NCBI GenBank assembly: GCA_013359235.1
Contig: JABWCE010000002.1
Coordinates: 62,001 to 126,000, forward strand
Direction: 5' to 3'
DNA: 64,000 bases
Source: Bacteroidota bacterium
GTDB lineage: Bacteria > Bacteroidota > Bacteroidia > NS11-12g > UBA9320
The notes under the pieces were generated by a model that worked only from the letters and a program-made list of their open reading frames with translations, was not told the origin of the DNA and did not search any database. Below, piece by piece: positions 1 through 64,000 of this stretch (position 1 is its first letter; the number at the start of each line of letters is the position of its first letter). A program made the position numbers and the translations under genes.

Positions 1-1187
1 CCCAAAACAATTAAATTAGTACGTTTTAGCCATAAAAATCCCAAAAAACCTATAGTTTTCGTTACATTTACAATTAAAACAAAAACTAAAAATAGAAATA
101 TCAAAGGTTGTTGTTCTATTATAGATTTTATTTTTGAAACCTTAAAACCATTGTGTAAAAAACCATCAGAATTTGTCTTTTCTAATCGTAAAAAATTGTA
201 AACATCGTATCGTCCGGGATCAATAAAAAAATATAACATACCTTTCAAATGAAATACAGTATAACTAAATGGATATTTCAAAATTTGTTCAATGCAAACT
301 TTATTTACTTCACTGTAATTGTTTTTAAAATCATCAATGTTTGCGGGTACTGTCATTAGAGGAGAAAGTAGTTTTTCTGTTTCGGTTTTTCCAATTGTTT
401 TATTCAAAAACAAATTAGTGTTATAATGCAAAATATTAATGTAGCTAATGCTGCTATAGTGAAAAACTCCTGTATTTTTTTGATTCTGGCTTGAAATTAT
501 ATACCAACTTAGCACAGGCAAAATTGATATAAGTATCAAAATCTTGTGTTGACTTTTTATAATGAAATAATAAAAAGTACAAACTCCAATTGCCAGTGAA
601 AATAAAAGAAAAACAGGCTTGGTTAATGCACCAAGTGTAGAAGCTATTATTAAAAAAACCAGCCAGAAACTGTGTTTTGATTTTATAAATTCCACATAAA
701 ACCAAAAACAAACTGTAATAAAAAGCTGAAGCCAGATATCAGCCATTATTACAACACTGTATATAAATTGTGCGGGTGTAAATAGCACAAAAAATGCAAA
801 TAAGTAAAGAGGTTTACTGTGATAATTTGATAAAAACCTAAGCAATTTTATTGTAATGTAGATATTAAAAAGAGCAATAAAAATCTGAAGTATAAACAAC
901 AAATTCAAATGTATATTAAGCTTGTTGAATAAATATAATACAAATGGGTAAAAAGGTGTTCGTTTGCTGAAAAGCCTATAATCTGTATTGCTACCAGATG
1001 CTCCAGCGTAAAAATTTTCATTGTTTTTAAAACTAATACTACTATTTATGTACTCTTGCGAATCACGTATATTTACTGGTTCTTGGTTTAAACTGTAGAA
1101 TAAAACAAAATGATAAACAATGAGAAAAATAAAAATTACAAGTTTGTAATTACCACTTACATGATTTTGTGAATGATAATGCACCAT
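1..1187 (-). CDS. Membrane glycosyltransferase-like protein (GT-C type), C-terminus cut by window edge
   Basis: Reading the minus strand from an ATG at 1187 gives about 395 codons with no stop, so the gene runs off the left edge. The product is very hydrophobic: a membrane segment at about residues 15-33, then an outside loop with an acidic RDSQEY (residues 41-46) and SKRTPFYPF (74-82), then at least seven further hydrophobic stretches. This layout (short N-terminal anchor, acidic first loop, many helices) is that of GT-C fold dolichyl/undecaprenyl-phosphate sugar transferases, which move lipid-linked sugars outside the cytoplasmic membrane. Substrate cannot be told. The family call is by layout rather than by a decisive motif, and another polytopic protein is possible. 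Confidence 0.6.
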   Translation of the reverse strand, partial: MVHYHSQNHVSGNYKLVIFIFLIVYHFVLFYSLNQEPVNIRDSQEYINSSISFKNNENFYAGASGSNTDYRLFSKRTPFYPFVLYLFNKLNIHLNLLFILQIFIALFNIYITIKLLRFLSNYHSKPLYLFAFFVLFTPAQFIYSVVIMADIWLQLFITVCFWFYVEFIKSKHSFWLVFLIIASTLGALTKPVFLLFSLAIGVCTFYYFIIKSQHKILILISILPVLSWYIISSQNQKNTGVFHYSSISYINILHYNTNLFLNKTIGKTETEKLLSPLMTVPANIDDFKNNYSEVNKVCIEQILKYPFSYTVFHLKGMLYFFIDPGRYDVYNFLRLEKTNSDGFLHNGFKVSKIKSIIEQQPLIFLFLVFVLIVNVTKTIGFLGFLWLKRTNLIVL

Positions 1188-1301
1188 AGGGTAGTATTTT
1201 TTAAACAAAAATAGAAAAGAATATGTAAAAAAGTTAAAATTTAATGTACCTGTGTTTTAATTTTTGGGCAATTCATAAACTCTTTTATTAAAATTTAAAA
1301 T

Positions 1302-1309
1302 TAATTTTG
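1302..1309 (+). promoter_or_regulatory. Bacteroidota -7 box (TAATTTTG) of tsaB
   Basis: Exact match to the Bacteroidota consensus TAnnTTTG, 17 nt before the TTG start of tsaB. No clear -33 TTG element is seen at the usual distance. Confidence 0.5.
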
Positions 1310-1326
1310 CAATTGTTTAATATTCA

Positions 1327-2022
1327 TTGACCTCAATACTTTCAATAGAATCAAGCGGAAATGTGTGTAGTGTAGCATTGCATAAAAACGGAATACTTAT
1401 TTCACAAAAAGAAAGCAAAGAACTGAATGTGCACGGAAAAATGCTTGCAGTTTTTGTTAAAGAGATTTTATTTGAAAGCAAGCTAAATACTATAGATTTA
1501 GATGCAATTGCAGTAAGTGGAGGTCCTGGAAGTTATACAGGTCTTAGAATTGGAACTTCGCTGGCAAAGGCTATTTGCTTTACATCTAACATACCTTTGA
1601 TTTCGGTAAATTCGCTACTATCACTATCATTAAATATTAAAGACAATTGCGGAAATTTGCCCGAAAATACCTTGTTTTTGCCAATGATAGATGCACGCAG
1701 AATGGAAGTATATACCGAACTGTTTGACTTGAATTTGAAAAGCATTAGCAATACGATACCTATAATTTTAGATAATGAATTTAGTAATATTTTAGATCCC
1801 CAAAAATTATATTTAACAGGTGGAAACGGTGCTGTAAAATTATTAAAAATAGAAAAGCCTGATAATATTACAATAGTTGAAAATATTGATTTTTCGGCAG
1901 ATTTTACCGGTAGAATTGCATTTATGAAATATGAAAAAAAACAATTTGAAAACCTTGCAAATTATGAACCTCTATACCTTAAAGAATTTGCCGAATTAAT
2001 AAAAACTAAAAGTGCTTTTTGA
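1327..2022 (+). CDS. tsaB: tRNA threonylcarbamoyladenosine biosynthesis protein TsaB
   Basis: TsaB is the non-catalytic partner of TsaD in making N6-threonylcarbamoyladenosine at position 37 of ANN-decoding tRNAs. The 231-residue product shows the ASKHA-fold start (ILSIESSGNVCSVAL, residues 4-18) and the family signature GGPGSYTGLRIG (65-76), and has normal family length. The start is TTG at 1327: it is the only start before the conserved N-terminal strand, and a TAnnTTTG box lies just upstream. The gene stands alone between a divergent membrane protein and a convergent gene cluster, so it is probably monocistronic. Confidence 0.93.
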   Translation: MTSILSIESSGNVCSVALHKNGILISQKESKELNVHGKMLAVFVKEILFESKLNTIDLDAIAVSGGPGSYTGLRIGTSLAKAICFTSNIPLISVNSLLSLSLNIKDNCGNLPENTLFLPMIDARRMEVYTELFDLNLKSISNTIPIILDNEFSNILDPQKLYLTGGNGAVKLLKIEKPDNITIVENIDFSADFTGRIAFMKYEKKQFENLANYEPLYLKEFAELIKTKSAF

Positions 2023-2122
2023 TTTTAATTAAAATAAGAGGTGTATTTGAAATGAAAATAATATCAAATTTTTGCTGTGATTAAAATATCTGAAGACTTT
2101 CATACCTCAATTTATTTTTGCG

Positions 2123-2467
2123 TTAATCGTATTTTAATTTGCACTCCCATTGTTGGTAAGTGTTTTTGTAAAAAATAAAGGTATGTTTGTTTTCAAAGTC
2201 ATGTTCTTTTTGTTCTTGATCTGGTATTGAAAGGTTTTCATAAGTTCCATTAACGGTAACTTTTACCAAAAAAGTGTCATTCTGTGATTTTTTAACCTCT
2301 TCAATTTTAATATTTTCAACTTCATAAGTTGGAGAACCATCGGCAAGTGAAATTTGTTTATAATGTTTTTTTACATTTTTAATAATTTCAGATGAGTCGG
2401 GCTGAGAAAATGCACAGCCATTAAAAAATACAACTAAAGCAAAAAATAATATTTTTTTTATTTTCAT
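2123..2467 (-). CDS. Small lipoprotein, member 3 of a tandem paralogue trio
   Basis: 114 residues with a hydrophobic leader ending in FFNGC (Cys18), which resembles a lipoprotein cleavage site, so it is probably exported. The mature part shares with the two genes upstream the pattern SxxYxxxxIKI, then KKxQNDTFLVKVxVxG, then a C-terminal FxFYKNxxQQWE. The three genes lie head to tail on the minus strand with gaps of 4 bp or overlaps and are surely one operon. I recognise no named family. The fold is likely a small beta-rich periplasmic or surface domain. Function unknown. Confidence 0.75.
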   Translation of the reverse strand: MKIKKILFFALVVFFNGCAFSQPDSSEIIKNVKKHYKQISLADGSPTYEVENIKIEEVKKSQNDTFLVKVTVNGTYENLSIPDQEQKEHDFENKHTFIFYKNTYQQWECKLKYD

Positions 2468-2471
2468 AATT

Positions 2472-2849
2472 CTAATTTTTAAATCTATCTCTTGGGTCGT
2501 TCTCTGTTGTATATTCCCACTCTTTGTGGATATTCAAATAGTATTTAAACACAAATTTATTTTTAAATTTTTTCCATTTATCTTTAGCAATTGTAAAATT
2601 TTTTTCTTTTCCGGTAACAATTATATAAACTAAAAAAGTATCATTTTGGGTTTTCTCAATTTTATCAATTATTATCTTTTTGATGTTATATGAAGACGAA
2701 CCAATAGCTTTTGAGTACAAATGATATAAATATTTTACATCGTTATCTATTTTTTGTTTGTAGGGCTGCGAAAAGCAAAAACTACTTATAAGCATAAATG
2801 CCAAAAATTGAAACAACTTGTATGTTCTTTTAATTTTTTCAGAAATCAC
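2472..2849 (-). CDS. Small secreted protein, member 2 of a tandem paralogue trio
   Basis: 125 residues. A longer N-terminus (MISEKIKRTYKL) precedes a hydrophobic stretch ending SSFCFSQ, which fits a signal peptidase I site (the Cys lies before FSQ, so a lipoprotein is also possible). It shares with its neighbours the block EKTQNDTFLVYIIVTGK and the terminal FKYYLNxHKEWEY. Its start overlaps the end of the upstream paralogue by 11 bp, indicating translational coupling. The divergence among the three copies is high, so the duplication is old. Confidence 0.72.
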   Translation of the reverse strand: MISEKIKRTYKLFQFLAFMLISSFCFSQPYKQKIDNDVKYLYHLYSKAIGSSSYNIKKIIIDKIEKTQNDTFLVYIIVTGKEKNFTIAKDKWKKFKNKFVFKYYLNIHKEWEYTTENDPRDRFKN

Positions 2850-3183
2850 GATATTGCCAGCTATTTTGTGTTTGTTTGTAAAAAATCAAATTTACGGTAT
2901 CGTTAAAATTTTGAGAATACTTAGAGCCATCGGGAATTGAACCATTTTTATAATTGCCCTTAACCTCTGCTTTTACATTCCATTCTTTGGTGTTTTGCAA
3001 TTTTTTTTTACTTAATATTTTTATTTCAATTACATTGTAGGTGCCTCCACCTACAGAAAGACTCATAATAGAATATCGATTGTAAATTGAATCTTTTATA
3101 AAATCGTCTTTTGGGGGAGCATTGCAAGCACTAAAAATCAAAGTGATAAATAAAATTTTTACTATGATAACCAGACTTTTCAT
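2839..3183 (-). CDS. Small lipoprotein, member 1 of a tandem paralogue trio
   Basis: First gene of the trio in transcription order, 114 residues, with a clear lipobox (TLIFSAC, Cys20). The mature part ends with NLIFYKQTQNSWQYRDF, matching the FYKNxxQQW end of the third copy, and contains a GGGTYNVIEIKI block that aligns with SPTYEVENIKI in that copy. Probably anchored in the outer or inner membrane. No known family recognised. Confidence 0.72.
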   Translation of the reverse strand: MKSLVIIVKILFITLIFSACNAPPKDDFIKDSIYNRYSIMSLSVGGGTYNVIEIKILSKKKLQNTKEWNVKAEVKGNYKNGSIPDGSKYSQNFNDTVNLIFYKQTQNSWQYRDF

Positions 3184-3219
3184 AAATCAAAAATATAAAA
3201 TAGTAATTTAAATATAAAA

Positions 3220-4017
3220 CTATTTTTCTAATAATTCAGGATTGTTTAAATAATGTTTTAGTTGTTTAAATAGTTTTCCACCATGCGAAGCATCTACTAC
3301 GCGATGATCTAATGCGGCACTTAGATTAAGAATTTTTCGGGGCATTATTTCTCCATTTACAATCCATGGTTTTAGTGAACAACCACCCATAACCAATACA
3401 AACGACACATTTGCATAGGGCATTAATGCCGGATATCCTACATCAAGACCTACCGAACCTATGTTTGTGAGAAAAAACGAACCAAAAGTATTAGCCGACA
3501 AACCCAGTGATTTGATAGAAAGACCCCAGTTTGTTATTAGGTTTTTTATTAATAACGATATCCATTTGCTTATTGGCCAGGGAATGTAAGTTATTAGTGA
3601 TTTTAATTTCATCGTTTGGTTTTCGCTACCTTTTCTGGCTTTATTTATATTTTCTTTAGCTATAGTTACAATTTCATTTAAACTTAATACGTCAGCATTA
3701 CAAATTTTTATCGAACTCATTTCACCTTCGGCAAGTAAAACACTAATTGAACCATCAATGCTTTTGTGAGAACAAATATTTCCTCTTTTTACATAAGTAT
3801 TGAGTTGTGGAATTTCTTTAACAGCACGTGCTGTAGCAAGAAAAACTATATGTGTTAAAGTTACTTTTAGACCAACTTGGCGTTTGCTTTCGATATATTT
3901 TTCAAGTTCTGTAACATCAATTTCAACCGAGCCAAAAAGTTTTGAATCAACAGATTTTTTATAAATTGTTGCTGCCGTTTTTCGCCATGGTGTATTGTAA
4001 TTTATTTTGTTTACCAA
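3220..4017 (-). CDS. 2-oxoacid dehydrogenase E2-like acyltransferase, catalytic domain only
   Basis: The 265-residue protein is a stand-alone acyltransferase of the chloramphenicol acetyltransferase/E2 fold. The C-terminus has the E2 active-site block DHRVVDASHGG (residues 237-247): catalytic His238 and Asp242 are kept, but the Gly that normally follows the Asp (HxxxDG) is Ala. The middle has the usual SLGLSANTFGSFFLTNIGSVG block. There is no lipoyl domain, no E1/E3-binding domain and no dehydrogenase neighbour, so it is probably not part of a classical complex; it may acylate a free substrate. It ends 17 bp after the PfkB kinase gene in transcription order, so the two may be co-transcribed. 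Confidence 0.82.
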   Translation of the reverse strand: MVNKINYNTPWRKTAATIYKKSVDSKLFGSVEIDVTELEKYIESKRQVGLKVTLTHIVFLATARAVKEIPQLNTYVKRGNICSHKSIDGSISVLLAEGEMSSIKICNADVLSLNEIVTIAKENINKARKGSENQTMKLKSLITYIPWPISKWISLLIKNLITNWGLSIKSLGLSANTFGSFFLTNIGSVGLDVGYPALMPYANVSFVLVMGGCSLKPWIVNGEIMPRKILNLSAALDHRVVDASHGGKLFKQLKHYLNNPELLEK

Positions 4018-4034
4018 AAGAATGATATTTTTTA

Positions 4035-4949
4035 TTAAAATCCCATGTCAGAAAGCCGAAGGAATAAATCTAGTCTTTCTTTTACATTATCATCTGTTAG
4101 TTCAAGCAATTTTTCGGTTCCGAATTTTTCTACACAAAAAGATGCCATAGTACTGCCGTAAACTACCGCTTTTTTCATATTTGTAAACGATGTGTCTCCG
4201 GTTTTTGCAAGGTATCCTGTAAATCCACCAGCAAAAGTATCACCTGCACCAGTAGGGTCAAAAACCTCTTCGAGAGGTAGTGCGGGGCAGTAGAAAATTT
4301 CATTTTTATGAAATAACAAAGCACCGTGCTCTCCTTTTTTTATTACAAGGTATTGAGGTCCCATATTTCTAATAATTCTGCTTGCTTTTAACAAACTGTA
4401 TTCTCCGCTAAGTTGCCTTGCTTCTTCGTCGTTTATAATTAAAACATCTGTCAGGGCAAGAGTATCGCGTAATTGGTTTTTTGCAGTGCTAATCCAAAAA
4501 TTCATTGTATCCATTACAATTAGTTCCGGTTTGTTTTTAAGCCTTTCTATTAATGTGCTTTGCACGGCAGGATGAAGGTTTCCTAAAATTAAATATTTAC
4601 AATCATTGTATTTTTCGGGGAGCAAAGGGTCAAAATCGCCGAGTACATTTAATTCGGTTATAAGCGTATCTCTTGAGTTCATATCGTTATGATATTTGCC
4701 ACTCCAGAAAAAAGTTTTTTCGTTGTGCTTAATCTGTAATCCCTGGGTATCAATGCCTCTACTGTTTAATATATTTAAAAAATTTGTGGGAAAATCACCA
4801 CCAACCACCGAAACCAGATTTAAATTATTATAAAAAAATGAAGCAGATAACGAAATATAGGATGCCGAACCTCCTACAATTTTATCTGTTTTGCCAAATG
4901 GTGTTTCAATAGCATCAAATGCCACACTTCCTAAAACTAACAAACTCAT
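4035..4949 (-). CDS. PfkB-family sugar/nucleoside kinase
   Basis: The 304-residue protein is a ribokinase-fold ATP-dependent kinase. It starts MSLLVLGSVAFDAIETPFG and carries the PfkB signature 2 DPTGAGDTFAGG (residues 231-242; catalytic base Asp237) and the N-terminal double-Gly hinge KIVGGSASYIS. The type with this start is very common in Bacteroidota and annotated only as sugar kinase or adenosine-kinase-like; the substrate cannot be read from sequence. It is divergent to mnmA across a 74-bp gap. Confidence 0.88.
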   Translation of the reverse strand: MSLLVLGSVAFDAIETPFGKTDKIVGGSASYISLSASFFYNNLNLVSVVGGDFPTNFLNILNSRGIDTQGLQIKHNEKTFFWSGKYHNDMNSRDTLITELNVLGDFDPLLPEKYNDCKYLILGNLHPAVQSTLIERLKNKPELIVMDTMNFWISTAKNQLRDTLALTDVLIINDEEARQLSGEYSLLKASRIIRNMGPQYLVIKKGEHGALLFHKNEIFYCPALPLEEVFDPTGAGDTFAGGFTGYLAKTGDTSFTNMKKAVVYGSTMASFCVEKFGTEKLLELTDDNVKERLDLFLRLSDMGF

Positions 4950-4996
4950 AGTTACTTTATTTTAAAAAAATGCAAATGTAAGGTTTTAAATTTAGC

Positions 4997-5004
4997 TAAT
5001 TTTG
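4997..5004 (+). promoter_or_regulatory. Bacteroidota -7 box (TAATTTTG) of mnmA
   Basis: Exact TAnnTTTG match ending 19 nt before the mnmA ATG, which predicts a very short 5' leader. Confidence 0.5.
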
Positions 5005-5023
5005 TAATATTGGTAAAATATAA

Positions 5024-6259
5024 ATGAAACGTGTAGTTGTAGGTCTTTCAGGCGGGGTAGATTCTTCTGTTGCTGCATTATTGCTCATAAAAAAGGGTTA
5101 TGATGTAATTGGAATTTTTATGAAAAACTGGTATGATTCTTCAGTGCTATCTACCGATGAATGCCCCTGGGAAGAAGATAGTAAAGATGCATTGCTTGTT
5201 GCCGAAAAACTGGGGATACCTTTTCAAACTTTCGATTTCAGTAAAGAATACAAGCAAAGAATCGTTGATTACATGTTTGAAGAATATGAAAAGGGACGAA
5301 CTCCAAACCCAGATGTTTTATGCAATAGAGAAATAAAATTTGATATTTTTTTAAAAGCTGCCCAAAAATTAGGGGCTGATTTTGTAGCTACAGGGCATTA
5401 TTGTCAAAAAGGCGAAATTACCATTGAAGGAAAACAATATTTTACCTTGCTTGCCGGTGCAGATAAGACAAAAGATCAAAGCTATTTTTTATGCCAAATT
5501 TCACAAGAACAACTCTCTAAAGCATTGTTCCCAATAGGACATTTGCAAAAAAAAGAAGTTAGAAAAATTGCTCTTGAAGCAGGTTTGGTTACTGCTGAAA
5601 AAAAAGATTCGCAAGGGTTGTGTTTTATTGGCAAGGTGAGATTGCCTGATTTTTTGCAAAAGCAATTAAAGCCCCAAAATGGAGAAATTATAGAGATTGA
5701 TACAAACACTAGTATTATTAAGAAAAAAGAAATTTATAATAATTGTTCACTCGACGAGGTTTTTGATAACACAAGTGGAACAATTGACATGCAAACATTA
5801 ATAAACCTTGAAAAATGCTCTTCTGCAGTAATTTATAATTTTAATGACGGAAAAGTTACAGGTATGCATAATGGTGCTCATTTTTTTACTATCGGACAAA
5901 GAAAGGGATTGAGAGTGGGGGGCAAAGAAAAACCATTGTTTGTTTTGCAAACCGATACCAAAAAAAATATAATATACACCGGGCAAGGGCAAGAACACCC
6001 GGGTCTTTATCGTAATTGTATAAAAATAGAAAATAAAAGTTTAAATTTTTTAATACCACAATATATACCCGAAACTAATAAATATTTGAAAGTATGGTCG
6101 AGAATAAGGTATAGGCAACCTTTACAACAAAGTGTATTAATAAATGCCGGAAATTGTTTTTATTTATGGTTTTTTGAAGAGCAAAGAGGAATTACTTCAG
6201 GTCAATTTGCTGCATGGTATTTTGACGAAACTCTTTTAGGAAGTGGTGCTATTGAATGA
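5024..6259 (+). CDS. mnmA: tRNA-specific 2-thiouridylase MnmA
   Basis: MnmA makes 2-thiouridine at wobble position 34 of Lys, Glu and Gln tRNAs, using ATP and sulfur from a persulfide relay. The N-type PP-loop SGGVDS is at residues 9-14, the catalytic Cys100 lies in TPNPDVLCNREIKF, and the second, persulfide Cys200 lies in DSQGLCFIG. TGHY and KDQSYFL are also present. At 411 residues it is about 50 longer than the E. coli enzyme; the extra length is an insert at about residues 225-285 before GAHFFTIGQRKGL, which is usual in Bacteroidota MnmA. It ends 15 bp from the convergent YebC gene. Confidence 0.95.
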   Translation: MKRVVVGLSGGVDSSVAALLLIKKGYDVIGIFMKNWYDSSVLSTDECPWEEDSKDALLVAEKLGIPFQTFDFSKEYKQRIVDYMFEEYEKGRTPNPDVLCNREIKFDIFLKAAQKLGADFVATGHYCQKGEITIEGKQYFTLLAGADKTKDQSYFLCQISQEQLSKALFPIGHLQKKEVRKIALEAGLVTAEKKDSQGLCFIGKVRLPDFLQKQLKPQNGEIIEIDTNTSIIKKKEIYNNCSLDEVFDNTSGTIDMQTLINLEKCSSAVIYNFNDGKVTGMHNGAHFFTIGQRKGLRVGGKEKPLFVLQTDTKKNIIYTGQGQEHPGLYRNCIKIENKSLNFLIPQYIPETNKYLKVWSRIRYRQPLQQSVLINAGNCFYLWFFEEQRGITSGQFAAWYFDETLLGSGAIE

Positions 6260-6274
6260 TTTGAAATATTGAAT

Positions 6275-6985
6275 TTAAGTTTTCATATTATGAAAAACCC
6301 CTAAAACATCCTCGTCTTCTTCAAGTTTGTCAATGAGTTTATTTACTTCTTCCGCTTGTGTTTCGCTAAGTTCAATAGTATTTGTTGGTATTCTTTCTTT
6401 ATCAACCGAAATTATAGGAATATTAAGAGATTCTATACCTTTTTGCATAGAACCATAATCGGTAAATGCAGTGTAGATAAGAGTTTCGCCTTCTATTTGT
6501 TCAATTTCTTCAAGACCAAAATCAATAAGTTCTAGTTCTAAATTTTCAATATCTTGTCCTGTAGGGTCAATTTTAAAAATACATTTTCTTTCGAATAAAT
6601 AATCTAATGAACCGGTTTTTACAAGTTCGCCGCCATTTCTGTTAAAAATTACCCTTATGTTTGCCACAGTTCTCGTAGGATTATCGGTAGCAGTTTCTAC
6701 AACTATTCCAACACCGTAAGGTCCTTTACCTTCGTAAACCATTTCAGCATAATCTTTTTGGTCTTTTGACGAAGCTCTTTGTATTGCAGCATCTACTCTG
6801 TCTTTGGGCATATTTTCCGATTTTGCATTTTGAATTGCTACACGCAATCTTGGATTGTTATCGGGGTCTGGTCCGCCTTGTTTTACAGCCATTGCAATTT
6901 CTTTTCCGATACGGGTAAATGTTACAGCCATTTTGCCCCATCGCTTCATTTTTCGTGCTTTTCTAAATTCGAATGCTCTTCCCAT
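6275..6985 (-). CDS. YebC/PmpR (TACO1) family regulatory factor
   Basis: 236 residues, full length. The N-terminus has the family block MGRAFEFRKARKMKRWGKMA (a Bacteroidota variant of MAGHSKWANIKHRK), then GGPDPDNNPRLRVAIQ and NMPKDRVDAAIQRA, then YEGKGPYGVGIVVETATDN. Members were called transcriptional regulators; at least some act in translation, helping ribosomes at proline stretches. It lies 4 bp downstream of an alpha/beta hydrolase gene on the same strand, so the two are probably co-transcribed. Confidence 0.93.
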   Translation of the reverse strand: MGRAFEFRKARKMKRWGKMAVTFTRIGKEIAMAVKQGGPDPDNNPRLRVAIQNAKSENMPKDRVDAAIQRASSKDQKDYAEMVYEGKGPYGVGIVVETATDNPTRTVANIRVIFNRNGGELVKTGSLDYLFERKCIFKIDPTGQDIENLELELIDFGLEEIEQIEGETLIYTAFTDYGSMQKGIESLNIPIISVDKERIPTNTIELSETQAEEVNKLIDKLEEDEDVLGVFHNMKT

Positions 6986-6989
6986 TTTT

Positions 6990-7799
6990 TTATTTATTTT
7001 TTAAAGAAAATTCAACCCATTCAGCAAATTTTATAATAGCTTTTTCTGTTTTTTCAGGTTCTTCTATCATGCCTAAATGCCCTGAATTATTCAATATTTC
7101 AATCATTGCATTTTTTGTTTCGGATGCTTGTTTTGTCATTTTTTCGAGAGGTATTAGTTGATCGTATTTACCGGCTAATATTAGCATTGGCAAATCTGAA
7201 TTTTTATAAACTTCAAAATTATCATTGCGGTTTAGCATTGCTTTTATTCCATCAATAACTGATTGTTTTCGGGTATTTAAAATTATTTTTTCTATTTCAT
7301 CTAAAATTTCCTTTTTGTAATTGTGCGGTGCAACAAGTCCCTGTATAAAAATTTTGAAAAATGTATCTACTGAATTGTTTTCAAGAAATTCGAGAGTTTT
7401 TAGGCGGTTTGTTTTTTTATCTTCGCTATCGGGGTAGCTTGTACTGTGAATAAAGCCTATGCCCGAAAGTGCTTTTGGAAAATTTTTTAAATACTCTAAA
7501 GCTACATAAGCTCCCATACTATGACCAATTATTAATGGCTTTGGTATGTATAGCTCATCAACTACACGTTTTACACTTTCGGCAATATATTTTATACTTA
7601 GGTTTTCGGGCAATGGGCTGTTTCCAAAACCTGGAAGGTCTATTAAAATACATCTGAATTTTTTAGAAATATTTTCAATGGTTTTATTCCAAATATTTAC
7701 CGATTCATTGAAACCATGCAGAAAAACTACTGGAAATCCACTCCCAATTTCATAAAAATATACGGGCTTGCCCTTAAATGATATTTTTTGTGATGGCAA
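6990..7799 (-). CDS. Alpha/beta-fold hydrolase
   Basis: 269 residues with a complete hydrolase triad: nucleophile Ser94 in GHSMGAY, likely acid Asp213 in AGKYDQLIP, and His241 in NNSGHLGMIEEPE. The oxyanion block FLHGF is at residues 26-30 and LIDLPGFGNS at 52-61. No signal peptide is seen, so it acts in the cytoplasm. The nearest groups are esterases and MhpC/BioH-like carboxylic ester hydrolases; the substrate is unknown. It is followed by yebC after 4 bp and preceded by the PPIase gene after 7 bp, so three genes form one transcription unit. Confidence 0.88.
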   Translation of the reverse strand: MPSQKISFKGKPVYFYEIGSGFPVVFLHGFNESVNIWNKTIENISKKFRCILIDLPGFGNSPLPENLSIKYIAESVKRVVDELYIPKPLIIGHSMGAYVALEYLKNFPKALSGIGFIHSTSYPDSEDKKTNRLKTLEFLENNSVDTFFKIFIQGLVAPHNYKKEILDEIEKIILNTRKQSVIDGIKAMLNRNDNFEVYKNSDLPMLILAGKYDQLIPLEKMTKQASETKNAMIEILNNSGHLGMIEEPEKTEKAIIKFAEWVEFSLKNK

Positions 7800-7806
7800 A
7801 AACTAT

Positions 7807-9924
7807 TTAAAAATACTTATAACGTTCGTCTTTTATTTTTGCATTTTTTCTGAGTGCATCCATTACACCTGCATCGGCTTCCATTTTCAATTGTTCATTT
7901 CCTGCTTTTTGCAAATCAGTCCATTTTGCTGGGCGTTGAGGCTTATTTATGTTTGTAAGCCAAAGGATATAAATGCCGTTTTCGCCTCTTATAATTGGTG
8001 AAAACTTATTTTTTTCAATTCCGAACAAAGTACCTAAAACTTTTAGGTCGTAGCCAACACCTGCAATATTATCATTGCCGAATAACTGCTCGGGAATTAG
8101 CATTTGAATTGAGCCAACATTTGTTGCCAATTGATCCATAGTTTTTGATTTTTCAAGTGCTTTTTTAAATTTCTTTTCAATTCGTTCGGCTTTTTTGCGG
8201 TTTCTAACGGCAAGTTCAAGTGCCGGTCTTACATCTTCAATTTTTGGCACTCCTTCTTCTTTTACTTTTGAACATTTTAAAACCATAAAACTCGATGTAA
8301 AACTCATCATATCTGAAAGAGTTCCTTCTTTTGTTTCTTTGTCATATAACCATCTGATAACCTGTTTTGGTTCTGTAATACCCGAAACGGTAATGTCGTT
8401 TTCTTTTATTCCGAAAGCAACGCGTTTGCTCAATCCTTTTGATTCGGCAACTTGTCCAAAGTCCTTAGCATTTCTAACGGCAGTTAAAAAATCGTTGGCT
8501 TTTTCTGATGCATTTTTTATCGTATTTCTTCCCGAAGTAATACTTTGGCTCAAAATTGCAACTTTTATTAGTTTTGTGTATTTTGGTGAAGTTACTTTAC
8601 CAATATGAATGCCACTCTCGTCAACTACTACAAACAACTGACCTTCGGGAGCTCTTAAAGCAGCATCGTAAAACTTTTTGCTAATTGAAGTACCTATTGG
8701 AGTTATGTAACCTAAATCTCCTTGCACTTGTCCGCTTCCATCGGCATTGGTAAGTGTTGCATTATCAAAAGTAGTTTTTCCTGTTTTAATATCATTCAAA
8801 ATCTGGTTAATTCTGTTTTGAGCATTTAGCGAATCAACAGAAGTTCTTCCGTTAAGTGGTACAATTATGTGACTTGCCTTGAAAGTGGCAAATGAATCTT
8901 TTTTAATGCCTGAAATTTTATAAATTGAATATTTTCCTTCATTGTATATCGGTCCGAGCATTTGCCCGCTATCTAAAGCAAAAAGTTGTAATTCTATTGA
9001 TTTGTCAAACGAACCTATGCGTTTGTAGCTTCCATCCCATAGGTTTTCGCTATTCATAATATTTACAAAAATTGAATCGTGTTTGGCAAGTTTTAATTTT
9101 TCAAAATTTTCGTATGCCCAAGTTTTTGTTACCGCAGAGTCTTCTGAAGTTGGCAAAATGCTGAACGACACATATTCAATATCTCTTGATGCTTCTTGTT
9201 TGTATTTCTCTTTGTTTTTATTGAGTTCTTGCTTTAGTTCATCATCAGTAATTTTTATACTTGCATCGGGTATTGTTGCGTATTGAATGCCCACAAAACT
9301 TCCGGTAGCTTTGTCATTATTGTCAGCAAATTGGTTTTTTACTTCAATCTTTGTTGTATATGTTGCACCTTTAACTAATGCAGCGTATTTTTTACCGAGA
9401 GTGTTTTGTATTAAGCTTTCTTCAAAAAGCAGCCATTGTTGGTTTTTGTTCTCATCGGCAGCAATATCTTCTTGCAAAAATTTAATAAGACGGTTTTTAT
9501 CAAATTGCCCACCCTGAGGTGTAAATGCTTTAATAATCTGTTCGTCGGGGTGGTCGCCAATGGTCATATCTGCTAATTCATCGCCCGAAACTTGAATTCC
9601 GAGTTTTTCGTATTCAATCTTAAAAATTTTTTCTTGAAGAAATGAATTCCAAGCCTGCTCTGAATATTGTGATTTTACATTTTCATCAATTTTTACATCG
9701 GGATTGTTTTGTGCAAGTTGGTCGAGCATTTTGTTTAAACGAAGATTAAACTCTTCATAACTAATTTTCTCACCACGTATTTCGCCAACAGAAAGTGTAT
9801 TATTTCCGAAAATTCCTCCACCATCAGTTTTTATAAGGTCAGAAATTACAAATAATAAAAGCGAACCAAGTATTAACAGGAACAAACATCCTGTTTTTTG
9901 TTGTATTTTTTGGATAATAGCCAT
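7807..9924 (-). CDS. Membrane-anchored peptidylprolyl isomerase, PpiD/SurA-like (parvulin type)
   Basis: 705 residues. An N-terminal membrane anchor at about residues 12-30 (GCLFLLILGSLLLFVISDL) is followed by a SurA_N-like chaperone region (residues 45-260) and a parvulin domain starting KASHIIVPL at about 348 and ending near HIGKVTSPKY. A long C-terminal part repeats chaperone-like helices. This is the Bacteroidota PpiD arrangement: an inner-membrane periplasmic foldase that helps outer membrane proteins leave the Sec channel. It is the first gene of the unit that also holds the hydrolase and yebC genes. Confidence 0.9.
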   Translation of the reverse strand: MAIIQKIQQKTGCLFLLILGSLLLFVISDLIKTDGGGIFGNNTLSVGEIRGEKISYEEFNLRLNKMLDQLAQNNPDVKIDENVKSQYSEQAWNSFLQEKIFKIEYEKLGIQVSGDELADMTIGDHPDEQIIKAFTPQGGQFDKNRLIKFLQEDIAADENKNQQWLLFEESLIQNTLGKKYAALVKGATYTTKIEVKNQFADNNDKATGSFVGIQYATIPDASIKITDDELKQELNKNKEKYKQEASRDIEYVSFSILPTSEDSAVTKTWAYENFEKLKLAKHDSIFVNIMNSENLWDGSYKRIGSFDKSIELQLFALDSGQMLGPIYNEGKYSIYKISGIKKDSFATFKASHIIVPLNGRTSVDSLNAQNRINQILNDIKTGKTTFDNATLTNADGSGQVQGDLGYITPIGTSISKKFYDAALRAPEGQLFVVVDESGIHIGKVTSPKYTKLIKVAILSQSITSGRNTIKNASEKANDFLTAVRNAKDFGQVAESKGLSKRVAFGIKENDITVSGITEPKQVIRWLYDKETKEGTLSDMMSFTSSFMVLKCSKVKEEGVPKIEDVRPALELAVRNRKKAERIEKKFKKALEKSKTMDQLATNVGSIQMLIPEQLFGNDNIAGVGYDLKVLGTLFGIEKNKFSPIIRGENGIYILWLTNINKPQRPAKWTDLQKAGNEQLKMEADAGVMDALRKNAKIKDERYKYF

Positions 9925-10221
9925 CTTAAAAAATTAAAGGCTGCAAATTAATACGTTTTAAACCAAAAAATCAAAAGAATTTAGGTATAGTTTGGAGTTT
10001 AAATTTATTTTACTTTTAAAGTTTGGCAAATACCTTAAAAACACAAGCATAATTCAATACTATTTAGGAACATGATAGGTTTGAGACTTTATTAACCAAA
10101 TTATTTAGTTTTAAAAACGATGTAAATTTTTCTATTGGACTAAGTAGTGATATAGCCATTAATATTTTAAGAATTTTTTATAAAAAAAATTTTATTCATT
10201 TTTAGAGAAAATTTCAGATAA
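9925..10221. other. Intergenic gap without a recognisable feature
   Basis: 297 bp of AT-rich DNA between two minus-strand genes. I find no open frame of credible length, no strong hairpin and no RNA gene. The upstream region of the PPIase gene has a near match to TAnnTTTG (TTAATTTG on the minus strand at about 9938-9945). Confidence 0.4.
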
Positions 10222-11082
10222 TTATCTTTCAAGTGTATGCTCAATTTCGTTTTCATATACCCATTTTAATTGTATCAATTGTTTGTTTTTTGTAATTTTT
10301 ATTACTTCACAATGTATCGTTTCGCCATTATTTAATTTTGATAGAGCCAGTTTAATAATGTTTTTACTATTTGGATAATATTCCTTTGTTATTGGTATTG
10401 TTCCTAAATGATTGCCATTAACTAAGAAAGTAATTTGATTATTGAAATTTTTATTGATTTGTACTTTCACCACTTTACCTATTATCGCTTCGCTAATGAT
10501 TTTATTTTCGCTTTTAAAAATAGCTAAATTCTTTGAAGTCTCTCCAGTGTAAATTACCGTTAAAGTGTCACCACAATTAAGCTCAGAAAATTCAGCCTTA
10601 TCAATCTTGGTCTTGTGAATTAAATGTACGAAAGAGCCGCATTGCCATTTAAAATTATATCCAAGTTCTATAAATAAGCCATATCTTGATTTTTTTATTA
10701 TAACTCCAACATAATTTGAATCCTTTTTTAAAATAAATTTTTTAAACTGAGGAACATCTCCATTAACCATAATTGAAAAAGGCTCTTTTTCAAATTTATA
10801 CACCTTGCAGAAAAATGTTTTGTCAAGCAAGTATTTGAAAACATATTCCCAAGATTTCAAATCATTGTATTGCCATGGCATGTGATAAAAGGATATGAAA
10901 CCAAATAAGCCGTTAATTTTTATTAAAAAGCCTTTTTCTTTAATTTGATAGATTCTAAAAGGTATATTTCTATTGTCAGAAATTTTTTGTTCTAAATCGT
11001 CAATCAAGTATTTTAGCCAATCTTTATCATTGTCTTTATCAAAAATTACTTTTATATTTTGAACTATTTTTTTTCCAATCAT
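10222..11082 (-). CDS. Hypothetical protein with OB/S1-like repeats
   Basis: 286 residues, no signal peptide. I do not recognise the family. The middle segment (about residues 120-180: NYVGVIIKKSRYGLFIELG, then GSFVHLIHKTKI, then GDTLTVIYTG) looks like a divergent S1/OB nucleic-acid-binding domain (VxGxVxxxxxxGxFVxL ... GLVHxS ... GdxVxVKV). The segments before and after may be two more copies: KGFLIKINGLFGFISFYHMP near residue 50, and IGKVVKVQINKN at about 203 through GETIHCEVIKI at about 255. A cytoplasmic RNA-binding role is a guess from this pattern. It stands alone on the minus strand with long AT-rich gaps on both sides. Confidence 0.6.
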   Translation of the reverse strand: MIGKKIVQNIKVIFDKDNDKDWLKYLIDDLEQKISDNRNIPFRIYQIKEKGFLIKINGLFGFISFYHMPWQYNDLKSWEYVFKYLLDKTFFCKVYKFEKEPFSIMVNGDVPQFKKFILKKDSNYVGVIIKKSRYGLFIELGYNFKWQCGSFVHLIHKTKIDKAEFSELNCGDTLTVIYTGETSKNLAIFKSENKIISEAIIGKVVKVQINKNFNNQITFLVNGNHLGTIPITKEYYPNSKNIIKLALSKLNNGETIHCEVIKITKNKQLIQLKWVYENEIEHTLER

Positions 11083-11355
11083 TTTTTATTTTCAATTACG
11101 TTTCTTATGTCTGATGTTTGTTCTTTCGGCAAATTGTTTATAGTATTAAATGAATAATTTTGAATTGAATTTACAAATGTATTTTGTTCTTATAATAAAA
11201 CTATTGAAATATCACACTTTTTGTCTATTTTTTACACTTTTTTGTGTAAACCTGTTTTAGGAATAAATTGTAAAAACCTTATTTTATTAAAACTATAAAT
11301 AAAAATTTAAAAAAATTTTTGAGTTTCAGCATTTATTTTATAAAATTGCCTTGCA

Positions 11356-12870
11356 TTGAAATCGTCTATTTTAAACTCTTTTTTGTCGTGGTATTTCAAA
11401 AACCGCTTGTCACAGGTAGAGTATTCGCTACTTAACCCCGCACAAATGCAATACGATATTTTCAATGAACTTATATTTAAAGGCAGCAGAACAGAATTTG
11501 GAAAAATTCACAATTTCTATGAAATTCATTCAGTTGAAGATTATCAGAAAAATGTACCATTACAAGATTATGAATCATTAAAACCGTTCATAAAAAGAAT
11601 GTTAAATGGTGAGCAACATTTGCTTTGGCCCTCAGAAATTACATGGTTTGCCAAATCATCAGGCACTACTTCAGACAAAAGCAAATATATTCCGGTAAGT
11701 TTTGAAGCCCTTGAAGATTGCCAGTTTAAAGGAGGTAGAGATGCATTGACCTTTTACTGTTCAAGCAACCCAAATACAAAAGTATTTCAGGGAAAAGGAT
11801 TGATGATAGGTGGTAGCCATGAAATTAACCCATTGTCAGAAAATATGTATTGCGGAGATTTGAGTGCAGTGATAATGAACAATCTTCCATTTTGGGTAAA
11901 TATTTTGAGTACACCCAAACCCGAAATTGCTCTTATGGCAAATTGGGAAGAAAAGCTTGAAAAAATTGCCCGAGCTACAATCAACGAAGATGTTACAAGC
12001 ATTTCGGGAGTTCCTACTTGGACATTACTGCTATTTAAACGATTGCTCGAAATTACAGGAAAAAATACAATGCTTGATATTTGGCCCAATCTTGAATTGT
12101 ACATACACGGAGGAGTAAATTTTGCACCGTATCGCGAACAATTCAAGTCATACATACCTTCGCCCAATATGCATTATCTCGAAACATACAATGCTTCTGA
12201 AGGTTTTTTTGGAATACAAGAAACACCCGGTAATGAAGGTATGTTACTTATGGTTGATTATGGAATTTTATATGAATTTATTCCATTGAACGAACTTAAA
12301 AATGAAAACCCCAAAGCTCTTTTGCTTGACGAAGTTGAAACAGATGTAAATTACGCCCTTGTTATATCAACAAACGCAGGTCTTTGGAGATATTTGATTG
12401 GCGATACAATTAAATTTTTAAGTACTAATCCCTATAAATTTGTAATTACAGGACGAACAAAATTGTATATTAATACATTTGGCGAAGAACTTATGATTGA
12501 AAATGCCGAAGCAGCAATAACTATGGCTTGTGCCGAAACTAACTCGGTAATTAGAGAATTTACTGCAGGTCCGGTATTTTTAAAAGAAAATGAACCCGGT
12601 GGACATGAATGGTTGATTGAATTTGAAAAACATCCCGAAAACATAGATTTATTTGCTTTTAAACTTGATAATCATCTGAAAAGCCTAAACTCTGACTACG
12701 AAGCCAAACGCACCGGAAACATGGCTATTTCATTTCCGCGAATAAGAACCTGTAAACAAGGTGTGTTTTACAATTGGCTTAAAGAAAAAGGTAAACTTGG
12801 CGGGCAAAACAAAGTGCCTCGGCTAAGTAATGACCGTAAAATAATAGAAGAAATCTATCAATTTTTATAA
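11356..12870 (+). CDS. GH3-family (auxin-responsive promoter-like) acyl-adenylating protein
   Basis: 504 residues, the usual length of bacterial GH3 proteins. The ANL-type core is visible: the ATP-binding loop AKSSGTTSDKSKYIPVS at about residues 97-113, then YNASEGFFGIQ near 278, and the hinge region FVITGRTKLYINTFGEEL at about 361-378. Plant members join amino acids to jasmonate or auxin; the bacterial substrate is unknown. The start is TTG at 11356; the next ATG would remove 30 conserved residues. A near -7 box (TAAAATTG, 11341-11348) lies just 7 nt upstream. The rhodanese-thioredoxin gene begins 16 bp after the stop, so these are probably co-transcribed. Confidence 0.88.
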   Translation: MKSSILNSFLSWYFKNRLSQVEYSLLNPAQMQYDIFNELIFKGSRTEFGKIHNFYEIHSVEDYQKNVPLQDYESLKPFIKRMLNGEQHLLWPSEITWFAKSSGTTSDKSKYIPVSFEALEDCQFKGGRDALTFYCSSNPNTKVFQGKGLMIGGSHEINPLSENMYCGDLSAVIMNNLPFWVNILSTPKPEIALMANWEEKLEKIARATINEDVTSISGVPTWTLLLFKRLLEITGKNTMLDIWPNLELYIHGGVNFAPYREQFKSYIPSPNMHYLETYNASEGFFGIQETPGNEGMLLMVDYGILYEFIPLNELKNENPKALLLDEVETDVNYALVISTNAGLWRYLIGDTIKFLSTNPYKFVITGRTKLYINTFGEELMIENAEAAITMACAETNSVIREFTAGPVFLKENEPGGHEWLIEFEKHPENIDLFAFKLDNHLKSLNSDYEAKRTGNMAISFPRIRTCKQGVFYNWLKEKGKLGGQNKVPRLSNDRKIIEEIYQFL

Positions 12871-12886
12871 AATCAAACATCAAACA

Positions 12887-13606
12887 ATGAAAAATATTTT
12901 ATTAGTAATTAGTATAGCAATACTATCAGTGTGCAATGGCTGCAATACAAGTAAAAATGAAATTTTAGGCTCAAAAGAATTTTCTGAAATTATAAAACAA
13001 AAAGAAATTCAGCTTATTGATATAAGAACTCCCGAAGAATTTAGTACCGGCTATATTGAAGGAGCAAGCAACATTGATTTTTATGACCCTGCATTTTTTG
13101 AAAAAATGACTAAACTTGATAAAAAAAGACCTTTGGCTATATACTGCAAATCAGAAGGTAGAACAAAAGAAGCTCTTAAAATGCTTGCTGATGCAGGATT
13201 TGAAAAAATTTATATGTTAAAAGGAGGTTTACTTTCGTGGGAACATGACGGATATAAACTTGTTACCCCCAAGCCTGTTGAACCATCAACAAAATCAATA
13301 TCAAAAGCCGAGTACGATAAACTTATTAATTCTGCAAAAATTGTGATAGTTGATTTTAATGCCACTTGGTGCAAACCATGCCTTATGCTTAAACCAATTC
13401 TCGATAAAATAAGCACAAATTATGCAAATAAAAATGTAAAAATTTTAGCAGTAGATGTTGACGAAAGCAAAGCACTTTCAAACGAACTCGAAGTAAATGA
13501 AATTCCTTTACTACTTTTTTATAAAGATGGCAAACTTATGGAACAAATGATAGGTTTCAATCCTGAAGAAACAATAGTTCAGGCTATTGAAAAATATTTA
13601 AAATAA
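12887..13606 (+). CDS. Rhodanese-thioredoxin fusion lipoprotein
   Basis: 239 residues. The leader ends with cysteines at 16 and 19 (SVCNGC), giving a likely lipidation site. A rhodanese domain (about 28-125) contains IDIRTPEEFSTGYIEGA and the active-site loop IYCKSEGRT with persulfide Cys87. A thioredoxin domain (about 138-239) contains ATWCKPC (Cys162, Cys165) and the cis-Pro loop NEIPLLLFY. Sulfur transfer and thiol exchange thus sit in one exported polypeptide, probably in the periplasm. The class V aminotransferase gene begins 4 bp downstream, which suggests a sulfur or thiol-related pathway. Confidence 0.9.
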   Translation: MKNILLVISIAILSVCNGCNTSKNEILGSKEFSEIIKQKEIQLIDIRTPEEFSTGYIEGASNIDFYDPAFFEKMTKLDKKRPLAIYCKSEGRTKEALKMLADAGFEKIYMLKGGLLSWEHDGYKLVTPKPVEPSTKSISKAEYDKLINSAKIVIVDFNATWCKPCLMLKPILDKISTNYANKNVKILAVDVDESKALSNELEVNEIPLLLFYKDGKLMEQMIGFNPEETIVQAIEKYLK

Positions 13607-13610
13607 AACT

Positions 13611-14876
13611 ATGAAACGTTCACAGTTTATTAGACAATCATTACTTGCATATCCTGCTTTTTTGTCTTTGAAAGGTATTTCTCAAATTCCTCATCAAACA
13701 ACATCGGAAAATATCGAGAAAAACGAAGACTATTGGAAAATGCTTAGAATGCAATTTCCTCATCCATCATCATTGATTTATTTTAATAACGGTACTATGG
13801 GCATATCGCCATATCAGGTAATTGATGCAGTATATAACAAATCTGTTGTTATAAACAGCAAAGGGCAATATGGCGGCGGAGATCATGAGGCAATTGAAGC
13901 TCTTGCAAATTTTACCGGTGCCGATAAAGACGAAATTGCATTTACACACAATGTAACAGAAGGAAATAACATAATTGCCCAAGGATTGCCGCTTAAAAAA
14001 GGCGATGAAGTGATTTTAACGAGTCACGAACATGTAGGTGGGGCTTTGCCTTGGCTAAACAGAGCCAAACACGATGGAATTGTTATTAAAGTTATAAATT
14101 TGGGAAATACAGCAGCCGAAACACTTGAAAACATTGAAAAATTAATAACAAAAAAAACAAAAGCTATCGCTGTTCCTCATATTCCGTGTACAATTGGACA
14201 GGTTTTGCCCGTAAAACAAATTTCAAAACTTGCAAGTTCAAAAGGTATATTTTCTTTTTTTGATGGAGCACACGGTGCCGGAATGTTAAATCTCGATTTA
14301 CATGATTTAGGTTGTGATTTTTATTCATCTTGTTGCCACAAATGGATGCTTGGACCAAAAGGTACCGGTTTTCTTTATGTAAAAAAAGAAAAACTTGAAG
14401 TGCTAAAACCCATAATGGTAGGTGCATATAGCGATTCGGGATGGGATATGCTTAGCAATCCACCTTCAATGAAAAGTTACAGTAATTCAGCACATCGTTT
14501 TTGCTACGGCACACAAAGTGCCGAGCTATATGAAGGAATACAGGCAGCTATTAAGTTTCATGAAACAATTGGCAAACAAAATATCGAAAAACGAATAAAA
14601 TATCTTACAAATTATTTCAGAGAAAGTTTAAAAAAAATTTCGAACAGCAATATTGAAATTGTTACTCCCGAAGAAGAAGAATCAAGAGCAGGTGTTACAG
14701 CATTCAGATTAAAAAATTTGACAATGCAAAAGTTTCAGGAAACAGCTACAAAAGAAAATATTATAATTCGCGTAGTTCCCGAAAACAACGTAAATGTAAT
14801 AAGAATAAGCACTCACATATACAACCAGATACATGAAATAGACAAACTTACTGACCTGATAAGCAAAAATCTTTAA
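13611..14876 (+). CDS. Class V PLP-dependent aminotransferase / cysteine desulfurase-like protein, probably exported
   Basis: 421 residues. The PLP fold is clear: YFNNGTMGISP near 54, then TGADKDEIAFTHNVTEGNN, VPHIPCTIGQVLPV, FFDGAHGAGMLNLDL (the Asp that holds the pyridine nitrogen) and SCCHKWMLGPKGTGFLYV (the Lys that forms the Schiff base). The N-terminus MKRSQFIRQSLLAYPAFLSL resembles the leaders of exported Bacteroidota enzymes of the form MKRRxFI and could be a degenerate Tat signal. The best match is the isopenicillin N epimerase-like/NifS-like group. Reaction unknown; it lies directly after the rhodanese-thioredoxin gene. Confidence 0.88.
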   Translation: MKRSQFIRQSLLAYPAFLSLKGISQIPHQTTSENIEKNEDYWKMLRMQFPHPSSLIYFNNGTMGISPYQVIDAVYNKSVVINSKGQYGGGDHEAIEALANFTGADKDEIAFTHNVTEGNNIIAQGLPLKKGDEVILTSHEHVGGALPWLNRAKHDGIVIKVINLGNTAAETLENIEKLITKKTKAIAVPHIPCTIGQVLPVKQISKLASSKGIFSFFDGAHGAGMLNLDLHDLGCDFYSSCCHKWMLGPKGTGFLYVKKEKLEVLKPIMVGAYSDSGWDMLSNPPSMKSYSNSAHRFCYGTQSAELYEGIQAAIKFHETIGKQNIEKRIKYLTNYFRESLKKISNSNIEIVTPEEEESRAGVTAFRLKNLTMQKFQETATKENIIIRVVPENNVNVIRISTHIYNQIHEIDKLTDLISKNL

Positions 14877-14914
14877 TATTTTATCACAATTATCAAAGAA
14901 AATCGTTTTCTAAT

Positions 14915-14922
14915 TACCTTCG
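14915..14922 (+). promoter_or_regulatory. Probable -7 box (TACCTTCG)
   Basis: One mismatch from TAnnTTTG, 19 nt before the ATG of the DUF3857/transglutaminase gene. Confidence 0.35.
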
Positions 14923-14941
14923 CAAATTCTTTAAAAAAATA

Positions 14942-17900
14942 ATGAATTTCATAAAAAAAATTATTACACTAATTTTATTGCTTCAATTAGCTGAATCACA
15001 AGCACAATCGGGCTATGACAAAATAAAATTTAACGATTTTATTGGTGCCAGAAACATTTTTCTGCAAACTCTCCAAAATGATTCCTTAAACTACGAAGCC
15101 CTTACTGGAATGATTATAATTTCAGAAATTACACAAGATTATATTTCGTTCGAAAAAAATATAAATGTATTGCTCAGAAACTATAACGATCCATATATAT
15201 TTTCGCTATTCAATTTTTTGTATAATGGAGATTTTAAAGCAATAGAAAAGAAAAATTTTCCTGACTGGATAACAGTAAAATACAAAATAAGCGAAGTAAT
15301 AAGCTGGGGTGATAAAAACCGTGATAGACAAAAACAATGGGAAAAATATGGCGAAATAATTCCAAAAGCAAATTGGGCAATGATTGGTCCGTTTAAGAAC
15401 ATATACGGAAGTGCATTTATTGAACAACATCCTATAGAAACAGAAAAATTTGATTTGAATAAAGCATATAAAAATGATTACGCAATAGAACTTAAATGGG
15501 CAACACCAAAAAATACCGCAGCATCAGGAAGAATAATTTTTACTCAGCATTTACCAAATATGGGGTACAGCAACGACGGGGTGTATTATGCAAATACCTT
15601 TATAAAAACAGAAAACGACAAAAAAGTAAAAATTAAAATAGGCAGAACATCACCTCTTAAAATCTGGATAAATGATAAATTGGTGTTTCAAAACAATCAT
15701 TCGGTGCCTTTTACCTATGATATTGAAGAAATAGAAGCTGATATGAAAAAGGGTTATAACAGAATTTTAATAAAAAATGCTACCCAACGCAATCAGGACG
15801 AAACGAGCGGTTCGCTATATTTTTGGGACGGAAACAGCTACGAACATGATATGCTTGCAATAAGATTTTGCGATGAAAATGGCAAACCATTGAAAAACCT
15901 AATTTCAGATTATACAGCCGAAAACTACAATAAAGATGTAGAGTCAACCGTAAAATCAAATAGCTTGGTAGATTACTTTAAACGTATAACCGAAAATTCA
16001 GCAGGTAATGTTTGGAATGAATACTGCCTGTTAAAATCATTTTTGAACGAAAATTATATAAAACAAGGCGAAGAGTATTTTTATAACAAATACGCACTAA
16101 ACAAAAACATGATATTTTATGGTTATCTTTATGCTAAAATGTGCCAATTTAATAATAAATCAGAAAAAGTATATGAAGTACTTTCGAAAGCTGACGAAGA
16201 AAAAACCCCTATTTTTGGGATTTTGTTTGACAAACTTCAGGAAATAAATATTGATATTGAACCAGAAAAATATTACATTGCTCTACAAAAGCTTTCAAAA
16301 ATTTCACCTTCAAATCTTTCAGTAATAAACAACTACATAAACTACTATAACAAGATTGGCAAACAAACCGAAAAAGACACCTTTATTTACCAAACTATAA
16401 GAAAATACAGTAAGTATAAAGAAACACTCGAACCAAAACTTAGCAATTACAATGAAAAACGCGACAGATACGGAATTACCGAACAATTAAAAGAGCAGAA
16501 AAAATCCATCAAAGCATTAAAAACAGGTTCGGCTGATAATGATTTTGACAATGCGATAACATATTATAAAGACAAAAAAAAGAAAAACAAAGTATTCGAA
16601 TTGTATCGTGATAAAATTTATTTTTCGCCACATATTACCGAAAATTACAACGATTTTGCCGAATACCTTAAAGAAAATGAAAAATACGAAGAAGCAAAAC
16701 AAATGCTATCAACAAGTATTGAAATAAATCCATATCAAACAAAAGTGTACACTCTGCTGGGAGATATAGCCAAAATAGAAGGTAAAACTGATATGGCAGT
16801 TTTATATTACCAAAAAGGAGCAAATTTGGGTTCAGAATATTCATTTTTCGGCTATTCAAACGAATCAAAAGAAAAGCTGGAACAAATAGTTGGTTCGCCA
16901 AACTATAAAAAACTTTTTAAAACCCCTGCATTTGATGAAACCCTTCAAAACCCCGGTTGGTATAGCCTTGCAGACAACGAAGATGCAATAGTATTGCAAT
17001 ACACAAAAAACTGCGTTTACGATACCACAAATTCAATTACAATGTATCAAACCTTTATGGTAAAAATCCTTAAAGAATCCGGAATTGAGAAATATAACGA
17101 ATTTGATATGAGTTTTTTAGGAGATATAACAAGTGCAAAGATTATATCTGAAGATGGAACTATTTCAAACCCGGAGCGTTCGGGAAGTTACATAGTAATT
17201 AAAAATCTTAAACCAGGTGATTTGATTGAGGTTGAAGGACAAGCAAAAACAGATGCAGGAACAATTTTCGGTAAGGAATTCTATCACCAACACTTCATAT
17301 TTTTTCCAAGTCCGGTATTTTATTCCGAATTCGAGTTTGTAGTACCTAAATTTAAAAAATTAGTTTATAAAAGCCATAAAATTCCAGGTAACCCTGAAAT
17401 ATTTGTTGACAGCCAACAAAACCAACACTACAAATGGATAAACAAAAATCTCGAAAAAATTACCGAAGAAGTTGCAATGCCTGACTATTGGGATTTGTAC
17501 AGAAGTATATCGGTAAGCACTATTCAAAACTGGGAACCAGTAAACGATTGGTATTACCAAACTACATATCAAAAAAATGATTTGACCTACGAAGTAAAAC
17601 TCATTTTAGATACTTTGATAAACAACAAAATGAGCGATTCGATTAAAATTCAAAAAATTTACAATTTTATAACATCAAAAATTCGGTACAGCTATGTTGC
17701 TTTTTTAAACAGCCGTTTTGTACCCAAATGGCCCGGCAATACTGTTTCGGCAGGAATTGGCGATTGCAAAGATGTAGCAACCCTTATGATTACAATGCTT
17801 AGGTCTCAGGGTATTGAAGCATATTACACTTTGGTAAAAACCAATCAATACAACCATTTAGAAACAATACCATCAATGTCATTTGACCATGTAATTGTGT

Positions 17901-18715
17901 GCTATGTGTTAAATGGCAAAAAAAATTATTGCGATCTCACAACAAATTTTTATCCTCTTAATGTATTGCCCGAAATGGATAATTCAGCAGTTGCCTTACT
18001 TGTAAAAAAAGGTGAAAAAGATGTTTTCAAATTGCCTAATGATTTGATAAACTCCGAAAAAACATTAGCAAAATACATCATAAATGCTGAATTTGAAGAA
18101 GACAAAAACCTTAAACTAAAAGTAAATGCTCAATACATTGGAAATGCCGGTGGTAACTTGAGAGAACAAATATTCAGAACACATAAAAACAAATATGACG
18201 ATTTTGTTTCAAACTACTTTGGGCAAGATATACTCGAAAACAGTATTTACAACAAAGTAAATTTTATAAACCTCGAAGATTTTTCGAACCCGCTCAAAGC
18301 AGAATTTGAAATTACTGCAAAAGGTTTTGCCGATAAGGTTTCGGGCTTGTACATCTTGCGAATGCCATACCTCGAAGCTATAAGAAAAAATCAAGCAATA
18401 ATTGATAAAAACCGAACAAACCGTATTGATCTTGAAAAGGTATTGAATATATATGCTTCAGAGCAAATAATAAATTTAAAAATTCCCACTGCATATAAAC
18501 TTGCCGAAATGCCCCAAAACATTAGTTACATTTCAAAATATTCTATGTACAACGTACAATTTAAACTTCAAAACGGCACTTTGCAAATAATTAAAAATCA
18601 AAAATTCTTTAAATCAATTATAGAATTAAATGAAGTAGAAGAATTTAAAGTTGAATATCAGAAATTACTTGATCTCGATAAATTCAAAATTGCTTTGATA
18701 AAAAACAATAAATAA
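14942..18715 (+). CDS. Large secreted protein with TPR, DUF3857-like and transglutaminase-like domains
   Basis: 1257 residues with a signal peptide (ends AESQAQS near residue 22). The first part has helical repeats of TPR type (about 25-120 and 560-650) with a beta-rich segment at 140-300 between them. A DUF3857-like part (about 680-900) precedes a transglutaminase-like core: GIGDCKDVATLMITMLRSQG with Cys942, SFDHVIVCYV with His983 and an Asp at about 1000 (YCDLTTNFYP), so the Cys-His-Asp triad is complete. Such proteins are common in the Bacteroidota envelope; they may act as peptidases or crosslinkers, but no substrate is known. Monocistronic by spacing. Confidence 0.87.
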   Translation: MNFIKKIITLILLLQLAESQAQSGYDKIKFNDFIGARNIFLQTLQNDSLNYEALTGMIIISEITQDYISFEKNINVLLRNYNDPYIFSLFNFLYNGDFKAIEKKNFPDWITVKYKISEVISWGDKNRDRQKQWEKYGEIIPKANWAMIGPFKNIYGSAFIEQHPIETEKFDLNKAYKNDYAIELKWATPKNTAASGRIIFTQHLPNMGYSNDGVYYANTFIKTENDKKVKIKIGRTSPLKIWINDKLVFQNNHSVPFTYDIEEIEADMKKGYNRILIKNATQRNQDETSGSLYFWDGNSYEHDMLAIRFCDENGKPLKNLISDYTAENYNKDVESTVKSNSLVDYFKRITENSAGNVWNEYCLLKSFLNENYIKQGEEYFYNKYALNKNMIFYGYLYAKMCQFNNKSEKVYEVLSKADEEKTPIFGILFDKLQEINIDIEPEKYYIALQKLSKISPSNLSVINNYINYYNKIGKQTEKDTFIYQTIRKYSKYKETLEPKLSNYNEKRDRYGITEQLKEQKKSIKALKTGSADNDFDNAITYYKDKKKKNKVFELYRDKIYFSPHITENYNDFAEYLKENEKYEEAKQMLSTSIEINPYQTKVYTLLGDIAKIEGKTDMAVLYYQKGANLGSEYSFFGYSNESKEKLEQIVGSPNYKKLFKTPAFDETLQNPGWYSLADNEDAIVLQYTKNCVYDTTNSITMYQTFMVKILKESGIEKYNEFDMSFLGDITSAKIISEDGTISNPERSGSYIVIKNLKPGDLIEVEGQAKTDAGTIFGKEFYHQHFIFFPSPVFYSEFEFVVPKFKKLVYKSHKIPGNPEIFVDSQQNQHYKWINKNLEKITEEVAMPDYWDLYRSISVSTIQNWEPVNDWYYQTTYQKNDLTYEVKLILDTLINNKMSDSIKIQKIYNFITSKIRYSYVAFLNSRFVPKWPGNTVSAGIGDCKDVATLMITMLRSQGIEAYYTLVKTNQYNHLETIPSMSFDHVIVCYVLNGKKNYCDLTTNFYPLNVLPEMDNSAVALLVKKGEKDVFKLPNDLINSEKTLAKYIINAEFEEDKNLKLKVNAQYIGNAGGNLREQIFRTHKNKYDDFVSNYFGQDILENSIYNKVNFINLEDFSNPLKAEFEITAKGFADKVSGLYILRMPYLEAIRKNQAIIDKNRTNRIDLEKVLNIYASEQIINLKIPTAYKLAEMPQNISYISKYSMYNVQFKLQNGTLQIIKNQKFFKSIIELNEVEEFKVEYQKLLDLDKFKIALIKNNK

Positions 18716-18781
18716 ACTGTTTTCAATAAAAGAATTTGTTGAATTTGAATTTAATAAATTAATATTTTTTGAATTTAGTTC

Positions 18782-18789
18782 TAATTTTG
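18782..18789 (+). promoter_or_regulatory. Bacteroidota -7 box (TAATTTTG), very close to the OstA-like start
   Basis: Exact TAnnTTTG match ending 5 nt before the TTG start at 18795. With the usual spacing the transcript would begin at or next to the start codon, so the mRNA may be leaderless. Confidence 0.5.
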
Positions 18790-18794
18790 CAGCA

Positions 18795-20267
18795 TTGAAA
18801 TTTTTCGGACTATTAGCTTTAATAATTCCATTTGTTTCGTTCTCACAGATAAACGAACCAATTAACATTAACAATTCCGATTTTCTTGATTTCAACAAAA
18901 ATTACGCAAATGCCCAACGATTGGTAGGCAACGTATCAATGTCACAGGGAAACCTTACTCTTACATGCGACAGTGCATGGTTTTGGAAAGATAAAAACAA
19001 AATGGAAGCTTTTGGCAGAACATTTCTATCGCAAGCCGGAGGTATTAAAGTGTGGAGCGATAAAATGATATACGACGGAAACCAAAAAACCGCAAGTGCT
19101 ATGTCAAACGTGAAAATGAGTGATGGAAAAATGTCTATGACTACCGATAATGTGTATTACGATGTAAATTCAAAAATAGTTTATTACAATAGCTGGGCAA
19201 ATATAAGCGATGGAAAAAATAATATGATAAGCCGTCGCGGAAGATATCATACACAAAGCAGAGAATATTTTTTTAAAGATAAAATAATTTTAACAAACCC
19301 CGAATATACAATGACCTGCGATACACTAAACTACAATGGAAATACAAAAACTGCATATTTTTTTGGACCTACATACATAAAAAGTACCGATAATCTTTTG
19401 TATTGCAACTTTGGATGGTATAATACCGAAAAAAATACATGCAGTTTTAGTAAAAAATCATATATATTGAGCAAAGAAAACAGAATTGATTCTGATAGTT
19501 TCAGATATAACCGCAATACCGGAATAGGCTATGCTAACGGAAATATAAAACTCAGCGATACTATTCAAAAAATTACAATAACCGGGCAAAACGGAATACA
19601 CAACAGATTTGAAAAAACAACGCTTATAAGCGGTAGTACCAAAGCTATAAAAATTAATAAAAACGATACTTTGATAATAAAAGCTATGTATTTCTACGAC
19701 AGTTTTGACACATTAACAAAAAAAAGAAACCTTGCAGCTTTTGGAAAAACGAGTGTTTTTAAATCAGATATGCAATCAATAGCCGATAGCTTAAATTATT
19801 CAATTTCAGATTCGATAATCAAACTTTTCAGAAACCCTGTGATATGGAATGACAGTAACCAATCAAGCGGCGATACTATTATTATTGAGCAAAAAAATAA
19901 TATGATAAACAATATGATTATAAAACAAAATTCAATGGTAATAATGCACGAAACTGAAAATAAATTTAACCAAATAAAAGGGAAAAAAATTACAGCACTT
20001 TTCAGCAACAACAAACTATACCAGATAAATGTAAAAGGCAGTGGACAATCATTATATTGGGTAAAAGATGACTCATCAAAATACAGCGGAGTAAATTTTA
20101 TAGAAAGTTCTGATATTCAAATAATGACAGACTCATCAAAGGTAAAAAAAGTAAAATTTGTTACATCGCCAAAAGGCACATTTTATCCCCCTTCAAAACT
20201 GCCCGCAGAAAAAGAAAAGCTCAAAGGTTTTAACTGGATGCCCGAAAAAAGACCCAAAAGAGAATAA
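18795..20267 (+). CDS. OstA/LptA-like lipopolysaccharide transport protein
   Basis: 490 residues with a signal peptide (MKFFGLLALIIPFVSFSQ). The mature part is a long run of short beta-strands of the OstA_2/LptA type, with repeated patterns such as NLTLTCDSAWFWKDKNKMEA, then GGIKVWSDKMIYDGNQKTA and KMSMTTDNVYYDV. In Bacteroidota these proteins are thought to bridge the periplasm for LPS. It is longer than E. coli LptA (about 185 residues), as is normal for this phylum. The start is TTG at 18795, the only in-frame start before the signal peptide. Its C-terminus is Lys/Pro rich (PEKRPKRE). Confidence 0.88.
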   Translation: MKFFGLLALIIPFVSFSQINEPININNSDFLDFNKNYANAQRLVGNVSMSQGNLTLTCDSAWFWKDKNKMEAFGRTFLSQAGGIKVWSDKMIYDGNQKTASAMSNVKMSDGKMSMTTDNVYYDVNSKIVYYNSWANISDGKNNMISRRGRYHTQSREYFFKDKIILTNPEYTMTCDTLNYNGNTKTAYFFGPTYIKSTDNLLYCNFGWYNTEKNTCSFSKKSYILSKENRIDSDSFRYNRNTGIGYANGNIKLSDTIQKITITGQNGIHNRFEKTTLISGSTKAIKINKNDTLIIKAMYFYDSFDTLTKKRNLAAFGKTSVFKSDMQSIADSLNYSISDSIIKLFRNPVIWNDSNQSSGDTIIIEQKNNMINNMIIKQNSMVIMHETENKFNQIKGKKITALFSNNKLYQINVKGSGQSLYWVKDDSSKYSGVNFIESSDIQIMTDSSKVKKVKFVTSPKGTFYPPSKLPAEKEKLKGFNWMPEKRPKRE

Positions 20268-20361
20268 ATCAAGCATGTATTTGTTTGAATAGGTTTAACA
20301 AATTTTAAAACAGGATTTCAAAAAAAAGAGAGATTTCAATTGTTTTATTATAAGAACTAAA

Positions 20362-20369
20362 TACATTTG
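20362..20369 (+). promoter_or_regulatory. Bacteroidota -7 box (TACATTTG)
   Basis: Exact TAnnTTTG match, 22 nt before the ATG of the beta-helix protein gene. Confidence 0.5.
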
Positions 20370-20391
20370 TAAACCCCAAATTGGATTAATT

Positions 20392-21846
20392 ATGTATTGT
20401 AAACTAATATCAGGATTATCATTAAAATACTGTAAACTTCTTTCAGGTCGAAACAGTATAAAACTCACAATTTTTTTATCAATATTTATAATAAGTTTTT
20501 CATCCTTTTCAAAGACATGGAAAGTAGGAATTACCAAAACATTTAAAATGCCAAGCACTGTAAGTACTTTGGTGGGTGATGGCGATACGGTTGAAATAGA
20601 TTCGGGGCTTTATATAAAAGATGTTGCAAAATGGACAGCAAATAATTTACTGATAAAAGGCATAAACGGCAGGGCAAGGCTCGATGCTCAATACACAAGC
20701 TATGGCTCAAAAGCAATTTGGGTAATTGGCGGAAAAAATACCAGAATAGAAAATATTGAATTTTATAATTGCAAAGTACCTGACCATAATGGGGCTGGCA
20801 TAAGGCTCGAAGGTTCAAATTTAAAATTGATAAACTGTTATTTTCATCATAACGAGATGGGGTTGTTAGCCGGAGATATAGCAAATTGTAAAATTGATAT
20901 TGAAAGATCCGAATTTGCTTATAATGGTTATGGCGATGGTTATAGCCATAATATTTATGTCAATCATATTGATACTTTTATTTTTAAATACAATTATTCG
21001 CATGATGCAGATGTAGGTCATGAGGTGAAAAGTCGTGCATTCAACAATTTTATAATGTATAATCGCATTTCATCAGAAAAAGGTAACGACAGTCGAAATA
21101 TTGATTTGCCAAATGGCGGTAAAGCTTTTCTTATAGGAAACATTATAGAACAGGGCAGCAATTCTCAAAATTCAAACATTATTGGTTATGGTTTTGAAGG
21201 CTTGACAAATCCTGTTAACCATAAAGTTTATGCAATAAATAACACGATTGTAAACAATAGGGCAAGTGGTAGTTTTTTTAGTTTTCAGAATGGTACAGAA
21301 TTTTTTAAAGCTTTCAACAATATAATTGCAGGAAATGGTACTTTTATTTTGGGTGATGTTCCATTAAGCCTTGATACTACTGCAAATTTGATAAATAAAA
21401 CTATTGCCGACTTTAAATTTGAAAATGCTAAAGATTTCAATTTTAGTTTGACAAATCAAAGTACAAACGTTATAAATAATGGTATAAATGCAGGTTTTGC
21501 AGAAAATTTTTCGCTTCAGGCAATAAATGTTTATGTGCATCCTATTTCTTTCAAAGCAAGATGCACGGATACAAAAATTGATATTGGAGCTTATGAATTT
21601 TGCTCAAATGCAGAAATACATTTACCAAAATTTGAAATTTCATTACAACCAAATCCAGCTTATGACAGGATTTTTATAAATGGTTGTAATAATGGAGAAT
21701 TTGAGATTTATAATAGTTGCGGAAAAATTATTTCAAAAGGAAAATTCGAGAAATTTATTGATACTCACAACTTAGCCAATGGATTATATTTTATAAGTAT
21801 TTCAAGTAACAATTCCATTGTTTTAAAAAAATTAATTAAGAATTAA
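20392..21846 (+). CDS. T9SS-secreted right-handed beta-helix protein
   Basis: 484 residues. A hydrophobic export signal lies at about residues 25-41 after a charged, unusually long N-region. The core (about 50-380) is a pectate-lyase-type parallel beta-helix, with pieces such as GAGIRLEGSNLKLINCYFHH, NEMGLLAGDIANCKIDIERS and AINNTIVNNRAS. The last 75 residues are a type A T9SS sorting domain (LQPNPAYDRIFINGC ... LANGLYFISISS ... KKLIKN), so the protein should be exported across the outer membrane and anchored or released. It may bind or cleave a polysaccharide; no catalytic residues can be assigned. Confidence 0.86.
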   Translation: MYCKLISGLSLKYCKLLSGRNSIKLTIFLSIFIISFSSFSKTWKVGITKTFKMPSTVSTLVGDGDTVEIDSGLYIKDVAKWTANNLLIKGINGRARLDAQYTSYGSKAIWVIGGKNTRIENIEFYNCKVPDHNGAGIRLEGSNLKLINCYFHHNEMGLLAGDIANCKIDIERSEFAYNGYGDGYSHNIYVNHIDTFIFKYNYSHDADVGHEVKSRAFNNFIMYNRISSEKGNDSRNIDLPNGGKAFLIGNIIEQGSNSQNSNIIGYGFEGLTNPVNHKVYAINNTIVNNRASGSFFSFQNGTEFFKAFNNIIAGNGTFILGDVPLSLDTTANLINKTIADFKFENAKDFNFSLTNQSTNVINNGINAGFAENFSLQAINVYVHPISFKARCTDTKIDIGAYEFCSNAEIHLPKFEISLQPNPAYDRIFINGCNNGEFEIYNSCGKIISKGKFEKFIDTHNLANGLYFISISSNNSIVLKKLIKN

Positions 21847-22165
21847 ACTTTTATAACAAAATTTCATGGCTTTTATAGTTTCCTTTAAAAAGAAATTAGA
21901 AATACAGTTTTTATAAGCGTGATATCTTCATTTGCCAAAATAATTATTCTAACTGTATATACACTCATAAGCCACCAAATAAAATTATTGAAATTAGAAC
22001 TATGTGATGTTTGAAAATATATCGCCCATACGGAGCTTCTTATATTTAATTTTTAATCATTCTATTAATATTTTGTTCCTTTGGGGCATAGATTGGGTCT
22101 TAAACCGAGCTCACGTTATATTATCGGCTTGAGCCTTTACCAGCCGAAATACTTACGGAAACAAA
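21847..22165. other. Intergenic region between convergent genes, with a GC-richer block
   Basis: 319 bp between the ends of two convergent genes. The left two thirds is AT-rich with no hairpin followed by a T-run that I trust as a terminator. The right part (about 22075-22155) is clearly richer in G and C than its surroundings and contains a short inverted repeat CGGCT/AGCCG (22124-22128 and 22141-22145). No credible gene is seen; a plus-strand frame of about 30 codons crosses it. It may be a decayed fragment or an RNA structure. Confidence 0.4.
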
Positions 22166-23401
22166 TCAATAATGCAGTTTAATTTTGGTTATGCTGCCAT
22201 TTTTATAAGGAGATGTAAAAATTTCAACTTTATTTATATGTGAACTGCAAAAAGGTTTCCAGAAAGGATCGGTCCTTAAAAGATCGATATTGGCGTAGAA
22301 ATAATAATCGGGTAGTTTTTCAAAAGTTTTGTTTCCACTTTGCAAAACATAAGATTTAGTATTTTCAGATAATTTTTGTTTGAAAAACTCACTCGAAATT
22401 TTTGTTTGAGTGTCGGGTTGGGTTTTGAATAGCTCAAGATACATTCCAGGATAAGTTTTGTATTTGTAATATATTTTTTGGGTTAGTTTAAATTCAATAT
22501 CCATATCGTAAGTAATTACTTGTTCGGTTGACGTAATTGTGTCTAAAACCTCGAAGTTTAATTGATTTACCGGCTTTGAAATCATTTTTAAAATTGGTTT
22601 TACAATTTCGTTTGGCAAAATATTTACAGATTTTATAAATAATGTATCCCATGGACAACTAAGCACTAACAAGCATTTATTGTTTATTGATGGTAAAAAA
22701 TTTTGGTTTTGCAGTTTTAAATTTTTCTGGTACAAATTAAACTCTGTTTTTTGCTCGTCGATAATAACAGAAATGTAAGTTTTTTCTTTTATTGGTATTA
22801 GTTTTAATAAACCTGAGTTATACAAATCGGGCTTTATAAAGCCCCAAACTGTACTATTTTTGTTTTCTTCAATTTGCAAATCTTTTATTGAGATTTTAGG
22901 TGATTTGTCGCTGAAAAATCCTTTTTTCAAATCTGGTAATTTATTGCTTAAAACCACAAGCGGCCAATCGTAGCTCAGATATAATTTGTTGTTTAATTTC
23001 ACGTATTCAAAGTTTTTGGTATGTTTAGCAATTAATTTTGAGTTTTTTAAGTATTTGTAAAATGTTTTCTTCGAAATGCCCGCCCATGCTAGATAGTAGC
23101 TGTTATAATTGCCAAAAAGTACAATTTCGCCGAGTGGATTTACTCCGGTTTGTTCAATTATTTTTTCAATTGTTTGAGTAAAATTACTTGTACTTCTTTT
23201 AACAAACGTATCTTTTTTAATTTTTTCAATAAGCCGTAATTCATTGGCAATTTTTCGGTTGTTCATTACTATGCAATAACTTACATCAGCCGGAACTTTT
23301 GAAATGATTGAAGGACGATTAAAGTAAAACTTATAAAAAATTAAACCTGCAATTATTGTAACTAATGATAAATAAATTATGTATTTAAGTTTTTTTTTCA
23401 A
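22166..23401 (-). CDS. Membrane-anchored hypothetical protein (DUF3352/DUF4836-like architecture)
   Basis: 411 residues. An N-terminal anchor (about 6-25) is followed by SIISKVPADVSYCIVMNNRKI, which matches the start of the mature part of the next protein upstream (SIPAKADFVISVNLASL). This opening, a proline-alanine-acid turn and then a strand, is typical of DUF3352/DUF4836-type periplasmic proteins. The rest is beta-rich with no catalytic motif that I recognise. It is the last gene of a three-gene minus-strand unit (26144 to 22166), 62 bp after its neighbour. Function unknown. Confidence 0.7.
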   Translation of the reverse strand: MKKKLKYIIYLSLVTIIAGLIFYKFYFNRPSIISKVPADVSYCIVMNNRKIANELRLIEKIKKDTFVKRSTSNFTQTIEKIIEQTGVNPLGEIVLFGNYNSYYLAWAGISKKTFYKYLKNSKLIAKHTKNFEYVKLNNKLYLSYDWPLVVLSNKLPDLKKGFFSDKSPKISIKDLQIEENKNSTVWGFIKPDLYNSGLLKLIPIKEKTYISVIIDEQKTEFNLYQKNLKLQNQNFLPSINNKCLLVLSCPWDTLFIKSVNILPNEIVKPILKMISKPVNQLNFEVLDTITSTEQVITYDMDIEFKLTQKIYYKYKTYPGMYLELFKTQPDTQTKISSEFFKQKLSENTKSYVLQSGNKTFEKLPDYYFYANIDLLRTDPFWKPFCSSHINKVEIFTSPYKNGSITKIKLHY

Positions 23402-23463
23402 AGTTTTATAATTGCTATATGCAATTGGTATAACAATTATACGATAATATTATAAAAAACTAA

Positions 23464-25470
23464 TTATTTAATCTTGTTCAAATCTTCAAAAAGATTGAGT
23501 ATTTCAAGCAAACTGCTGTTTTCTCGGTTTTTCAATTCAAATGAAATTATAGTTTCACTCATATTCCCGCTTATGGGTTTTGAATAAAAATTTATATTAT
23601 TTATCTTATTTCCCAATTTATTTAAAATTGCCGAGTTGCCAAAATCATTATTATTATTGTTGTCTGTCATTAGCTTAAACATTGAAGTAGCATCCCAAAA
23701 GCCAAAAGATTGATTAGGTAAAAGCGTATCGTATTTATTACCTACGGTTCGGCTGCTCGATAAATTTCCATGTATTTGCTCTGTTGCAAGTTTGCTGTCG
23801 TTGGTTATAAAAAACAAATCATCTTTTTTTGCTATGTAGAAGTTTGTATCTATTTCGTTTTTGCCGGTTTTCAAAGTCCACACTTGGGGTTTTATTTGTT
23901 TTACAGCATCAAGTCTTACCAAAAGCGATAGAATTTTATCAATATTTACTTGGTTTTCTATCGATAAAATGCACAAATATTCAGGAATATACTTAGTCTT
24001 GGTTTTTTCTATTGTACGGCTTTCAAATGTAATTGAATCATACTCCCACGAATTGTATGTATGCAAGTATGATTTCATACCTGTAAAAGCCAAAATGCCA
24101 TCGCCCCTGAAAGTATGAAAAAAAACATCGCGGTTTATCAGCAAATCGGTGAGTTCAAGCCCTATTGCAAATCTTTTGTTGGGATTGCTATTGCTTTCTA
24201 TCGCCCTTCTGAAAACTTCAACATAAAAATCAGCCCAAGCTTCGGTATTTACACTCATGCCGGCAAACCCAATTAAATTGTCGGATTTAATGTATTTGAA
24301 AAAGTCAGGATTTATTTTACCTGCTGACATTTTTATCATAAAAGGTTTAAATTTATCATTAAACTGAAAATTAAATTTCATATCAACCTTTCCCTTTTCA
24401 AAATCACCTACTCCGTAAAACATATTATTTTCAAAAAGTTCTGCTAATTTATTTGGTTTACTTTCTTTAGTTTTTTTGATTGTGTCGTTGTAATTGTAAT
24501 ACCTCTTTTTTTCCATAGCAGAAATTATTTTTTCTGAATAATTGCTTATGGGTATCCATATTATAAAATCATTTGACAGTTTGTAAATATTGTTAAATTT
24601 ACTGTCAGAAGCCATTGTTTCATTATTTTTAAGTTTAAAAAGTTCAGTTTGGTGTTTAAGCATTTTTTTATCATGAGTTTGCCAAAACTTTTGTTCTTTT
24701 TCAAGCTTCAATTTTGTCCAGTTGCGTTCAAATTGCTTCATAAGCGAATCGTTTTCATAATCTGTATAATAATAATCATTTGAATTGATGTTTTCTGTTA
24801 CCACAATTTCAGTTGCCGAACTATCAATATACTCATTGTCATTAAATACGGTAATTGTATCAGGTTTGTTTTCTTCTTTTACCGGCTCTTCAATAATATT
24901 TTTTGCATTGCGAATACTATCAATTTTTGCAATTACTTTGGTTTTTTCCTGGCTGTATAATTCTTCGTCGTACACGTAGTAATAAGGTCTGTTCCACATT
25001 GAAACTGCAGCCAAGTTTTTTGAAACCGAAATATTTATGCAATTGTTGTAACTTAAAACTTCGCATTTCCCATTTTTTTCAAATTTTAAAGATTTGTTTT
25101 TTTCTTGTAAAATTTCTAAAACTCTGTTTTTAAAAGCTTTGTTGTTAGTTATTGCAATCAGGTAAGTGAAACATAACACTGAATCGTGATTTTCACTAAA
25201 CATTAAAATTTTTCCTTTGGTATTTACAGCTCCTTTTTCGGGAAATCTGAAAAATTCTTTAATAAATTTACTTGAACTTACAGGAATTCCTTTCATATTG
25301 TTTTGCATAAAAGAAAAATTACCCAAATCGGTAAAATTTATTTTTTGCGACAGCGAAGCCAAATTTACCGAAATTACAAAATCTGCTTTTGCAGGTATTG
25401 ATTTTTCGGGGCTTTGCGCAAATACATGTTGAGCAAGTAATATTGAAATAAATAATATTGAAAATTTCAT
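23464..25470 (-). CDS. Secreted DUF4836-like hypothetical protein
   Basis: 668 residues with a signal peptide (MKFSILFISILLAQHVFAQS). The mature N-terminus (SIPAKADFVISVNLASLSQKI) and the later stretch FKYIKSDNLIGFAGMSVNTE resemble DUF4836-type Bacteroidota proteins, which have two similar halves. A charged segment at about 235-290 is probably a coil linking the halves (ERNWTKLKLEKEQKFWQ). Its start overlaps the stop of the preceding lipoprotein gene by 4 bp (ATGA type), which shows coupling. Role unknown, probably in the envelope. Confidence 0.75.
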   Translation of the reverse strand: MKFSILFISILLAQHVFAQSPEKSIPAKADFVISVNLASLSQKINFTDLGNFSFMQNNMKGIPVSSSKFIKEFFRFPEKGAVNTKGKILMFSENHDSVLCFTYLIAITNNKAFKNRVLEILQEKNKSLKFEKNGKCEVLSYNNCINISVSKNLAAVSMWNRPYYYVYDEELYSQEKTKVIAKIDSIRNAKNIIEEPVKEENKPDTITVFNDNEYIDSSATEIVVTENINSNDYYYTDYENDSLMKQFERNWTKLKLEKEQKFWQTHDKKMLKHQTELFKLKNNETMASDSKFNNIYKLSNDFIIWIPISNYSEKIISAMEKKRYYNYNDTIKKTKESKPNKLAELFENNMFYGVGDFEKGKVDMKFNFQFNDKFKPFMIKMSAGKINPDFFKYIKSDNLIGFAGMSVNTEAWADFYVEVFRRAIESNSNPNKRFAIGLELTDLLINRDVFFHTFRGDGILAFTGMKSYLHTYNSWEYDSITFESRTIEKTKTKYIPEYLCILSIENQVNIDKILSLLVRLDAVKQIKPQVWTLKTGKNEIDTNFYIAKKDDLFFITNDSKLATEQIHGNLSSSRTVGNKYDTLLPNQSFGFWDATSMFKLMTDNNNNNDFGNSAILNKLGNKINNINFYSKPISGNMSETIISFELKNRENSSLLEILNLFEDLNKIK

Positions 25471-26144
25471 TTAACTAATTTTATAAAATTTATGAGTGAT
25501 TCTTTACCATTAATAATATTTAATATTTTGCAATTGAGCATAAGGGCTTTTTTGCTTGACGATAGTTTTGCTTTTTTGTTTGTGTGAGATTCTATAGCTG
25601 TTTCAAACCTGTAAATAGTTGTATAATTTGCATTTGAAAGTATTTTTTTTAATACGCCTTTATTTGCATTTTTTACATCTTGTTTACTTAAACTGAGCAT
25701 ATTTCTCTGCATACTAACTCCCGCAAATCTAAATAAGTCTTTTACATTAAAGCTGTTTTTGTTGCTCACAGCATTTATTGCATTATTTATGGCAGTTTCT
25801 ATGATTGTACAATTTTCAAAATCAAAAACTATTTCAAATATCCATTTAGTGTAATCTTTGTTTACTTTTACATTGCTAATACCTTGTGTATTTTTAACTG
25901 ATTGTTCAACTTTGTTTATATTTTCGTTTAACTCTTTAATTTTTGGAATTTTAAACCCCGAACTGCTGTCGAGTTTTATCAGTGAATTTATTTCTGCTTT
26001 ACTCTGGCTAAGGTTTACAATGTATTTAAAAGTTCCCGAACCATTTTTCTTAAAGCTTACATCTTCAATAATTTCGAAGCATGACGAGCAAAAGACAATT
26101 ATAAAAATGTAAAAAAATATTGAGTCATTTTGCCTAAAATTCAT
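25467..26144 (-). CDS. Hypothetical lipoprotein
   Basis: 225 residues. The leader FFYIFIIVFCSSC puts a lipidated Cys at about residue 22, and the mature part starts FEIIEDVSFKKNGSGTFKYIVNLS. This beginning (a strand, a polar turn, then FxYxVxxS) is common in Bacteroidota lipoproteins that look like a relaxed lipocalin-type barrel, but I cannot name a family. It is the first gene of the unit with the DUF4836-like protein. Function unknown. Confidence 0.75.
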   Translation of the reverse strand: MNFRQNDSIFFYIFIIVFCSSCFEIIEDVSFKKNGSGTFKYIVNLSQSKAEINSLIKLDSSSGFKIPKIKELNENINKVEQSVKNTQGISNVKVNKDYTKWIFEIVFDFENCTIIETAINNAINAVSNKNSFNVKDLFRFAGVSMQRNMLSLSKQDVKNANKGVLKKILSNANYTTIYRFETAIESHTNKKAKLSSSKKALMLNCKILNIINGKESLINFIKLVK

Positions 26145-26239
26145 GTTTCGAAATTAATGAATTTAATAAACCAAATACCCCGAAAAATTTGCTATTTTCA
26201 ATTTAAGTAAATAGTCGTTTTTAAACAAAAAAAAATTTT

Positions 26240-28675
26240 TCAATAAAATCCACCTTCTTTAAATATTTTCTTTTCAGCATCGGTGTAATTACCTTTATTT
26301 ATTGATTCTTTAATAATGTTTTTGTATTTGCTTTGCTCGCTAAAATACTTTAAAATGTTTTTTGCCGGGCCAGAAAGCCTGCCGTTATTACTTAAAACAG
26401 CATCAAGCATTTTTGAAACCGACGAAGGATTACATATACCAAGTCTTTTGAGAGCTTCCATTGCTGCTATTCGGGTGCGGAACTCATACAAATCTGATGA
26501 AAGTTTTTCGAGAATCATTGTTTTTTCATCAGGGTTTACACCATAAAATGACGATAGTTCAAGGTATTTAATATAGATATTGTTGTTTTGTCCGTATATT
26601 TTTTTATTTATAAAAATTTCTTCGGTTTTTTTAAGTAAATTATTAGCATTATCGGGAAATTCGCTGCACAAACGCGTTAGAATTTTTTCAGATAAATCGT
26701 AAGAACCTGTTTCAAACAACTTAATGAAAACATCTTTTACTTCTGGTGAAATAGTTTTTATATTGTTTACAAGAGCTTTTGCTATTTCGTTGCTGCTGTT
26801 TTGCACTTCAGTCAGAAGAAAATTAATTGTTTTTTCATCGTTTGCAAGTTGTGATATTATCTCGGCTTTGAAAGTTTCAGATTTTTCTTTTTTGTATGAT
26901 GTCAAAAGAGCATCGCGTTTTTCAGATAAACTAATATTTTTTAATTCTAATAGGGCATCATAGCGGTCTATCATATTGGCTGCTCCTGCAAGTTGGGCAA
27001 TGAGTTCGGCAGTGGTTCTGGCAAAGCTTACTTTTTTTGTTATTTCGCAATTTTCATCAAAAAGAATAAAAGAAATATCTTTTTTATCCTTGTTTGTAAA
27101 ATTTACTGTTTGAGTTTGTTTTTCTATCCATACCTGTTTGCGATCTACCGAGCCGTCTTTATAGTAAACAGCAAGGTTTACAGGCATTTTAAATAATTTT
27201 ATAAGTTCGTTTGTTTTATGTATTTGTTCTATCGTTATATCAGTATTGTCAATATTATTTTTATATGAAACTTTGTAATGAGGCTCGCCTCCTCGGTATA
27301 TCCACTGTTCAAAAAACCAATCGAGATTTTGTCCGGCTACATCTTGAATTGCCTGATAAAGATCGTTTGTCTCCACATTTTGATAAGCATGTTTTGTAAG
27401 GTAATATTTTATAACTTTTTTAAAATTTATATCGCCCAACACATATCTGAGCATTGAAATTACCGAACTTCCTTTTTGATACACTCTCGATGTGCCGCCT
27501 GATGTGTGTCTAATTGGAAAATTATCAGTTTCTGATGCTTTTAACGCAGCATTTATTTCGTTTTTGTTTATCAATTTCACCTTATCCGAGTTTTCTATTA
27601 CACCATAAAATATCTTTGAATAGTAAGTAGCAAAACTTTCCTGGAGCCAGGCATCGGCACCTGTACGGGCAGTAATCAAATCGCCAAACCATTGGTGTGC
27701 TAATTCGTGGGCATTCACTCCAATGTAGTTTCTATCTTCAAAACCTCTGCTGTCAACATTAAAAAAATCGCCAAATACTGTAGCTGTAGTGTTTTCCATG
27801 GCTCCATACAGAAAATCTTGAACCATTACTTGCGAGTAGCTTTCCCAGGGATATGGAACACCGGTTTCGGACTCAAAAAATTCAATAATTTTTTCGGTAT
27901 GAATACTCGTTGGTTCAACCTTTTCGGGATGCTCGGGATAGTACCAGAACGAAACGGGAACACCTGTTGTGGTTTTTGTTTTTTTAACTGAATATTTATC
28001 AATGGCTATCATAAGCAGGTACCCTGCATGTGGCTTGGTCATTGCATAATGCCAAGTTTTACTTTTGTCTGAATTTATTTTAGTACTTTTAAGCACTCCA
28101 TTTGATAATACTTCATAATCACTATCAAAAGTTATAACGGTTTCGGTTACAAATTTGTCATTCATATTGTCGTACATCGGTATCCAATGGCGGTTGTCTA
28201 TACCCTGTCCCTGGGTCCATATTTGCTTTCGGGTTTGTGTTTTTGTATCAGCAATATTCTGGTTTTTCCAACCTATAAAATAAATGCCGCGTTTAGGTGT
28301 AGATTCATAAGCAATTGTTAATTTATATGATTTTTCTATTGTTAATTTTTTTGAAAAATATACTGTTAAGCCATCATTGTTTGTAGTGAAACTACAATCA
28401 GTACCATCGAGTTTTACCGAAAAAATTTTTATTCCGGGAGCATCAAAAAACAAAGTGTCGGTATTTTCTCTAAGTGCTATAAAAGTATGAGTTACCTTGC
28501 CATTTACAATGCCTTTGGGGCAATCAAAACTCACCTCAACTTTCATATTTGTAATATCAACCGAATGTTCGCGTGGTTTGTTGTTCGGGTCGTTCAGAAA
28601 AGTTTTTGTATCATTTTGAGCTATACACAAATTATGCAAAATCAAAATGGCTAATATTAATCTATAAATTTTCAT
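26240..28675 (-). CDS. M1-family aminopeptidase (secreted)
   Basis: 811 residues with an N-terminal signal peptide. M1 motifs are complete: GAMEN at residues 291-295 (binds the free N-terminus), zinc site HELAH at 323-327 with the third ligand Glu346 (WLQESFATYYS), and a catalytic-type Tyr further on (GGTSRVYQKGSSVISMLR). It removes N-terminal residues from peptides, probably in the periplasm. The C-terminal part (about 560-800) is a HEAT-like helical domain. It lies 60 bp after a thiol-disulfide gene, with that gene's terminator in between, so it is probably expressed separately. Confidence 0.93.
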   Translation of the reverse strand: MKIYRLILAILILHNLCIAQNDTKTFLNDPNNKPREHSVDITNMKVEVSFDCPKGIVNGKVTHTFIALRENTDTLFFDAPGIKIFSVKLDGTDCSFTTNNDGLTVYFSKKLTIEKSYKLTIAYESTPKRGIYFIGWKNQNIADTKTQTRKQIWTQGQGIDNRHWIPMYDNMNDKFVTETVITFDSDYEVLSNGVLKSTKINSDKSKTWHYAMTKPHAGYLLMIAIDKYSVKKTKTTTGVPVSFWYYPEHPEKVEPTSIHTEKIIEFFESETGVPYPWESYSQVMVQDFLYGAMENTTATVFGDFFNVDSRGFEDRNYIGVNAHELAHQWFGDLITARTGADAWLQESFATYYSKIFYGVIENSDKVKLINKNEINAALKASETDNFPIRHTSGGTSRVYQKGSSVISMLRYVLGDINFKKVIKYYLTKHAYQNVETNDLYQAIQDVAGQNLDWFFEQWIYRGGEPHYKVSYKNNIDNTDITIEQIHKTNELIKLFKMPVNLAVYYKDGSVDRKQVWIEKQTQTVNFTNKDKKDISFILFDENCEITKKVSFARTTAELIAQLAGAANMIDRYDALLELKNISLSEKRDALLTSYKKEKSETFKAEIISQLANDEKTINFLLTEVQNSSNEIAKALVNNIKTISPEVKDVFIKLFETGSYDLSEKILTRLCSEFPDNANNLLKKTEEIFINKKIYGQNNNIYIKYLELSSFYGVNPDEKTMILEKLSSDLYEFRTRIAAMEALKRLGICNPSSVSKMLDAVLSNNGRLSGPAKNILKYFSEQSKYKNIIKESINKGNYTDAEKKIFKEGGFY

Positions 28676-28685
28676 AACTATAAAA

Positions 28686-28714
28686 AAAGCCTACGAATGT
28701 AACTCGAAGGCTTT
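28686..28714 (-). terminator. Rho-independent terminator of the thiol-disulfide protein gene
   Basis: On the minus strand AAAGCCT ... AGGCTTT forms a 7-bp stem (arms 28708-28714 and 28686-28692) with a 15-nt loop that can pair further inside, followed by a run of T. It sits 22 bp after the stop of the gene ending at 28736. Confidence 0.7.
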
Positions 28715-28735
28715 AATTTTTATAAAATTTTGTGA

Positions 28736-30181
28736 TTATTTATTTTTGGTTTGTGTTTTTTTCTCGTCTTTGTACAGCAAATCTAAAATACCCGGCAATG
28801 ATTCAACATCAATACCTTTGAGTTTTATCTTTTTGTTTTTGTCTAAAATAAACACTTGAGGAGTAGATATAAAATAATAACTGCGTCTATAGGTACTGGT
28901 ACCATACATATTGCCAACATTTATATACTTAAGCTTATGCTCTCTGATGTATTTTTTCCACCCTGCCCAGTCATCTTGTGTGTAAACTGAATAAACTTCA
29001 AATTTTAAACCTGCTTTGTTTAACGAATCGTAAAGAACATTTAAACGTGGCATTGATTTTTGGCAATGTCCGCATTGATGATCCCAAAAAATTAAAACTA
29101 TAAAAGGTGAATTTATAGAATACAAATCAATTTGTTTATTATATGTACTATCGAAAAGATTTGTAATAGGAGGTGCAATCTTATCACAAAGTGATGGTTC
29201 AATTTTTACAACATGTTCACACATTTTGCGAATCATGGCTGTATCAGCCCAAGGTGCTTTACCTACGCAATAATAGTTTTTTCCCATAAAATGCAGAACC
29301 TTATCCATACATACAATTTTTGAATCTTCGTAGTAGTTTGTAACCCATGACAAAGTATATCTAAAAAGTTCATTACCACCTGCTGCTTCAATTTTTTTAA
29401 GTAGTTTATCGGCTTCTTTTATAATAGTATCGGGTATTTGAAGAAAAGTTTTCTTAAAAAAAGTCTGCAATTTGTTTGCATATACAGGAGAACGCAACAT
29501 TCCGTCCTCTCCCAAATCTATATTGTCCCAAAAATGTTCAACATAGTAATTGTACTTGTAGTTTGAATCAACAAGAGTACCATCGGGTTTTTTTAGAGGT
29601 TCAGGTTCAGGTAAATCTCTGAAAGAACGAAATATTTTTGAAATATACAGGTTTGGATTACTTTTTGAAAGTATAAATCTCTTTTGTTGAATTAAACTGT
29701 CAAGTGCTTTAAATTGTGCTTGAATTTTAATTGTATCTTTTAATGTTTTGGCAACTTTAAATTTTTCTTTCAGCATTTCATAATCAAAAGATTTTTGGCT
29801 TGCAAATTTGTTGAATTCAAAGAAAACACGATTTTCTTCCGAGTTTTTTACTATAAAATTTTCAATTTCAAAAAGTGTATCGGTTTCAATGGTAAATTCT
29901 TGTTCTTTTGATGAAACAACAAATTCAAAATAGTTGTGTTCCGGTGTTACAAGCAAATAGATTCCGTTGGGTAATATAGTTTTTCCTTTAAAAACCATAA
30001 CACCATTTTTATCGGTTTTAGCCGAGTCTCTTAATTGGTTTTTATCAGCATAATAGTTAGCCAGCAAGCAAGTTGAGTTTGCTTTCATTCCTTTTATTTT
30101 AATGGTTATTTTATAACCTTGAGCAAATATTGAGGCTGAAAAAAACAGTAAAAATGCAATAAACGAATATTTTTTAATCAT
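28736..30181 (-). CDS. Periplasmic thiol-disulfide protein (AhpC/TSA-thioredoxin with DUF4369-like N-terminus)
   Basis: 481 residues from the ATG at 30181, which gives a classic signal peptide (MIKKYSFIAFLLFFSASIFA); a longer frame upstream would put 16 odd residues before it, and a -7 box lies 23 bp further out. The first 130 residues look like DUF4369 (NGIYLLVTPEHNYFEFVVSS), the middle is helical, and the C-terminus (about 345-470) is thioredoxin-like with the redox pair Cys370 and Cys373 in WDHQCGHCQK and the cis-Pro loop STPQVFIL. Such proteins are common TlpA/ResA-like reductants in Bacteroidota. Confidence 0.88.
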   Translation of the reverse strand: MIKKYSFIAFLLFFSASIFAQGYKITIKIKGMKANSTCLLANYYADKNQLRDSAKTDKNGVMVFKGKTILPNGIYLLVTPEHNYFEFVVSSKEQEFTIETDTLFEIENFIVKNSEENRVFFEFNKFASQKSFDYEMLKEKFKVAKTLKDTIKIQAQFKALDSLIQQKRFILSKSNPNLYISKIFRSFRDLPEPEPLKKPDGTLVDSNYKYNYYVEHFWDNIDLGEDGMLRSPVYANKLQTFFKKTFLQIPDTIIKEADKLLKKIEAAGGNELFRYTLSWVTNYYEDSKIVCMDKVLHFMGKNYYCVGKAPWADTAMIRKMCEHVVKIEPSLCDKIAPPITNLFDSTYNKQIDLYSINSPFIVLIFWDHQCGHCQKSMPRLNVLYDSLNKAGLKFEVYSVYTQDDWAGWKKYIREHKLKYINVGNMYGTSTYRRSYYFISTPQVFILDKNKKIKLKGIDVESLPGILDLLYKDEKKTQTKNK

Positions 30182-30204
30182 GATTTTTTTTTGAAATAAA
30201 GATG

Positions 30205-30212
30205 CAAATTTA
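30205..30212 (-). promoter_or_regulatory. Bacteroidota -7 box (TAAATTTG, minus strand)
   Basis: Exact TAnnTTTG on the minus strand, 23 nt before the ATG at 30181, which supports that start. Confidence 0.5.
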
Positions 30213-30228
30213 TAAAACGATGTTGACA

Positions 30229-30236
30229 TATTTTTG
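30229..30236 (+). promoter_or_regulatory. Bacteroidota -7 box (TATTTTTG)
   Basis: Exact TAnnTTTG on the plus strand, 29 nt before the ATG of the alkyltransferase-like gene. It is divergent to the box at 30205-30212. Confidence 0.45.
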
Positions 30237-30265
30237 TAATTTAAAATGCAAAATCGTCAAAACAC

Positions 30266-30610
30266 ATGCCAAAAAAGGATGAAATGAATTTTTTTGAACA
30301 AGTTTTTGAAGTTGTAAAACTTATTCCACCTGGAAAAGTTACAAGTTATGGGGCAATTGCAAAGTATCTCGGCATGGCAAAATCAAGCCGTATGGTGGGT
30401 TGGGCAATGAATCAATCGCATTTTTTGAAAGATAAAATTCCGGCGCACCGTGTTGTAAACCGAAACGGAATGTTGACAGGAAAAGCACATTTTGAAAACC
30501 ATGAACAAATGAAATTTTTGCTCGAAAAAGAAGGTTTGTTAATAAAAAATGATACAATAATGAATTTTGAAAAACACTTTTGGAACCCTGCTGACGAGCT
30601 TAAACTTTAA
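30266..30610 (+). CDS. Alkyltransferase-like protein (Atl), MGMT homologue without the reactive Cys
   Basis: 114 residues, the size of the DNA-binding domain of O6-methylguanine-DNA methyltransferase. It has the PPGKVTSYGAIAKYLG helix region and the recognition helix SSRMVGWAMNQ with its Arg finger (Arg42). The active-site PCHR is PAHR here (Ala60), so it cannot accept the alkyl group; this defines the Atl group, which binds O6-alkylguanine and hands it to nucleotide excision repair. A second start at Met7 is possible. It stands alone, divergent to the thiol-disulfide gene. Confidence 0.9.
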   Translation: MPKKDEMNFFEQVFEVVKLIPPGKVTSYGAIAKYLGMAKSSRMVGWAMNQSHFLKDKIPAHRVVNRNGMLTGKAHFENHEQMKFLLEKEGLLIKNDTIMNFEKHFWNPADELKL

Positions 30611-30680
30611 TTATTTTAAAATATATTTTTTTAATCAAAAATTAATATAGAGTTTTGAAACTCATTTTATAAAAAACACA

Positions 30681-32270
30681 ATGCAATTAAAAAAATTTAT
30701 TTGGGTACCCGTTTTTGTAGCTGTTTCAAATATGGTAAGCGGGCAAAATGCAGCTCCCGAAAACTGGTTTAATCTTGATAAAGGTGAAGACAAAATTGAA
30801 GGTATGAGTACCGAAAAAGCCTATAAAAAACTTTTGGTAAACAAGAAAGCAAAACCTATAATAGTAGGAGTGTTGGATAGTGGAGTGGACGAAGACCACG
30901 AAGATTTGAAAAACATAATGTGGGTAAACGAAGACGAAATACCCGGAAACAATATTGACGATGATAAAAATGGCTATGTTGATGATATTTACGGGTGGAA
31001 CTTTATTGGAGGCAAAGATGGCAAAAACGTTGATAAAGACTCTTATGAATTGACAAGAGTTTACAAAGTGAAAGATGAAAAATTCAGAAATATGCTCGAA
31101 TCAAATATGACCGATGCCGATAAAGAAGAATACAAAGAATTTTTAAAGCTTAAAGCCGAATTTCTTGAAAAAAGCATACAGGCAAAAACCATGTTTGAAG
31201 TTGTTTCAAAAACTAAAACCAATTTTGAAATAATTGAAAATGCTATAGGTAAAGGAGAAAATATAAATACCGACGATTTAAAAAATTATAAACCGTCAAA
31301 CTCAAAAGAAACCGCTATAATTAATAAACTTATAGGTTTTATGGAATCGGGAATTACATATTTTGACCTAAAAAAAGAAGTTATGGGGATGTTTGACCAT
31401 TATGACAAACTTGCAAATTATGCCTACAACTTAAACTTTGATCCACGATATATAGTTGGCGATGATTATAATAACCAAACTGAAAAATATTACGGAAACA
31501 ATGATGTTACCGGACCCGATGCCTCACACGGTACTCATGTGGCGGGTATAATAGCTGCACAAAGAGATAATTATATTGGAATAAAAGGCGTGGCAAATAA
31601 TGTTAGAATTATGTCTGTACGATGTGTACCCGATGGCGATGAGAGAGATAAAGACGTTGCAAATGCTATAATTTACGCCGTTGACAATGGAGCAAAAGTA
31701 ATTAATATGAGTTTCGGAAAATCATTTCCATGGAACAAAAAAATTGTAGATGATGCTGTGAAATATGCCGAATCAAAAGATGTATTATTAGTTCACGGAG
31801 CCGGAAATGACGGCAAAGATATTGATGTAAACATTAATTATCCCAATCCCAATTACAACAATGAAAACAAAAGAGCTCAAAATTGGATTGAAGTTGGAGC
31901 GTATTCATGGATAAAAGGCAAAAATAAGATAGCTTCTTTTTCGAACTACGGTAAGAAAAATGTAGATGTATTTGCGCCCGGAGTGAGTATATATTCTACA
32001 ACACCAGGTTCAAATTATGAATCTTTTGACGGAACAAGTATGGCTTCGCCTTGTACAGCCGGCGTAGCGGCATTAATAAGAGCCTATTTTCCTGACCTTA
32101 CTGCTTCACAGGTAAGAAATATAATAATGAAATCAACAGTAAAAGTTAAAGGAAAAGTAAATCTTCCGGGCAGCAATAAAACTACCAAACTCAAAAAAAT
32201 ATCAGTTACAGGTGGATTTGTAAATACTTACAAAGCACTAAAATTAGCAGATAAAATGAGCAAATATTAA
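30681..32270 (+). CDS. S8-family subtilisin-like serine protease (secreted)
   Basis: 529 residues with a signal peptide (ends NMVSGQN). The catalytic triad is complete: Asp66 in GVLDSGVDEDHED, His283 in DASHGTHVAGI and Ser453 in DGTSMASP. Asp and His are 217 residues apart, where about 40 is usual: an inserted, Lys/Glu-rich, mostly helical segment (about 100-260) lies between them. There is no pro-domain of normal size and no T9SS tail, so it probably acts in the periplasm or outer membrane. Inserted-loop subtilases like this are frequent in Bacteroidota. Confidence 0.92.
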   Translation: MQLKKFIWVPVFVAVSNMVSGQNAAPENWFNLDKGEDKIEGMSTEKAYKKLLVNKKAKPIIVGVLDSGVDEDHEDLKNIMWVNEDEIPGNNIDDDKNGYVDDIYGWNFIGGKDGKNVDKDSYELTRVYKVKDEKFRNMLESNMTDADKEEYKEFLKLKAEFLEKSIQAKTMFEVVSKTKTNFEIIENAIGKGENINTDDLKNYKPSNSKETAIINKLIGFMESGITYFDLKKEVMGMFDHYDKLANYAYNLNFDPRYIVGDDYNNQTEKYYGNNDVTGPDASHGTHVAGIIAAQRDNYIGIKGVANNVRIMSVRCVPDGDERDKDVANAIIYAVDNGAKVINMSFGKSFPWNKKIVDDAVKYAESKDVLLVHGAGNDGKDIDVNINYPNPNYNNENKRAQNWIEVGAYSWIKGKNKIASFSNYGKKNVDVFAPGVSIYSTTPGSNYESFDGTSMASPCTAGVAALIRAYFPDLTASQVRNIIMKSTVKVKGKVNLPGSNKTTKLKKISVTGGFVNTYKALKLADKMSKY

Positions 32271-32331
32271 AAAAGCTTGAAAATAAATTAACTATTTCTT
32301 ATAATTAATTTGATAATTAAAAATTATTTAT

Positions 32332-33048
32332 ATGTTTGCATCAAAAAAACTTATGCGGAAAATAGTTTTATTACCCTTGCTATTCTTTAATACCCTTGCA
32401 TTTTCGCAAATTGATAAAAAATTTCCACAACCCGACCCTGATTTCAAAAAATATTTGAATGATGGAAGAATGGAACTTGCAAAAAATGCTTTAAAAATCC
32501 ATTTAGACGGTATAATTAATCATGAAATTTTAGCTACTTATGAACGAAAATTTTCTGGTTTGTTTAGTATTGAAACTGGGGGCGGATTTTTTATAAAATA
32601 CCCTGGTTTTTATGAATCAGAAATGTTATACTCCAGAGAGGTAATTGATAGTGTAAGATTACCTAAAAAATCAGGATTTACATTACAAATAATGCCAAAA
32701 TTATACTTTGGAAAACAGGGGATAGACAATGGCATATATTACGGTTTTTTATTTAAACAACGTTATTTACAGAATTGGTATAAACAAGAAATAAGATATA
32801 CAGAATATGCTTTTATGATGGGAGTGCAAACATTAGCTAAAAAGAAATTGTGCATTAATTACGGCTGGGGATTAGGCTTTGGTAAATCAAAAGTGCTTGA
32901 TAAAGATATTGAAGATTTTCCTTATATTTTTCCAACATTTCATTTAAGATTAGCTGTTGGTTTGTTTATGGGAAAAAATTACTTTAATTCAGATTCAGAA
33001 AATCAATTAAAAAAGAAAGGAGAAGAGATAAATGAAGACGATGAGTAA
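32332..33048 (+). CDS. Outer-membrane beta-barrel-like hypothetical protein
   Basis: 238 residues. A signal peptide is best placed from Met8 (MRKIVLLPLLFFNTLAFSQ, 32353), so either ATG may be used. The mature part alternates polar and hydrophobic residues with many Gly and aromatics (FSIETGGGFFIKYPGFY, YYGFLFKQRYLQNWY, INYGWGLGFGKS), the pattern of an 8-10-strand barrel similar in style to DUF3575 proteins. It overlaps the next gene by 17 bp, so the two are coupled. The acidic, lysine-rich C-tail is probably exposed. Confidence 0.7.
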   Translation: MFASKKLMRKIVLLPLLFFNTLAFSQIDKKFPQPDPDFKKYLNDGRMELAKNALKIHLDGIINHEILATYERKFSGLFSIETGGGFFIKYPGFYESEMLYSREVIDSVRLPKKSGFTLQIMPKLYFGKQGIDNGIYYGFLFKQRYLQNWYKQEIRYTEYAFMMGVQTLAKKKLCINYGWGLGFGKSKVLDKDIEDFPYIFPTFHLRLAVGLFMGKNYFNSDSENQLKKKGEEINEDDE

Positions 33049-34774
33049 TAAAATTTTAGTTTTAAGTTTGTTATGTGCTTTGAGTATAAATTTATTTGCT
33101 CAAAAATCAAAAAATGTAACTTATACCAAAAAAATTGTTAGACTAAGTTCAAGATATGTAGAAGGTGCTTTTAGTATAAATTCTTCTGAAATGGTATTAT
33201 ATACAAATTATAATTCAGCTGTTGTAATAAAATCAATTCCGATAAAGAAAAATAGTAAGGTTGCATTGTATAAATTAGATGAAAACCTGAACATAGTTCA
33301 AAAAAATTCTATAAAAAGCGAATTTTATAATAAGAGAATTAATATAGAAAAAATAATGAAAATTGGCAATTTCGGTTGGTTGTTTTTTACTTATAACAAT
33401 TATAATACAAAAGTAACCTATTTATTTGCTCAAAAGTTTGATTATCATAATTTAGAAACTACAGACGACCCTATAAAAATAGCCGAAACCCCTTATTCAA
33501 AATCGCAAAAATATTTTAATAAATACACTTTTGAACAATCTGAAAATGGGAAACTGATAATGATTACAGCAGAATCAGCAACCGGAAGGACAAAGAGTTC
33601 AAGTACAGCTCTTACAGTTTGGGTGTATAACCAAAATATGGAACTATTAAACTATGTTAATAAATTAAAGTTGCCAAATAATGGAAGTATAAAAAGTACA
33701 ACAATTGCTGATGATGGAAGCTTTAATATAATTGGGTTATCAAAAAAAGAGAAATCGAGAGAAAAAAAGAGTTTTAAAGATTTTCTCAAAGGAAATAGTA
33801 ATAATAATGAATTGTCACTTTCAATGTTCAATTATGATTCATTAGGTGAAATTCATGATTATTCATTTGGAGAAGAAAAATTGAAAATTCTCGACATTAA
33901 ATCATCAATAAACAATAATACTGGCAACTATTGTATAGTAGGGCTTTATACCGAAAATAAAAAGGGGGCAAAAGGTATAATTTGCTCCCAACTGTCTTCA
34001 AAAGATTTTTCTGAAATTTCTTTTGTAAAAGCACCATTTTCTGATAAGTTTATTAATAATGCAAATAAGAAGTACGATATAAAATCTGAAAGTACAAAGA
34101 AGAAAACTACAAAAAAGAAAAAAGATAAAGATGAAAATGAAAGCAGTAATGATGATGAATCTAAGCCCAAAAGTAAATATTTAGATAAACTTGATAAAAA
34201 TGCTCAAGAACCCGAAGAAGAAGAAAAAAAAGATTTAAAAACTAAAGACAAAAGTAAAGATACAGAAAAAGATGAAGACGATGATAAAAAAAGTACTTCA
34301 AATAAGGAAATAACCAATTTGAATAAAATTGCTGATGTGGTTTTTGATAATGATGATAATCCAATTTGCATTTTTGAAAAAAGATGGGTAAATGTAGTAA
34401 CAACAACAAGTTCAAAAGGAGGTACATCAACAACTTATTATTATCATTATGGCGATGCAGTTATTGCAAAAATTGAAAATGGAGAAATTCTTAATAGCAA
34501 AATAATCAGAAAAGATGGTACTACCACAAATATTAGCTATCCGGCAGGATTGAGTGTATTAACAAACGATGATTACGTAATACTGTCGTATAGCGAAAAA
34601 CAAATTGATTTTAAAAAAGATGATTTATCTTCAAAATATGAAAATGCTGATACCAGACGCGAAAAATCATATACAATGTCGGGTACACGAATAAAATTGG
34701 CTTCAAACAAATCTTTAATCACCACACCTAAAGCATTCAAAGAAGTTAAATTAGAGTTGATCATTGCAAAATAA
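33032..34774 (+). CDS. Hypothetical secreted protein with charged central region
   Basis: 580 residues with a signal peptide (ends ALSINLFAQ; the second ATG at 33041 is an equal choice of start). The first 330 residues have the repeating strands of a beta-propeller-like or surface protein (NIVQKNSIKSEFY, GNFGWLFFTYNNY). Residues about 350-430 are very rich in Lys, Asp, Glu and Ser (repeats of KKKDKD, EEEEKKD) and must be disordered. The rest returns to strands (DVVFDNDDNPICIFEKRW). It is coupled to the barrel protein by a 17-bp overlap, so the two may form an envelope pair. No known family recognised. Confidence 0.7.
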   Translation: MKTMSNKILVLSLLCALSINLFAQKSKNVTYTKKIVRLSSRYVEGAFSINSSEMVLYTNYNSAVVIKSIPIKKNSKVALYKLDENLNIVQKNSIKSEFYNKRINIEKIMKIGNFGWLFFTYNNYNTKVTYLFAQKFDYHNLETTDDPIKIAETPYSKSQKYFNKYTFEQSENGKLIMITAESATGRTKSSSTALTVWVYNQNMELLNYVNKLKLPNNGSIKSTTIADDGSFNIIGLSKKEKSREKKSFKDFLKGNSNNNELSLSMFNYDSLGEIHDYSFGEEKLKILDIKSSINNNTGNYCIVGLYTENKKGAKGIICSQLSSKDFSEISFVKAPFSDKFINNANKKYDIKSESTKKKTTKKKKDKDENESSNDDESKPKSKYLDKLDKNAQEPEEEEKKDLKTKDKSKDTEKDEDDDKKSTSNKEITNLNKIADVVFDNDDNPICIFEKRWVNVVTTTSSKGGTSTTYYYHYGDAVIAKIENGEILNSKIIRKDGTTTNISYPAGLSVLTNDDYVILSYSEKQIDFKKDDLSSKYENADTRREKSYTMSGTRIKLASNKSLITTPKAFKEVKLELIIAK

Positions 34775-34825
34775 TTTTTACCTTTTTTTTAAAAAAAGTA
34801 TTTTTGATTAAAATATCTTTTTGAA

Positions 34826-35737
34826 ATGAAAAATTTAATAGTTTTTTTATCTCTATTTTTAATAATTTCTTGCGGTAATGCCTCACGAAACACTGAAAGT
34901 AACATAAGTTTTACTCCTACGGCAATTACTGATGAATCGTATGAAACTGCAGCAGGCAGTGATATAGAAACAAAACAAACATCAGAAAACGGTAATAAAA
35001 CAGAGTCTGATGGCAAAACTCCGAAAGATATTACACCCAATTCTTTAAAACTTATAAAAAATGGATACTTAACAATAGAAGTTGATAAATACAAAGAAAC
35101 CCGTATAAAAATAAACGAAATAGTTAAGAAAAATGGTGGTTACATGGGTAATGAATCTGAAACAAACGAAACCTACCGTATAACAAATGATATTACAATA
35201 AGAATACCCTCTACATCATTTGATAAAGTGATGGAACTAATAATAGCAGAAGGAATAAAAACTGATACCAGAAGAATAGAGGTAACAGACGTAGGCGAAG
35301 AGTATGCTGACCTCAACACTCGTCTTGCAACAAAAAGAGCTGTAGAAAAACGATACCTTGAAATATTGACAAAAGCAGGTAAAATAACCGATATACTTGA
35401 GGTTGAAGAAAAATTGAGAATTATCAGAGAAGAAATTGAAGCTGCCGAAGGAAGAATTAAATATCTTGATAATCAGATATCATACAGTACAATTCAACTT
35501 AGTATATATAAAACACTCGATACGCATTACACTCCCCCCTCAGGCCCTGGTTTCTTTACAAGAATTTGGAAAGGTTTTGTTGTTGGCTGGGAGGGTTTGG
35601 TTAATTTCTTTATTGGTATTATCTACCTTTGGCCATTATGGATTATCATTACTTTGATTATTTTTTGGATAAGAAAAAGAAAAATAAAATTTAGATTACC
35701 ACGTTTCAGAAAAAAACAAAATCAAGAAAGCTCTTAA
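34826..35737 (+). CDS. DUF4349-domain lipoprotein
   Basis: 303 residues. The lipobox is LFLIISC (Cys16). The DUF4349 domain (about 70-235) is recognised by LIKNGYLTIEVDKYKE, then VKKNGGYMGNES and TNDITIRIPSTSFDKVM, then DLNTRLATKRAVEKRYL and a helical hairpin (EVEEKLRIIREEIEAAEGRI) leading to YLDNQISYSTIQL. Two membrane segments (about 238-280) follow, then a basic tail of KKRKIKFRLPRFRKK type. Such proteins are thought to be envelope sensors or scaffolds; function unknown. It lies 51 bp after the gene upstream. Confidence 0.85.
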   Translation: MKNLIVFLSLFLIISCGNASRNTESNISFTPTAITDESYETAAGSDIETKQTSENGNKTESDGKTPKDITPNSLKLIKNGYLTIEVDKYKETRIKINEIVKKNGGYMGNESETNETYRITNDITIRIPSTSFDKVMELIIAEGIKTDTRRIEVTDVGEEYADLNTRLATKRAVEKRYLEILTKAGKITDILEVEEKLRIIREEIEAAEGRIKYLDNQISYSTIQLSIYKTLDTHYTPPSGPGFFTRIWKGFVVGWEGLVNFFIGIIYLWPLWIIITLIIFWIRKRKIKFRLPRFRKKQNQESS

Positions 35738-35798
35738 TTCAAACAATTTGCTGGTATAAACTATATCAATTTTCTATTATTAAACCATCCAAAATATT

Positions 35799-35867
35799 TT
35801 AAGCAAATAATTCTTTAATCAATAAAAACAAAAAACTAATGCTGAATAATGATTTTATGTGTTTCAT
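35799..35867 (-). pseudogene. Remnant of the start of a third T9SS-array gene (signal peptide only)
   Basis: On the minus strand an ATG at 35867 opens a 22-codon frame, beginning MKHIKSLFSISF and ending at TAA 35799. Its first 12 residues differ from the start of the T9SS gene at 36828 (MKHIKLLFSISF) by one residue, and the DNA here is part of the 112-bp repeat. It overlaps the end of the upstream gene by 32 bp, just as that gene overlaps its own upstream neighbour. The body of this third gene is missing, so this is the 5' stub of a lost gene rather than a working one. Confidence 0.6.
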
Positions 35868-35943
35868 GGTGATAAAATTTTTTATTGGTTAATTGAATGT
35901 AATAAATTCCATTGGGCAAGTGTTTAGTTGAAATTTGATGTAT
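35832..35943. repeat. 112-bp direct repeat, copy A (with copy B at 36793-36904)
   Basis: 110 of 112 bases are identical to 36793-36904. It holds the last residues of the sorting domain of one gene and, in another frame, the start of the next. The two mismatches lie near the middle of the unit; the similarity falls sharply beyond it. Confidence 0.85.
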
Positions 35944-36828
35944 ATTTTCTTTTGATTGTAAAACTGCTTTTCCATTAATATTTGTAATTGTAATTTCCCA
36001 GCCTGGCGAACCTTGGGGATATTCTATTTGTAAAAAGCTATGAGCAGGATTAGGATAAATTTTTACTCGATTTTGCTTAATTTTATCAATAGATACAGAT
36101 CTAATTGTATCAATCAAATGAATAATTTCCAATTCATCACAATAGTCAATAATTTTCCAATGATCAAAAGAAGAATTTGCAGAATATACAGCCACTTTTT
36201 CCACGTTGCACACTGAAATAAGTTCTTGCCAAAATGGCGAATTACGCCTAATTAGTTTAAAAGGTAGAAGTCCAAAATTAGAACCTATACCTTGCGATGC
36301 AAAAAATGGTGAAGTTACTCTGTAATATTCAGAAGGAGCTCTAGTTAGAATCTTATAAAATTGTGTCCTTCTTAATTGATTGTCTTGAAACTTAACATTT
36401 TTAACACTATCAATCAACAATTTAATGTTAAGTCCACTTGCTGTATGTTTAATTTTCAAAGTATCACCTACTTTCAAACTAAAATCATAAATAATTAAAT
36501 TGTCAGCTTTAAAAGAATCACCGTTTTCATTATACAATGTACCGGTAAAAAATACAGTATCGTTTTTCTCTTTTAAGAAATATACATAAGAATGCTGTTT
36601 CCAATCTTTAGAGCTATAAAGGATTGAATAAAATTTTTCTTGTCCTTTTACAGAATCTAAATGTACAAATTCTTTTGAATAAGTTGCAAAACTCAAACCT
36701 TCAGAAATTGATGGTGCATCGCAGTATGTGTAATAGGTGCTGCTATCTAAAAAGCTGATTTGTGCATTTATGTTATTAACAAATGTAAATACAAAACTAA
36801 TGCTGAATAATAATTTTATGTGTTTCAT
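35836..36828 (-). CDS. T9SS-secreted hypothetical protein
   Basis: 330 residues. Signal peptide MKHIKLLFSISFVFTFVNNINAQ. The mature domain has no family that I recognise; it contains KNDTVFFTGTLYNENGDSF, then LKVGDTLKIKH, as in several secreted Bacteroidota proteins. The last 75 residues are a type A T9SS sorting domain: KIYPNPAHSFLQIEYP, then the strands GWEITITNINGKAVLQ, HLPNGIYYIQLTN and the tail KIIIQH. The final 25 residues match the upstream gene's end exactly. It overlaps that gene by 32 bp and is in turn overlapped by a gene stub at 35799-35867. Confidence 0.85.
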   Translation of the reverse strand: MKHIKLLFSISFVFTFVNNINAQISFLDSSTYYTYCDAPSISEGLSFATYSKEFVHLDSVKGQEKFYSILYSSKDWKQHSYVYFLKEKNDTVFFTGTLYNENGDSFKADNLIIYDFSLKVGDTLKIKHTASGLNIKLLIDSVKNVKFQDNQLRRTQFYKILTRAPSEYYRVTSPFFASQGIGSNFGLLPFKLIRRNSPFWQELISVCNVEKVAVYSANSSFDHWKIIDYCDELEIIHLIDTIRSVSIDKIKQNRVKIYPNPAHSFLQIEYPQGSPGWEITITNINGKAVLQSKENIHQISTKHLPNGIYYIQLTNKKFYHHETHKIIIQH

Positions 36829-36904
36829 GGTGATAAAATTTTTTATTGGTTAATTGAATGTAATAAATTCCATTGGGTAAGTGTTTAGTTGAAATTTGAT
36901 GTAT
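36793..36904. repeat. 112-bp direct repeat, copy B
   Basis: 110 of 112 bases identical to 35832-35943. It covers the 3' end of the 551-residue gene and, in another frame, the ATG and signal-peptide start of the 330-residue gene. Confidence 0.85.
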
Positions 36905-38452
36905 TGTTTCTTTGGTTTGAAATACTTCTTTCCCGTTTATATCGGTAATGATTATTTCCCAACCGCTGGAGCCTGTTGGGTAATCTATTTGTAGAAATGT
37001 ATGAGCAGGATTGGGATAAATCTGACAAATATTTTCGGGAACTTTAATTTTAATGATATTGTCTGTGGCGTTACACCCTGGTGTAAAGCAGCCGTTACTA
37101 TCAAGTTTAAGCAATGCGGCTGTTTGGAAAACGCCCATAGGTTGTGTAGTATCACTAGGCACACCCCATCTACGCATGTATTCACCAGTAAGTAAAAATC
37201 CATTATCAGGAGTTCTGATAAAACTATAAGGTTTAAAGCCTTTGTCTGTGGTGTCAGTTGACCAAAGATTGTATTCTCTGTACCAAATGGGCTTGCCATC
37301 AAACCCTGTTTTAAATAGGTACGGTATAGCAGTCCAGTTTTGAGGATATGGTCTATTTATATAACGATAACCACACCAAACTGCACCATCGTCAAAAATT
37401 AAGGCATCTGTCATTAAATTGGCAGCCACATCTTTGTCTGTAATTCCCATTTTCCAATTCAGAAATTGACGATTATTTTTTGTCCAAAGCTTTTTGCCGG
37501 TTTGGTAATCTATTTCTGCGAACCAAAAAGTTGCATTATCTTTTGATTCCGCAAGATGGTATGGGTCGCCTGGCTTTTTCCATGGACGATAATACAAATC
37601 CAGCCACGAGCATAAAATATTGCCATTGGGCAATTGCACCATTTTAAAATCAGTAGTATTAATAGTATCTTGGTCGCCTACCGGGCGACTTTCCCATATC
37701 AATTTGCCGGTGGTATCTATTTTTTGTATAACCCCTTCAAACTGATTAGCGTCTCCCGCAAAATCCCAACGATCTAAAATTTGTAAAAACAAGTTTGCCG
37801 GGTTTTGGTTGTCTGCGTGGATGTTTTCAAGTTGAATGTCATGATTTGATTGACTGTAAAGTGGATTTAATCTAGTATAAATCAAAGATGTAGTGTTATC
37901 TACATTAATTTTAAGCAATCGAGAACTTTGAACGGTGTTTAACTTATCAAACTTTTTATACCAATTGACCAACGCATATTTTTTATAATTAATTAAAAAT
38001 AAACCCTCAACAAGAGTTGGAAACGTATCATAGTTTATCGGCAATTCTAATTTTTCAAAACTGGGGTATAAAAATACATCAGATTGCCATTTTGTCTCAG
38101 AACCTACAGAGTCACCATAATTTGCAGCAAACAAAAAATAATTGTTATTTAATCTTATCGAATTATTTTTAGTGCGGTACTGTAAATTTGTTAATTCATC
38201 TATTTGGTCTGAATAGTAAAAGAGAGAATCAGATGAGTAAAATTCACCATCAAGCAAACTGTTTTTATTAATATTTAATCCTAAAACTATAGACTTATCA
38301 AACTTTGATGTTGGACAAAAAGAATAAATTGTGTCAGCCAGAATATAACAGTTATTCCCACGCCATCCCGGAACAAACTTAAACCAGGTATTTTGAGCCG
38401 ATAGGCTTAAAACACTGCTTGTAATAAGTATGGTAAGTGTGAACTTTTTCAT
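36797..38452 (-). CDS. T9SS-secreted hypothetical beta-propeller-like protein
   Basis: 551 residues. Signal peptide MKKFTLTILITSSVLSLSAQ. The mature part (25-465) shows repeated blade-like pieces with Trp and Asp (GKLIWESRPVGDQDTINT, NGNILCSWLDLYYRPW, TGKKLWTKNNRQFLNW, DGKPIWYREYNLWST, NGFLLTGEYMRRWG), which fits a beta-propeller of the PQQ/YVTN style. A Cys-containing spot (SNGCFTPGCNA) lies before the sorting domain ICQIYPNPAHTFLQIDYP ... KIIIQH. It is the first intact gene of the array and its end overlaps the next gene by 32 bp. Confidence 0.85.
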   Translation of the reverse strand: MKKFTLTILITSSVLSLSAQNTWFKFVPGWRGNNCYILADTIYSFCPTSKFDKSIVLGLNINKNSLLDGEFYSSDSLFYYSDQIDELTNLQYRTKNNSIRLNNNYFLFAANYGDSVGSETKWQSDVFLYPSFEKLELPINYDTFPTLVEGLFLINYKKYALVNWYKKFDKLNTVQSSRLLKINVDNTTSLIYTRLNPLYSQSNHDIQLENIHADNQNPANLFLQILDRWDFAGDANQFEGVIQKIDTTGKLIWESRPVGDQDTINTTDFKMVQLPNGNILCSWLDLYYRPWKKPGDPYHLAESKDNATFWFAEIDYQTGKKLWTKNNRQFLNWKMGITDKDVAANLMTDALIFDDGAVWCGYRYINRPYPQNWTAIPYLFKTGFDGKPIWYREYNLWSTDTTDKGFKPYSFIRTPDNGFLLTGEYMRRWGVPSDTTQPMGVFQTAALLKLDSNGCFTPGCNATDNIIKIKVPENICQIYPNPAHTFLQIDYPTGSSGWEIIITDINGKEVFQTKETIHQISTKHLPNGIYYIQLTNKKFYHHETHKIIIQH

Positions 38453-38467
38453 ATTTCTATTTATAAA

Positions 38468-38497
38468 ATTCCGTCCCGCTACCTAGCGGGACGGAAT
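38468..38497 (-). terminator. Strong hairpin, probable terminator of the broken T9SS gene
   Basis: Perfect 13-bp inverted repeat ATTCCGTCCCGCT / AGCGGGACGGAAT around the loop ACCT, followed on the minus strand by TTTTATAAAT. It lies 8 bp after the stop of the T9SS remnant at 38506-38598 and 15 bp before the start of the intact T9SS gene. It is far more GC-rich than its surroundings. Confidence 0.7.
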
Positions 38498-38505
38498 AAT
38501 TAAAC

Positions 38506-38598
38506 TTATTTTTGAATAACCACCTTTCTTACGATTGTTGAATTATTGTCTAAACTTAACACTCTAACAAAGTAAACACCGTTTGGCCAATTTTCTGT
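38506..38598 (-). pseudogene. C-terminal end of a T9SS sorting domain, gene cut off by the transposase fragment
   Basis: The minus-strand frame ending with TAA at 38506 reads ENWPNGVYFVRVLSL followed by a TIVRKVVIQK tail. This is the last 30 or so residues of a type A sorting domain (NGVYFVRV, basic end). Upstream of residue TENW the similarity stops and the sequence becomes transposase DNA. No start or body is present here or on the far side of the island, so this is a truncated gene. Confidence 0.7.
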
Positions 38599-39056
38599 CA
38601 CCAAATTGTAATTTTATTGATAAATTTTTTTACAACGGTAATAATCGCGTGTTCTTCAAATGTGTTGCCCGAGAACACTTCATAAGAAATTGGAAAGCCA
38701 TCCTTTGTGACCATCAAACCAACAACTATTTGAGGTTGTTGAGACTTGTTGTCTTTTGAAAAACCATTCTTGCGTAAATCATCTTCCTCAAAAGTCTCAA
38801 AATACAGTGTGGTCACATCATAAAATAATATATCATAACAAAATGCATATCTTTTCTTGGCGAAGTTCACAGCAATAGATTCAACCTTTGATTTCAATGG
38901 CAACCACTCTTTTGCCGATTCGTAATAATTTTGGCGTCTGTGTTTTATTCCAAAATATTGTTCGAGTAATTCAATAGAGCGCAACTTAGAGGCGGGCTCC
39001 ATTATTTGCATTATCACTAAGTTACCAGCAAATGTAGAGAACGACACGACCACCAA
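38598..39056 (-). pseudogene. IS1634-type transposase fragment
   Basis: 152-codon frame with the core of an IS1634-like DDE transposase: the first catalytic block YDILFYDVTTLYFETFEEDD and the later block GFPISYEVFSGNTFEEHAII are plain, as is MEPASKLRSIELLEQYFG. A full transposase is about 500-550 residues; the N-terminal part is absent (homology starts near NLVIMQIMEPASK) and the C-terminus stops at about 38610, where T9SS-gene DNA begins. No inverted ends of an IS are seen. It is therefore a two-sided remnant marking the left edge of the island. Confidence 0.8.
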
Positions 39057-39105
39057 CAGACGACCTTAATTCGAAAGACTATTTCGCTGTTCCTTGACAC
39101 AAACC

Positions 39106-39124
39106 GACCTGACTTTGCCGACAC
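39106..39124 (+). repeat. Island direct repeat, left copy (17/19 match to 46637-46655)
   Basis: GACCTGACTTTGCCGACAC against GACCTGACTTTCACGACAC at the right. It lies in a CGAC-rich, non-coding stretch (about 39057-39190) unlike host DNA. Confidence 0.45.
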
Positions 39125-39194
39125 TCAAGCCGACCCGCAATAAGGATGTTGAAAAGAATTTACCTTTTTTCAGGGTCATTAAAACGGACTTTAT

Positions 39195-39202
39195 TACTTT
39201 TG
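39195..39202 (+). promoter_or_regulatory. Bacteroidota -7 box (TACTTTTG) of the restriction operon
   Basis: Exact TAnnTTTG match 28 nt before the ATG of the XRE regulator. It overlaps the left arm of a perfect palindrome. Confidence 0.55.
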
Positions 39203-39215
39203 ACACGATTGTCAA
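39200..39215. promoter_or_regulatory. Palindrome TTGACACGATTGTCAA, candidate operator of the XRE regulator
   Basis: Perfect 6-bp arms (TTGACA, TGTCAA) with a 4-nt centre. The site begins within the -7 box and covers the expected transcription start, 15 bp before the regulator gene. A bound XRE dimer there would block RNA polymerase. This is inferred; there is no second copy in the window that I can see. Confidence 0.5.
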
Positions 39216-39230
39216 GAAATACGATTCAAG

Positions 39231-39599
39231 ATGCAAACAGAAAATTTAGGCGACTACATCAGACAGCTAAGAGAACAGGCGGAAATGCCATTACGAAAAC
39301 TTGCTGCATTGCTCGATATTGACCAAAGCACACTAAGTAAATTGGAACGTGGAGAGCGACCAGTAAGCCGACAAATGTTGCCAATCATTGCCAAGACTTT
39401 CAAAGTGGACGAGAAAGAACTTGTGATAAAGTATATGAGCAAACAAGTTGCTTATCAACTGGCAGACGAGAAATACGCCAAAGACATTTTGATAGCGGCA
39501 GAGGAAGAATTGAGCTATGCGAAATCGCGAACACCTTTAAAAAAAGAAAAAGCAAGTGAGCAAATAAAATACCTAACCAAAAAGAACGGTAAAAAGTAA
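39231..39599 (+). CDS. XRE-family HTH regulator of the restriction operon
   Basis: 122 residues. The HTH_3 domain (residues 6-64) is clear: LGDYIRQLREQAEMPLRKLA, LLDIDQSTLSKLERGERPVS (recognition helix QSTLSKLERG) and LPIIAKTFKVDEKEL. The C-terminal 50 residues are helical and charged. Its last stop-codon base is the first base of the res start (TAATG), so it is coupled to res. In restriction loci such proteins act as controllers that time endonuclease expression; autoregulation through the palindrome at 39200-39215 is likely. Confidence 0.9.
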   Translation: MQTENLGDYIRQLREQAEMPLRKLAALLDIDQSTLSKLERGERPVSRQMLPIIAKTFKVDEKELVIKYMSKQVAYQLADEKYAKDILIAAEEELSYAKSRTPLKKEKASEQIKYLTKKNGKK

Positions 39600-42400
39600 T
39601 GGAGTTACAATTAGAGAATTTAAAATATCAGGACACCGCTATTCAGGCTGTCATTAAAGTGTTTGACGGAACAGAGAAAAACACCTTTGACAATGCTTGC
39701 ATTGAGGGCATACGTTCTAATTTTTGTAAACTAACTGCTTCGCAGTTAGCCGACAATATCAAAGCTATTGCAAAAGAAAACGGCATTGACGAAGAAACGG
39801 CAAAGTATTCAGCCGACAACGACCTTTGCATTGAAATGGAAACTGGAACAGGTAAAACACTTGTTTACATAAAAACTATTTACGAGCTATACAGACACTA
39901 CGCTTTTACCAAATTTATCATACTTGTTCCGTCAATTGCAATCAGACAAGGAACATTAGGAACATTCAAAACTTTTGAAAAGCAATTAGAAAGTATTTAT
40001 GGCTTCAAGGTTTCGGCTTTTGACTATGACAGCAAGAAACTTAATAAAGTAACCAACTTCATTGAAGAACAGCATCCGCAAGTTCTGATTATGACAACGG
40101 CTGCGTTTGCTTCTGACGACAGAATATTAAACCGAACTCAAAGAGAAGATTTGTTTAATAATCTGCCATACATTGACGCTATTGCCAAAGTGCGACCAAT
40201 CATTTTTATGGACGAGCCACAGGAAGGAATGGATAGCGACAATATGATGGAGCGTTTAAAAACACTTACAACAGAAGAAAGAAAAGAGCGATATAGTGAG
40301 AAAGCAGACGACAGAGAAAAAACAATCTTCAAAACACTTGACCCACTTTTCAAAATTCGTTATTCAGCAACACACAAAACGGTTAAAAATCTTTTGTATC
40401 GCTTAACGCCTTACGACAGCTACAAACAAGGATTGGTAAAGAAAATTGAAGTGCTTACCGTAACAGAAAAAAACGATGAAGCCACAATTAAAATAGAACT
40501 TACAGCAACTCAAAACGGAACAAGCGAACCAAAGGCTAAAGTAAAAGCGTGGAAGTTGAAAGCAGGGAAATTTGTTTTTGAAGAAACAAGTTGGTTGAAA
40601 GTTGGCGATAATTTGGGGGAAAAAACGAATAACCCAAGTTATTTGAACTACAAAATTGAACGCATCAACAAGAGTTTAAAAACGCAAAAGTGGAGCATCA
40701 CTTTTACCAATGGAGTTGAACTTTTTGAAAAGCAAGCATCAGGAAATGTAGAAAATATTTGGGCTTTGCAGTTGGAATGGCTTATACATCGCCACTTTGC
40801 AAAATCTCAAAAATTGCAACCGAAAGGAATTAAGGTTTTGAGTTTGATTTTCATTGACAAGGTTTCAAACTATATGGGCGAAGAACCCAAGATTAAAAAC
40901 CTGTTCGTTGAAAAATACAAAGCCATTTTTCCCGAATACAACGATAGTAAGAACCCAACAGACCAACAAATTCAGGAGCTACAGGGATATTATTTTGCAC
41001 AAAATGCAAAAGGCGAATATTCAGACAACGAGGGTGGACTAAAGGAGCAAAAGAAAATCTACGAACTCATTTTACAGAAGAAAGACGAACTATTGACCAT
41101 CGGCAACCCGATTGAGTTTGTATTTTCTCACTCTGCTTTGGGCGTTGGTTGGGATAATCCGAATGTTTTCAATATCGCAACACTCAATACTGCCTATTCA
41201 GAAATTCGTAAACGCCAGGAAATTGGTAGAGGTTTGCGTATTTGCGTAAACCAACAAGGACAAAGGGTTTATGATGACCCAAAAACACAAGTAGGCGATG
41301 AACTAAATTTATTGACGGTTATCCCCAATGAAACCTACGAAACCTTTGTAACGCAATATCAAAAGGAAATAAACGATGTATATGGCTCAAAAGAAGCTGG
41401 AGCAGCTTTAAGAAACAATCATAAGGGAGAAGATAAATCAGTTAGAACATTCAAACGCAACCAAAAATCAGAAATTGAAACGGCATTTAAAAAATATTGG
41501 AAAGCTTTAGCCCACAAAACTGATTACTCTGTTTTTTTTGAACAAAAGGAGTTAATAAAAAAAGCAACCGAAGAAATAAGCAAAATATCCATTCCTGATT
41601 ATCAAATCGAAGTTAAGGGTACAAGAATAACAAATATTAATGAAGAAGATATTAATTCGGAAAATACCGGTAGGGAAACGACTAATTTGAAAGTAAAATA
41701 TAATCTACATGATTATTTAGAAGAATTTAGCGAGAGTACGTGTTTAGACTATAAAGCCTCAGCAGATATTTTAATTGGTATAAATAATCACTCCCATTTC
41801 GTAAAAAATCCACCACGTTTTATAGCTGAAGCTATTCATATAATGAAGAATGTATTGTTAGAGGAAATGTTTAGAGGATTGTCTTATAATATTATTGGAG
41901 AATATGAAGAAGAATTTGAGGATTTATTTCCATTGCTTATAAAGCAAAATACACAATTTAACTACCCAAGAGGCATACGAGATACGCCAAACAAAGGGGT
42001 TTACGATGGTTTTGTGTACGACAGCGGAGTAGAAAGCGATTTTGGATTATATGCCGAACACGACCCCGAAGTAGTTTGCTTTTTTAAACTACCCAACTGG
42101 TATAAAATCAAAACTCCTATTGGAGAATATGAACCCGATTTTGGATTAGTGATGAAGCGTAAGAGTTTAAAAACAGGAGATGAAACGGAATATTACTTTG
42201 TAATAGAAACCAAAGGAACAAATGACATCAACGATAAAAAAGCACTAACCGAAAGCGAAGTGTATAAAATAAAATGTGCAATGAAACACTTTGAAACCTT
42301 GGGTGTGGAAGTGCATTACAAAGCTCCTGTTAAGGAATATCATTACTTTAAAAAATTGTCAGAACTTGAATTTCAAGAATTAAAGAATAATCAGAATTAG
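39599..42400 (+). CDS. res: Type III restriction endonuclease, Res subunit (helicase-nuclease)
   Basis: 933 residues. Superfamily 2 helicase: Walker A METGTGKTLVYI (Lys86), the Walker B variant MDEPQ at 204-208, and motif VI RQEIGRGLRI (541-545 is EIGRG). The C-terminal nuclease has a PD-(D/E)xK core: EPDFGLV (Asp847) and VIETKG (Glu870, Lys872). Res works only with Mod, moving on DNA after ATP hydrolysis and cutting when it meets a second complex. The stretch coding for about residues 635-790 is more AT-rich than the rest, which may show recombination. The gene ends in an ELEFQELKNNQN tail also found inside Mod. Confidence 0.94.
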   Translation: MELQLENLKYQDTAIQAVIKVFDGTEKNTFDNACIEGIRSNFCKLTASQLADNIKAIAKENGIDEETAKYSADNDLCIEMETGTGKTLVYIKTIYELYRHYAFTKFIILVPSIAIRQGTLGTFKTFEKQLESIYGFKVSAFDYDSKKLNKVTNFIEEQHPQVLIMTTAAFASDDRILNRTQREDLFNNLPYIDAIAKVRPIIFMDEPQEGMDSDNMMERLKTLTTEERKERYSEKADDREKTIFKTLDPLFKIRYSATHKTVKNLLYRLTPYDSYKQGLVKKIEVLTVTEKNDEATIKIELTATQNGTSEPKAKVKAWKLKAGKFVFEETSWLKVGDNLGEKTNNPSYLNYKIERINKSLKTQKWSITFTNGVELFEKQASGNVENIWALQLEWLIHRHFAKSQKLQPKGIKVLSLIFIDKVSNYMGEEPKIKNLFVEKYKAIFPEYNDSKNPTDQQIQELQGYYFAQNAKGEYSDNEGGLKEQKKIYELILQKKDELLTIGNPIEFVFSHSALGVGWDNPNVFNIATLNTAYSEIRKRQEIGRGLRICVNQQGQRVYDDPKTQVGDELNLLTVIPNETYETFVTQYQKEINDVYGSKEAGAALRNNHKGEDKSVRTFKRNQKSEIETAFKKYWKALAHKTDYSVFFEQKELIKKATEEISKISIPDYQIEVKGTRITNINEEDINSENTGRETTNLKVKYNLHDYLEEFSESTCLDYKASADILIGINNHSHFVKNPPRFIAEAIHIMKNVLLEEMFRGLSYNIIGEYEEEFEDLFPLLIKQNTQFNYPRGIRDTPNKGVYDGFVYDSGVESDFGLYAEHDPEVVCFFKLPNWYKIKTPIGEYEPDFGLVMKRKSLKTGDETEYYFVIETKGTNDINDKKALTESEVYKIKCAMKHFETLGVEVHYKAPVKEYHYFKKLSELEFQELKNNQN
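42362..42398 (+). repeat. 37-bp in-frame repeat at the end of res (copy in mod at 44352-44388)
   Basis: 34 of 37 bases equal the copy at 44352-44388. Both are read in the same frame, giving ELEFQELKNNQN at the Res end and ELELQELKNKQN within Mod. Confidence 0.8.
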
Positions 42401-42402
42401 TT

Positions 42403-42804
42403 ATGGATACGATAAAAAAAACGGCAGCCGAGTTTAATGATAGCACTAGTAAAATAATTGGCTGTGCAATGCGTGTACATTCAACATTAGGTAATGGCTT
42501 TCAGGAAGTTATTTATCAGAGGGCATTAGAAATAGAAATGCGACTAGAGGATTTGGAATTTCAGAGGGAAATGGAAATGCCAATTTATTACCGTGATGAA
42601 CAAATTGGAACTCGCAGGGTAGATTTCTTTGTGGAAAATGAAATAATGGTTGAGCTCAAAGCTATTATTGAGTTAGAAGATGTGCATTTAGCACAAGCAA
42701 TCAACTATCTTGAGGCATACAATATGAAAACGGGTTTGCTTATCAATTTCGGAAGCAAAAGTCTGACTTTTAAAAGATTAATAAACAAGAAATTTAAAGT
42801 ATAA
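42403..42804 (+). CDS. GxxExxY-family protein
   Basis: 133 residues. The name-giving motif is GFQEVIY (Gly32, Glu35, Tyr38), followed by the PD-(D/E)xK-like core RRVDFFVENEIMVELKA (Asp74, Glu84, Lys86). The family (TIGR04256-type) is thought to have a nuclease-like fold; its biochemical activity is not known to me. It is placed exactly between res and mod, 2 bp after the res stop, and its last base is the first base of mod. It is therefore expressed together with the restriction enzyme and not an independent insertion of a larger element. Confidence 0.88.
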   Translation: MDTIKKTAAEFNDSTSKIIGCAMRVHSTLGNGFQEVIYQRALEIEMRLEDLEFQREMEMPIYYRDEQIGTRRVDFFVENEIMVELKAIIELEDVHLAQAINYLEAYNMKTGLLINFGSKSLTFKRLINKKFKV

Positions 42805-44864
42805 TGGAAGAAATAAAATCAAATTCAGGACATTCTGATAATTCCCGAAATTCCGGTTCAGACAATGTATGGATGCCTTTGAGCAAAGACTGGAATAAGG
42901 AGAGATTAACGCAGTTGAAACATCTTTTTCCTGATTTGTTTACCAACGAGGGCAAACTGAATATTGATGAACTGAAAAAAGTAGTTGACCCCGAAAGTGT
43001 GAGTGAAACTGAACGCTATGAATTTCGCTGGTTTGGGAAAAGTGCCGCCAAAAGAAACGCCTACACGCCAAGCAACGCAACTTTAATATTTGATGAAGCA
43101 AGAAGTGTTAATCCGAATGAAAGCGAAAACTTAATAATTGAAGGAGAAAACCTTGAAGTATTAAAATTGCTTAGTGGAAGCTATCGAGAGCAAGTCAAAT
43201 GTATTTATATAGACCCACCTTATAACACTGGAAAGGACTTTGTTTATACGGACAATTTTACCGAAGAAAAGAAGCCATATTGGGAACAGACAGGAGTAAC
43301 CGAAAACGGATTAAAGATTGACACAAATACTGATACTGACGGAAGATACCACAGTAATTGGCTGAATATGATGTATAGCCGTTTACTGATTGCCAGACAG
43401 CTTTTGCGAGAAGATGGCGTGATTTTCATTTCAATTGACGATAATGAAGTTCACCATTTAAGAAAGTTATGTGATGAAGTATTTGGTGAAGAAAATTTTG
43501 GCGGACAAATTATTTGGCAAACGGCTACGGATAATAATCCAACTCAAATTGCAACTGAACACGAATATGTTTTATGCTATTTAAAAGATAAAAACGAGCA
43601 AGATTTTTGGGAAGTCCCTTCCGACAAAGGGAAAATTATTCAAGAAAAATACGATGCATTAAAAGCTAAATACTTAGAAGATATAGAAAGCATTCAGACT
43701 GAATTAAGGAAATGGATAAGGACTCAAACCAATGGAAATGATTTGTCTGGGGTTGCTCACTATTCCTATGTTGATGAACAAGGAGTTTACTATCCAGGAA
43801 ATTCGGCAAACACAAAACCTGGAGGTTACACGTATGACATCATTCATCCAATTACAAAGAACGTTTGTTCTAAACCTGAATATGGATATAGATGGACTTT
43901 TGAAACCTTCTCAGAAGCTGATAAACGAGGTGATGTGCAATGGGGTGATGACGAAAACACTATCCCAAAAATTAAGAAAAGACTTGATACTGTATCTCAA
44001 AGGTTAAAAAGCTATTACTATGAGGATAACAGAGCAACATCAGGAGAACTAAAAACTTTATTTGGAGGCGTTAAGGTTTTCAATAATCCTAAGTCGGTTA
44101 ATTTCTTGAGACATATTATCAAATTTGTTACAAATGAAAATGATATAATACTGGATTTTTTTGGTGGAAGTGGTTCAACTGGACAAGCTATTTTTGAACT
44201 TAACAAACAGGACAATTTAGGTAGGCGATTTATTTTAATTCAAATTCCTGAATTAACAGATACAAAAACAGAAGCATTTAAGAATAGCTACAAAAAAATC
44301 AGCGACATAACTATTGAACGCAACAAACGAGTAGTTGAAAAAATAAGGTCGGAACTAGAATTACAAGAATTAAAGAATAAACAGAATTTATTTGGTAATT
44401 CTGAAAATTCAGCTAATTCAAAAAATTATAGTTCAGACAATTTAGGTTTCAAAGTTTTCAAATTAGTAAAATCAAATTTCCCAAGAGTTGAGTGGGCTCC
44501 CGATGTGGAGAAAACAGACGAAGAAAATATTGCATCACTCAAAAAATACATTGCCGACAAAGAAGCCCAATTAGTAACTGCATTCAATAGAAACGAATTG
44601 CTGACAGAGATTTTATTAAAGAACGGTTTCCAGTTAAACTACAAAGCCGACAAGCAAGAACAGTTTAAGAAAAATGAAATTCTTTTAGCCACAGACGGCA
44701 TAAAAGAAACATTGATTTGCTTAGATGTTACCATTGAAGCCGACACAGTAGAGTATTTCAAAAAGCACACAGACAAAAAATTTATTTGCCTTGAACGTGC
44801 CTTAGACACAACCAAGAAATACAACTTGAAACATTATTTGGGCGACAAGTTTAATGCGTTTTAG
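42804..44864 (+). CDS. mod: Type III DNA methyltransferase, Mod subunit (N6-adenine)
   Basis: 686 residues. Beta-class order: catalytic motif IV DPPY (residues 137-140, followed by NTGKDFVYTDNF), then the target-recognition region (about 235-435), then the SAM-binding motif FFGGSGSTGQ (about 451-460). It methylates one strand of an asymmetric site and carries the sequence specificity for Res. The N-terminus has Ser/Asn-rich runs (NSGHSDNSRNSGSDN) and a second such run (GNSENSANSKNYSSDN) follows the 37-bp repeat at about residue 525. The base composition of the recognition region is lower in GC, as expected if it is exchanged by recombination. It is followed by tcmP after 2 bp. Confidence 0.94.
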   Translation: MEEIKSNSGHSDNSRNSGSDNVWMPLSKDWNKERLTQLKHLFPDLFTNEGKLNIDELKKVVDPESVSETERYEFRWFGKSAAKRNAYTPSNATLIFDEARSVNPNESENLIIEGENLEVLKLLSGSYREQVKCIYIDPPYNTGKDFVYTDNFTEEKKPYWEQTGVTENGLKIDTNTDTDGRYHSNWLNMMYSRLLIARQLLREDGVIFISIDDNEVHHLRKLCDEVFGEENFGGQIIWQTATDNNPTQIATEHEYVLCYLKDKNEQDFWEVPSDKGKIIQEKYDALKAKYLEDIESIQTELRKWIRTQTNGNDLSGVAHYSYVDEQGVYYPGNSANTKPGGYTYDIIHPITKNVCSKPEYGYRWTFETFSEADKRGDVQWGDDENTIPKIKKRLDTVSQRLKSYYYEDNRATSGELKTLFGGVKVFNNPKSVNFLRHIIKFVTNENDIILDFFGGSGSTGQAIFELNKQDNLGRRFILIQIPELTDTKTEAFKNSYKKISDITIERNKRVVEKIRSELELQELKNKQNLFGNSENSANSKNYSSDNLGFKVFKLVKSNFPRVEWAPDVEKTDEENIASLKKYIADKEAQLVTAFNRNELLTEILLKNGFQLNYKADKQEQFKKNEILLATDGIKETLICLDVTIEADTVEYFKKHTDKKFICLERALDTTKKYNLKHYLGDKFNAF
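44352..44388 (+). repeat. 37-bp in-frame repeat within mod
   Basis: Second copy of the repeat at 42362-42398 (34/37). It joins the catalytic core of Mod to a low-complexity Asn/Ser linker. Confidence 0.8.
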
Positions 44865-44866
44865 AT

Positions 44867-45724
44867 ATGAACAATTTCGGAGGTGATTGGACAAAAATAA
44901 AAATTGAAATACTCGTAGAGTATGCAAAAGCATATCTGTCAATTATGAAAAACAGAAAGTTTTTTAAATTGATGTATTTTGATGGCTTTGCTGGCTCTGG
45001 CTTTATTGTCAAAGACAACAAGATTGATATTGATGTTACCGTTGGTGCTGCAAGGCGAATAATAGAAATTGATAAACCTCGTCCATTCGACACATATTAT
45101 TTCGTTGAAAAAGACCCGAAGAACTTTAAGCTGTTAGAAAGTAACACAAAAGAAGATTTTCCCAAAAAAAATATTCACACAGTTCCCGAAGATTGTAATA
45201 AAAAGTTGCTTGATATGGCAAACTTTTTAAGAAATCCCAAAAATAAAAACTACAGAACCCTTGCTTATATTGACCCTTGTGGTATGCAAGTAGAATGGCG
45301 TTCAATAGAATGTTTGCGAGACTTGCCAATAGATATGTGGGTATTAGTTCCAACGGGCTTAGGAGTAAATAGATTACTGAAAAAAAACGGTCAAATTTCT
45401 GATGCATGGTTGGAGCGTCTTGAAATGTTTCTTGGGCTTACAAGAGATAAAGTTGAAAAGTATTTCTATAAAAAAATAGATACGCTTTTTCCTGATATAA
45501 CATTTGTTCAGAAGGAAGAAGATGCTATTGAAAAATCAGCAAAATTATATCAGAAAAGATTAAAAGATGTTTTTAAATATGTTTCAAAGCCCTATGAGTT
45601 AAAGAACTCAAGTAATTCTGTAATGTATCATCTTTACCTCGCAACAAATAATGAAAGTGGAGTAAAAATCGCTAATGACATCGTAAAAAAATACAACAAT
45701 AAAAATGGCACAATCAAGCATTGA
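44867..45724 (+). CDS. tcmP: Three-Cys-motif partner protein TcmP
   Basis: 285 residues. Shared TcmP features are visible: [20 protein letters not shown] at the start, FDGFAGSG (38-45), [13 protein letters not shown] (79-91) and [12 protein letters not shown] (133-144), then [13 protein letters not shown]. The order of these blocks is that of a Rossmann-fold SAM-dependent methyltransferase (motif I, acidic motif II, DP-type motif IV), but its activity is not known to me. The name comes from its constant neighbour, a three-Cys-motif DUF5131 protein, which here follows with a 20-bp overlap. It is 2 bp after mod, so it is in the restriction operon. Confidence 0.88.
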
Positions 45725-46436
45725 ATGGACTGAAATGACCTGGAACCCGACAACGGGTTGCACCAAAATTTCTGCTGGTTGTAAATTCTGCTACGCAGAA
45801 GTTATGTCAAAACGCTTAAAGGCAATGGGCGTTGACAAATACAAAGACGGCTTTAAAGTTCGTGTTCACCCTGAAGCATTGAATATTCCATATACTTGGA
45901 AATCTTCAAAAGTTGTTTTTGTAAACTCAATGAGTGATTTATTTCATAAAGACATTCCGCTTGAATTTATTAAGCAAGTGTTTCACGTAATGAATGATAA
46001 TCCGCAACACGGTTTTCAAGTATTGACAAAGAGAGCGGAGCGACTATTTGAACTACACAAAGAACTAAAGTGGACACATAATATTTGGATGGGAGTATCA
46101 GTAGAGAACGACAAAGTAATTGACCGCATTGACTTTTTAAGAAAGACAAGAGCCAAAGTAAAATTCTTATCCCTTGAACCACTTATCGGACCTTTAGAAA
46201 AGTTAAACCTTAAAAAAATTGACTGGGTAATTGTTGGCGGAGAAAGCGGACACAAACCAAGACCAATGAACCCTGACTGGGTTTTAGACATACAGGAACA
46301 ATGCGAAAAAGCAGACGTAGCATTTTTCTTCAAACAATGGGGCGGACGAAATAAAAAGGCAGCAGGACGACTTTTAAACGGTCGGACTTATGACGAAATG
46401 CCAGAAATAATGGAAATAGAAAAAGGAGCAAGATAA
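45705..46436 (+). CDS. DUF5131 (phage Gp37/Gp68 family) three-Cys-motif protein
   Basis: 243 residues. The start [20 protein letters not shown] with Cys19, Cys26 and Cys29 (C-x6-C-x2-C, ending CKFCYAE) is diagnostic. Further family blocks: [57 protein letters not shown] and [10 protein letters not shown]. The three Cys could bind an iron-sulfur cluster in a radical-SAM-like TIM barrel; that is an inference from the family. It starts inside tcmP, 20 bp before its stop, and is the last gene of the operon. Confidence 0.9.
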
Positions 46437-46448
46437 TGGCAACGCACA

Positions 46449-46515
46449 GGTGTAAGCACATTTGCAACCGCTACAAGCCCATTCGCAGACCAAAGTTTGC
46501 AAAAGAGCTTACACC
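46449..46515. repeat. Imperfect inverted repeat, 19-bp arms
   Basis: Left arm GGTGTAAGCACATTTGCAA (46449-46467), right arm TTGCAAAAGAGCTTACACC (46497-46515); 16 of 19 positions pair, with the three mismatches together in the middle. It starts 13 bp after the last gene of the operon. It could be a terminator-like or recombination-site structure. Confidence 0.65.
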
Positions 46516-46566
46516 TCTCCCACCCGAGAAAAATTATTTTTTAAAATTCCCTTCAAAAATTTTTAA

Positions 46567-46704
46567 AACCGCCACCGCACAACCGACACATAAAGACCAA
46601 AACACAAACCTGACAATGACAGCGCAACCCTTATCAGACCTGACTTTCACGACACGACAGACAGAACGCCAGCAGGTAACAGCGGTTTTGCAAAAGTGGC
46701 GGTT
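46567..46704. repeat. Long-range inverted repeat AACCGCCAC ... GTGGCGGTT
   Basis: Perfect 9-bp arms at 46567-46575 and 46696-46704, 120 bp apart, enclosing the right copy of the 19-bp island repeat (46637-46655). Confidence 0.55.
46637..46655 (+). repeat. Island direct repeat, right copy
   Basis: GACCTGACTTTCACGACAC, 17/19 to 39106-39124. The two copies lie about 7.5 kb apart in the same orientation and enclose the whole operon. Confidence 0.45.
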
Positions 46705-46757
46705 CAGTGCTTCGTATGACAGTTTTGTGGTAGGTTCAAGTGCAGTTCTTCGATTGA

Positions 46758-46775
46758 ATCTCGCACTTGCGAGAT
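46758..46775. repeat. Short perfect hairpin ATCTCGC-ACTT-GCGAGAT
   Basis: 7-bp stem and 4-nt loop at the right end of the structured non-coding region; no T-run follows. Confidence 0.55.
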
Positions 46776-47037
46776 ACTTATAATCCGCAACTACGCCAAG
46801 CCGTAAACGTCATTTTAACTCTTTTTCTGTTGACGATTTTATAAATCTGGATTGAAACAGAACTTGATGAATAACTAATAGCTCTAATTTTATACATTTT
46901 GACCGATTAGGTCAGCAAAATACGAGTTTTTCAAATATATAGTGCGCAATATCAAGCACTTAATTTTTATCCAATATTGACACGGATAAGTCGGGAATTT
47001 GAAATTTGTTATTATTACTTAAATAAACTTGGCTCGG

Positions 47038-48228
47038 CTAATCATTGATTGCCGAAATTCCGGGCAGTATTTTACCCTCGAAATACTCGAGTAAAGCACC
47101 TCCACCTGTAGAAACATAGCTTACTTTTTCTTCAAGTTTAAATTTATGAATGGCTGCTGACGAATCTCCACCGCCAATTAGAGTAAAAGTTCCTCTGTTT
47201 GTGGCTTCTGCTAATGTAAGAGCTATTTGTTTTGTTCCATTTTCAAAATTTTGCATTTCAAAAACTCCCATTGGTCCGTTCCACAAAATGGTTTTGCTTT
47301 GTAAAATTATATTTTTATAATTTTCAATTGCTTGGGGTCCAATATCCAAGCCCATCCAGCCGTCTGGAATTTCGTTGCTTTGTGCAACTTTAATGTTTGA
47401 TTCATTATTAAATTTATCAGCAATTACCGAATCTTGGGGCAAATGTATTTTTACACCATTTTTTTGGGCATTTGATAAAATCTGCAATGTAAGTTCAAGT
47501 CTATCATTTTCTACAAGCGAATTGCCTATTTTACCACCTTGTGCTTTTACAAAGGTATAAGACATACCCCCACCAATTATAATATTATCGGCAACACTCA
47601 TCAGATTATCTAAAATCAGAATTTTATCACCTGCTTTAGCACCGCCTATTATAGCTGTAAAAGGTCGGGCGGGGTTTTTCATCACCTTTTCTGCATTTTC
47701 AATTTCTTTTGCCATCAAATATCCGAAGCATTTGGCTTCGCCAAAAAATTGAGCAATAACTGCTGTACTTGCATGTGCCCTGTGTGCAGTTCCAAATGCA
47801 TCGTTTACATAATAATTACCGAGTTTTGATAGTTTTTCGGCAAATTGCAAATCTCCTTTTTCTTCTTCTTTATAAAATCTTAGATTTTCGAGCAAAAGAA
47901 CTTCGCCAGCTTTCAAATTATTAGCTAATTTAAGAGCTATATCTCCTACACAATCATCGGCAAATTTTACATTTGTGTTTAAAAATTTACTCAAATGCTG
48001 TAAAATGTGTTTTAGTGAGTATTTAGGATTTGGACCATCTTTGGGGCGACCAAGATGCGACATAAGTATAACCGAGCCTCCATCATCCAATATCTTATTA
48101 ATTGTTGGCAATGCGGCTGTAATTCGAGAATCATCGCTTATTTCAAAATTTTCATTTAGTGGTACATTAAAGTCAACTCTTATTAGTACTTTTTTGTCTG
48201 CAAAATTTATATTATCTACTGTTTTCAC
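47038..48228 (-). CDS. pgk: Phosphoglycerate kinase
   Basis: 396 residues, normal length. It transfers phosphate from 1,3-bisphosphoglycerate to ADP in glycolysis. Seen: KKVLIRVDFNVPLNENFEIS, the substrate-binding ILMSHLGRPKDGPNPKYSLK, DDCVGD, LLLENLRFYKEEEKGD, AFGTAHRAHAST, and the C-terminal nucleotide part WNGPMGVFE and IGGGDSSAAIHKF with STGGGALLEY. The gene lies right after the foreign island and 14 bp downstream of the cyclophilin gene in transcription order, so they may be co-transcribed. No glyceraldehyde-3-phosphate dehydrogenase gene is near. Confidence 0.97.
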   Translation of the reverse strand: MKTVDNINFADKKVLIRVDFNVPLNENFEISDDSRITAALPTINKILDDGGSVILMSHLGRPKDGPNPKYSLKHILQHLSKFLNTNVKFADDCVGDIALKLANNLKAGEVLLLENLRFYKEEEKGDLQFAEKLSKLGNYYVNDAFGTAHRAHASTAVIAQFFGEAKCFGYLMAKEIENAEKVMKNPARPFTAIIGGAKAGDKILILDNLMSVADNIIIGGGMSYTFVKAQGGKIGNSLVENDRLELTLQILSNAQKNGVKIHLPQDSVIADKFNNESNIKVAQSNEIPDGWMGLDIGPQAIENYKNIILQSKTILWNGPMGVFEMQNFENGTKQIALTLAEATNRGTFTLIGGGDSSAAIHKFKLEEKVSYVSTGGGALLEYFEGKILPGISAIND

Positions 48229-48242
48229 TTAATTAATTACTT

Positions 48243-48926
48243 TTATTTTCTTTTGTTAAACTCGTTTAAAGCATTGTATTTATTTGCTTTTTCGCCTTTT
48301 CTCAATATTCTTATTGAGAAAATCATATCATTTGCTTTAATAATAAAAGGTATTTCGGTACCTGAAATCAACTCTCCAAATACTGTATGAACTCCGTCAA
48401 GCCATGGGGTAGCTTTTAGTGTTATAAAAAATTGACTTCCATTTGTAGATGGACCCGAATTAGCCATTGCTAATAGTCCTGGTCTATCAAGTTTTAAATC
48501 TGAAAATTCATCTTTAAACAGGTACCCAGGCCCGCCTTGTCCTGTACCTAATGGGTCACCTCCCTGAATCATAAAGTTTTCTTTGTCGCCATTGGTAAGG
48601 CTAATTACACGATGAAATTTCAAGCTGTCAAAAAATGGAGTACCCGGTTTGCGAAATGTATTTGGCATGGTGCCTTCGGCTAATGCAACAAAATTGGCTA
48701 CTGTCATCTGTGCTTTTTCTTCAAATAGTCGTGCTATCATTACGCCTTTTGACGTATTTATTTTTGCAAACAGCCCCAAAGAAGTATCAACTTTAATGAT
48801 TTGTTCTTCGGCGGTATCTTCGTCTGCACTTTGATTTTGTACTTTTTTGTTACAGGAGAAGAACAGCAAAACACCTGTTATTGCTATAATTGTTTTAAAT
48901 AATTTTATATTTTTTTTTTGGTTCAT
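48243..48926 (-). CDS. Cyclophilin-type peptidylprolyl isomerase lipoprotein
   Basis: 227 residues. Lipobox LLFFSC (Cys25). The cyclophilin domain (about 50-220) has FHRVISLTNGDKENFMIQGGDPLGTGQGGPGY, MANSGPSTNGSQFFITLKATPWLDGVHTVFGEL; the catalytic Arg (FHRV) and the FITL/WLDG blocks are present. It should catalyse proline isomerisation in periplasmic proteins. Divergent to the FkbM gene, with facing -7 boxes between them. Confidence 0.93.
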   Translation of the reverse strand: MNQKKNIKLFKTIIAITGVLLFFSCNKKVQNQSADEDTAEEQIIKVDTSLGLFAKINTSKGVMIARLFEEKAQMTVANFVALAEGTMPNTFRKPGTPFFDSLKFHRVISLTNGDKENFMIQGGDPLGTGQGGPGYLFKDEFSDLKLDRPGLLAMANSGPSTNGSQFFITLKATPWLDGVHTVFGELISGTEIPFIIKANDMIFSIRILRKGEKANKYNALNEFNKRK

Positions 48927-48937
48927 AATTAGTTTTG

Positions 48938-48945
48938 CAAAGATA
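48938..48945 (-). promoter_or_regulatory. Bacteroidota -7 box (TATCTTTG, minus strand)
   Basis: Exact TAnnTTTG match 11 nt before the cyclophilin ATG, so its leader must be very short. Confidence 0.5.
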
Positions 48946-48960
48946 ATGATTTATAGAGTT

Positions 48961-48968
48961 TATTTTTG
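48961..48968 (+). promoter_or_regulatory. Bacteroidota -7 box (TATTTTTG) of the FkbM gene
   Basis: Exact match 6 nt before the ATG at 48975; transcription would start close to the start codon. Confidence 0.5.
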
Positions 48969-48974
48969 TTGCAC

Positions 48975-49718
48975 ATGTCAAAACCAATTTCGCTGAAAAT
49001 AGGAAATTTTCTTTACCAAAATTTATTTCCGGTTTACAATATTTTGTATCCCATTTTTAAAAAACAACAAGATGCTGATGAAATTAATTTTCTTAAAAAT
49101 ATTTTAAAACAAGGGTCGGTAATACTCGATATTGGTGCTAATATTGGTTTTTATGCAAAAATATTATCTGAAATTACCGGTGAAAATGGCAAAGTTCATT
49201 CATTTGAACCTGATAGAATAAATTTCAATTATTTGAAGAAAAATTTGAGAGGTAAAAGCAATGTATTGCTTAACAATAAAGCAGTAAGCGATGCTGAAGG
49301 CGAAATAAAAGTTTATAAATCAAAAGACTTGAATGTTGATCATAGAACATATCCAGTTGATGAGTATGACGAAATTGAAGTGATAGAAGCAATTTCAATT
49401 GACAAATACGTAAATAACGAATTTAAGGTTGATTTTATTAAAATGGATATTCAGGGATATGAAATTTCTGCATTGAAAGGGATGGAAAACACAATAAAAT
49501 CAAATCCTCACATTATTTTGCTTTTAGAGTTTTGGCCCTTTGGTTTGCATGCTGCAGGTCATACTGTTAAAGAGTTTTGTGATTTACTAATTTCATTTGG
49601 CTTAAAGATTTATTTTCTCGAAAAAACAATACTTACTCCTTTTGAATTTGGCAAAATTGCCGATTATGAAAAATGGGAGTGGGGGCAGTATAAGAATATT
49701 GTTGTTAAGTTTTATTAA
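48975..49718 (+). CDS. FkbM-family SAM-dependent methyltransferase
   Basis: 247 residues from the ATG at 48975 (the open frame extends 3 codons upstream into a TTG, which is less likely because it overlaps the -7 box). The SAM-binding motif I is VILDIGANIGFYAKIL, followed by GKVHSFEPDRINFNYLKKNL, a NVLLNNKAVSD strand and the FkbM-type DFIKMDIQGYEISALKGM. FkbM proteins O-methylate sugars or other hydroxyls, often on surface polysaccharides; the substrate here is unknown. It stands alone, convergent with the biotin protein gene. Confidence 0.9.
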   Translation: MSKPISLKIGNFLYQNLFPVYNILYPIFKKQQDADEINFLKNILKQGSVILDIGANIGFYAKILSEITGENGKVHSFEPDRINFNYLKKNLRGKSNVLLNNKAVSDAEGEIKVYKSKDLNVDHRTYPVDEYDEIEVIEAISIDKYVNNEFKVDFIKMDIQGYEISALKGMENTIKSNPHIILLLEFWPFGLHAAGHTVKEFCDLLISFGLKIYFLEKTILTPFEFGKIADYEKWEWGQYKNIVVKFY

Positions 49719-49723
49719 TGTAT

Positions 49724-50215
49724 TCAGAAATTAATCAAAACTTGATTTTTTTCAACTTTTTCACCTTGTTTAACCCTTAATGCCATTACCTTTCCATCGC
49801 CGGTTGCTTTTATTATATTTTCCATTTTCATAGCTTCGAGAGTTATTAAATTATCGCCTTTTTTTACTTCATCGCCTTCGTTAACAAGTATTTTTAATAC
49901 CATGCCTGGCATAGGTGCTTTTACTTCTTGCATTATAAAATCTGAAAACTTTTCCATCCCCATTTTTTCGAGCAAATCTTCAAGGTCGTTTTTCAGCTTG
50001 ATATTGTATTTTTTCTCATTTATCTCAATAACGAGGTAATGTTTTAAATTTTCAACTACCTTAATATTGTATGAAATGCCTTTGTGTAAAGCATGAAAAC
50101 TGCCATCAATGTTCTTTATTATATCAATTTCAACAGGTAAATTATTGAAAAAATATTGACCGTTTTCAATTTTGATTTCTGTTTCGGGTTTTTGATTTAC
50201 TGAAATTTTATACAT
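49724..50215 (-). CDS. Biotin carboxyl carrier-type protein
   Basis: 163 residues. The C-terminal biotinyl domain (about 92-163) holds EAMKMEN with biotin-accepting Lys130, preceded by VKAPMPGMVLKILVNEGDEV and followed by KVMALRVKQGEKVEKNQVL. The N-terminal 85 residues form the usual extra domain of acyl-CoA carboxylase or decarboxylase carriers. There is no carboxylase or carboxyltransferase gene beside it; it is 2 bp after a DUF4175 gene on the same strand. In Bacteroidota the partner is often a methylmalonyl-CoA or propionyl-CoA enzyme, which must lie elsewhere. Confidence 0.9.
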   Translation of the reverse strand: MYKISVNQKPETEIKIENGQYFFNNLPVEIDIIKNIDGSFHALHKGISYNIKVVENLKHYLVIEINEKKYNIKLKNDLEDLLEKMGMEKFSDFIMQEVKAPMPGMVLKILVNEGDEVKKGDNLITLEAMKMENIIKATGDGKVMALRVKQGEKVEKNQVLINF

Positions 50216-50217
50216 CT

Positions 50218-53200
50218 TTATTTATCTAATGAATTTAAATATTCTTTAACTTTTTGTTTTAAATATGGGCTTAGCTCTGGCGATATTGTTTGTAGCAAGT
50301 CTTGCCCCTTTTTTTGTTGTTTTAAATATTCTTGTAACGAGGGTGGGAGTTCGCGTTTTATTTCTTTTCCTTCGTTTGATGTGCGTTTTTCTTCTTGCTC
50401 CTGTTGTTTTTCGGCTCTTTCGTGTTCAAGAAGCCGTGTAAGTATTTCTTGCTGGCGTTTGAGAGTTTCATCGGTTACTTTTTTGTTTACTATGTCTTTT
50501 TCTACTTCGTCCATCAGTTCTCTTGTTTTTTCTAAATCGCCAAGTTTATTACCATCACCTTCTTTTTCAAGTTCTTTTTGCAAATCTTGAAGTTTTTTTC
50601 GCAATGCTGCTTGTTTTGCAGCAATTTCGGCAAGTTGTTTTGAACTTGGTCTTTTTCCTTCTTTTTTCATTTCTCCCATTTCTTTATTCATTTTTTCCTG
50701 CATTTCTCTAATTTCTGACATGCTCGGTTTTTTCCCTTTTCCTTTTTTAGGGTTTTTGCAATTCGGATTGGGTTGGGCATTTTTCATTTGCTCTTGCATA
50801 TTTTTTAAAACATCGCTTAGCATTAATGCAAGATTATTGAGGCTTGTCATTATATACTGCTGCTTGTTTACAATACCGGGGATGTTTCTTTGACCAATAT
50901 GTTCAAAGGTTTTTTCCATATTTTCGTTTACAAGGGCTATTTCTTTATTTATAAATGATTTGATTTGTATTACCCTTTTACTTAGTGCAAAAAGTGAATC
51001 TTCGATAATTTTTGTATCGTCTTTCAGTTTTTTCTGCTCTTGCGATAGTTCTACATACTTTGGGTTGTATCCTCCCACAATTTTAAATTCTTTTAGCAAT
51101 TTTTCCTGATCTTTAGAAACTTGAATCAGGTTTTCAAGTATTTGTCTTAGTGTATTATAGTCTTCTTCTTGTCTTTGCATTTGCATTTCGAGCATATCTT
51201 TTTGCATTTTTTCGCTCATTTCTTCCATTTCATCTGCCGCCTTTTTCTGGTGAGGTGCTGCTTTTTTATTTTGCTTCTTTTCAAGTTCGTCTTTGCTTTC
51301 TTTTTGTTCTTTATCAATAGTGTCTTCGCTTTTTTTGGTATCGTTCATTTTGTTGGGTTTTTCTAATTTTTGGTTTTTTTCTTTAATGTCTTTTAATTCT
51401 TTTTTAATATCGTCAAATTTTTTATTCAGTTCTTCTTGTTTTTTAAGCAACTCTTCGGTTGATTCTTTATTGTTTTTAGTATCTTCCGATAGTTTTTCCT
51501 GTTCTTTTGATAATTGGTCAAGTTTTTCAATAGTTTCTTTCATTTTTTTCTCAAGCTCAAGCTGTTTGAGTAGTTCCAAAGCTCTTTCCATCTTCTTTTT
51601 AAGGTCTTTTTCGTTTGATTTGAGCTTGTCCATCTTTTCTTTCAGTTCATCTTTTTTGTTTTTTTCAAGCAAATCTTTTATTTCTTCCATAAGTTTTTTC
51701 ATTTCATCATCCATAAGTTCATTCATCAATTTTTGTATTTCATCTTGTTTGTTTTTTATCTCACTATCAATGTTTTTGTATTCTGATTCTTTTTTGTCTT
51801 TATCCTTATTTTTCTCTATTATTTCTTTCATCCTTTCCTGCAACTCATTATGTTTTTTGAGTAAATCTTCAATTTGTTTTTTGTCTTCCCAGTTGAGATT
51901 GTTTTTTTCGGTTAATTTTTCTTCAATTTTTTTTAATTCTTTTTCAATGTCTTTAGAGTCTTTGATTGTTTCTTCAATTTTTTGTTTTATTTCTTTATTT
52001 GATTGTTCTGTTTCTTTTTCAATCTCTTCAATAGTAGGTGCAGCAAATATTCCGTTGCTTGTACGGGTGGCTTTGGGTCCGTTCACCCCATCGTTATCCC
52101 ATATTTCGAAATAATATTCAATTTTTTCGCCGTGTTTAATATTTAATTCGGTCATTTCCCAGTCGAAAAAGAAATTTTGAACGTTTTGTGAAGGTATAAT
52201 TACAATTGTACGACTATGTAATTCATTGATTTTTCTGTTTTCGTCGTTAGAAAAAACAAATTTGTATCGAAAAACCAATTTTGTAAATCCATAATCGTCT
52301 TTAATATTTCCTGCAAAGTATTTTATTTTACTGTTTAAGCTATCTGTACTTTCTTTAAAATCAATTTGAGGATATGCATCAGCAATAGCATTTATCTGAA
52401 AAATCACAGAATCTTTACTTTCCGAATTTTTGTTTGAAGTGCTAAGTTTTATTACCTCGCTTGTTTTAAAGGTTTTTGAAAATGTAAAGCGGTTATTACC
52501 GTCTTTTACAGCTTTGTAATTTATATTTTGCGATTTTAAATTGATTGATTCAACATTTTTTGTATTAAAAAACCAAGTAACTTTAGTTCCTTCGGGTACA
52601 GATAAATCTCCAATATTTTCAAGTTTTTCGTTGGTTCGCTTTATGTATGGCGGATATTGCAATGTTATAAAAAAGTCTAATAGTACAGGTTTTTGTTTAA
52701 CCGAAACTTTAAATTCATCAGAAGTGTAATTGCTTGATTCAAAATGAAAATTAAAGGTTTTTTGAAGGTTTATTAATTTGTATTTAAAACCATCAATATT
52801 TTCTTTTTTCATTCTGAATTTGCTGCCATCGCTTACCAAATATACTTCTTCAGGTACGGTTTTTCCCTTGATTTTCAATTCAATTTCTAAATCTTCATTT
52901 TGAAGTGTATTAAGATTTTTGTTTACAAGTACAAATTCAAAAGGAGCAGGAACGGCAAAATGCTTGTCGTACTGAATTAGCCGTGTTGTGGTTTCTTTAA
53001 AGCCGGGGGCAATTATCATTATCAAAATCAATATCAAAAAAGGACCAGCAGCATATTTCAGGTATTTAAAATTTTTATTTAAGTTTATTGCTTTAGTAAA
53101 TTTTACAGGTTTTAATTCTTTTGTTTTTTGTTCGATTGATGCGGCAAGAAACAAGTTATCAAGTTGGTTTTGAAATTGTTTCTGAAGTTGCAAGGTATTA

Positions 53201-53541
53201 AGCAATTTATCTTTAATGTTGCCAAAATGTGACCCGATTATTAACGATGCTTTTTCAAAATTTAGCCTGGAACCTATTTTGTAAAGCTTGAGTAATGGTA
53301 TAATTATAAATTTTACAAGTACTGCCGTATTAAACAATACAAAACTGTAAAAAAGAATTGTGCGAAAAGTTGTATTAAAATGACCAAAATACTCTAACAA
53401 TGAAATAAGTAAAAAAAACGAAATAGCAGCACCTGTAAAAAATATAGCTCCTTTTATCAATTGATTTTTGTAATACTTTCTGATAAACTCTTCAAGTTTT
53501 ACAAGCAAATCATTATTGTGTATTTTTTGTTCTTCTATCAA
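50218..53541 (-). CDS. DUF4175-family membrane protein with long coiled coil
   Basis: 1107 residues. Three membrane segments near the N-terminus (about 30-52, 61-87 and 163-181), then a beta-rich periplasmic part (200-500, VPEEVYLVSDGSKFRMKKEN, LDFFITLQYPPYIKRT), then about 500 residues of Lys/Glu-rich coiled coil. Bacteroidota DUF4175 proteins have this plan; they are membrane proteins of unknown function. The low-complexity coil creates long false frames on the opposite strand. It overlaps nothing and is followed after 2 bp by the biotin carrier gene. Confidence 0.87.
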   Translation of the reverse strand: MIEEQKIHNNDLLVKLEEFIRKYYKNQLIKGAIFFTGAAISFFLLISLLEYFGHFNTTFRTILFYSFVLFNTAVLVKFIIIPLLKLYKIGSRLNFEKASLIIGSHFGNIKDKLLNTLQLQKQFQNQLDNLFLAASIEQKTKELKPVKFTKAINLNKNFKYLKYAAGPFLILILIMIIAPGFKETTTRLIQYDKHFAVPAPFEFVLVNKNLNTLQNEDLEIELKIKGKTVPEEVYLVSDGSKFRMKKENIDGFKYKLINLQKTFNFHFESSNYTSDEFKVSVKQKPVLLDFFITLQYPPYIKRTNEKLENIGDLSVPEGTKVTWFFNTKNVESINLKSQNINYKAVKDGNNRFTFSKTFKTSEVIKLSTSNKNSESKDSVIFQINAIADAYPQIDFKESTDSLNSKIKYFAGNIKDDYGFTKLVFRYKFVFSNDENRKINELHSRTIVIIPSQNVQNFFFDWEMTELNIKHGEKIEYYFEIWDNDGVNGPKATRTSNGIFAAPTIEEIEKETEQSNKEIKQKIEETIKDSKDIEKELKKIEEKLTEKNNLNWEDKKQIEDLLKKHNELQERMKEIIEKNKDKDKKESEYKNIDSEIKNKQDEIQKLMNELMDDEMKKLMEEIKDLLEKNKKDELKEKMDKLKSNEKDLKKKMERALELLKQLELEKKMKETIEKLDQLSKEQEKLSEDTKNNKESTEELLKKQEELNKKFDDIKKELKDIKEKNQKLEKPNKMNDTKKSEDTIDKEQKESKDELEKKQNKKAAPHQKKAADEMEEMSEKMQKDMLEMQMQRQEEDYNTLRQILENLIQVSKDQEKLLKEFKIVGGYNPKYVELSQEQKKLKDDTKIIEDSLFALSKRVIQIKSFINKEIALVNENMEKTFEHIGQRNIPGIVNKQQYIMTSLNNLALMLSDVLKNMQEQMKNAQPNPNCKNPKKGKGKKPSMSEIREMQEKMNKEMGEMKKEGKRPSSKQLAEIAAKQAALRKKLQDLQKELEKEGDGNKLGDLEKTRELMDEVEKDIVNKKVTDETLKRQQEILTRLLEHERAEKQQEQEEKRTSNEGKEIKRELPPSLQEYLKQQKKGQDLLQTISPELSPYLKQKVKEYLNSLDK

Positions 53542-53606
53542 AATTTAATATTTTATTATTTGTTTTATTTTATTTAAGTAAACGGAGTACTCATATTGCT
53601 ATTGTA

Positions 53607-54209
53607 TTATTGTTCATACAACCTGCGATATTCGGCAAGTGCAGTCTGGAAGTTGACGAGTTTGCCATTTATTCTTCCAACCAAAAACGCATTAGTAAAC
53701 CCCATTTTTTTTATATCGCTTTCAAAAAGCAAGGCTTTGCGATATGAACGAAACCTGCCAATGCAAAGTTTATTGCCGTTTTCGGCTTTTTCCTGTCTCA
53801 AATTTCTCAATTCTTTTATATAAGCATCAATATTAAACTCTGAAAAATTTCCTATTTGTACTTCAAAAAAAACTCCATCTGCACTATCATTGTTTTCTGC
53901 CAAAATATCGTTTTCATGTCTTAGTTTTAATATTTTTTTTTGTAAAGTGTCATTTGCCTCTTTGTAAGCTTGATTTTCTTGAAATAACCTATCTGCTTTT
54001 TTAATCTTTTCATTCATCTGTTTACTGGTGTTTGACAAATTATTATATTTAATAAAAAAATAAGCAGTAGTTGCAAAAAATGTAATGACAGCTACAATCA
54101 ATACTATAAACAAAGCATTGCTTTTAGTTTTTTGATTTTTGTTTTCTTTAAAAACAGTTTGTGCATTGTTTTCAATTTCGCCTTCAATTGTAAACTTGCT
54201 TTTAGCCAT
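53607..54209 (-). CDS. SPOR-like domain membrane protein
   Basis: 200 residues from the ATG at 54209 (MAKSKFTIEGEIENNAQ), chosen because the 8 residues before it are unlike a membrane-protein N-terminus and because a -7 box lies 28 bp upstream. It has one membrane segment (about 35-57), a coiled coil (58-110) and a C-terminal domain whose pattern VFFEVQIGNFSEF ... KLCIGRFRSYRKALLFESDIKKMGFTNAFLVGRINGKLV fits a SPOR-type peptidoglycan-binding fold. Probably a cell-wall-associated inner-membrane protein. Divergent to the thioredoxin-like gene. Confidence 0.75.
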   Translation of the reverse strand: MAKSKFTIEGEIENNAQTVFKENKNQKTKSNALFIVLIVAVITFFATTAYFFIKYNNLSNTSKQMNEKIKKADRLFQENQAYKEANDTLQKKILKLRHENDILAENNDSADGVFFEVQIGNFSEFNIDAYIKELRNLRQEKAENGNKLCIGRFRSYRKALLFESDIKKMGFTNAFLVGRINGKLVNFQTALAEYRRLYEQ

Positions 54210-54237
54210 CAGAATTTTATAAGTAAAGTGCAAATTT

Positions 54238-54245
54238 CAAAAATA
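54238..54245 (-). promoter_or_regulatory. Bacteroidota -7 box (TATTTTTG, minus strand)
   Basis: Exact match 28 nt before the ATG at 54209, supporting that start. Confidence 0.45.
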
Positions 54246-54263
54246 TTTGTACAATTAGGGCAC

Positions 54264-54271
54264 TATTTTTG
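54264..54271 (+). promoter_or_regulatory. Bacteroidota -7 box (TATTTTTG)
   Basis: Exact match 35 nt before the ATG at 54307, divergent to the box at 54238-54245. Confidence 0.45.
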
Positions 54272-54306
54272 TTTTATTTTCGTAGAATATTAAAATTGAT
54301 ATTAAA

Positions 54307-54783
54307 ATGATGAAAAATAAAATTATTCTGTTTGCTGGTTTACTTGTAATTTTCTGCTCTTTCGGATATAAAAAACTTCAAAACACAGAAGAAATTAAAT
54401 GGTACGATTGGGATACAGGTGTAACCAAAGCACGAAACGAAGGAAAAATTGCATTAATTGATACTTATACCGACTGGTGTTATTGGTGCAAGGTGATGGA
54501 TAAAAACACATATTCAAATAAAAAAATTATTGAAATTATAAATAAAGATTTTGTACCAATAAAATTTAATCCTGAGTTAGACAAAAAGTATATAAATGGT
54601 GCAGATACTATGAGTGGAAGACAACTTTTGGGTGCTTTAAGTGGAGGAAAACATTCAGGTTATCCGACCACTTATTTTTATCTGACAAAAAGAAATATTA
54701 TGTATCAAGAATCAGGTTATATTGAAGTTGATAAATTTGAAAATATTTTGAAGGGAATGATTGCAGAACATAATAAACCTTAA
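54307..54783 (+). CDS. Thioredoxin-like protein (DUF255/thioredoxin_7 type), exported
   Basis: 158 residues. A short hydrophobic leader (3-20) suggests export or anchoring. The redox motif is DWCYWCKVMD (Cys58 and Cys61), followed by FVPIKFNPELDKKY and the cis-Pro loop SGYPTTYFY. The CYWC-K-VM form is that of thioredoxin_7/SoxW-type proteins. The codon before the first ATG is not a start, and the second ATG directly follows, so both are equally usable. The mutL gene begins 33 bp downstream. Confidence 0.85.
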   Translation: MMKNKIILFAGLLVIFCSFGYKKLQNTEEIKWYDWDTGVTKARNEGKIALIDTYTDWCYWCKVMDKNTYSNKKIIEIINKDFVPIKFNPELDKKYINGADTMSGRQLLGALSGGKHSGYPTTYFYLTKRNIMYQESGYIEVDKFENILKGMIAEHNKP

Positions 54784-54816
54784 TTTTTTTATAATCTAAA
54801 CCCATAAGATACACTG

Positions 54817-56649
54817 ATGCCGGACATTATTAATCTTTTACCCGAAAAAATCACAAACCAGATTGCAGCCGGAGAAGTTGTTCAAAGACCTGCATCTGTG
54901 GTAAAAGAATTATTTGAAAACTCAATTGATGCAGGGGCTGATAAAATCCAGCTAATTATAAAAGATGGCGGTACAACTTTCATTCAAATTAAAGACAACG
55001 GAACAGGTATGAGCGATACTGATGCCAGAATGTGTTGGGAACGCCATGCAACATCAAAAATAAAACTTGCTGAAGATCTTTTTAAAATTTTAACTTTTGG
55101 TTTCAGAGGCGAAGCTTTAGCTAGTATAGCTTCTGTTTCGCAAGTTGAAATGAAAACAAAAAGGCATAATGAAACACTTGGAACAGAAATAAAAATTGAA
55201 GCTGGCGATTTAAAATATCAGGAACCTGTTAACACCTCGTCTGGTACTGTAATTACAGTGAAAAATCTATTTTTTAATATTCCTGCAAGAAAAAATTTTT
55301 TAAAATCGCAAAATATTGAATCACGCCATATTTTTGATGAATTTTACAGAGTTGCAATTCCAAATCCAGATATTGAGTTTGAGTTTTTTAACAATGATAA
55401 CGAAATATTAAAACTTCCTAAATCTGATTTAAAAACAAGAATTATGAATGTACTTGGAAAAAACTCGAAAGGCGAACTGCTCCCTGTAAATGAAAATACC
55501 GAAATTATAAAAATATCGGGCTTTGTTGGAAGCCCCGAAATGGCAAAAAAACAAAGAGGAGAACAATATTTTTTTGTAAACGGCAGATTTATTAAAGAAC
55601 CATATTTTAATCATGCAGTGCAAACGGCTTTTGAAGGGCTTATTCCATCAGACTGTTATCCTTTTTACGTTTTGTTTTTTGAAATTGCACCATCTAAAAT
55701 TGATGTAAATGTGCATCCTACTAAAACTGAAGTGAAATTTGAAGACAGCAAATACATCTACAGTATTTTATTATCAGTTATAAGAAAATCAATTGGTAAA
55801 TACACTATTACGCCCGAAATAGATGATAACAGAATCTTTAATTTCGAAACTCAAACAAACAACGAACAAGAGCTAATTTCAAAATTTACAGATTTTAGAG
55901 CTAAAACTACATTCAATCCTTTTTCAACAGAAATTAAAACCGGAAGAAAACAAAAATTTGATAAGTTTTATGAAGGATTTAATACAGATTTGAATGAAAT
56001 TTTTAATTCACAAAAAATTGAAATTGGCAAAAACGAAAGCCACGAACAGAAACTATTTGAAAACGAAATTCAAATAGAATTTGACAATTTCTTTCAACTA
56101 CATGGAGGATTTATAATTGCTTCAAAATCTGATGAATTATATATAATTAATCAGCAATCTGCCCATGAAAGAATTTTGTACGAAAAATTTTCTAAGCAAA
56201 ACAATAGCCAAAATATTGCCATTCAAACATTGCTTTTTCCTCGAATTTCTGAGTTTAATAATGCTGATTTTGAACTTGTTTATTCTTTACTAGATGAAAT
56301 TAAAATTTTAGGTTTTGATATCAGCCCTTTTGGGAAAAATACTTTTATTATAAATGGTGTACCTACGGTAAACGATAAATCAAACCCCCAGGTTTCGCTC
56401 GAAGGTTTGATAGAAAATTATAAAATAAATGAACAAAAACCAGAAATAAGCAAAAGAGAAAATCTTGCATTAAGTATGTCAAAAAATGCTTCGATTAAAA
56501 TGAACGAAATACTTGATAAAAGTGAAATTGAAGAATTGTTAAAAGATTTGTTTTTGTGTGAACAGCCAAACTATTTGCCCAATGGGAAGCCAATATTTAT
56601 TAAATTTAATAAAAATAATTTGCTCGATTTTTTGACCAAAAGATTTTAA
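54817..56649 (+). CDS. mutL: DNA mismatch repair protein MutL
   Basis: 610 residues. The GHKL ATPase N-terminus is complete: LFENSIDAGA (Glu34, Asn35), IKDNGTGM, ATSKIK, FGFRGEALASI. The C-terminal part has a site equivalent to DQHA(X)2E(X)4E that reads NQQSAHERILYE (445-456), so the metal-binding Asp and His are Asn and Gln; and the CPHGRP-like site reads LPNGKP. The endonuclease is therefore probably weak or absent. It coordinates mismatch recognition with strand removal. It seems to follow the thioredoxin-like gene without its own clear promoter. Confidence 0.95.
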   Translation: MPDIINLLPEKITNQIAAGEVVQRPASVVKELFENSIDAGADKIQLIIKDGGTTFIQIKDNGTGMSDTDARMCWERHATSKIKLAEDLFKILTFGFRGEALASIASVSQVEMKTKRHNETLGTEIKIEAGDLKYQEPVNTSSGTVITVKNLFFNIPARKNFLKSQNIESRHIFDEFYRVAIPNPDIEFEFFNNDNEILKLPKSDLKTRIMNVLGKNSKGELLPVNENTEIIKISGFVGSPEMAKKQRGEQYFFVNGRFIKEPYFNHAVQTAFEGLIPSDCYPFYVLFFEIAPSKIDVNVHPTKTEVKFEDSKYIYSILLSVIRKSIGKYTITPEIDDNRIFNFETQTNNEQELISKFTDFRAKTTFNPFSTEIKTGRKQKFDKFYEGFNTDLNEIFNSQKIEIGKNESHEQKLFENEIQIEFDNFFQLHGGFIIASKSDELYIINQQSAHERILYEKFSKQNNSQNIAIQTLLFPRISEFNNADFELVYSLLDEIKILGFDISPFGKNTFIINGVPTVNDKSNPQVSLEGLIENYKINEQKPEISKRENLALSMSKNASIKMNEILDKSEIEELLKDLFLCEQPNYLPNGKPIFIKFNKNNLLDFLTKRF

Positions 56650-56658
56650 ATTTAATAA

Positions 56659-58146
56659 TTAATATATATCAATTATTCCTCTATAAAAGATACCATTTTT
56701 TTCGCCAATATATTCAAAACCGTTTCCAGCAACTACAGCAGACTGCAGTAAGCAACCAGTATCAATTCTTAGAAGTTTATCAATTTCAATATTATTATTT
56801 ATTATTTTGTATTTTATTATGTAATTTATACCATTTACTGAGCACAAATCAATAAAGTTTACTTTTGATTTAATTGAAGCATAATTGTGATATGATGTAT
56901 ATTTTGACTGATAATTAAACAAAAAAGCAGAATGATTATTTATTGATAATAAGGGTAAATACTTATAATAAAATGTATTGCTGTCAACTTGATAATGAAT
57001 TAAAGCTAAATTTTGCAAGTTTAAATATTCATCAATTACTTTATTTGGTATTTTTTGTTTTTCGTTAGTTTGAAAATAAATTCCTTTTGAAAGAGAATAT
57101 TTACAATTTATATAATTTAATGATTTATCTTTTATCAAAACCGAATCCATATAAAAACCTATAATGAACGAACTATCAATAAAATTAAATGAAAATAAAT
57201 TGTAAGCAAACATAGTTTTTCCTCTTGGCAAATCAGAAGTATTAATTGGATAAATACTAATAGGCTCTAAGTTTTTTAATTTCAATAAAAATAATTTACT
57301 AGTGTAAGAAATTGTATTTTTGGGCTCCCAAATAGGGAAAGCTATTTGTGTAACTACTATGCAATTCTCATTTTTTATTATCAAATTTTGAGGGGTCATT
57401 ATAGGCAATCCAATTCTTTTAATTTGTGTATTATAGGTTTCAATACATTTTTGATATGAATTAATTTGTTGAATAGAATCAGGATACTGACTTATTAAAT
57501 AATTATATGCTGGTTTCAAAAAATTGCTATCTAATTTTATTTCTCCTCTTAATGTATCTTTTGAGAAATAATTAAGAGTATTTTTGGGGCTTAACATTGC
57601 AATATAATCATCATTAAGTTTATTGAATTTAGTTATTGCACTAATAAAATTACCTTTATTGTAGATTATTTTTTCATTTTTTGAATTATTAATTTGGCTA
57701 AAAGAAGTTTTATCTTTAAATTTTTTTAAAGGAATTATAGTAATAAAAACTGAATTTGCTTCAACAATAAATGATTTATCTTTAAATATTTTTAAAGATT
57801 TTTCTTTAAAAAAATTTAATAATATTTCGTTTTCAATATAATTGTATCCCTTACTTAGCCCATAATAATTTATAAATTCATCTCTAACATTTATTGGTAT
57901 TTGGTTTGAAATTATATAAACCTTTTCGCTATCTAATTCTTGTTTAATTAATGAAGACGATAAAGTACAATTAAAACAATCAAATTTATCAATATACACA
58001 AAATATTTTACATTAATGTTTTCATTATATTTATTAATGTAATCAATAATTAATGAATCTTTGTTGTTAAGCATAAAAGATTGACTTATAGCCCTGTATT
58101 GTAGGGCTATAAGCAATAATATAAATAAAATAGGTTTAATTTTCAT
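56659..58146 (-). CDS. Secreted hypothetical protein with CxxC motif, partner of small secreted proteins
   Basis: 495 residues with a signal peptide (MKIKPILFILLLIALQYRAIS-Q). A redox-type pair Cys57 and Cys60 (FDCFNC) follows the strand VKYFVYID, like a thioredoxin active-site loop, and is the only such motif. The rest is beta-rich, with strands such as NCIVVTQIAFPIWEPKN and SFIIGFYMDSVLI, possibly a propeller. It shares a 4-bp overlap with the small-protein gene before it. The order (two small secreted Cys-containing proteins, then a larger one) recalls Bacteroidota peptide/propeller pairs, but no family can be named. Confidence 0.7.
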   Translation of the reverse strand: MKIKPILFILLLIALQYRAISQSFMLNNKDSLIIDYINKYNENINVKYFVYIDKFDCFNCTLSSSLIKQELDSEKVYIISNQIPINVRDEFINYYGLSKGYNYIENEILLNFFKEKSLKIFKDKSFIVEANSVFITIIPLKKFKDKTSFSQINNSKNEKIIYNKGNFISAITKFNKLNDDYIAMLSPKNTLNYFSKDTLRGEIKLDSNFLKPAYNYLISQYPDSIQQINSYQKCIETYNTQIKRIGLPIMTPQNLIIKNENCIVVTQIAFPIWEPKNTISYTSKLFLLKLKNLEPISIYPINTSDLPRGKTMFAYNLFSFNFIDSSFIIGFYMDSVLIKDKSLNYINCKYSLSKGIYFQTNEKQKIPNKVIDEYLNLQNLALIHYQVDSNTFYYKYLPLLSINNHSAFLFNYQSKYTSYHNYASIKSKVNFIDLCSVNGINYIIKYKIINNNIEIDKLLRIDTGCLLQSAVVAGNGFEYIGEKNGIFYRGIIDIY

Positions 58147-58553
58147 TGATTGAAAATAAATTTATTATTTCTATTTAGGAGATTTCCTCCAAAAAAATAA
58201 TTTGAATAAGAAACAAATATACCTTCATAAATTAAAGTTCCGTCATTCTTTGTTAATTTAATTGTAGAATTTAATGGTATATAATCTATTAACGATGCCC
58301 CGCAGTCAGATTCCAACTCTCCATTACCATTATTACCATTAATACTACAACGATTTATAGTATAACAAACTTGCTCTGAACAGGCACAAGCTATAATTAT
58401 CTCTTTGTTTCCGTTTCCTAATGTAATTTCGTAAGTACTTATGAATGTTCCTTGAACTGTAATTTTTGAAGGATCCGGATTATTATTATTAGATTGTCCG
58501 TACACTAAAGTGCAGATAATTATATTGATTAAAAATAAAATCTTTCTTTTCAT
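58143..58553 (-). CDS. Small secreted Cys-containing protein (copy 2)
   Basis: 136 residues from the ATG at 58553 (MKRKILFLINIIICTLVYGQ signal peptide); the longer frame upstream overlaps the previous gene and is not used. The mature part has Cys pairs (ACACSEQVCYTINRC) and NGNNGNGE. It resembles its upstream neighbour in Cys-Tyr-x-Ile, NGNNG and the end pattern NDGTLIYEGIFVSYSNYFF. Its stop is 4 bp inside the start of the CxxC protein gene. Function unknown. Confidence 0.72.
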   Translation of the reverse strand: MKRKILFLINIIICTLVYGQSNNNNPDPSKITVQGTFISTYEITLGNGNKEIIIACACSEQVCYTINRCSINGNNGNGELESDCGASLIDYIPLNSTIKLTKNDGTLIYEGIFVSYSNYFFGGNLLNRNNKFIFNQ

Positions 58554-58557
58554 TTTA

Positions 58558-58956
58558 TTAGTTATTACATTGATTGAACCTATAATCAAAAACAGAATAA
58601 ATTGACGGTGGGTCAAATATCGTATAATTTTGATAAAAAGAAACAAAACCTTGTTCTATTATTGATCCGTCAGCATTATATAAAACTACATGTACAGGAG
58701 GAATTTGATCGCCCTCTTCCAATCCATTGTTACCATTTATTAGAGTACCGTCATCATAAGTATATGTAATTGAATAACATGTGCCTACTTGTGTAGGGTC
58801 GCATACTATTTTGTCAAAAGTTGTACAAGTTGATGGATCTGTCCATCTTTCAGTTCTGATATATAGTCCTGGATAGTTAATTGTTACTGTAACAGGCTTC
58901 GCTTGGGTTAAATAACCGGAAACCAATAATAATAATGTTTGAATTATTTTTTTCAT
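58558..58956 (-). CDS. Small secreted Cys-containing protein (copy 1)
   Basis: 132 residues with a signal peptide (MKKIIQTLLLLVSGYLTQAK). Mature part: TCTTFDKIVCDPTQVGTCYSITY, then NGNNGLEEGDQIPP and ADGSIIEQGFVSFYQNY, matching the next gene in placement of Cys, NGNNG and the last strand. The stop (58558) is 4 bp before the next ATG. It may be a secreted peptide substrate or a small carrier; this is a guess. Confidence 0.72.
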   Translation of the reverse strand: MKKIIQTLLLLVSGYLTQAKPVTVTINYPGLYIRTERWTDPSTCTTFDKIVCDPTQVGTCYSITYTYDDGTLINGNNGLEEGDQIPPVHVVLYNADGSIIEQGFVSFYQNYTIFDPPSIYSVFDYRFNQCNN

Positions 58957-59347
58957 TTTTTGATTTTTTTTAAATTTTAAATTTTGTTTTAAACAAGACT
59001 TATTTAGCCTCCAAGTCAGCTTAATATTAATGAGGTTTTCTTGTGGTTTTACTGTTTAATTAATAAATGAATTATTGGGTTTTAGTTTTAGGTGTATGTG
59101 ATGTTATTATATGGTTTGTGATGTATTACATAAAACTCGTCTAATATTTTCATTTTTCTTTTTAGTTAAACCATGTTTTAGTTTTTTTATTTTATTGAAT
59201 ATTACCTCCTTTCTATAAAAAATTGATTATTTTTAATATCGGCTGTAAATATATATATATATATAATAAAACAATTATTTTTTTAAAATATTTTTCAAAA
59301 TGCAGATAATGAGCTTGATTAATTTCGAAAACGATATTGAATTTTTT
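58957..59347. other. AT-rich intergenic region with (AT)n repeat
   Basis: 391 bp upstream of the small secreted protein genes and downstream of the retropepsin-like gene. It has a simple repeat of 8 AT units at 59249-59265, long T-runs and no credible frame. I do not find a TAnnTTTG box on the minus strand close to 58956. Confidence 0.5.
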
Positions 59348-60319
59348 TTATGGTATTAAAATAAACTTATTATGAATAAAATCTAAAATTACAATATAAT
59401 TTTCGAGAAACTCATTGCCAATTAATGCTCTTGTGTTTTTACCACTTGTAGAGCATTTTACATTTTTTAAATTTAGATTGCCGAACTCTAATTTTTTAAG
59501 AAAAAAATATGAATTTTGTTTAATTTCGGAAGCAAACCCTGTTGATAAAATTTCATTTTTTGAAAAAGTTAATGAATCATTAAAAATAGGTTTATTTATA
59601 AACGAAGCAGGCAATAAAACTGAGCCGTTATAAGCAAGATCAATTACAACATTTAGTTTTTTAAAATTGCCAATATCAATTTTAATCATTGGGCATCCAA
59701 AATTGTCTTTACTCATTTTTGTTATATAAGCATTTTTTGGTATTTGCAACAAATCAACATTATCGGTTATTTTTATTTCGTAATTCTTATAATCTATCAT
59801 CCAAATTGAGTTTTTCATAGCATTTGAGCCAATTAAACCACCGTTTGCCCTTTCTTTTAATACAGCCATATTATTAACCCCTGCACTGTGTGCAGCTTCA
59901 ATATTGAAAATTCTTTTATCACTTAGCAAAATTGAATTTATATTATAAATATTCACTTCTTGATGATTTTGGTTTGCATCAATAGCTTCAGTTGTGCTAA
60001 GTAGTTCAAGTGCATGTTCATGTAGCACAGAATCTGTAATAAAGGTTGGTGCTCCGGTATCTAAAACAAAATCATAATATTTTTTTCCGTCATTAATTTT
60101 AGCTTTAAAATTAATAATCCTGTTTTTGTAATCGAAATGTAAATTTGTAATTTTATTTTTCTTGTATGCTTTTGTACAGCAAAGTGACTGAATTAATGAA
60201 TCAGAAAAAACATCATTTGATAGTATAAATTTTGCATCTGAATTTACAAAGAGTAAAAGCAAAAAGTAAAAAAGTAAGATTTTGTTTTGTATCTTAAAAT
60301 AGGTTTTCAGGTTTTTCAT
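59348..60319 (-). CDS. Retropepsin-like aspartyl protease family protein
   Basis: 323 residues with a hydrophobic N-terminus (about 13-28). The active-site block FVLDTGAPTFITD has Asp87 in DTGA, followed by the flap-like MAVLKERANGGLIGSNAM. The second lobe has VVIDLAYNGSVLLP (Asp227), where DTG reads DLA, and ends with RALIGNEFLENYIVILDF. This two-lobed, gag-pol-like type is common in Bacteroidota and probably acts in the periplasm. It precedes the small secreted protein genes by 391 bp on the same strand. Confidence 0.85.
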   Translation of the reverse strand: MKNLKTYFKIQNKILLFYFLLLLFVNSDAKFILSNDVFSDSLIQSLCCTKAYKKNKITNLHFDYKNRIINFKAKINDGKKYYDFVLDTGAPTFITDSVLHEHALELLSTTEAIDANQNHQEVNIYNINSILLSDKRIFNIEAAHSAGVNNMAVLKERANGGLIGSNAMKNSIWMIDYKNYEIKITDNVDLLQIPKNAYITKMSKDNFGCPMIKIDIGNFKKLNVVIDLAYNGSVLLPASFINKPIFNDSLTFSKNEILSTGFASEIKQNSYFFLKKLEFGNLNLKNVKCSTSGKNTRALIGNEFLENYIVILDFIHNKFILIP

Positions 60320-60621
60320 TTTTTATAAGGGTGTGACGATTTGAGTAGTTTAAAGTTTCTAAAAAAAAACCTTTAGTTTTATAAGATTTAATTGATAATA
60401 ATTATTTAATTATCAGAAAATCAAGTGTTAAAATCTTTTCATAAGCCTTAAAAATTTCGATAAAAAATAAAATTTTTGAGATAAAAAGTAGATTATAAAA
60501 GTTGAAAATAATACAATTTTTTTTTGATTTTATTTGCTCAATCCCACTTCTCAGCCCTCATTTGCAAATTAGTTTATATTTAATATTTTAAAGGAATTTG
60601 CGAATTCGGTCTATGCAATGC
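60320..60621. other. Intergenic region with a hairpin and a lysS 3' duplicate
   Basis: 302 bp. It holds a 7-bp hairpin TGATAAT/ATTATCA (60392-60398 and 60408-60414), A/T-runs and, at 60541-60565, a copy of the last codons of lysS. No gene is seen. Confidence 0.55.
60541..60565 (-). repeat. Duplicate of the lysS 3' end
   Basis: 24 of 25 bases match 60625-60649. On the minus strand it reads QMRAEKWD followed by a stop TGA (60538), the same residues that end LysS. Confidence 0.75.
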
Positions 60622-62130
60622 TTAATCCCACTTCTCAGCTCTCATTTGCGGAAAAAACAAAACTTCTTGTATTGATTGTTGATTTGTAAGAAGCATTACT
60701 AATCTGTCCATACCTATTCCAATTCCGGCGGTAGGTGGCATTCCATATTCAAGTGCTCTTAAAAAATCTTGGTCAATATACATTGCTTCGTCATCGCCTT
60801 TTTGGCTGAGTTGTAATTGGTGCATAAATCTTTCACGCTGGTCAATTGGGTCGTTAAGCTCGCTGTAACAGTTTGCAATTTCTTTACCATTTATTATTAA
60901 TTCAAATCTTTCGGTAAGATTAGGATTATTTCTGTGTTTTTTAGTCAATGGACTCATTTCAATTGGATAATCAATAATAAAAGTTGGTTGAATCAGATTA
61001 CTTTCAACCAGTTCGCTAAACAATTCGTCTATTAATTTACCCTTACCCATACTCTCCTCTACATGTATATTGTTTTTCTTGCACAAATTTCTCAATTCAT
61101 CTTCATTCATTTCAAGAACATCAACATTTGTAGCTTGTTTAAGCGACTCCGAAATACTTAATCTTTGAAATTTTTTTCCAAAATTTATTTCTTTATCTCC
61201 AAATTTTACAACATCGCTACCTGTAACTTCTTTTGCAACTTTGCAAAGAAGATTTTCTGTAATTTCCATCATCCAATTGTAATCTTTATAGGCTACATAA
61301 AGCTCCATTACTGTAAATTCGGGATTATGAGTTCTATCCATTCCTTCGTTTCTAAAATCTTTAGAAAACTCGTAAACTCCTTCAAAACCTCCAATAATAA
61401 GTCTTTTTAAATACAGTTCGTTTGCTATTCGCAAGTACAAATCTATGTCAAGAGCATTATGATGAGTTATAAATGGCCTGGCGGCTGCTCCACCGGGTAT
61501 AGGTTGTAATACAGGGGTTTCTACTTCAAAATACCCTTTTTCATTAAAAAAATCTCGCATTACATTAAATGTTTTGGTTCTTTTAATAAAAATATCTTTT
61601 TTTTCACGGTTCACAATCAAATCAACATATCGCATTCTATAACGCAATTCAGGATCGGAAAACGAATCGAAAACCACACCGTCTTTTTCTTTTGGCAAAG
61701 GCAAAGGATTAAGCGATTTTGATAATAATTTAAAATCTGATACGTGAATGCTAGTTTCGCCGGTTTGTGTCAAAAACACATATCCGTTGATGCCAATTAT
61801 ATCTCCTATGTCAATTAGCTTTTTAAATACTTCGTTGTAAAGAGTTTTATCTTCGCCCTTGCATATTTCATCTCTGTTTATATACAGTTGAATTCGTCCA
61901 TAAAAATCCTGAATTACCGCAAATGAAGCCTTTCCCATAATTCTGATTGACATTACTCTTCCTGCAATTTTTACATTATTAAAATTTTTAATTTCATTGT
62001 CAAAATTCTTTATTATCTCTGTTGTGTTGGTATTTGTTTCAAACAAATCTGCAGGATAAGGCTCTATTCCTATTTCTCTAAGTTTTACTAACTTTTCCCT
62101 TCTTTGAATTTGCAATTCGTTAAGTTCCAT
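60622..62130 (-). CDS. lysS: Lysine-tRNA ligase, class II
   Basis: 502 residues, full length. OB-fold anticodon domain (about 55-150: [20 protein letters not shown]), then the class II core with motif 2 [19 protein letters not shown], the EMSPLTK and the motif 3 [13 protein letters not shown]. It activates lysine and attaches it to tRNA-Lys in the cytoplasm. The C-terminal tail is MRAEKWD, the usual end in Bacteroidota. A near -7 box (TATATTCG at 62151-62158, minus strand) lies 20 nt upstream of the ATG. Confidence 0.97.
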
Positions 62131-62237
62131 TTTTAAATTTAAAAAGTCTGCGAATATACTACTAAGTAAGCAACTCTTTTATTATTTGCTTTGTCTTTAA
62201 CATTACAATTTTATGTATTTTTGATTAAAATTATACT

Positions 62238-64000
62238 TTGCACAGATTAAGTTTAAAAATATTGTTTTTGTTTTTCATTACAGCTAAAGTTTTTTCGCAA
62301 GATGATGACTTGTTAAGATTTATTGAAAACAAAGGGCAGTTTGAAAATAATGTATTGTTCAAAGTTCAAACTAATAATAGCTATATTTTTTTTGAAAGAA
62401 ATGCCGTGACTTTTAAAATTTTTAATGAAGAACAATACAGAAAAAATCATAGTCATCCACATAAAACATCTGATGAAAACGGAACAATTTCAGGTCATAC
62501 TATTAGATATAAATTTAATAATTCTGGAAAAAATTCATTAATAATTGGAGAAGGTAAATTTATCGAAAAATACAATTATTTTTTAGGAAATGATAAAAGA
62601 AAATGGGCTACAGATGTAAATGTTTTTTCACAAATAATATATAAAAACATATACGATGGCATTGATCTTAAATTTTTTTCAAAACATGGAAAATTAAAAT
62701 ACGAATGGATAGTAAACCCTAAAACAGATGCATCGAAAATAGAAATGGAAATAGAAGGTTGCGATTCGCTTAAAATCATTGAAAAATCATTAGTAATTCA
62801 TACGTCAATAGGTAATATTTATGATAAAAATCTCGAGTGTTGGTGCACAGACTTTGATGCCAAAAATAGTCTTAAATGCAGTTATAAGTTAAATAACAAT
62901 ATTTTAACTTATACAATTGACAAAAATGTTGATGATGCACATACTTTAGTTATAGATCCTATTTTAATTTTTTCAACCTACTCTGGTTCAAAGGGAGATA
63001 ATTTCGGTTTTACTGCAACTTATGATGAAAAAGGCAATTTGTACGCTGGTGGTATTACAGACAATAAGCATGGCGAATACCCTGTAAGTACAGGCGCTTT
63101 TCAAACGATATGCAAAGGTGGAAAAGCCCGTGAGCCTGTAAACCTAAGTTGCGATATTACTATTAGCAAATACGACTCGTCAGGCAAAAATTTGCTATAC
63201 GCTACATATATTGGGGGCAAAGATGATGATTATCCGCATAGCATGGTTGTAAACAGTGATACCGAACTTGTAGTTTTCGGTACTACATATTCAAAAGATT
63301 TTCCTATGAATGGAAATGGTTTTGATACTACACACAGCAATAAAAATGATACATTTTTTAATACAGATATTATTGTTTTTAAACTTTCAAAAAACGGAAA
63401 TATTCTTCAGTCATCAACTTATTTTGGTGGTTTTAATAATGATGGTTTGACTGATAAAGCATTAAAATTTAATTATGCTGATGATTTCAGAGGCGAAGTA
63501 TTAACTGATAAAAGCGATAATGTATTTATAGTATCGAGTACAAATTCCAATGATATTCCATTAATGAATGCTCAAAAAACAAAACTTGAAGGACCGGCAG
63601 ACGGTGTGTGTATTAAATTTTCTAAAGATTTGAAAAACTTATTATGGTCAACTTATTTTGGCGGAAATGGAAGTGATGGTATTTACAGCCTTGAGTTTGA
63701 TAAAAATGAAAATATATATATTGCCGGTGGTACTTTCAGCACAAATCTGGTGGCTCATCAAACTGCATTAGATAAAACTGCTAATGGTGATATTGATGGA
63801 TTTTTGGCAATGTACAACAAATCAACTTTTTCGCTTGACAAACTCACTTATTACGGAACTTATAAATACGACCAAATTTATTTTCTTGAAATTGACAAAT
63901 ATGGAAATGTATATGCTGCAGGGCAAACAGAAGGTGAAATTATCCCATCGAAAGGGGTTTATTGCAACAAAACAAAAACCGGGCAATTTATACTTATTGC
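62238..64000 (+). CDS. SBBP-repeat beta-propeller surface protein, 3' end beyond window
   Basis: About 588 codons are in the window, with no stop. The best start is TTG at 62238, giving MHRLSLKILFLFFITAKVFS as signal peptide; a stop lies 12 bp upstream. A TTTG-type promoter overlaps this start, so a later TTG (62262) cannot be excluded. The N-terminal domain (LRFIENKGQFENNVLFKVQ, then FIEKYNYFLGNDKRKWATDV, YDGIDLKFFSKHGKLKYEWIV) is the DUF7948-type module that begins SBBP proteins; then SBBP blades follow (FSTYSGSKGDNFGFTATYDEKGNLYAGGIT, ATYIGGKDDDYPHSMVVN, STYFGGNGSDGIYSLEFDKNENIYIAGGT). Such proteins usually end with a T9SS tail, which would be past 64000. Confidence 0.87.
   Translation, partial: MHRLSLKILFLFFITAKVFSQDDDLLRFIENKGQFENNVLFKVQTNNSYIFFERNAVTFKIFNEEQYRKNHSHPHKTSDENGTISGHTIRYKFNNSGKNSLIIGEGKFIEKYNYFLGNDKRKWATDVNVFSQIIYKNIYDGIDLKFFSKHGKLKYEWIVNPKTDASKIEMEIEGCDSLKIIEKSLVIHTSIGNIYDKNLECWCTDFDAKNSLKCSYKLNNNILTYTIDKNVDDAHTLVIDPILIFSTYSGSKGDNFGFTATYDEKGNLYAGGITDNKHGEYPVSTGAFQTICKGGKAREPVNLSCDITISKYDSSGKNLLYATYIGGKDDDYPHSMVVNSDTELVVFGTTYSKDFPMNGNGFDTTHSNKNDTFFNTDIIVFKLSKNGNILQSSTYFGGFNNDGLTDKALKFNYADDFRGEVLTDKSDNVFIVSSTNSNDIPLMNAQKTKLEGPADGVCIKFSKDLKNLLWSTYFGGNGSDGIYSLEFDKNENIYIAGGTFSTNLVAHQTALDKTANGDIDGFLAMYNKSTFSLDKLTYYGTYKYDQIYFLEIDKYGNVYAAGQTEGEIIPSKGVYCNKTKTGQFILI

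Follow-up and report, generated by a model that had tools for sequence, protein, structure and literature searches.

A type A sorting tail that also encodes the start of the next secreted protein: overlapping junctions and probable tail replacement in a T9SS cargo array of the Bacteroidota

Why should the last codons of one secreted protein serve as the first codons of another, and how could two such junctions in the same array come to be almost identical? These questions are raised by a small gene array in a Bacteroidota bacterium, found within positions 62,001-126,000 of contig JABWCE010000002.1 (assembly GCA_013359235.1); this stretch of 64,000 nt is referred to as the window, and its coordinates are used throughout. 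The genes of the array lie on the minus strand. Gene A (36797..38452) encodes a protein of 551 aa, with a putative signal peptide, a beta-propeller-like body of 441 aa and a T9SS type A sorting tail or CTD (36797..37021; TIGR04183 at residues 478-550). Gene B (35836..36828; 330 aa) follows with a putative signal peptide, an all-beta body and a sorting tail of the A type (35836..36060). The last codons of A are at the same time the ATG and signal-peptide start of B over 32 nt (36797..36828), and the last codons of B are likewise the start of a decayed gene X over a further 32 nt (35836..35867). What is left of X is an ORF of 22 codons (35799..35867, minus strand), within a longer remnant (35780..35867, minus strand) in which a decayed ILDG segment lies behind the stop. 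An initial annotation of this DNA had described a repeated unit of 112 bp, identical at 110 positions, that reads as the end of a sorting domain in one frame and as the ATG and signal peptide of the following gene in another, with overlaps of 32 bp; both tracts are there as described, and both overlaps are of exactly that length.

Both the tails and the machinery point to the T9SS. Profile searches recovered TIGR04183 type A tails in A (E 3e-11) and B (E 9e-12), and the scores of A, B, X and a further cargo protein from a relative, Y, range from 33 to 45 bits, all over the curated cut-off of 23. The N-termini of the cargo proteins, read by eye, show a Lys/His head, a hydrophobic core and an xAQ site, and the machinery is represented in the genome by a full-length SprA (2409 bits). 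A is probably a beta-propeller, judging from an AlphaFold model with a pLDDT of 80 whose matches to propellers are weak and of low TM-score; the model of B is of middling confidence (pLDDT 64) and gave no significant PDB match, its family being all-beta. The bodies of A and B are unrelated, as had been noted from the start, to which we add that B and X fall within a single loose superfamily and that Y is also loosely related to both.

Overlaps of this kind are rare in the source genome (G000). Among approximately 70 sorting-tail ends inspected there, only those of A and B overlap what follows by more than 4 nt, the end of B running into the stub; the overlap is therefore no general by-product of T9SS tails, and a general habit of such tails to overlap the next gene was rejected on this count (2 of ~70). 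A 4-nt overlap adjoins another T9SS gene of the same genome. For B, no alternative Met lies nearby and the ATG in the overlap is the only plausible start, which means that B depends on the overlap for its signal peptide.

The two frames constrain each other closely. Tails of the A type end in (H/Y/N)-E-T-H-K-I-I-I-Q-H-stop, and the other frame reads M-K-H-I-K-L-L-F-S-I-S, that is, a start codon and the head of a signal peptide; as can be read directly from the sequence, the third base of a tail codon is the second base of a signal-peptide codon, and Ile-Ile-Ile must accordingly be written ATT ATT ATT if the other frame is to read Leu-Leu-Phe. Between genomes (G-numbers denote comparison genomes, one per species, those named here being metagenome-assembled), 28-32 of the 32 core positions are identical, as against 40-58 of the 90 preceding nucleotides; the A genes of the source genome and of G098, for example, share the core in full (32/32) and the preceding stretch at 41/90. 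Homologues of A without an overlapping neighbour match at 12-25 of the 32 core positions. In four independent pairs, codons at conserved residues of the tail frame are unchanged in 28 of 31 cases within the overlap and in 22 of 47 upstream of it (p=6e-5). These comparisons demonstrate, at the sequence level, that double coding locks these 32 nt. A reason for the overlap may be suggested from its composition: the end of a T9SS tail, basic and then hydrophobic, reads in the next frame as the basic and then hydrophobic head of a signal peptide.

The near-identity between the ends of A and B extends well beyond this core. It covers positions -76 to +35 around each ATG (36793..36904 and 35832..35943, both on the minus strand, with 2 differences in 112 nt) and has sharp borders, as 50 of 151 nt differ just before it and 13 of 30 just after; when the differences were shuffled, none of 20,000 trials yielded a comparable window.

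The same junction recurs in relatives with different partners. The 32-nt core, with at most 3 mismatches, was recovered from 5 of the 108 genomes of the order; approximately 380 genomes of the class outside it gave none, and diverged junctions there were detected only through searches with protein A. Within the order, A is followed by Y in G017, by a stub with another secreted gene some 50 nt further on in G098, and in truncated form by a pseudogene in G052, while in G042 X precedes B and a second copy of the start lies before X. In another order, A is followed by a B-like gene in G181, and G141 holds two arrays, one with A and X'' and the other with A, X' and a decayed X. All 10 overlapping junctions, from 7 genomes and two orders, place the ATG at -32 and end in TAG, a stop used by 4 of the 39 other genes in the window. 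The base is adenine at -3 in 10 of 10 and at -6 in 9 of 10; adenine at -3 is favoured at starts in Bacteroidota (PMC6847099), and this context would be compatible with coupled translation as well as with independent starts. The array is nonetheless rare: in the order, most homologues of A end clear of the neighbouring gene and a minority keep the overlap, and no relatives of A were found on plasmids. Several loci illustrate the surroundings of such tails. The X gene of G042 (L059:3915-4805) contains a single in-frame TAA ahead of its sorting tail, which itself looks intact, as does the start of B that overlaps it. The source genome carries a second, diverged A gene (L077, G000:C44), 14 nt after another T9SS cargo gene and without overlap, and two neighbouring tails elsewhere (L006 and L007, G000:C34:10456-11868), ending in NESHRIVIKH and NESHRILIRH, look like a pair of related tails. 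A further A-like gene in G017 (L078, G017:C1:396475-397119) ends in ETHKIIIQ and has a 4-nt ATGA overlap with the next secreted gene.

The sorting tails of some downstream genes do not appear to share the history of their bodies. The B proteins of the source genome and of G042 are 51% identical in their bodies and 33% in their tails, whereas the tail of our B is 85% identical to that of its neighbour A. The X tail of G042 is of the A type, with 59% identity to our A tail and 30-38% to the X tails of other genomes. The clearest case is G141, in which X' agrees with its sister X'' at 28 of 30 and 12 of 12 positions up to and across the YPNP codons (93-100%), and from 42 nt past YPNP resembles the A of the other array at 80-93%, its identity to X'' falling to chance. 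A foreign A-type tail on the downstream gene is thus seen in three genomes (our B, X of G042 and X' of G141), with a sharp switch at YPNP, the first motif of the tail, in our B and in X' of G141. Trees agree with this pattern, in that bodies join our B to the B of G042 (support 95/96) and tails join our B to our A (support 99/84). AU tests on the short tails did not reject a grouping of our B tail with that of its orthologue (p 0.195) or of the G042 X tail with other X tails (p 0.126), the sole rejected tail grouping being that of G042 X with G100 X alone (p 0.003); tail trees were accordingly dropped as formal proof of swaps, the tails being too short and the tests mostly non-significant. As read from the alignments, the mosaics indicate that sorting tails have moved between genes; other genes appear to have received a copy of the double-purpose tail on at least three occasions, in bacteria that are distant relatives.

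The last gene of the array can be identified from a locus elsewhere. A search of the genome, which the initial annotation had proposed, returned a third, degenerate copy of the unit at G000:C15:3422-3484, so that the unit occurs as two near-identical copies, as had been stated, but not only twice. This third copy precedes an intact T9SS cargo gene, X, and upstream of that gene a sorting-tail frame can still be read, broken by one stop, as a relic of the same junction. Past the unit, the remnant matches intact X at 45 of 56 nt, including the ILDG motif behind the stop codon of the stub; the alignment score is 34, as compared with 10 +/- 1.8 in shuffles (0 of 2000 as good) and with 10 against B, on which ground we rejected the idea that the stub is the mere end of a tract copied from the junction of A and B. 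The 22-codon stub is, on this match, the decayed start of a real third gene, in line with the earlier suggestion that a third gene had lost its body, and since the sequence beyond the unit matches X and not B, the array of the window once read A, B, X.

The array lies in an island of 11.3 kb between the DUF4349 and pgk genes (35738..47037). In four genomes of the same genus (G001, G003, G004 and G006) this island is absent and the DUF4349 gene directly faces pgk, so that within the sampled genus the array is an acquisition specific to the source genome. Besides the array and an IS1634-family transposase fragment (38598..39056, minus strand), the island contains a restriction-modification system of type III and two genes that form a candidate defence pair; between 39231 and 46436 the window shows an HTH regulator, a type III restriction enzyme and methyltransferase, and the candidate pair PDC-M41A/B, the second gene of which is DUF5131. 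Upstream of A, and directly beside the transposase fragment, lies the end of a further T9SS tail (38506..38604, minus strand; TIGR04183 E 5e-4, under the curated cut-off), a remnant of an upstream cargo gene. In the complete operons of G141, A is preceded by a cargo gene of 820 aa, P, and the tail of P is the best match of this remnant, which possibly represents the P gene of such operons.

Could the near-identical ends reflect constraint only, that is, an old and vertically inherited overlap held similar by double coding and by the demands of export, with no recombination? The locking of the core by two frames speaks for this, as does the occurrence of the overlap in another order; however, approximately 80 of the 112 nt are single-coded, and there 24 of 25 conserved codons are identical as opposed to 17 of 30 just upstream, while the mosaic tails with their breakpoint at YPNP are left unexplained, and we consider the idea quite improbable. 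An ordinary tandem duplication of the gene after A, with the bodies diverging later and no exchange of tails between unrelated genes, draws on the loose relationship of B, X and Y, and unequal crossing over between tails would indeed double the following gene together with its start. Against it, the body of B groups with the B of G042 and not with X (a grouping of our B and X bodies is rejected, p 5e-5), the order of genes differs, B preceding X here and following it in G042, B and X elsewhere have tails of other than the A type, and no array was found whose adjacent bodies are mutual nearest relatives; such a duplication is therefore unlikely as the source of the arrays. A different reading concerns the short ORFs behind the last unit, which might be functional as small exported peptides or leaders instead of remnants. 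That three genomes have such stubs, of 22, 20 and 29 codons, speaks for this, yet in the source genome and in G141 an X-like mature protein continues behind the stub, past the stop or out of frame, and the ATG of a stub would be kept regardless because it sits in the tail of the preceding gene; we regard functional peptides here as very improbable indeed.

The explanation that we favour, and hold to be probable, combines an old overlap with more recent copying. The double-coding overlap would be the long-standing junction of a family of T9SS cargo operons, and homologous recombination or gene conversion, a route and direction that we infer, would copy an A-type tail onto the following cargo gene, with entry at the conserved YPNP that opens the tail and exit inside the signal-peptide start. 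The start of the next gene would travel with the copied tail, so that the array can be extended in register, as in A, B, X here. A second and recent conversion in the source genome would then have rendered 112 nt of the two ends near-identical, and X decayed to a stub. The copying of an export tail that carries the next start is the well-supported part of this explanation. The initial annotation had proposed that recombination between identical units adds or swaps secreted domains while keeping the export tail upstream and the export signal downstream. Much of this stands: further copies exist, the arrangement varies among relatives, and the junction is found with varied partners and orders (A, B and decayed X; X and B; A and Y; A, X and decayed X), tail and signal being kept each time. 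Crossing over between identical units is the part that has to be revised, as the data point instead to tail replacement with a breakpoint at YPNP and a later homogenisation of 112 nt; an exchange of bodies through the identical units may occur, and no case of it was seen in the arrays compared. As the PorV shuttle is common to all type A tails (PMC12618676), these should be interchangeable, and exchanges of tails should keep export working. The overlapping genes may further be translationally coupled, and the arrangement may bring some advantage. In short, the sorting tail would be a module that also carries the export start of the next gene, offering a concrete route by which an operon could gain new secreted proteins with no need for a start, signal peptide or sorting tail to be made afresh. 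A broader and more tentative proposal, possible but on balance doubtful, is that a tail whose second frame holds an export start serves as a self-registering cassette joint. Each copy of such a tail would make a ready export start for whatever follows, and through this joint the arrays of secreted proteins would lengthen and take on other partners in several orders of the Bacteroidia.

The proteins themselves are, by their predicted features, ordinary T9SS type A cargo. They share with other sorting-domain proteins of this type (TIGR04183 / PF18962) the succession of (putative) signal peptide, body and type A tail, and SprA is present in the genome; the difference is that the coding end of the tail here also encodes the start of the next gene. 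Polymorphic toxin cassettes likewise combine an export part that stays constant with bodies that can be exchanged, and show displaced remnants; in the array, however, no toxin or immunity features were found, and exchange takes place at tail and start and not at a toxin junction. In the literature that we searched, with incomplete coverage, we found no account of a sorting tail that passes from gene to gene and encodes the next export start in its other frame. Short overlaps on the same strand are common in operons, as with the 4-nt ATGA, and there too the downstream start lies inside the upstream gene (PMC2174442), whereas the present overlap, at 32 nt, is conserved in both length and sequence and belongs to a module that moves. 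In Porphyromonas gingivalis, the T9SS surface proteins Kgp, RgpA and HagA have been diversified by domain rearrangement and allelic exchange (PMC5266723); while it is the adhesin and catalytic domains that vary in those proteins, it is the sorting tail that moves here, together with the start of the gene that follows.
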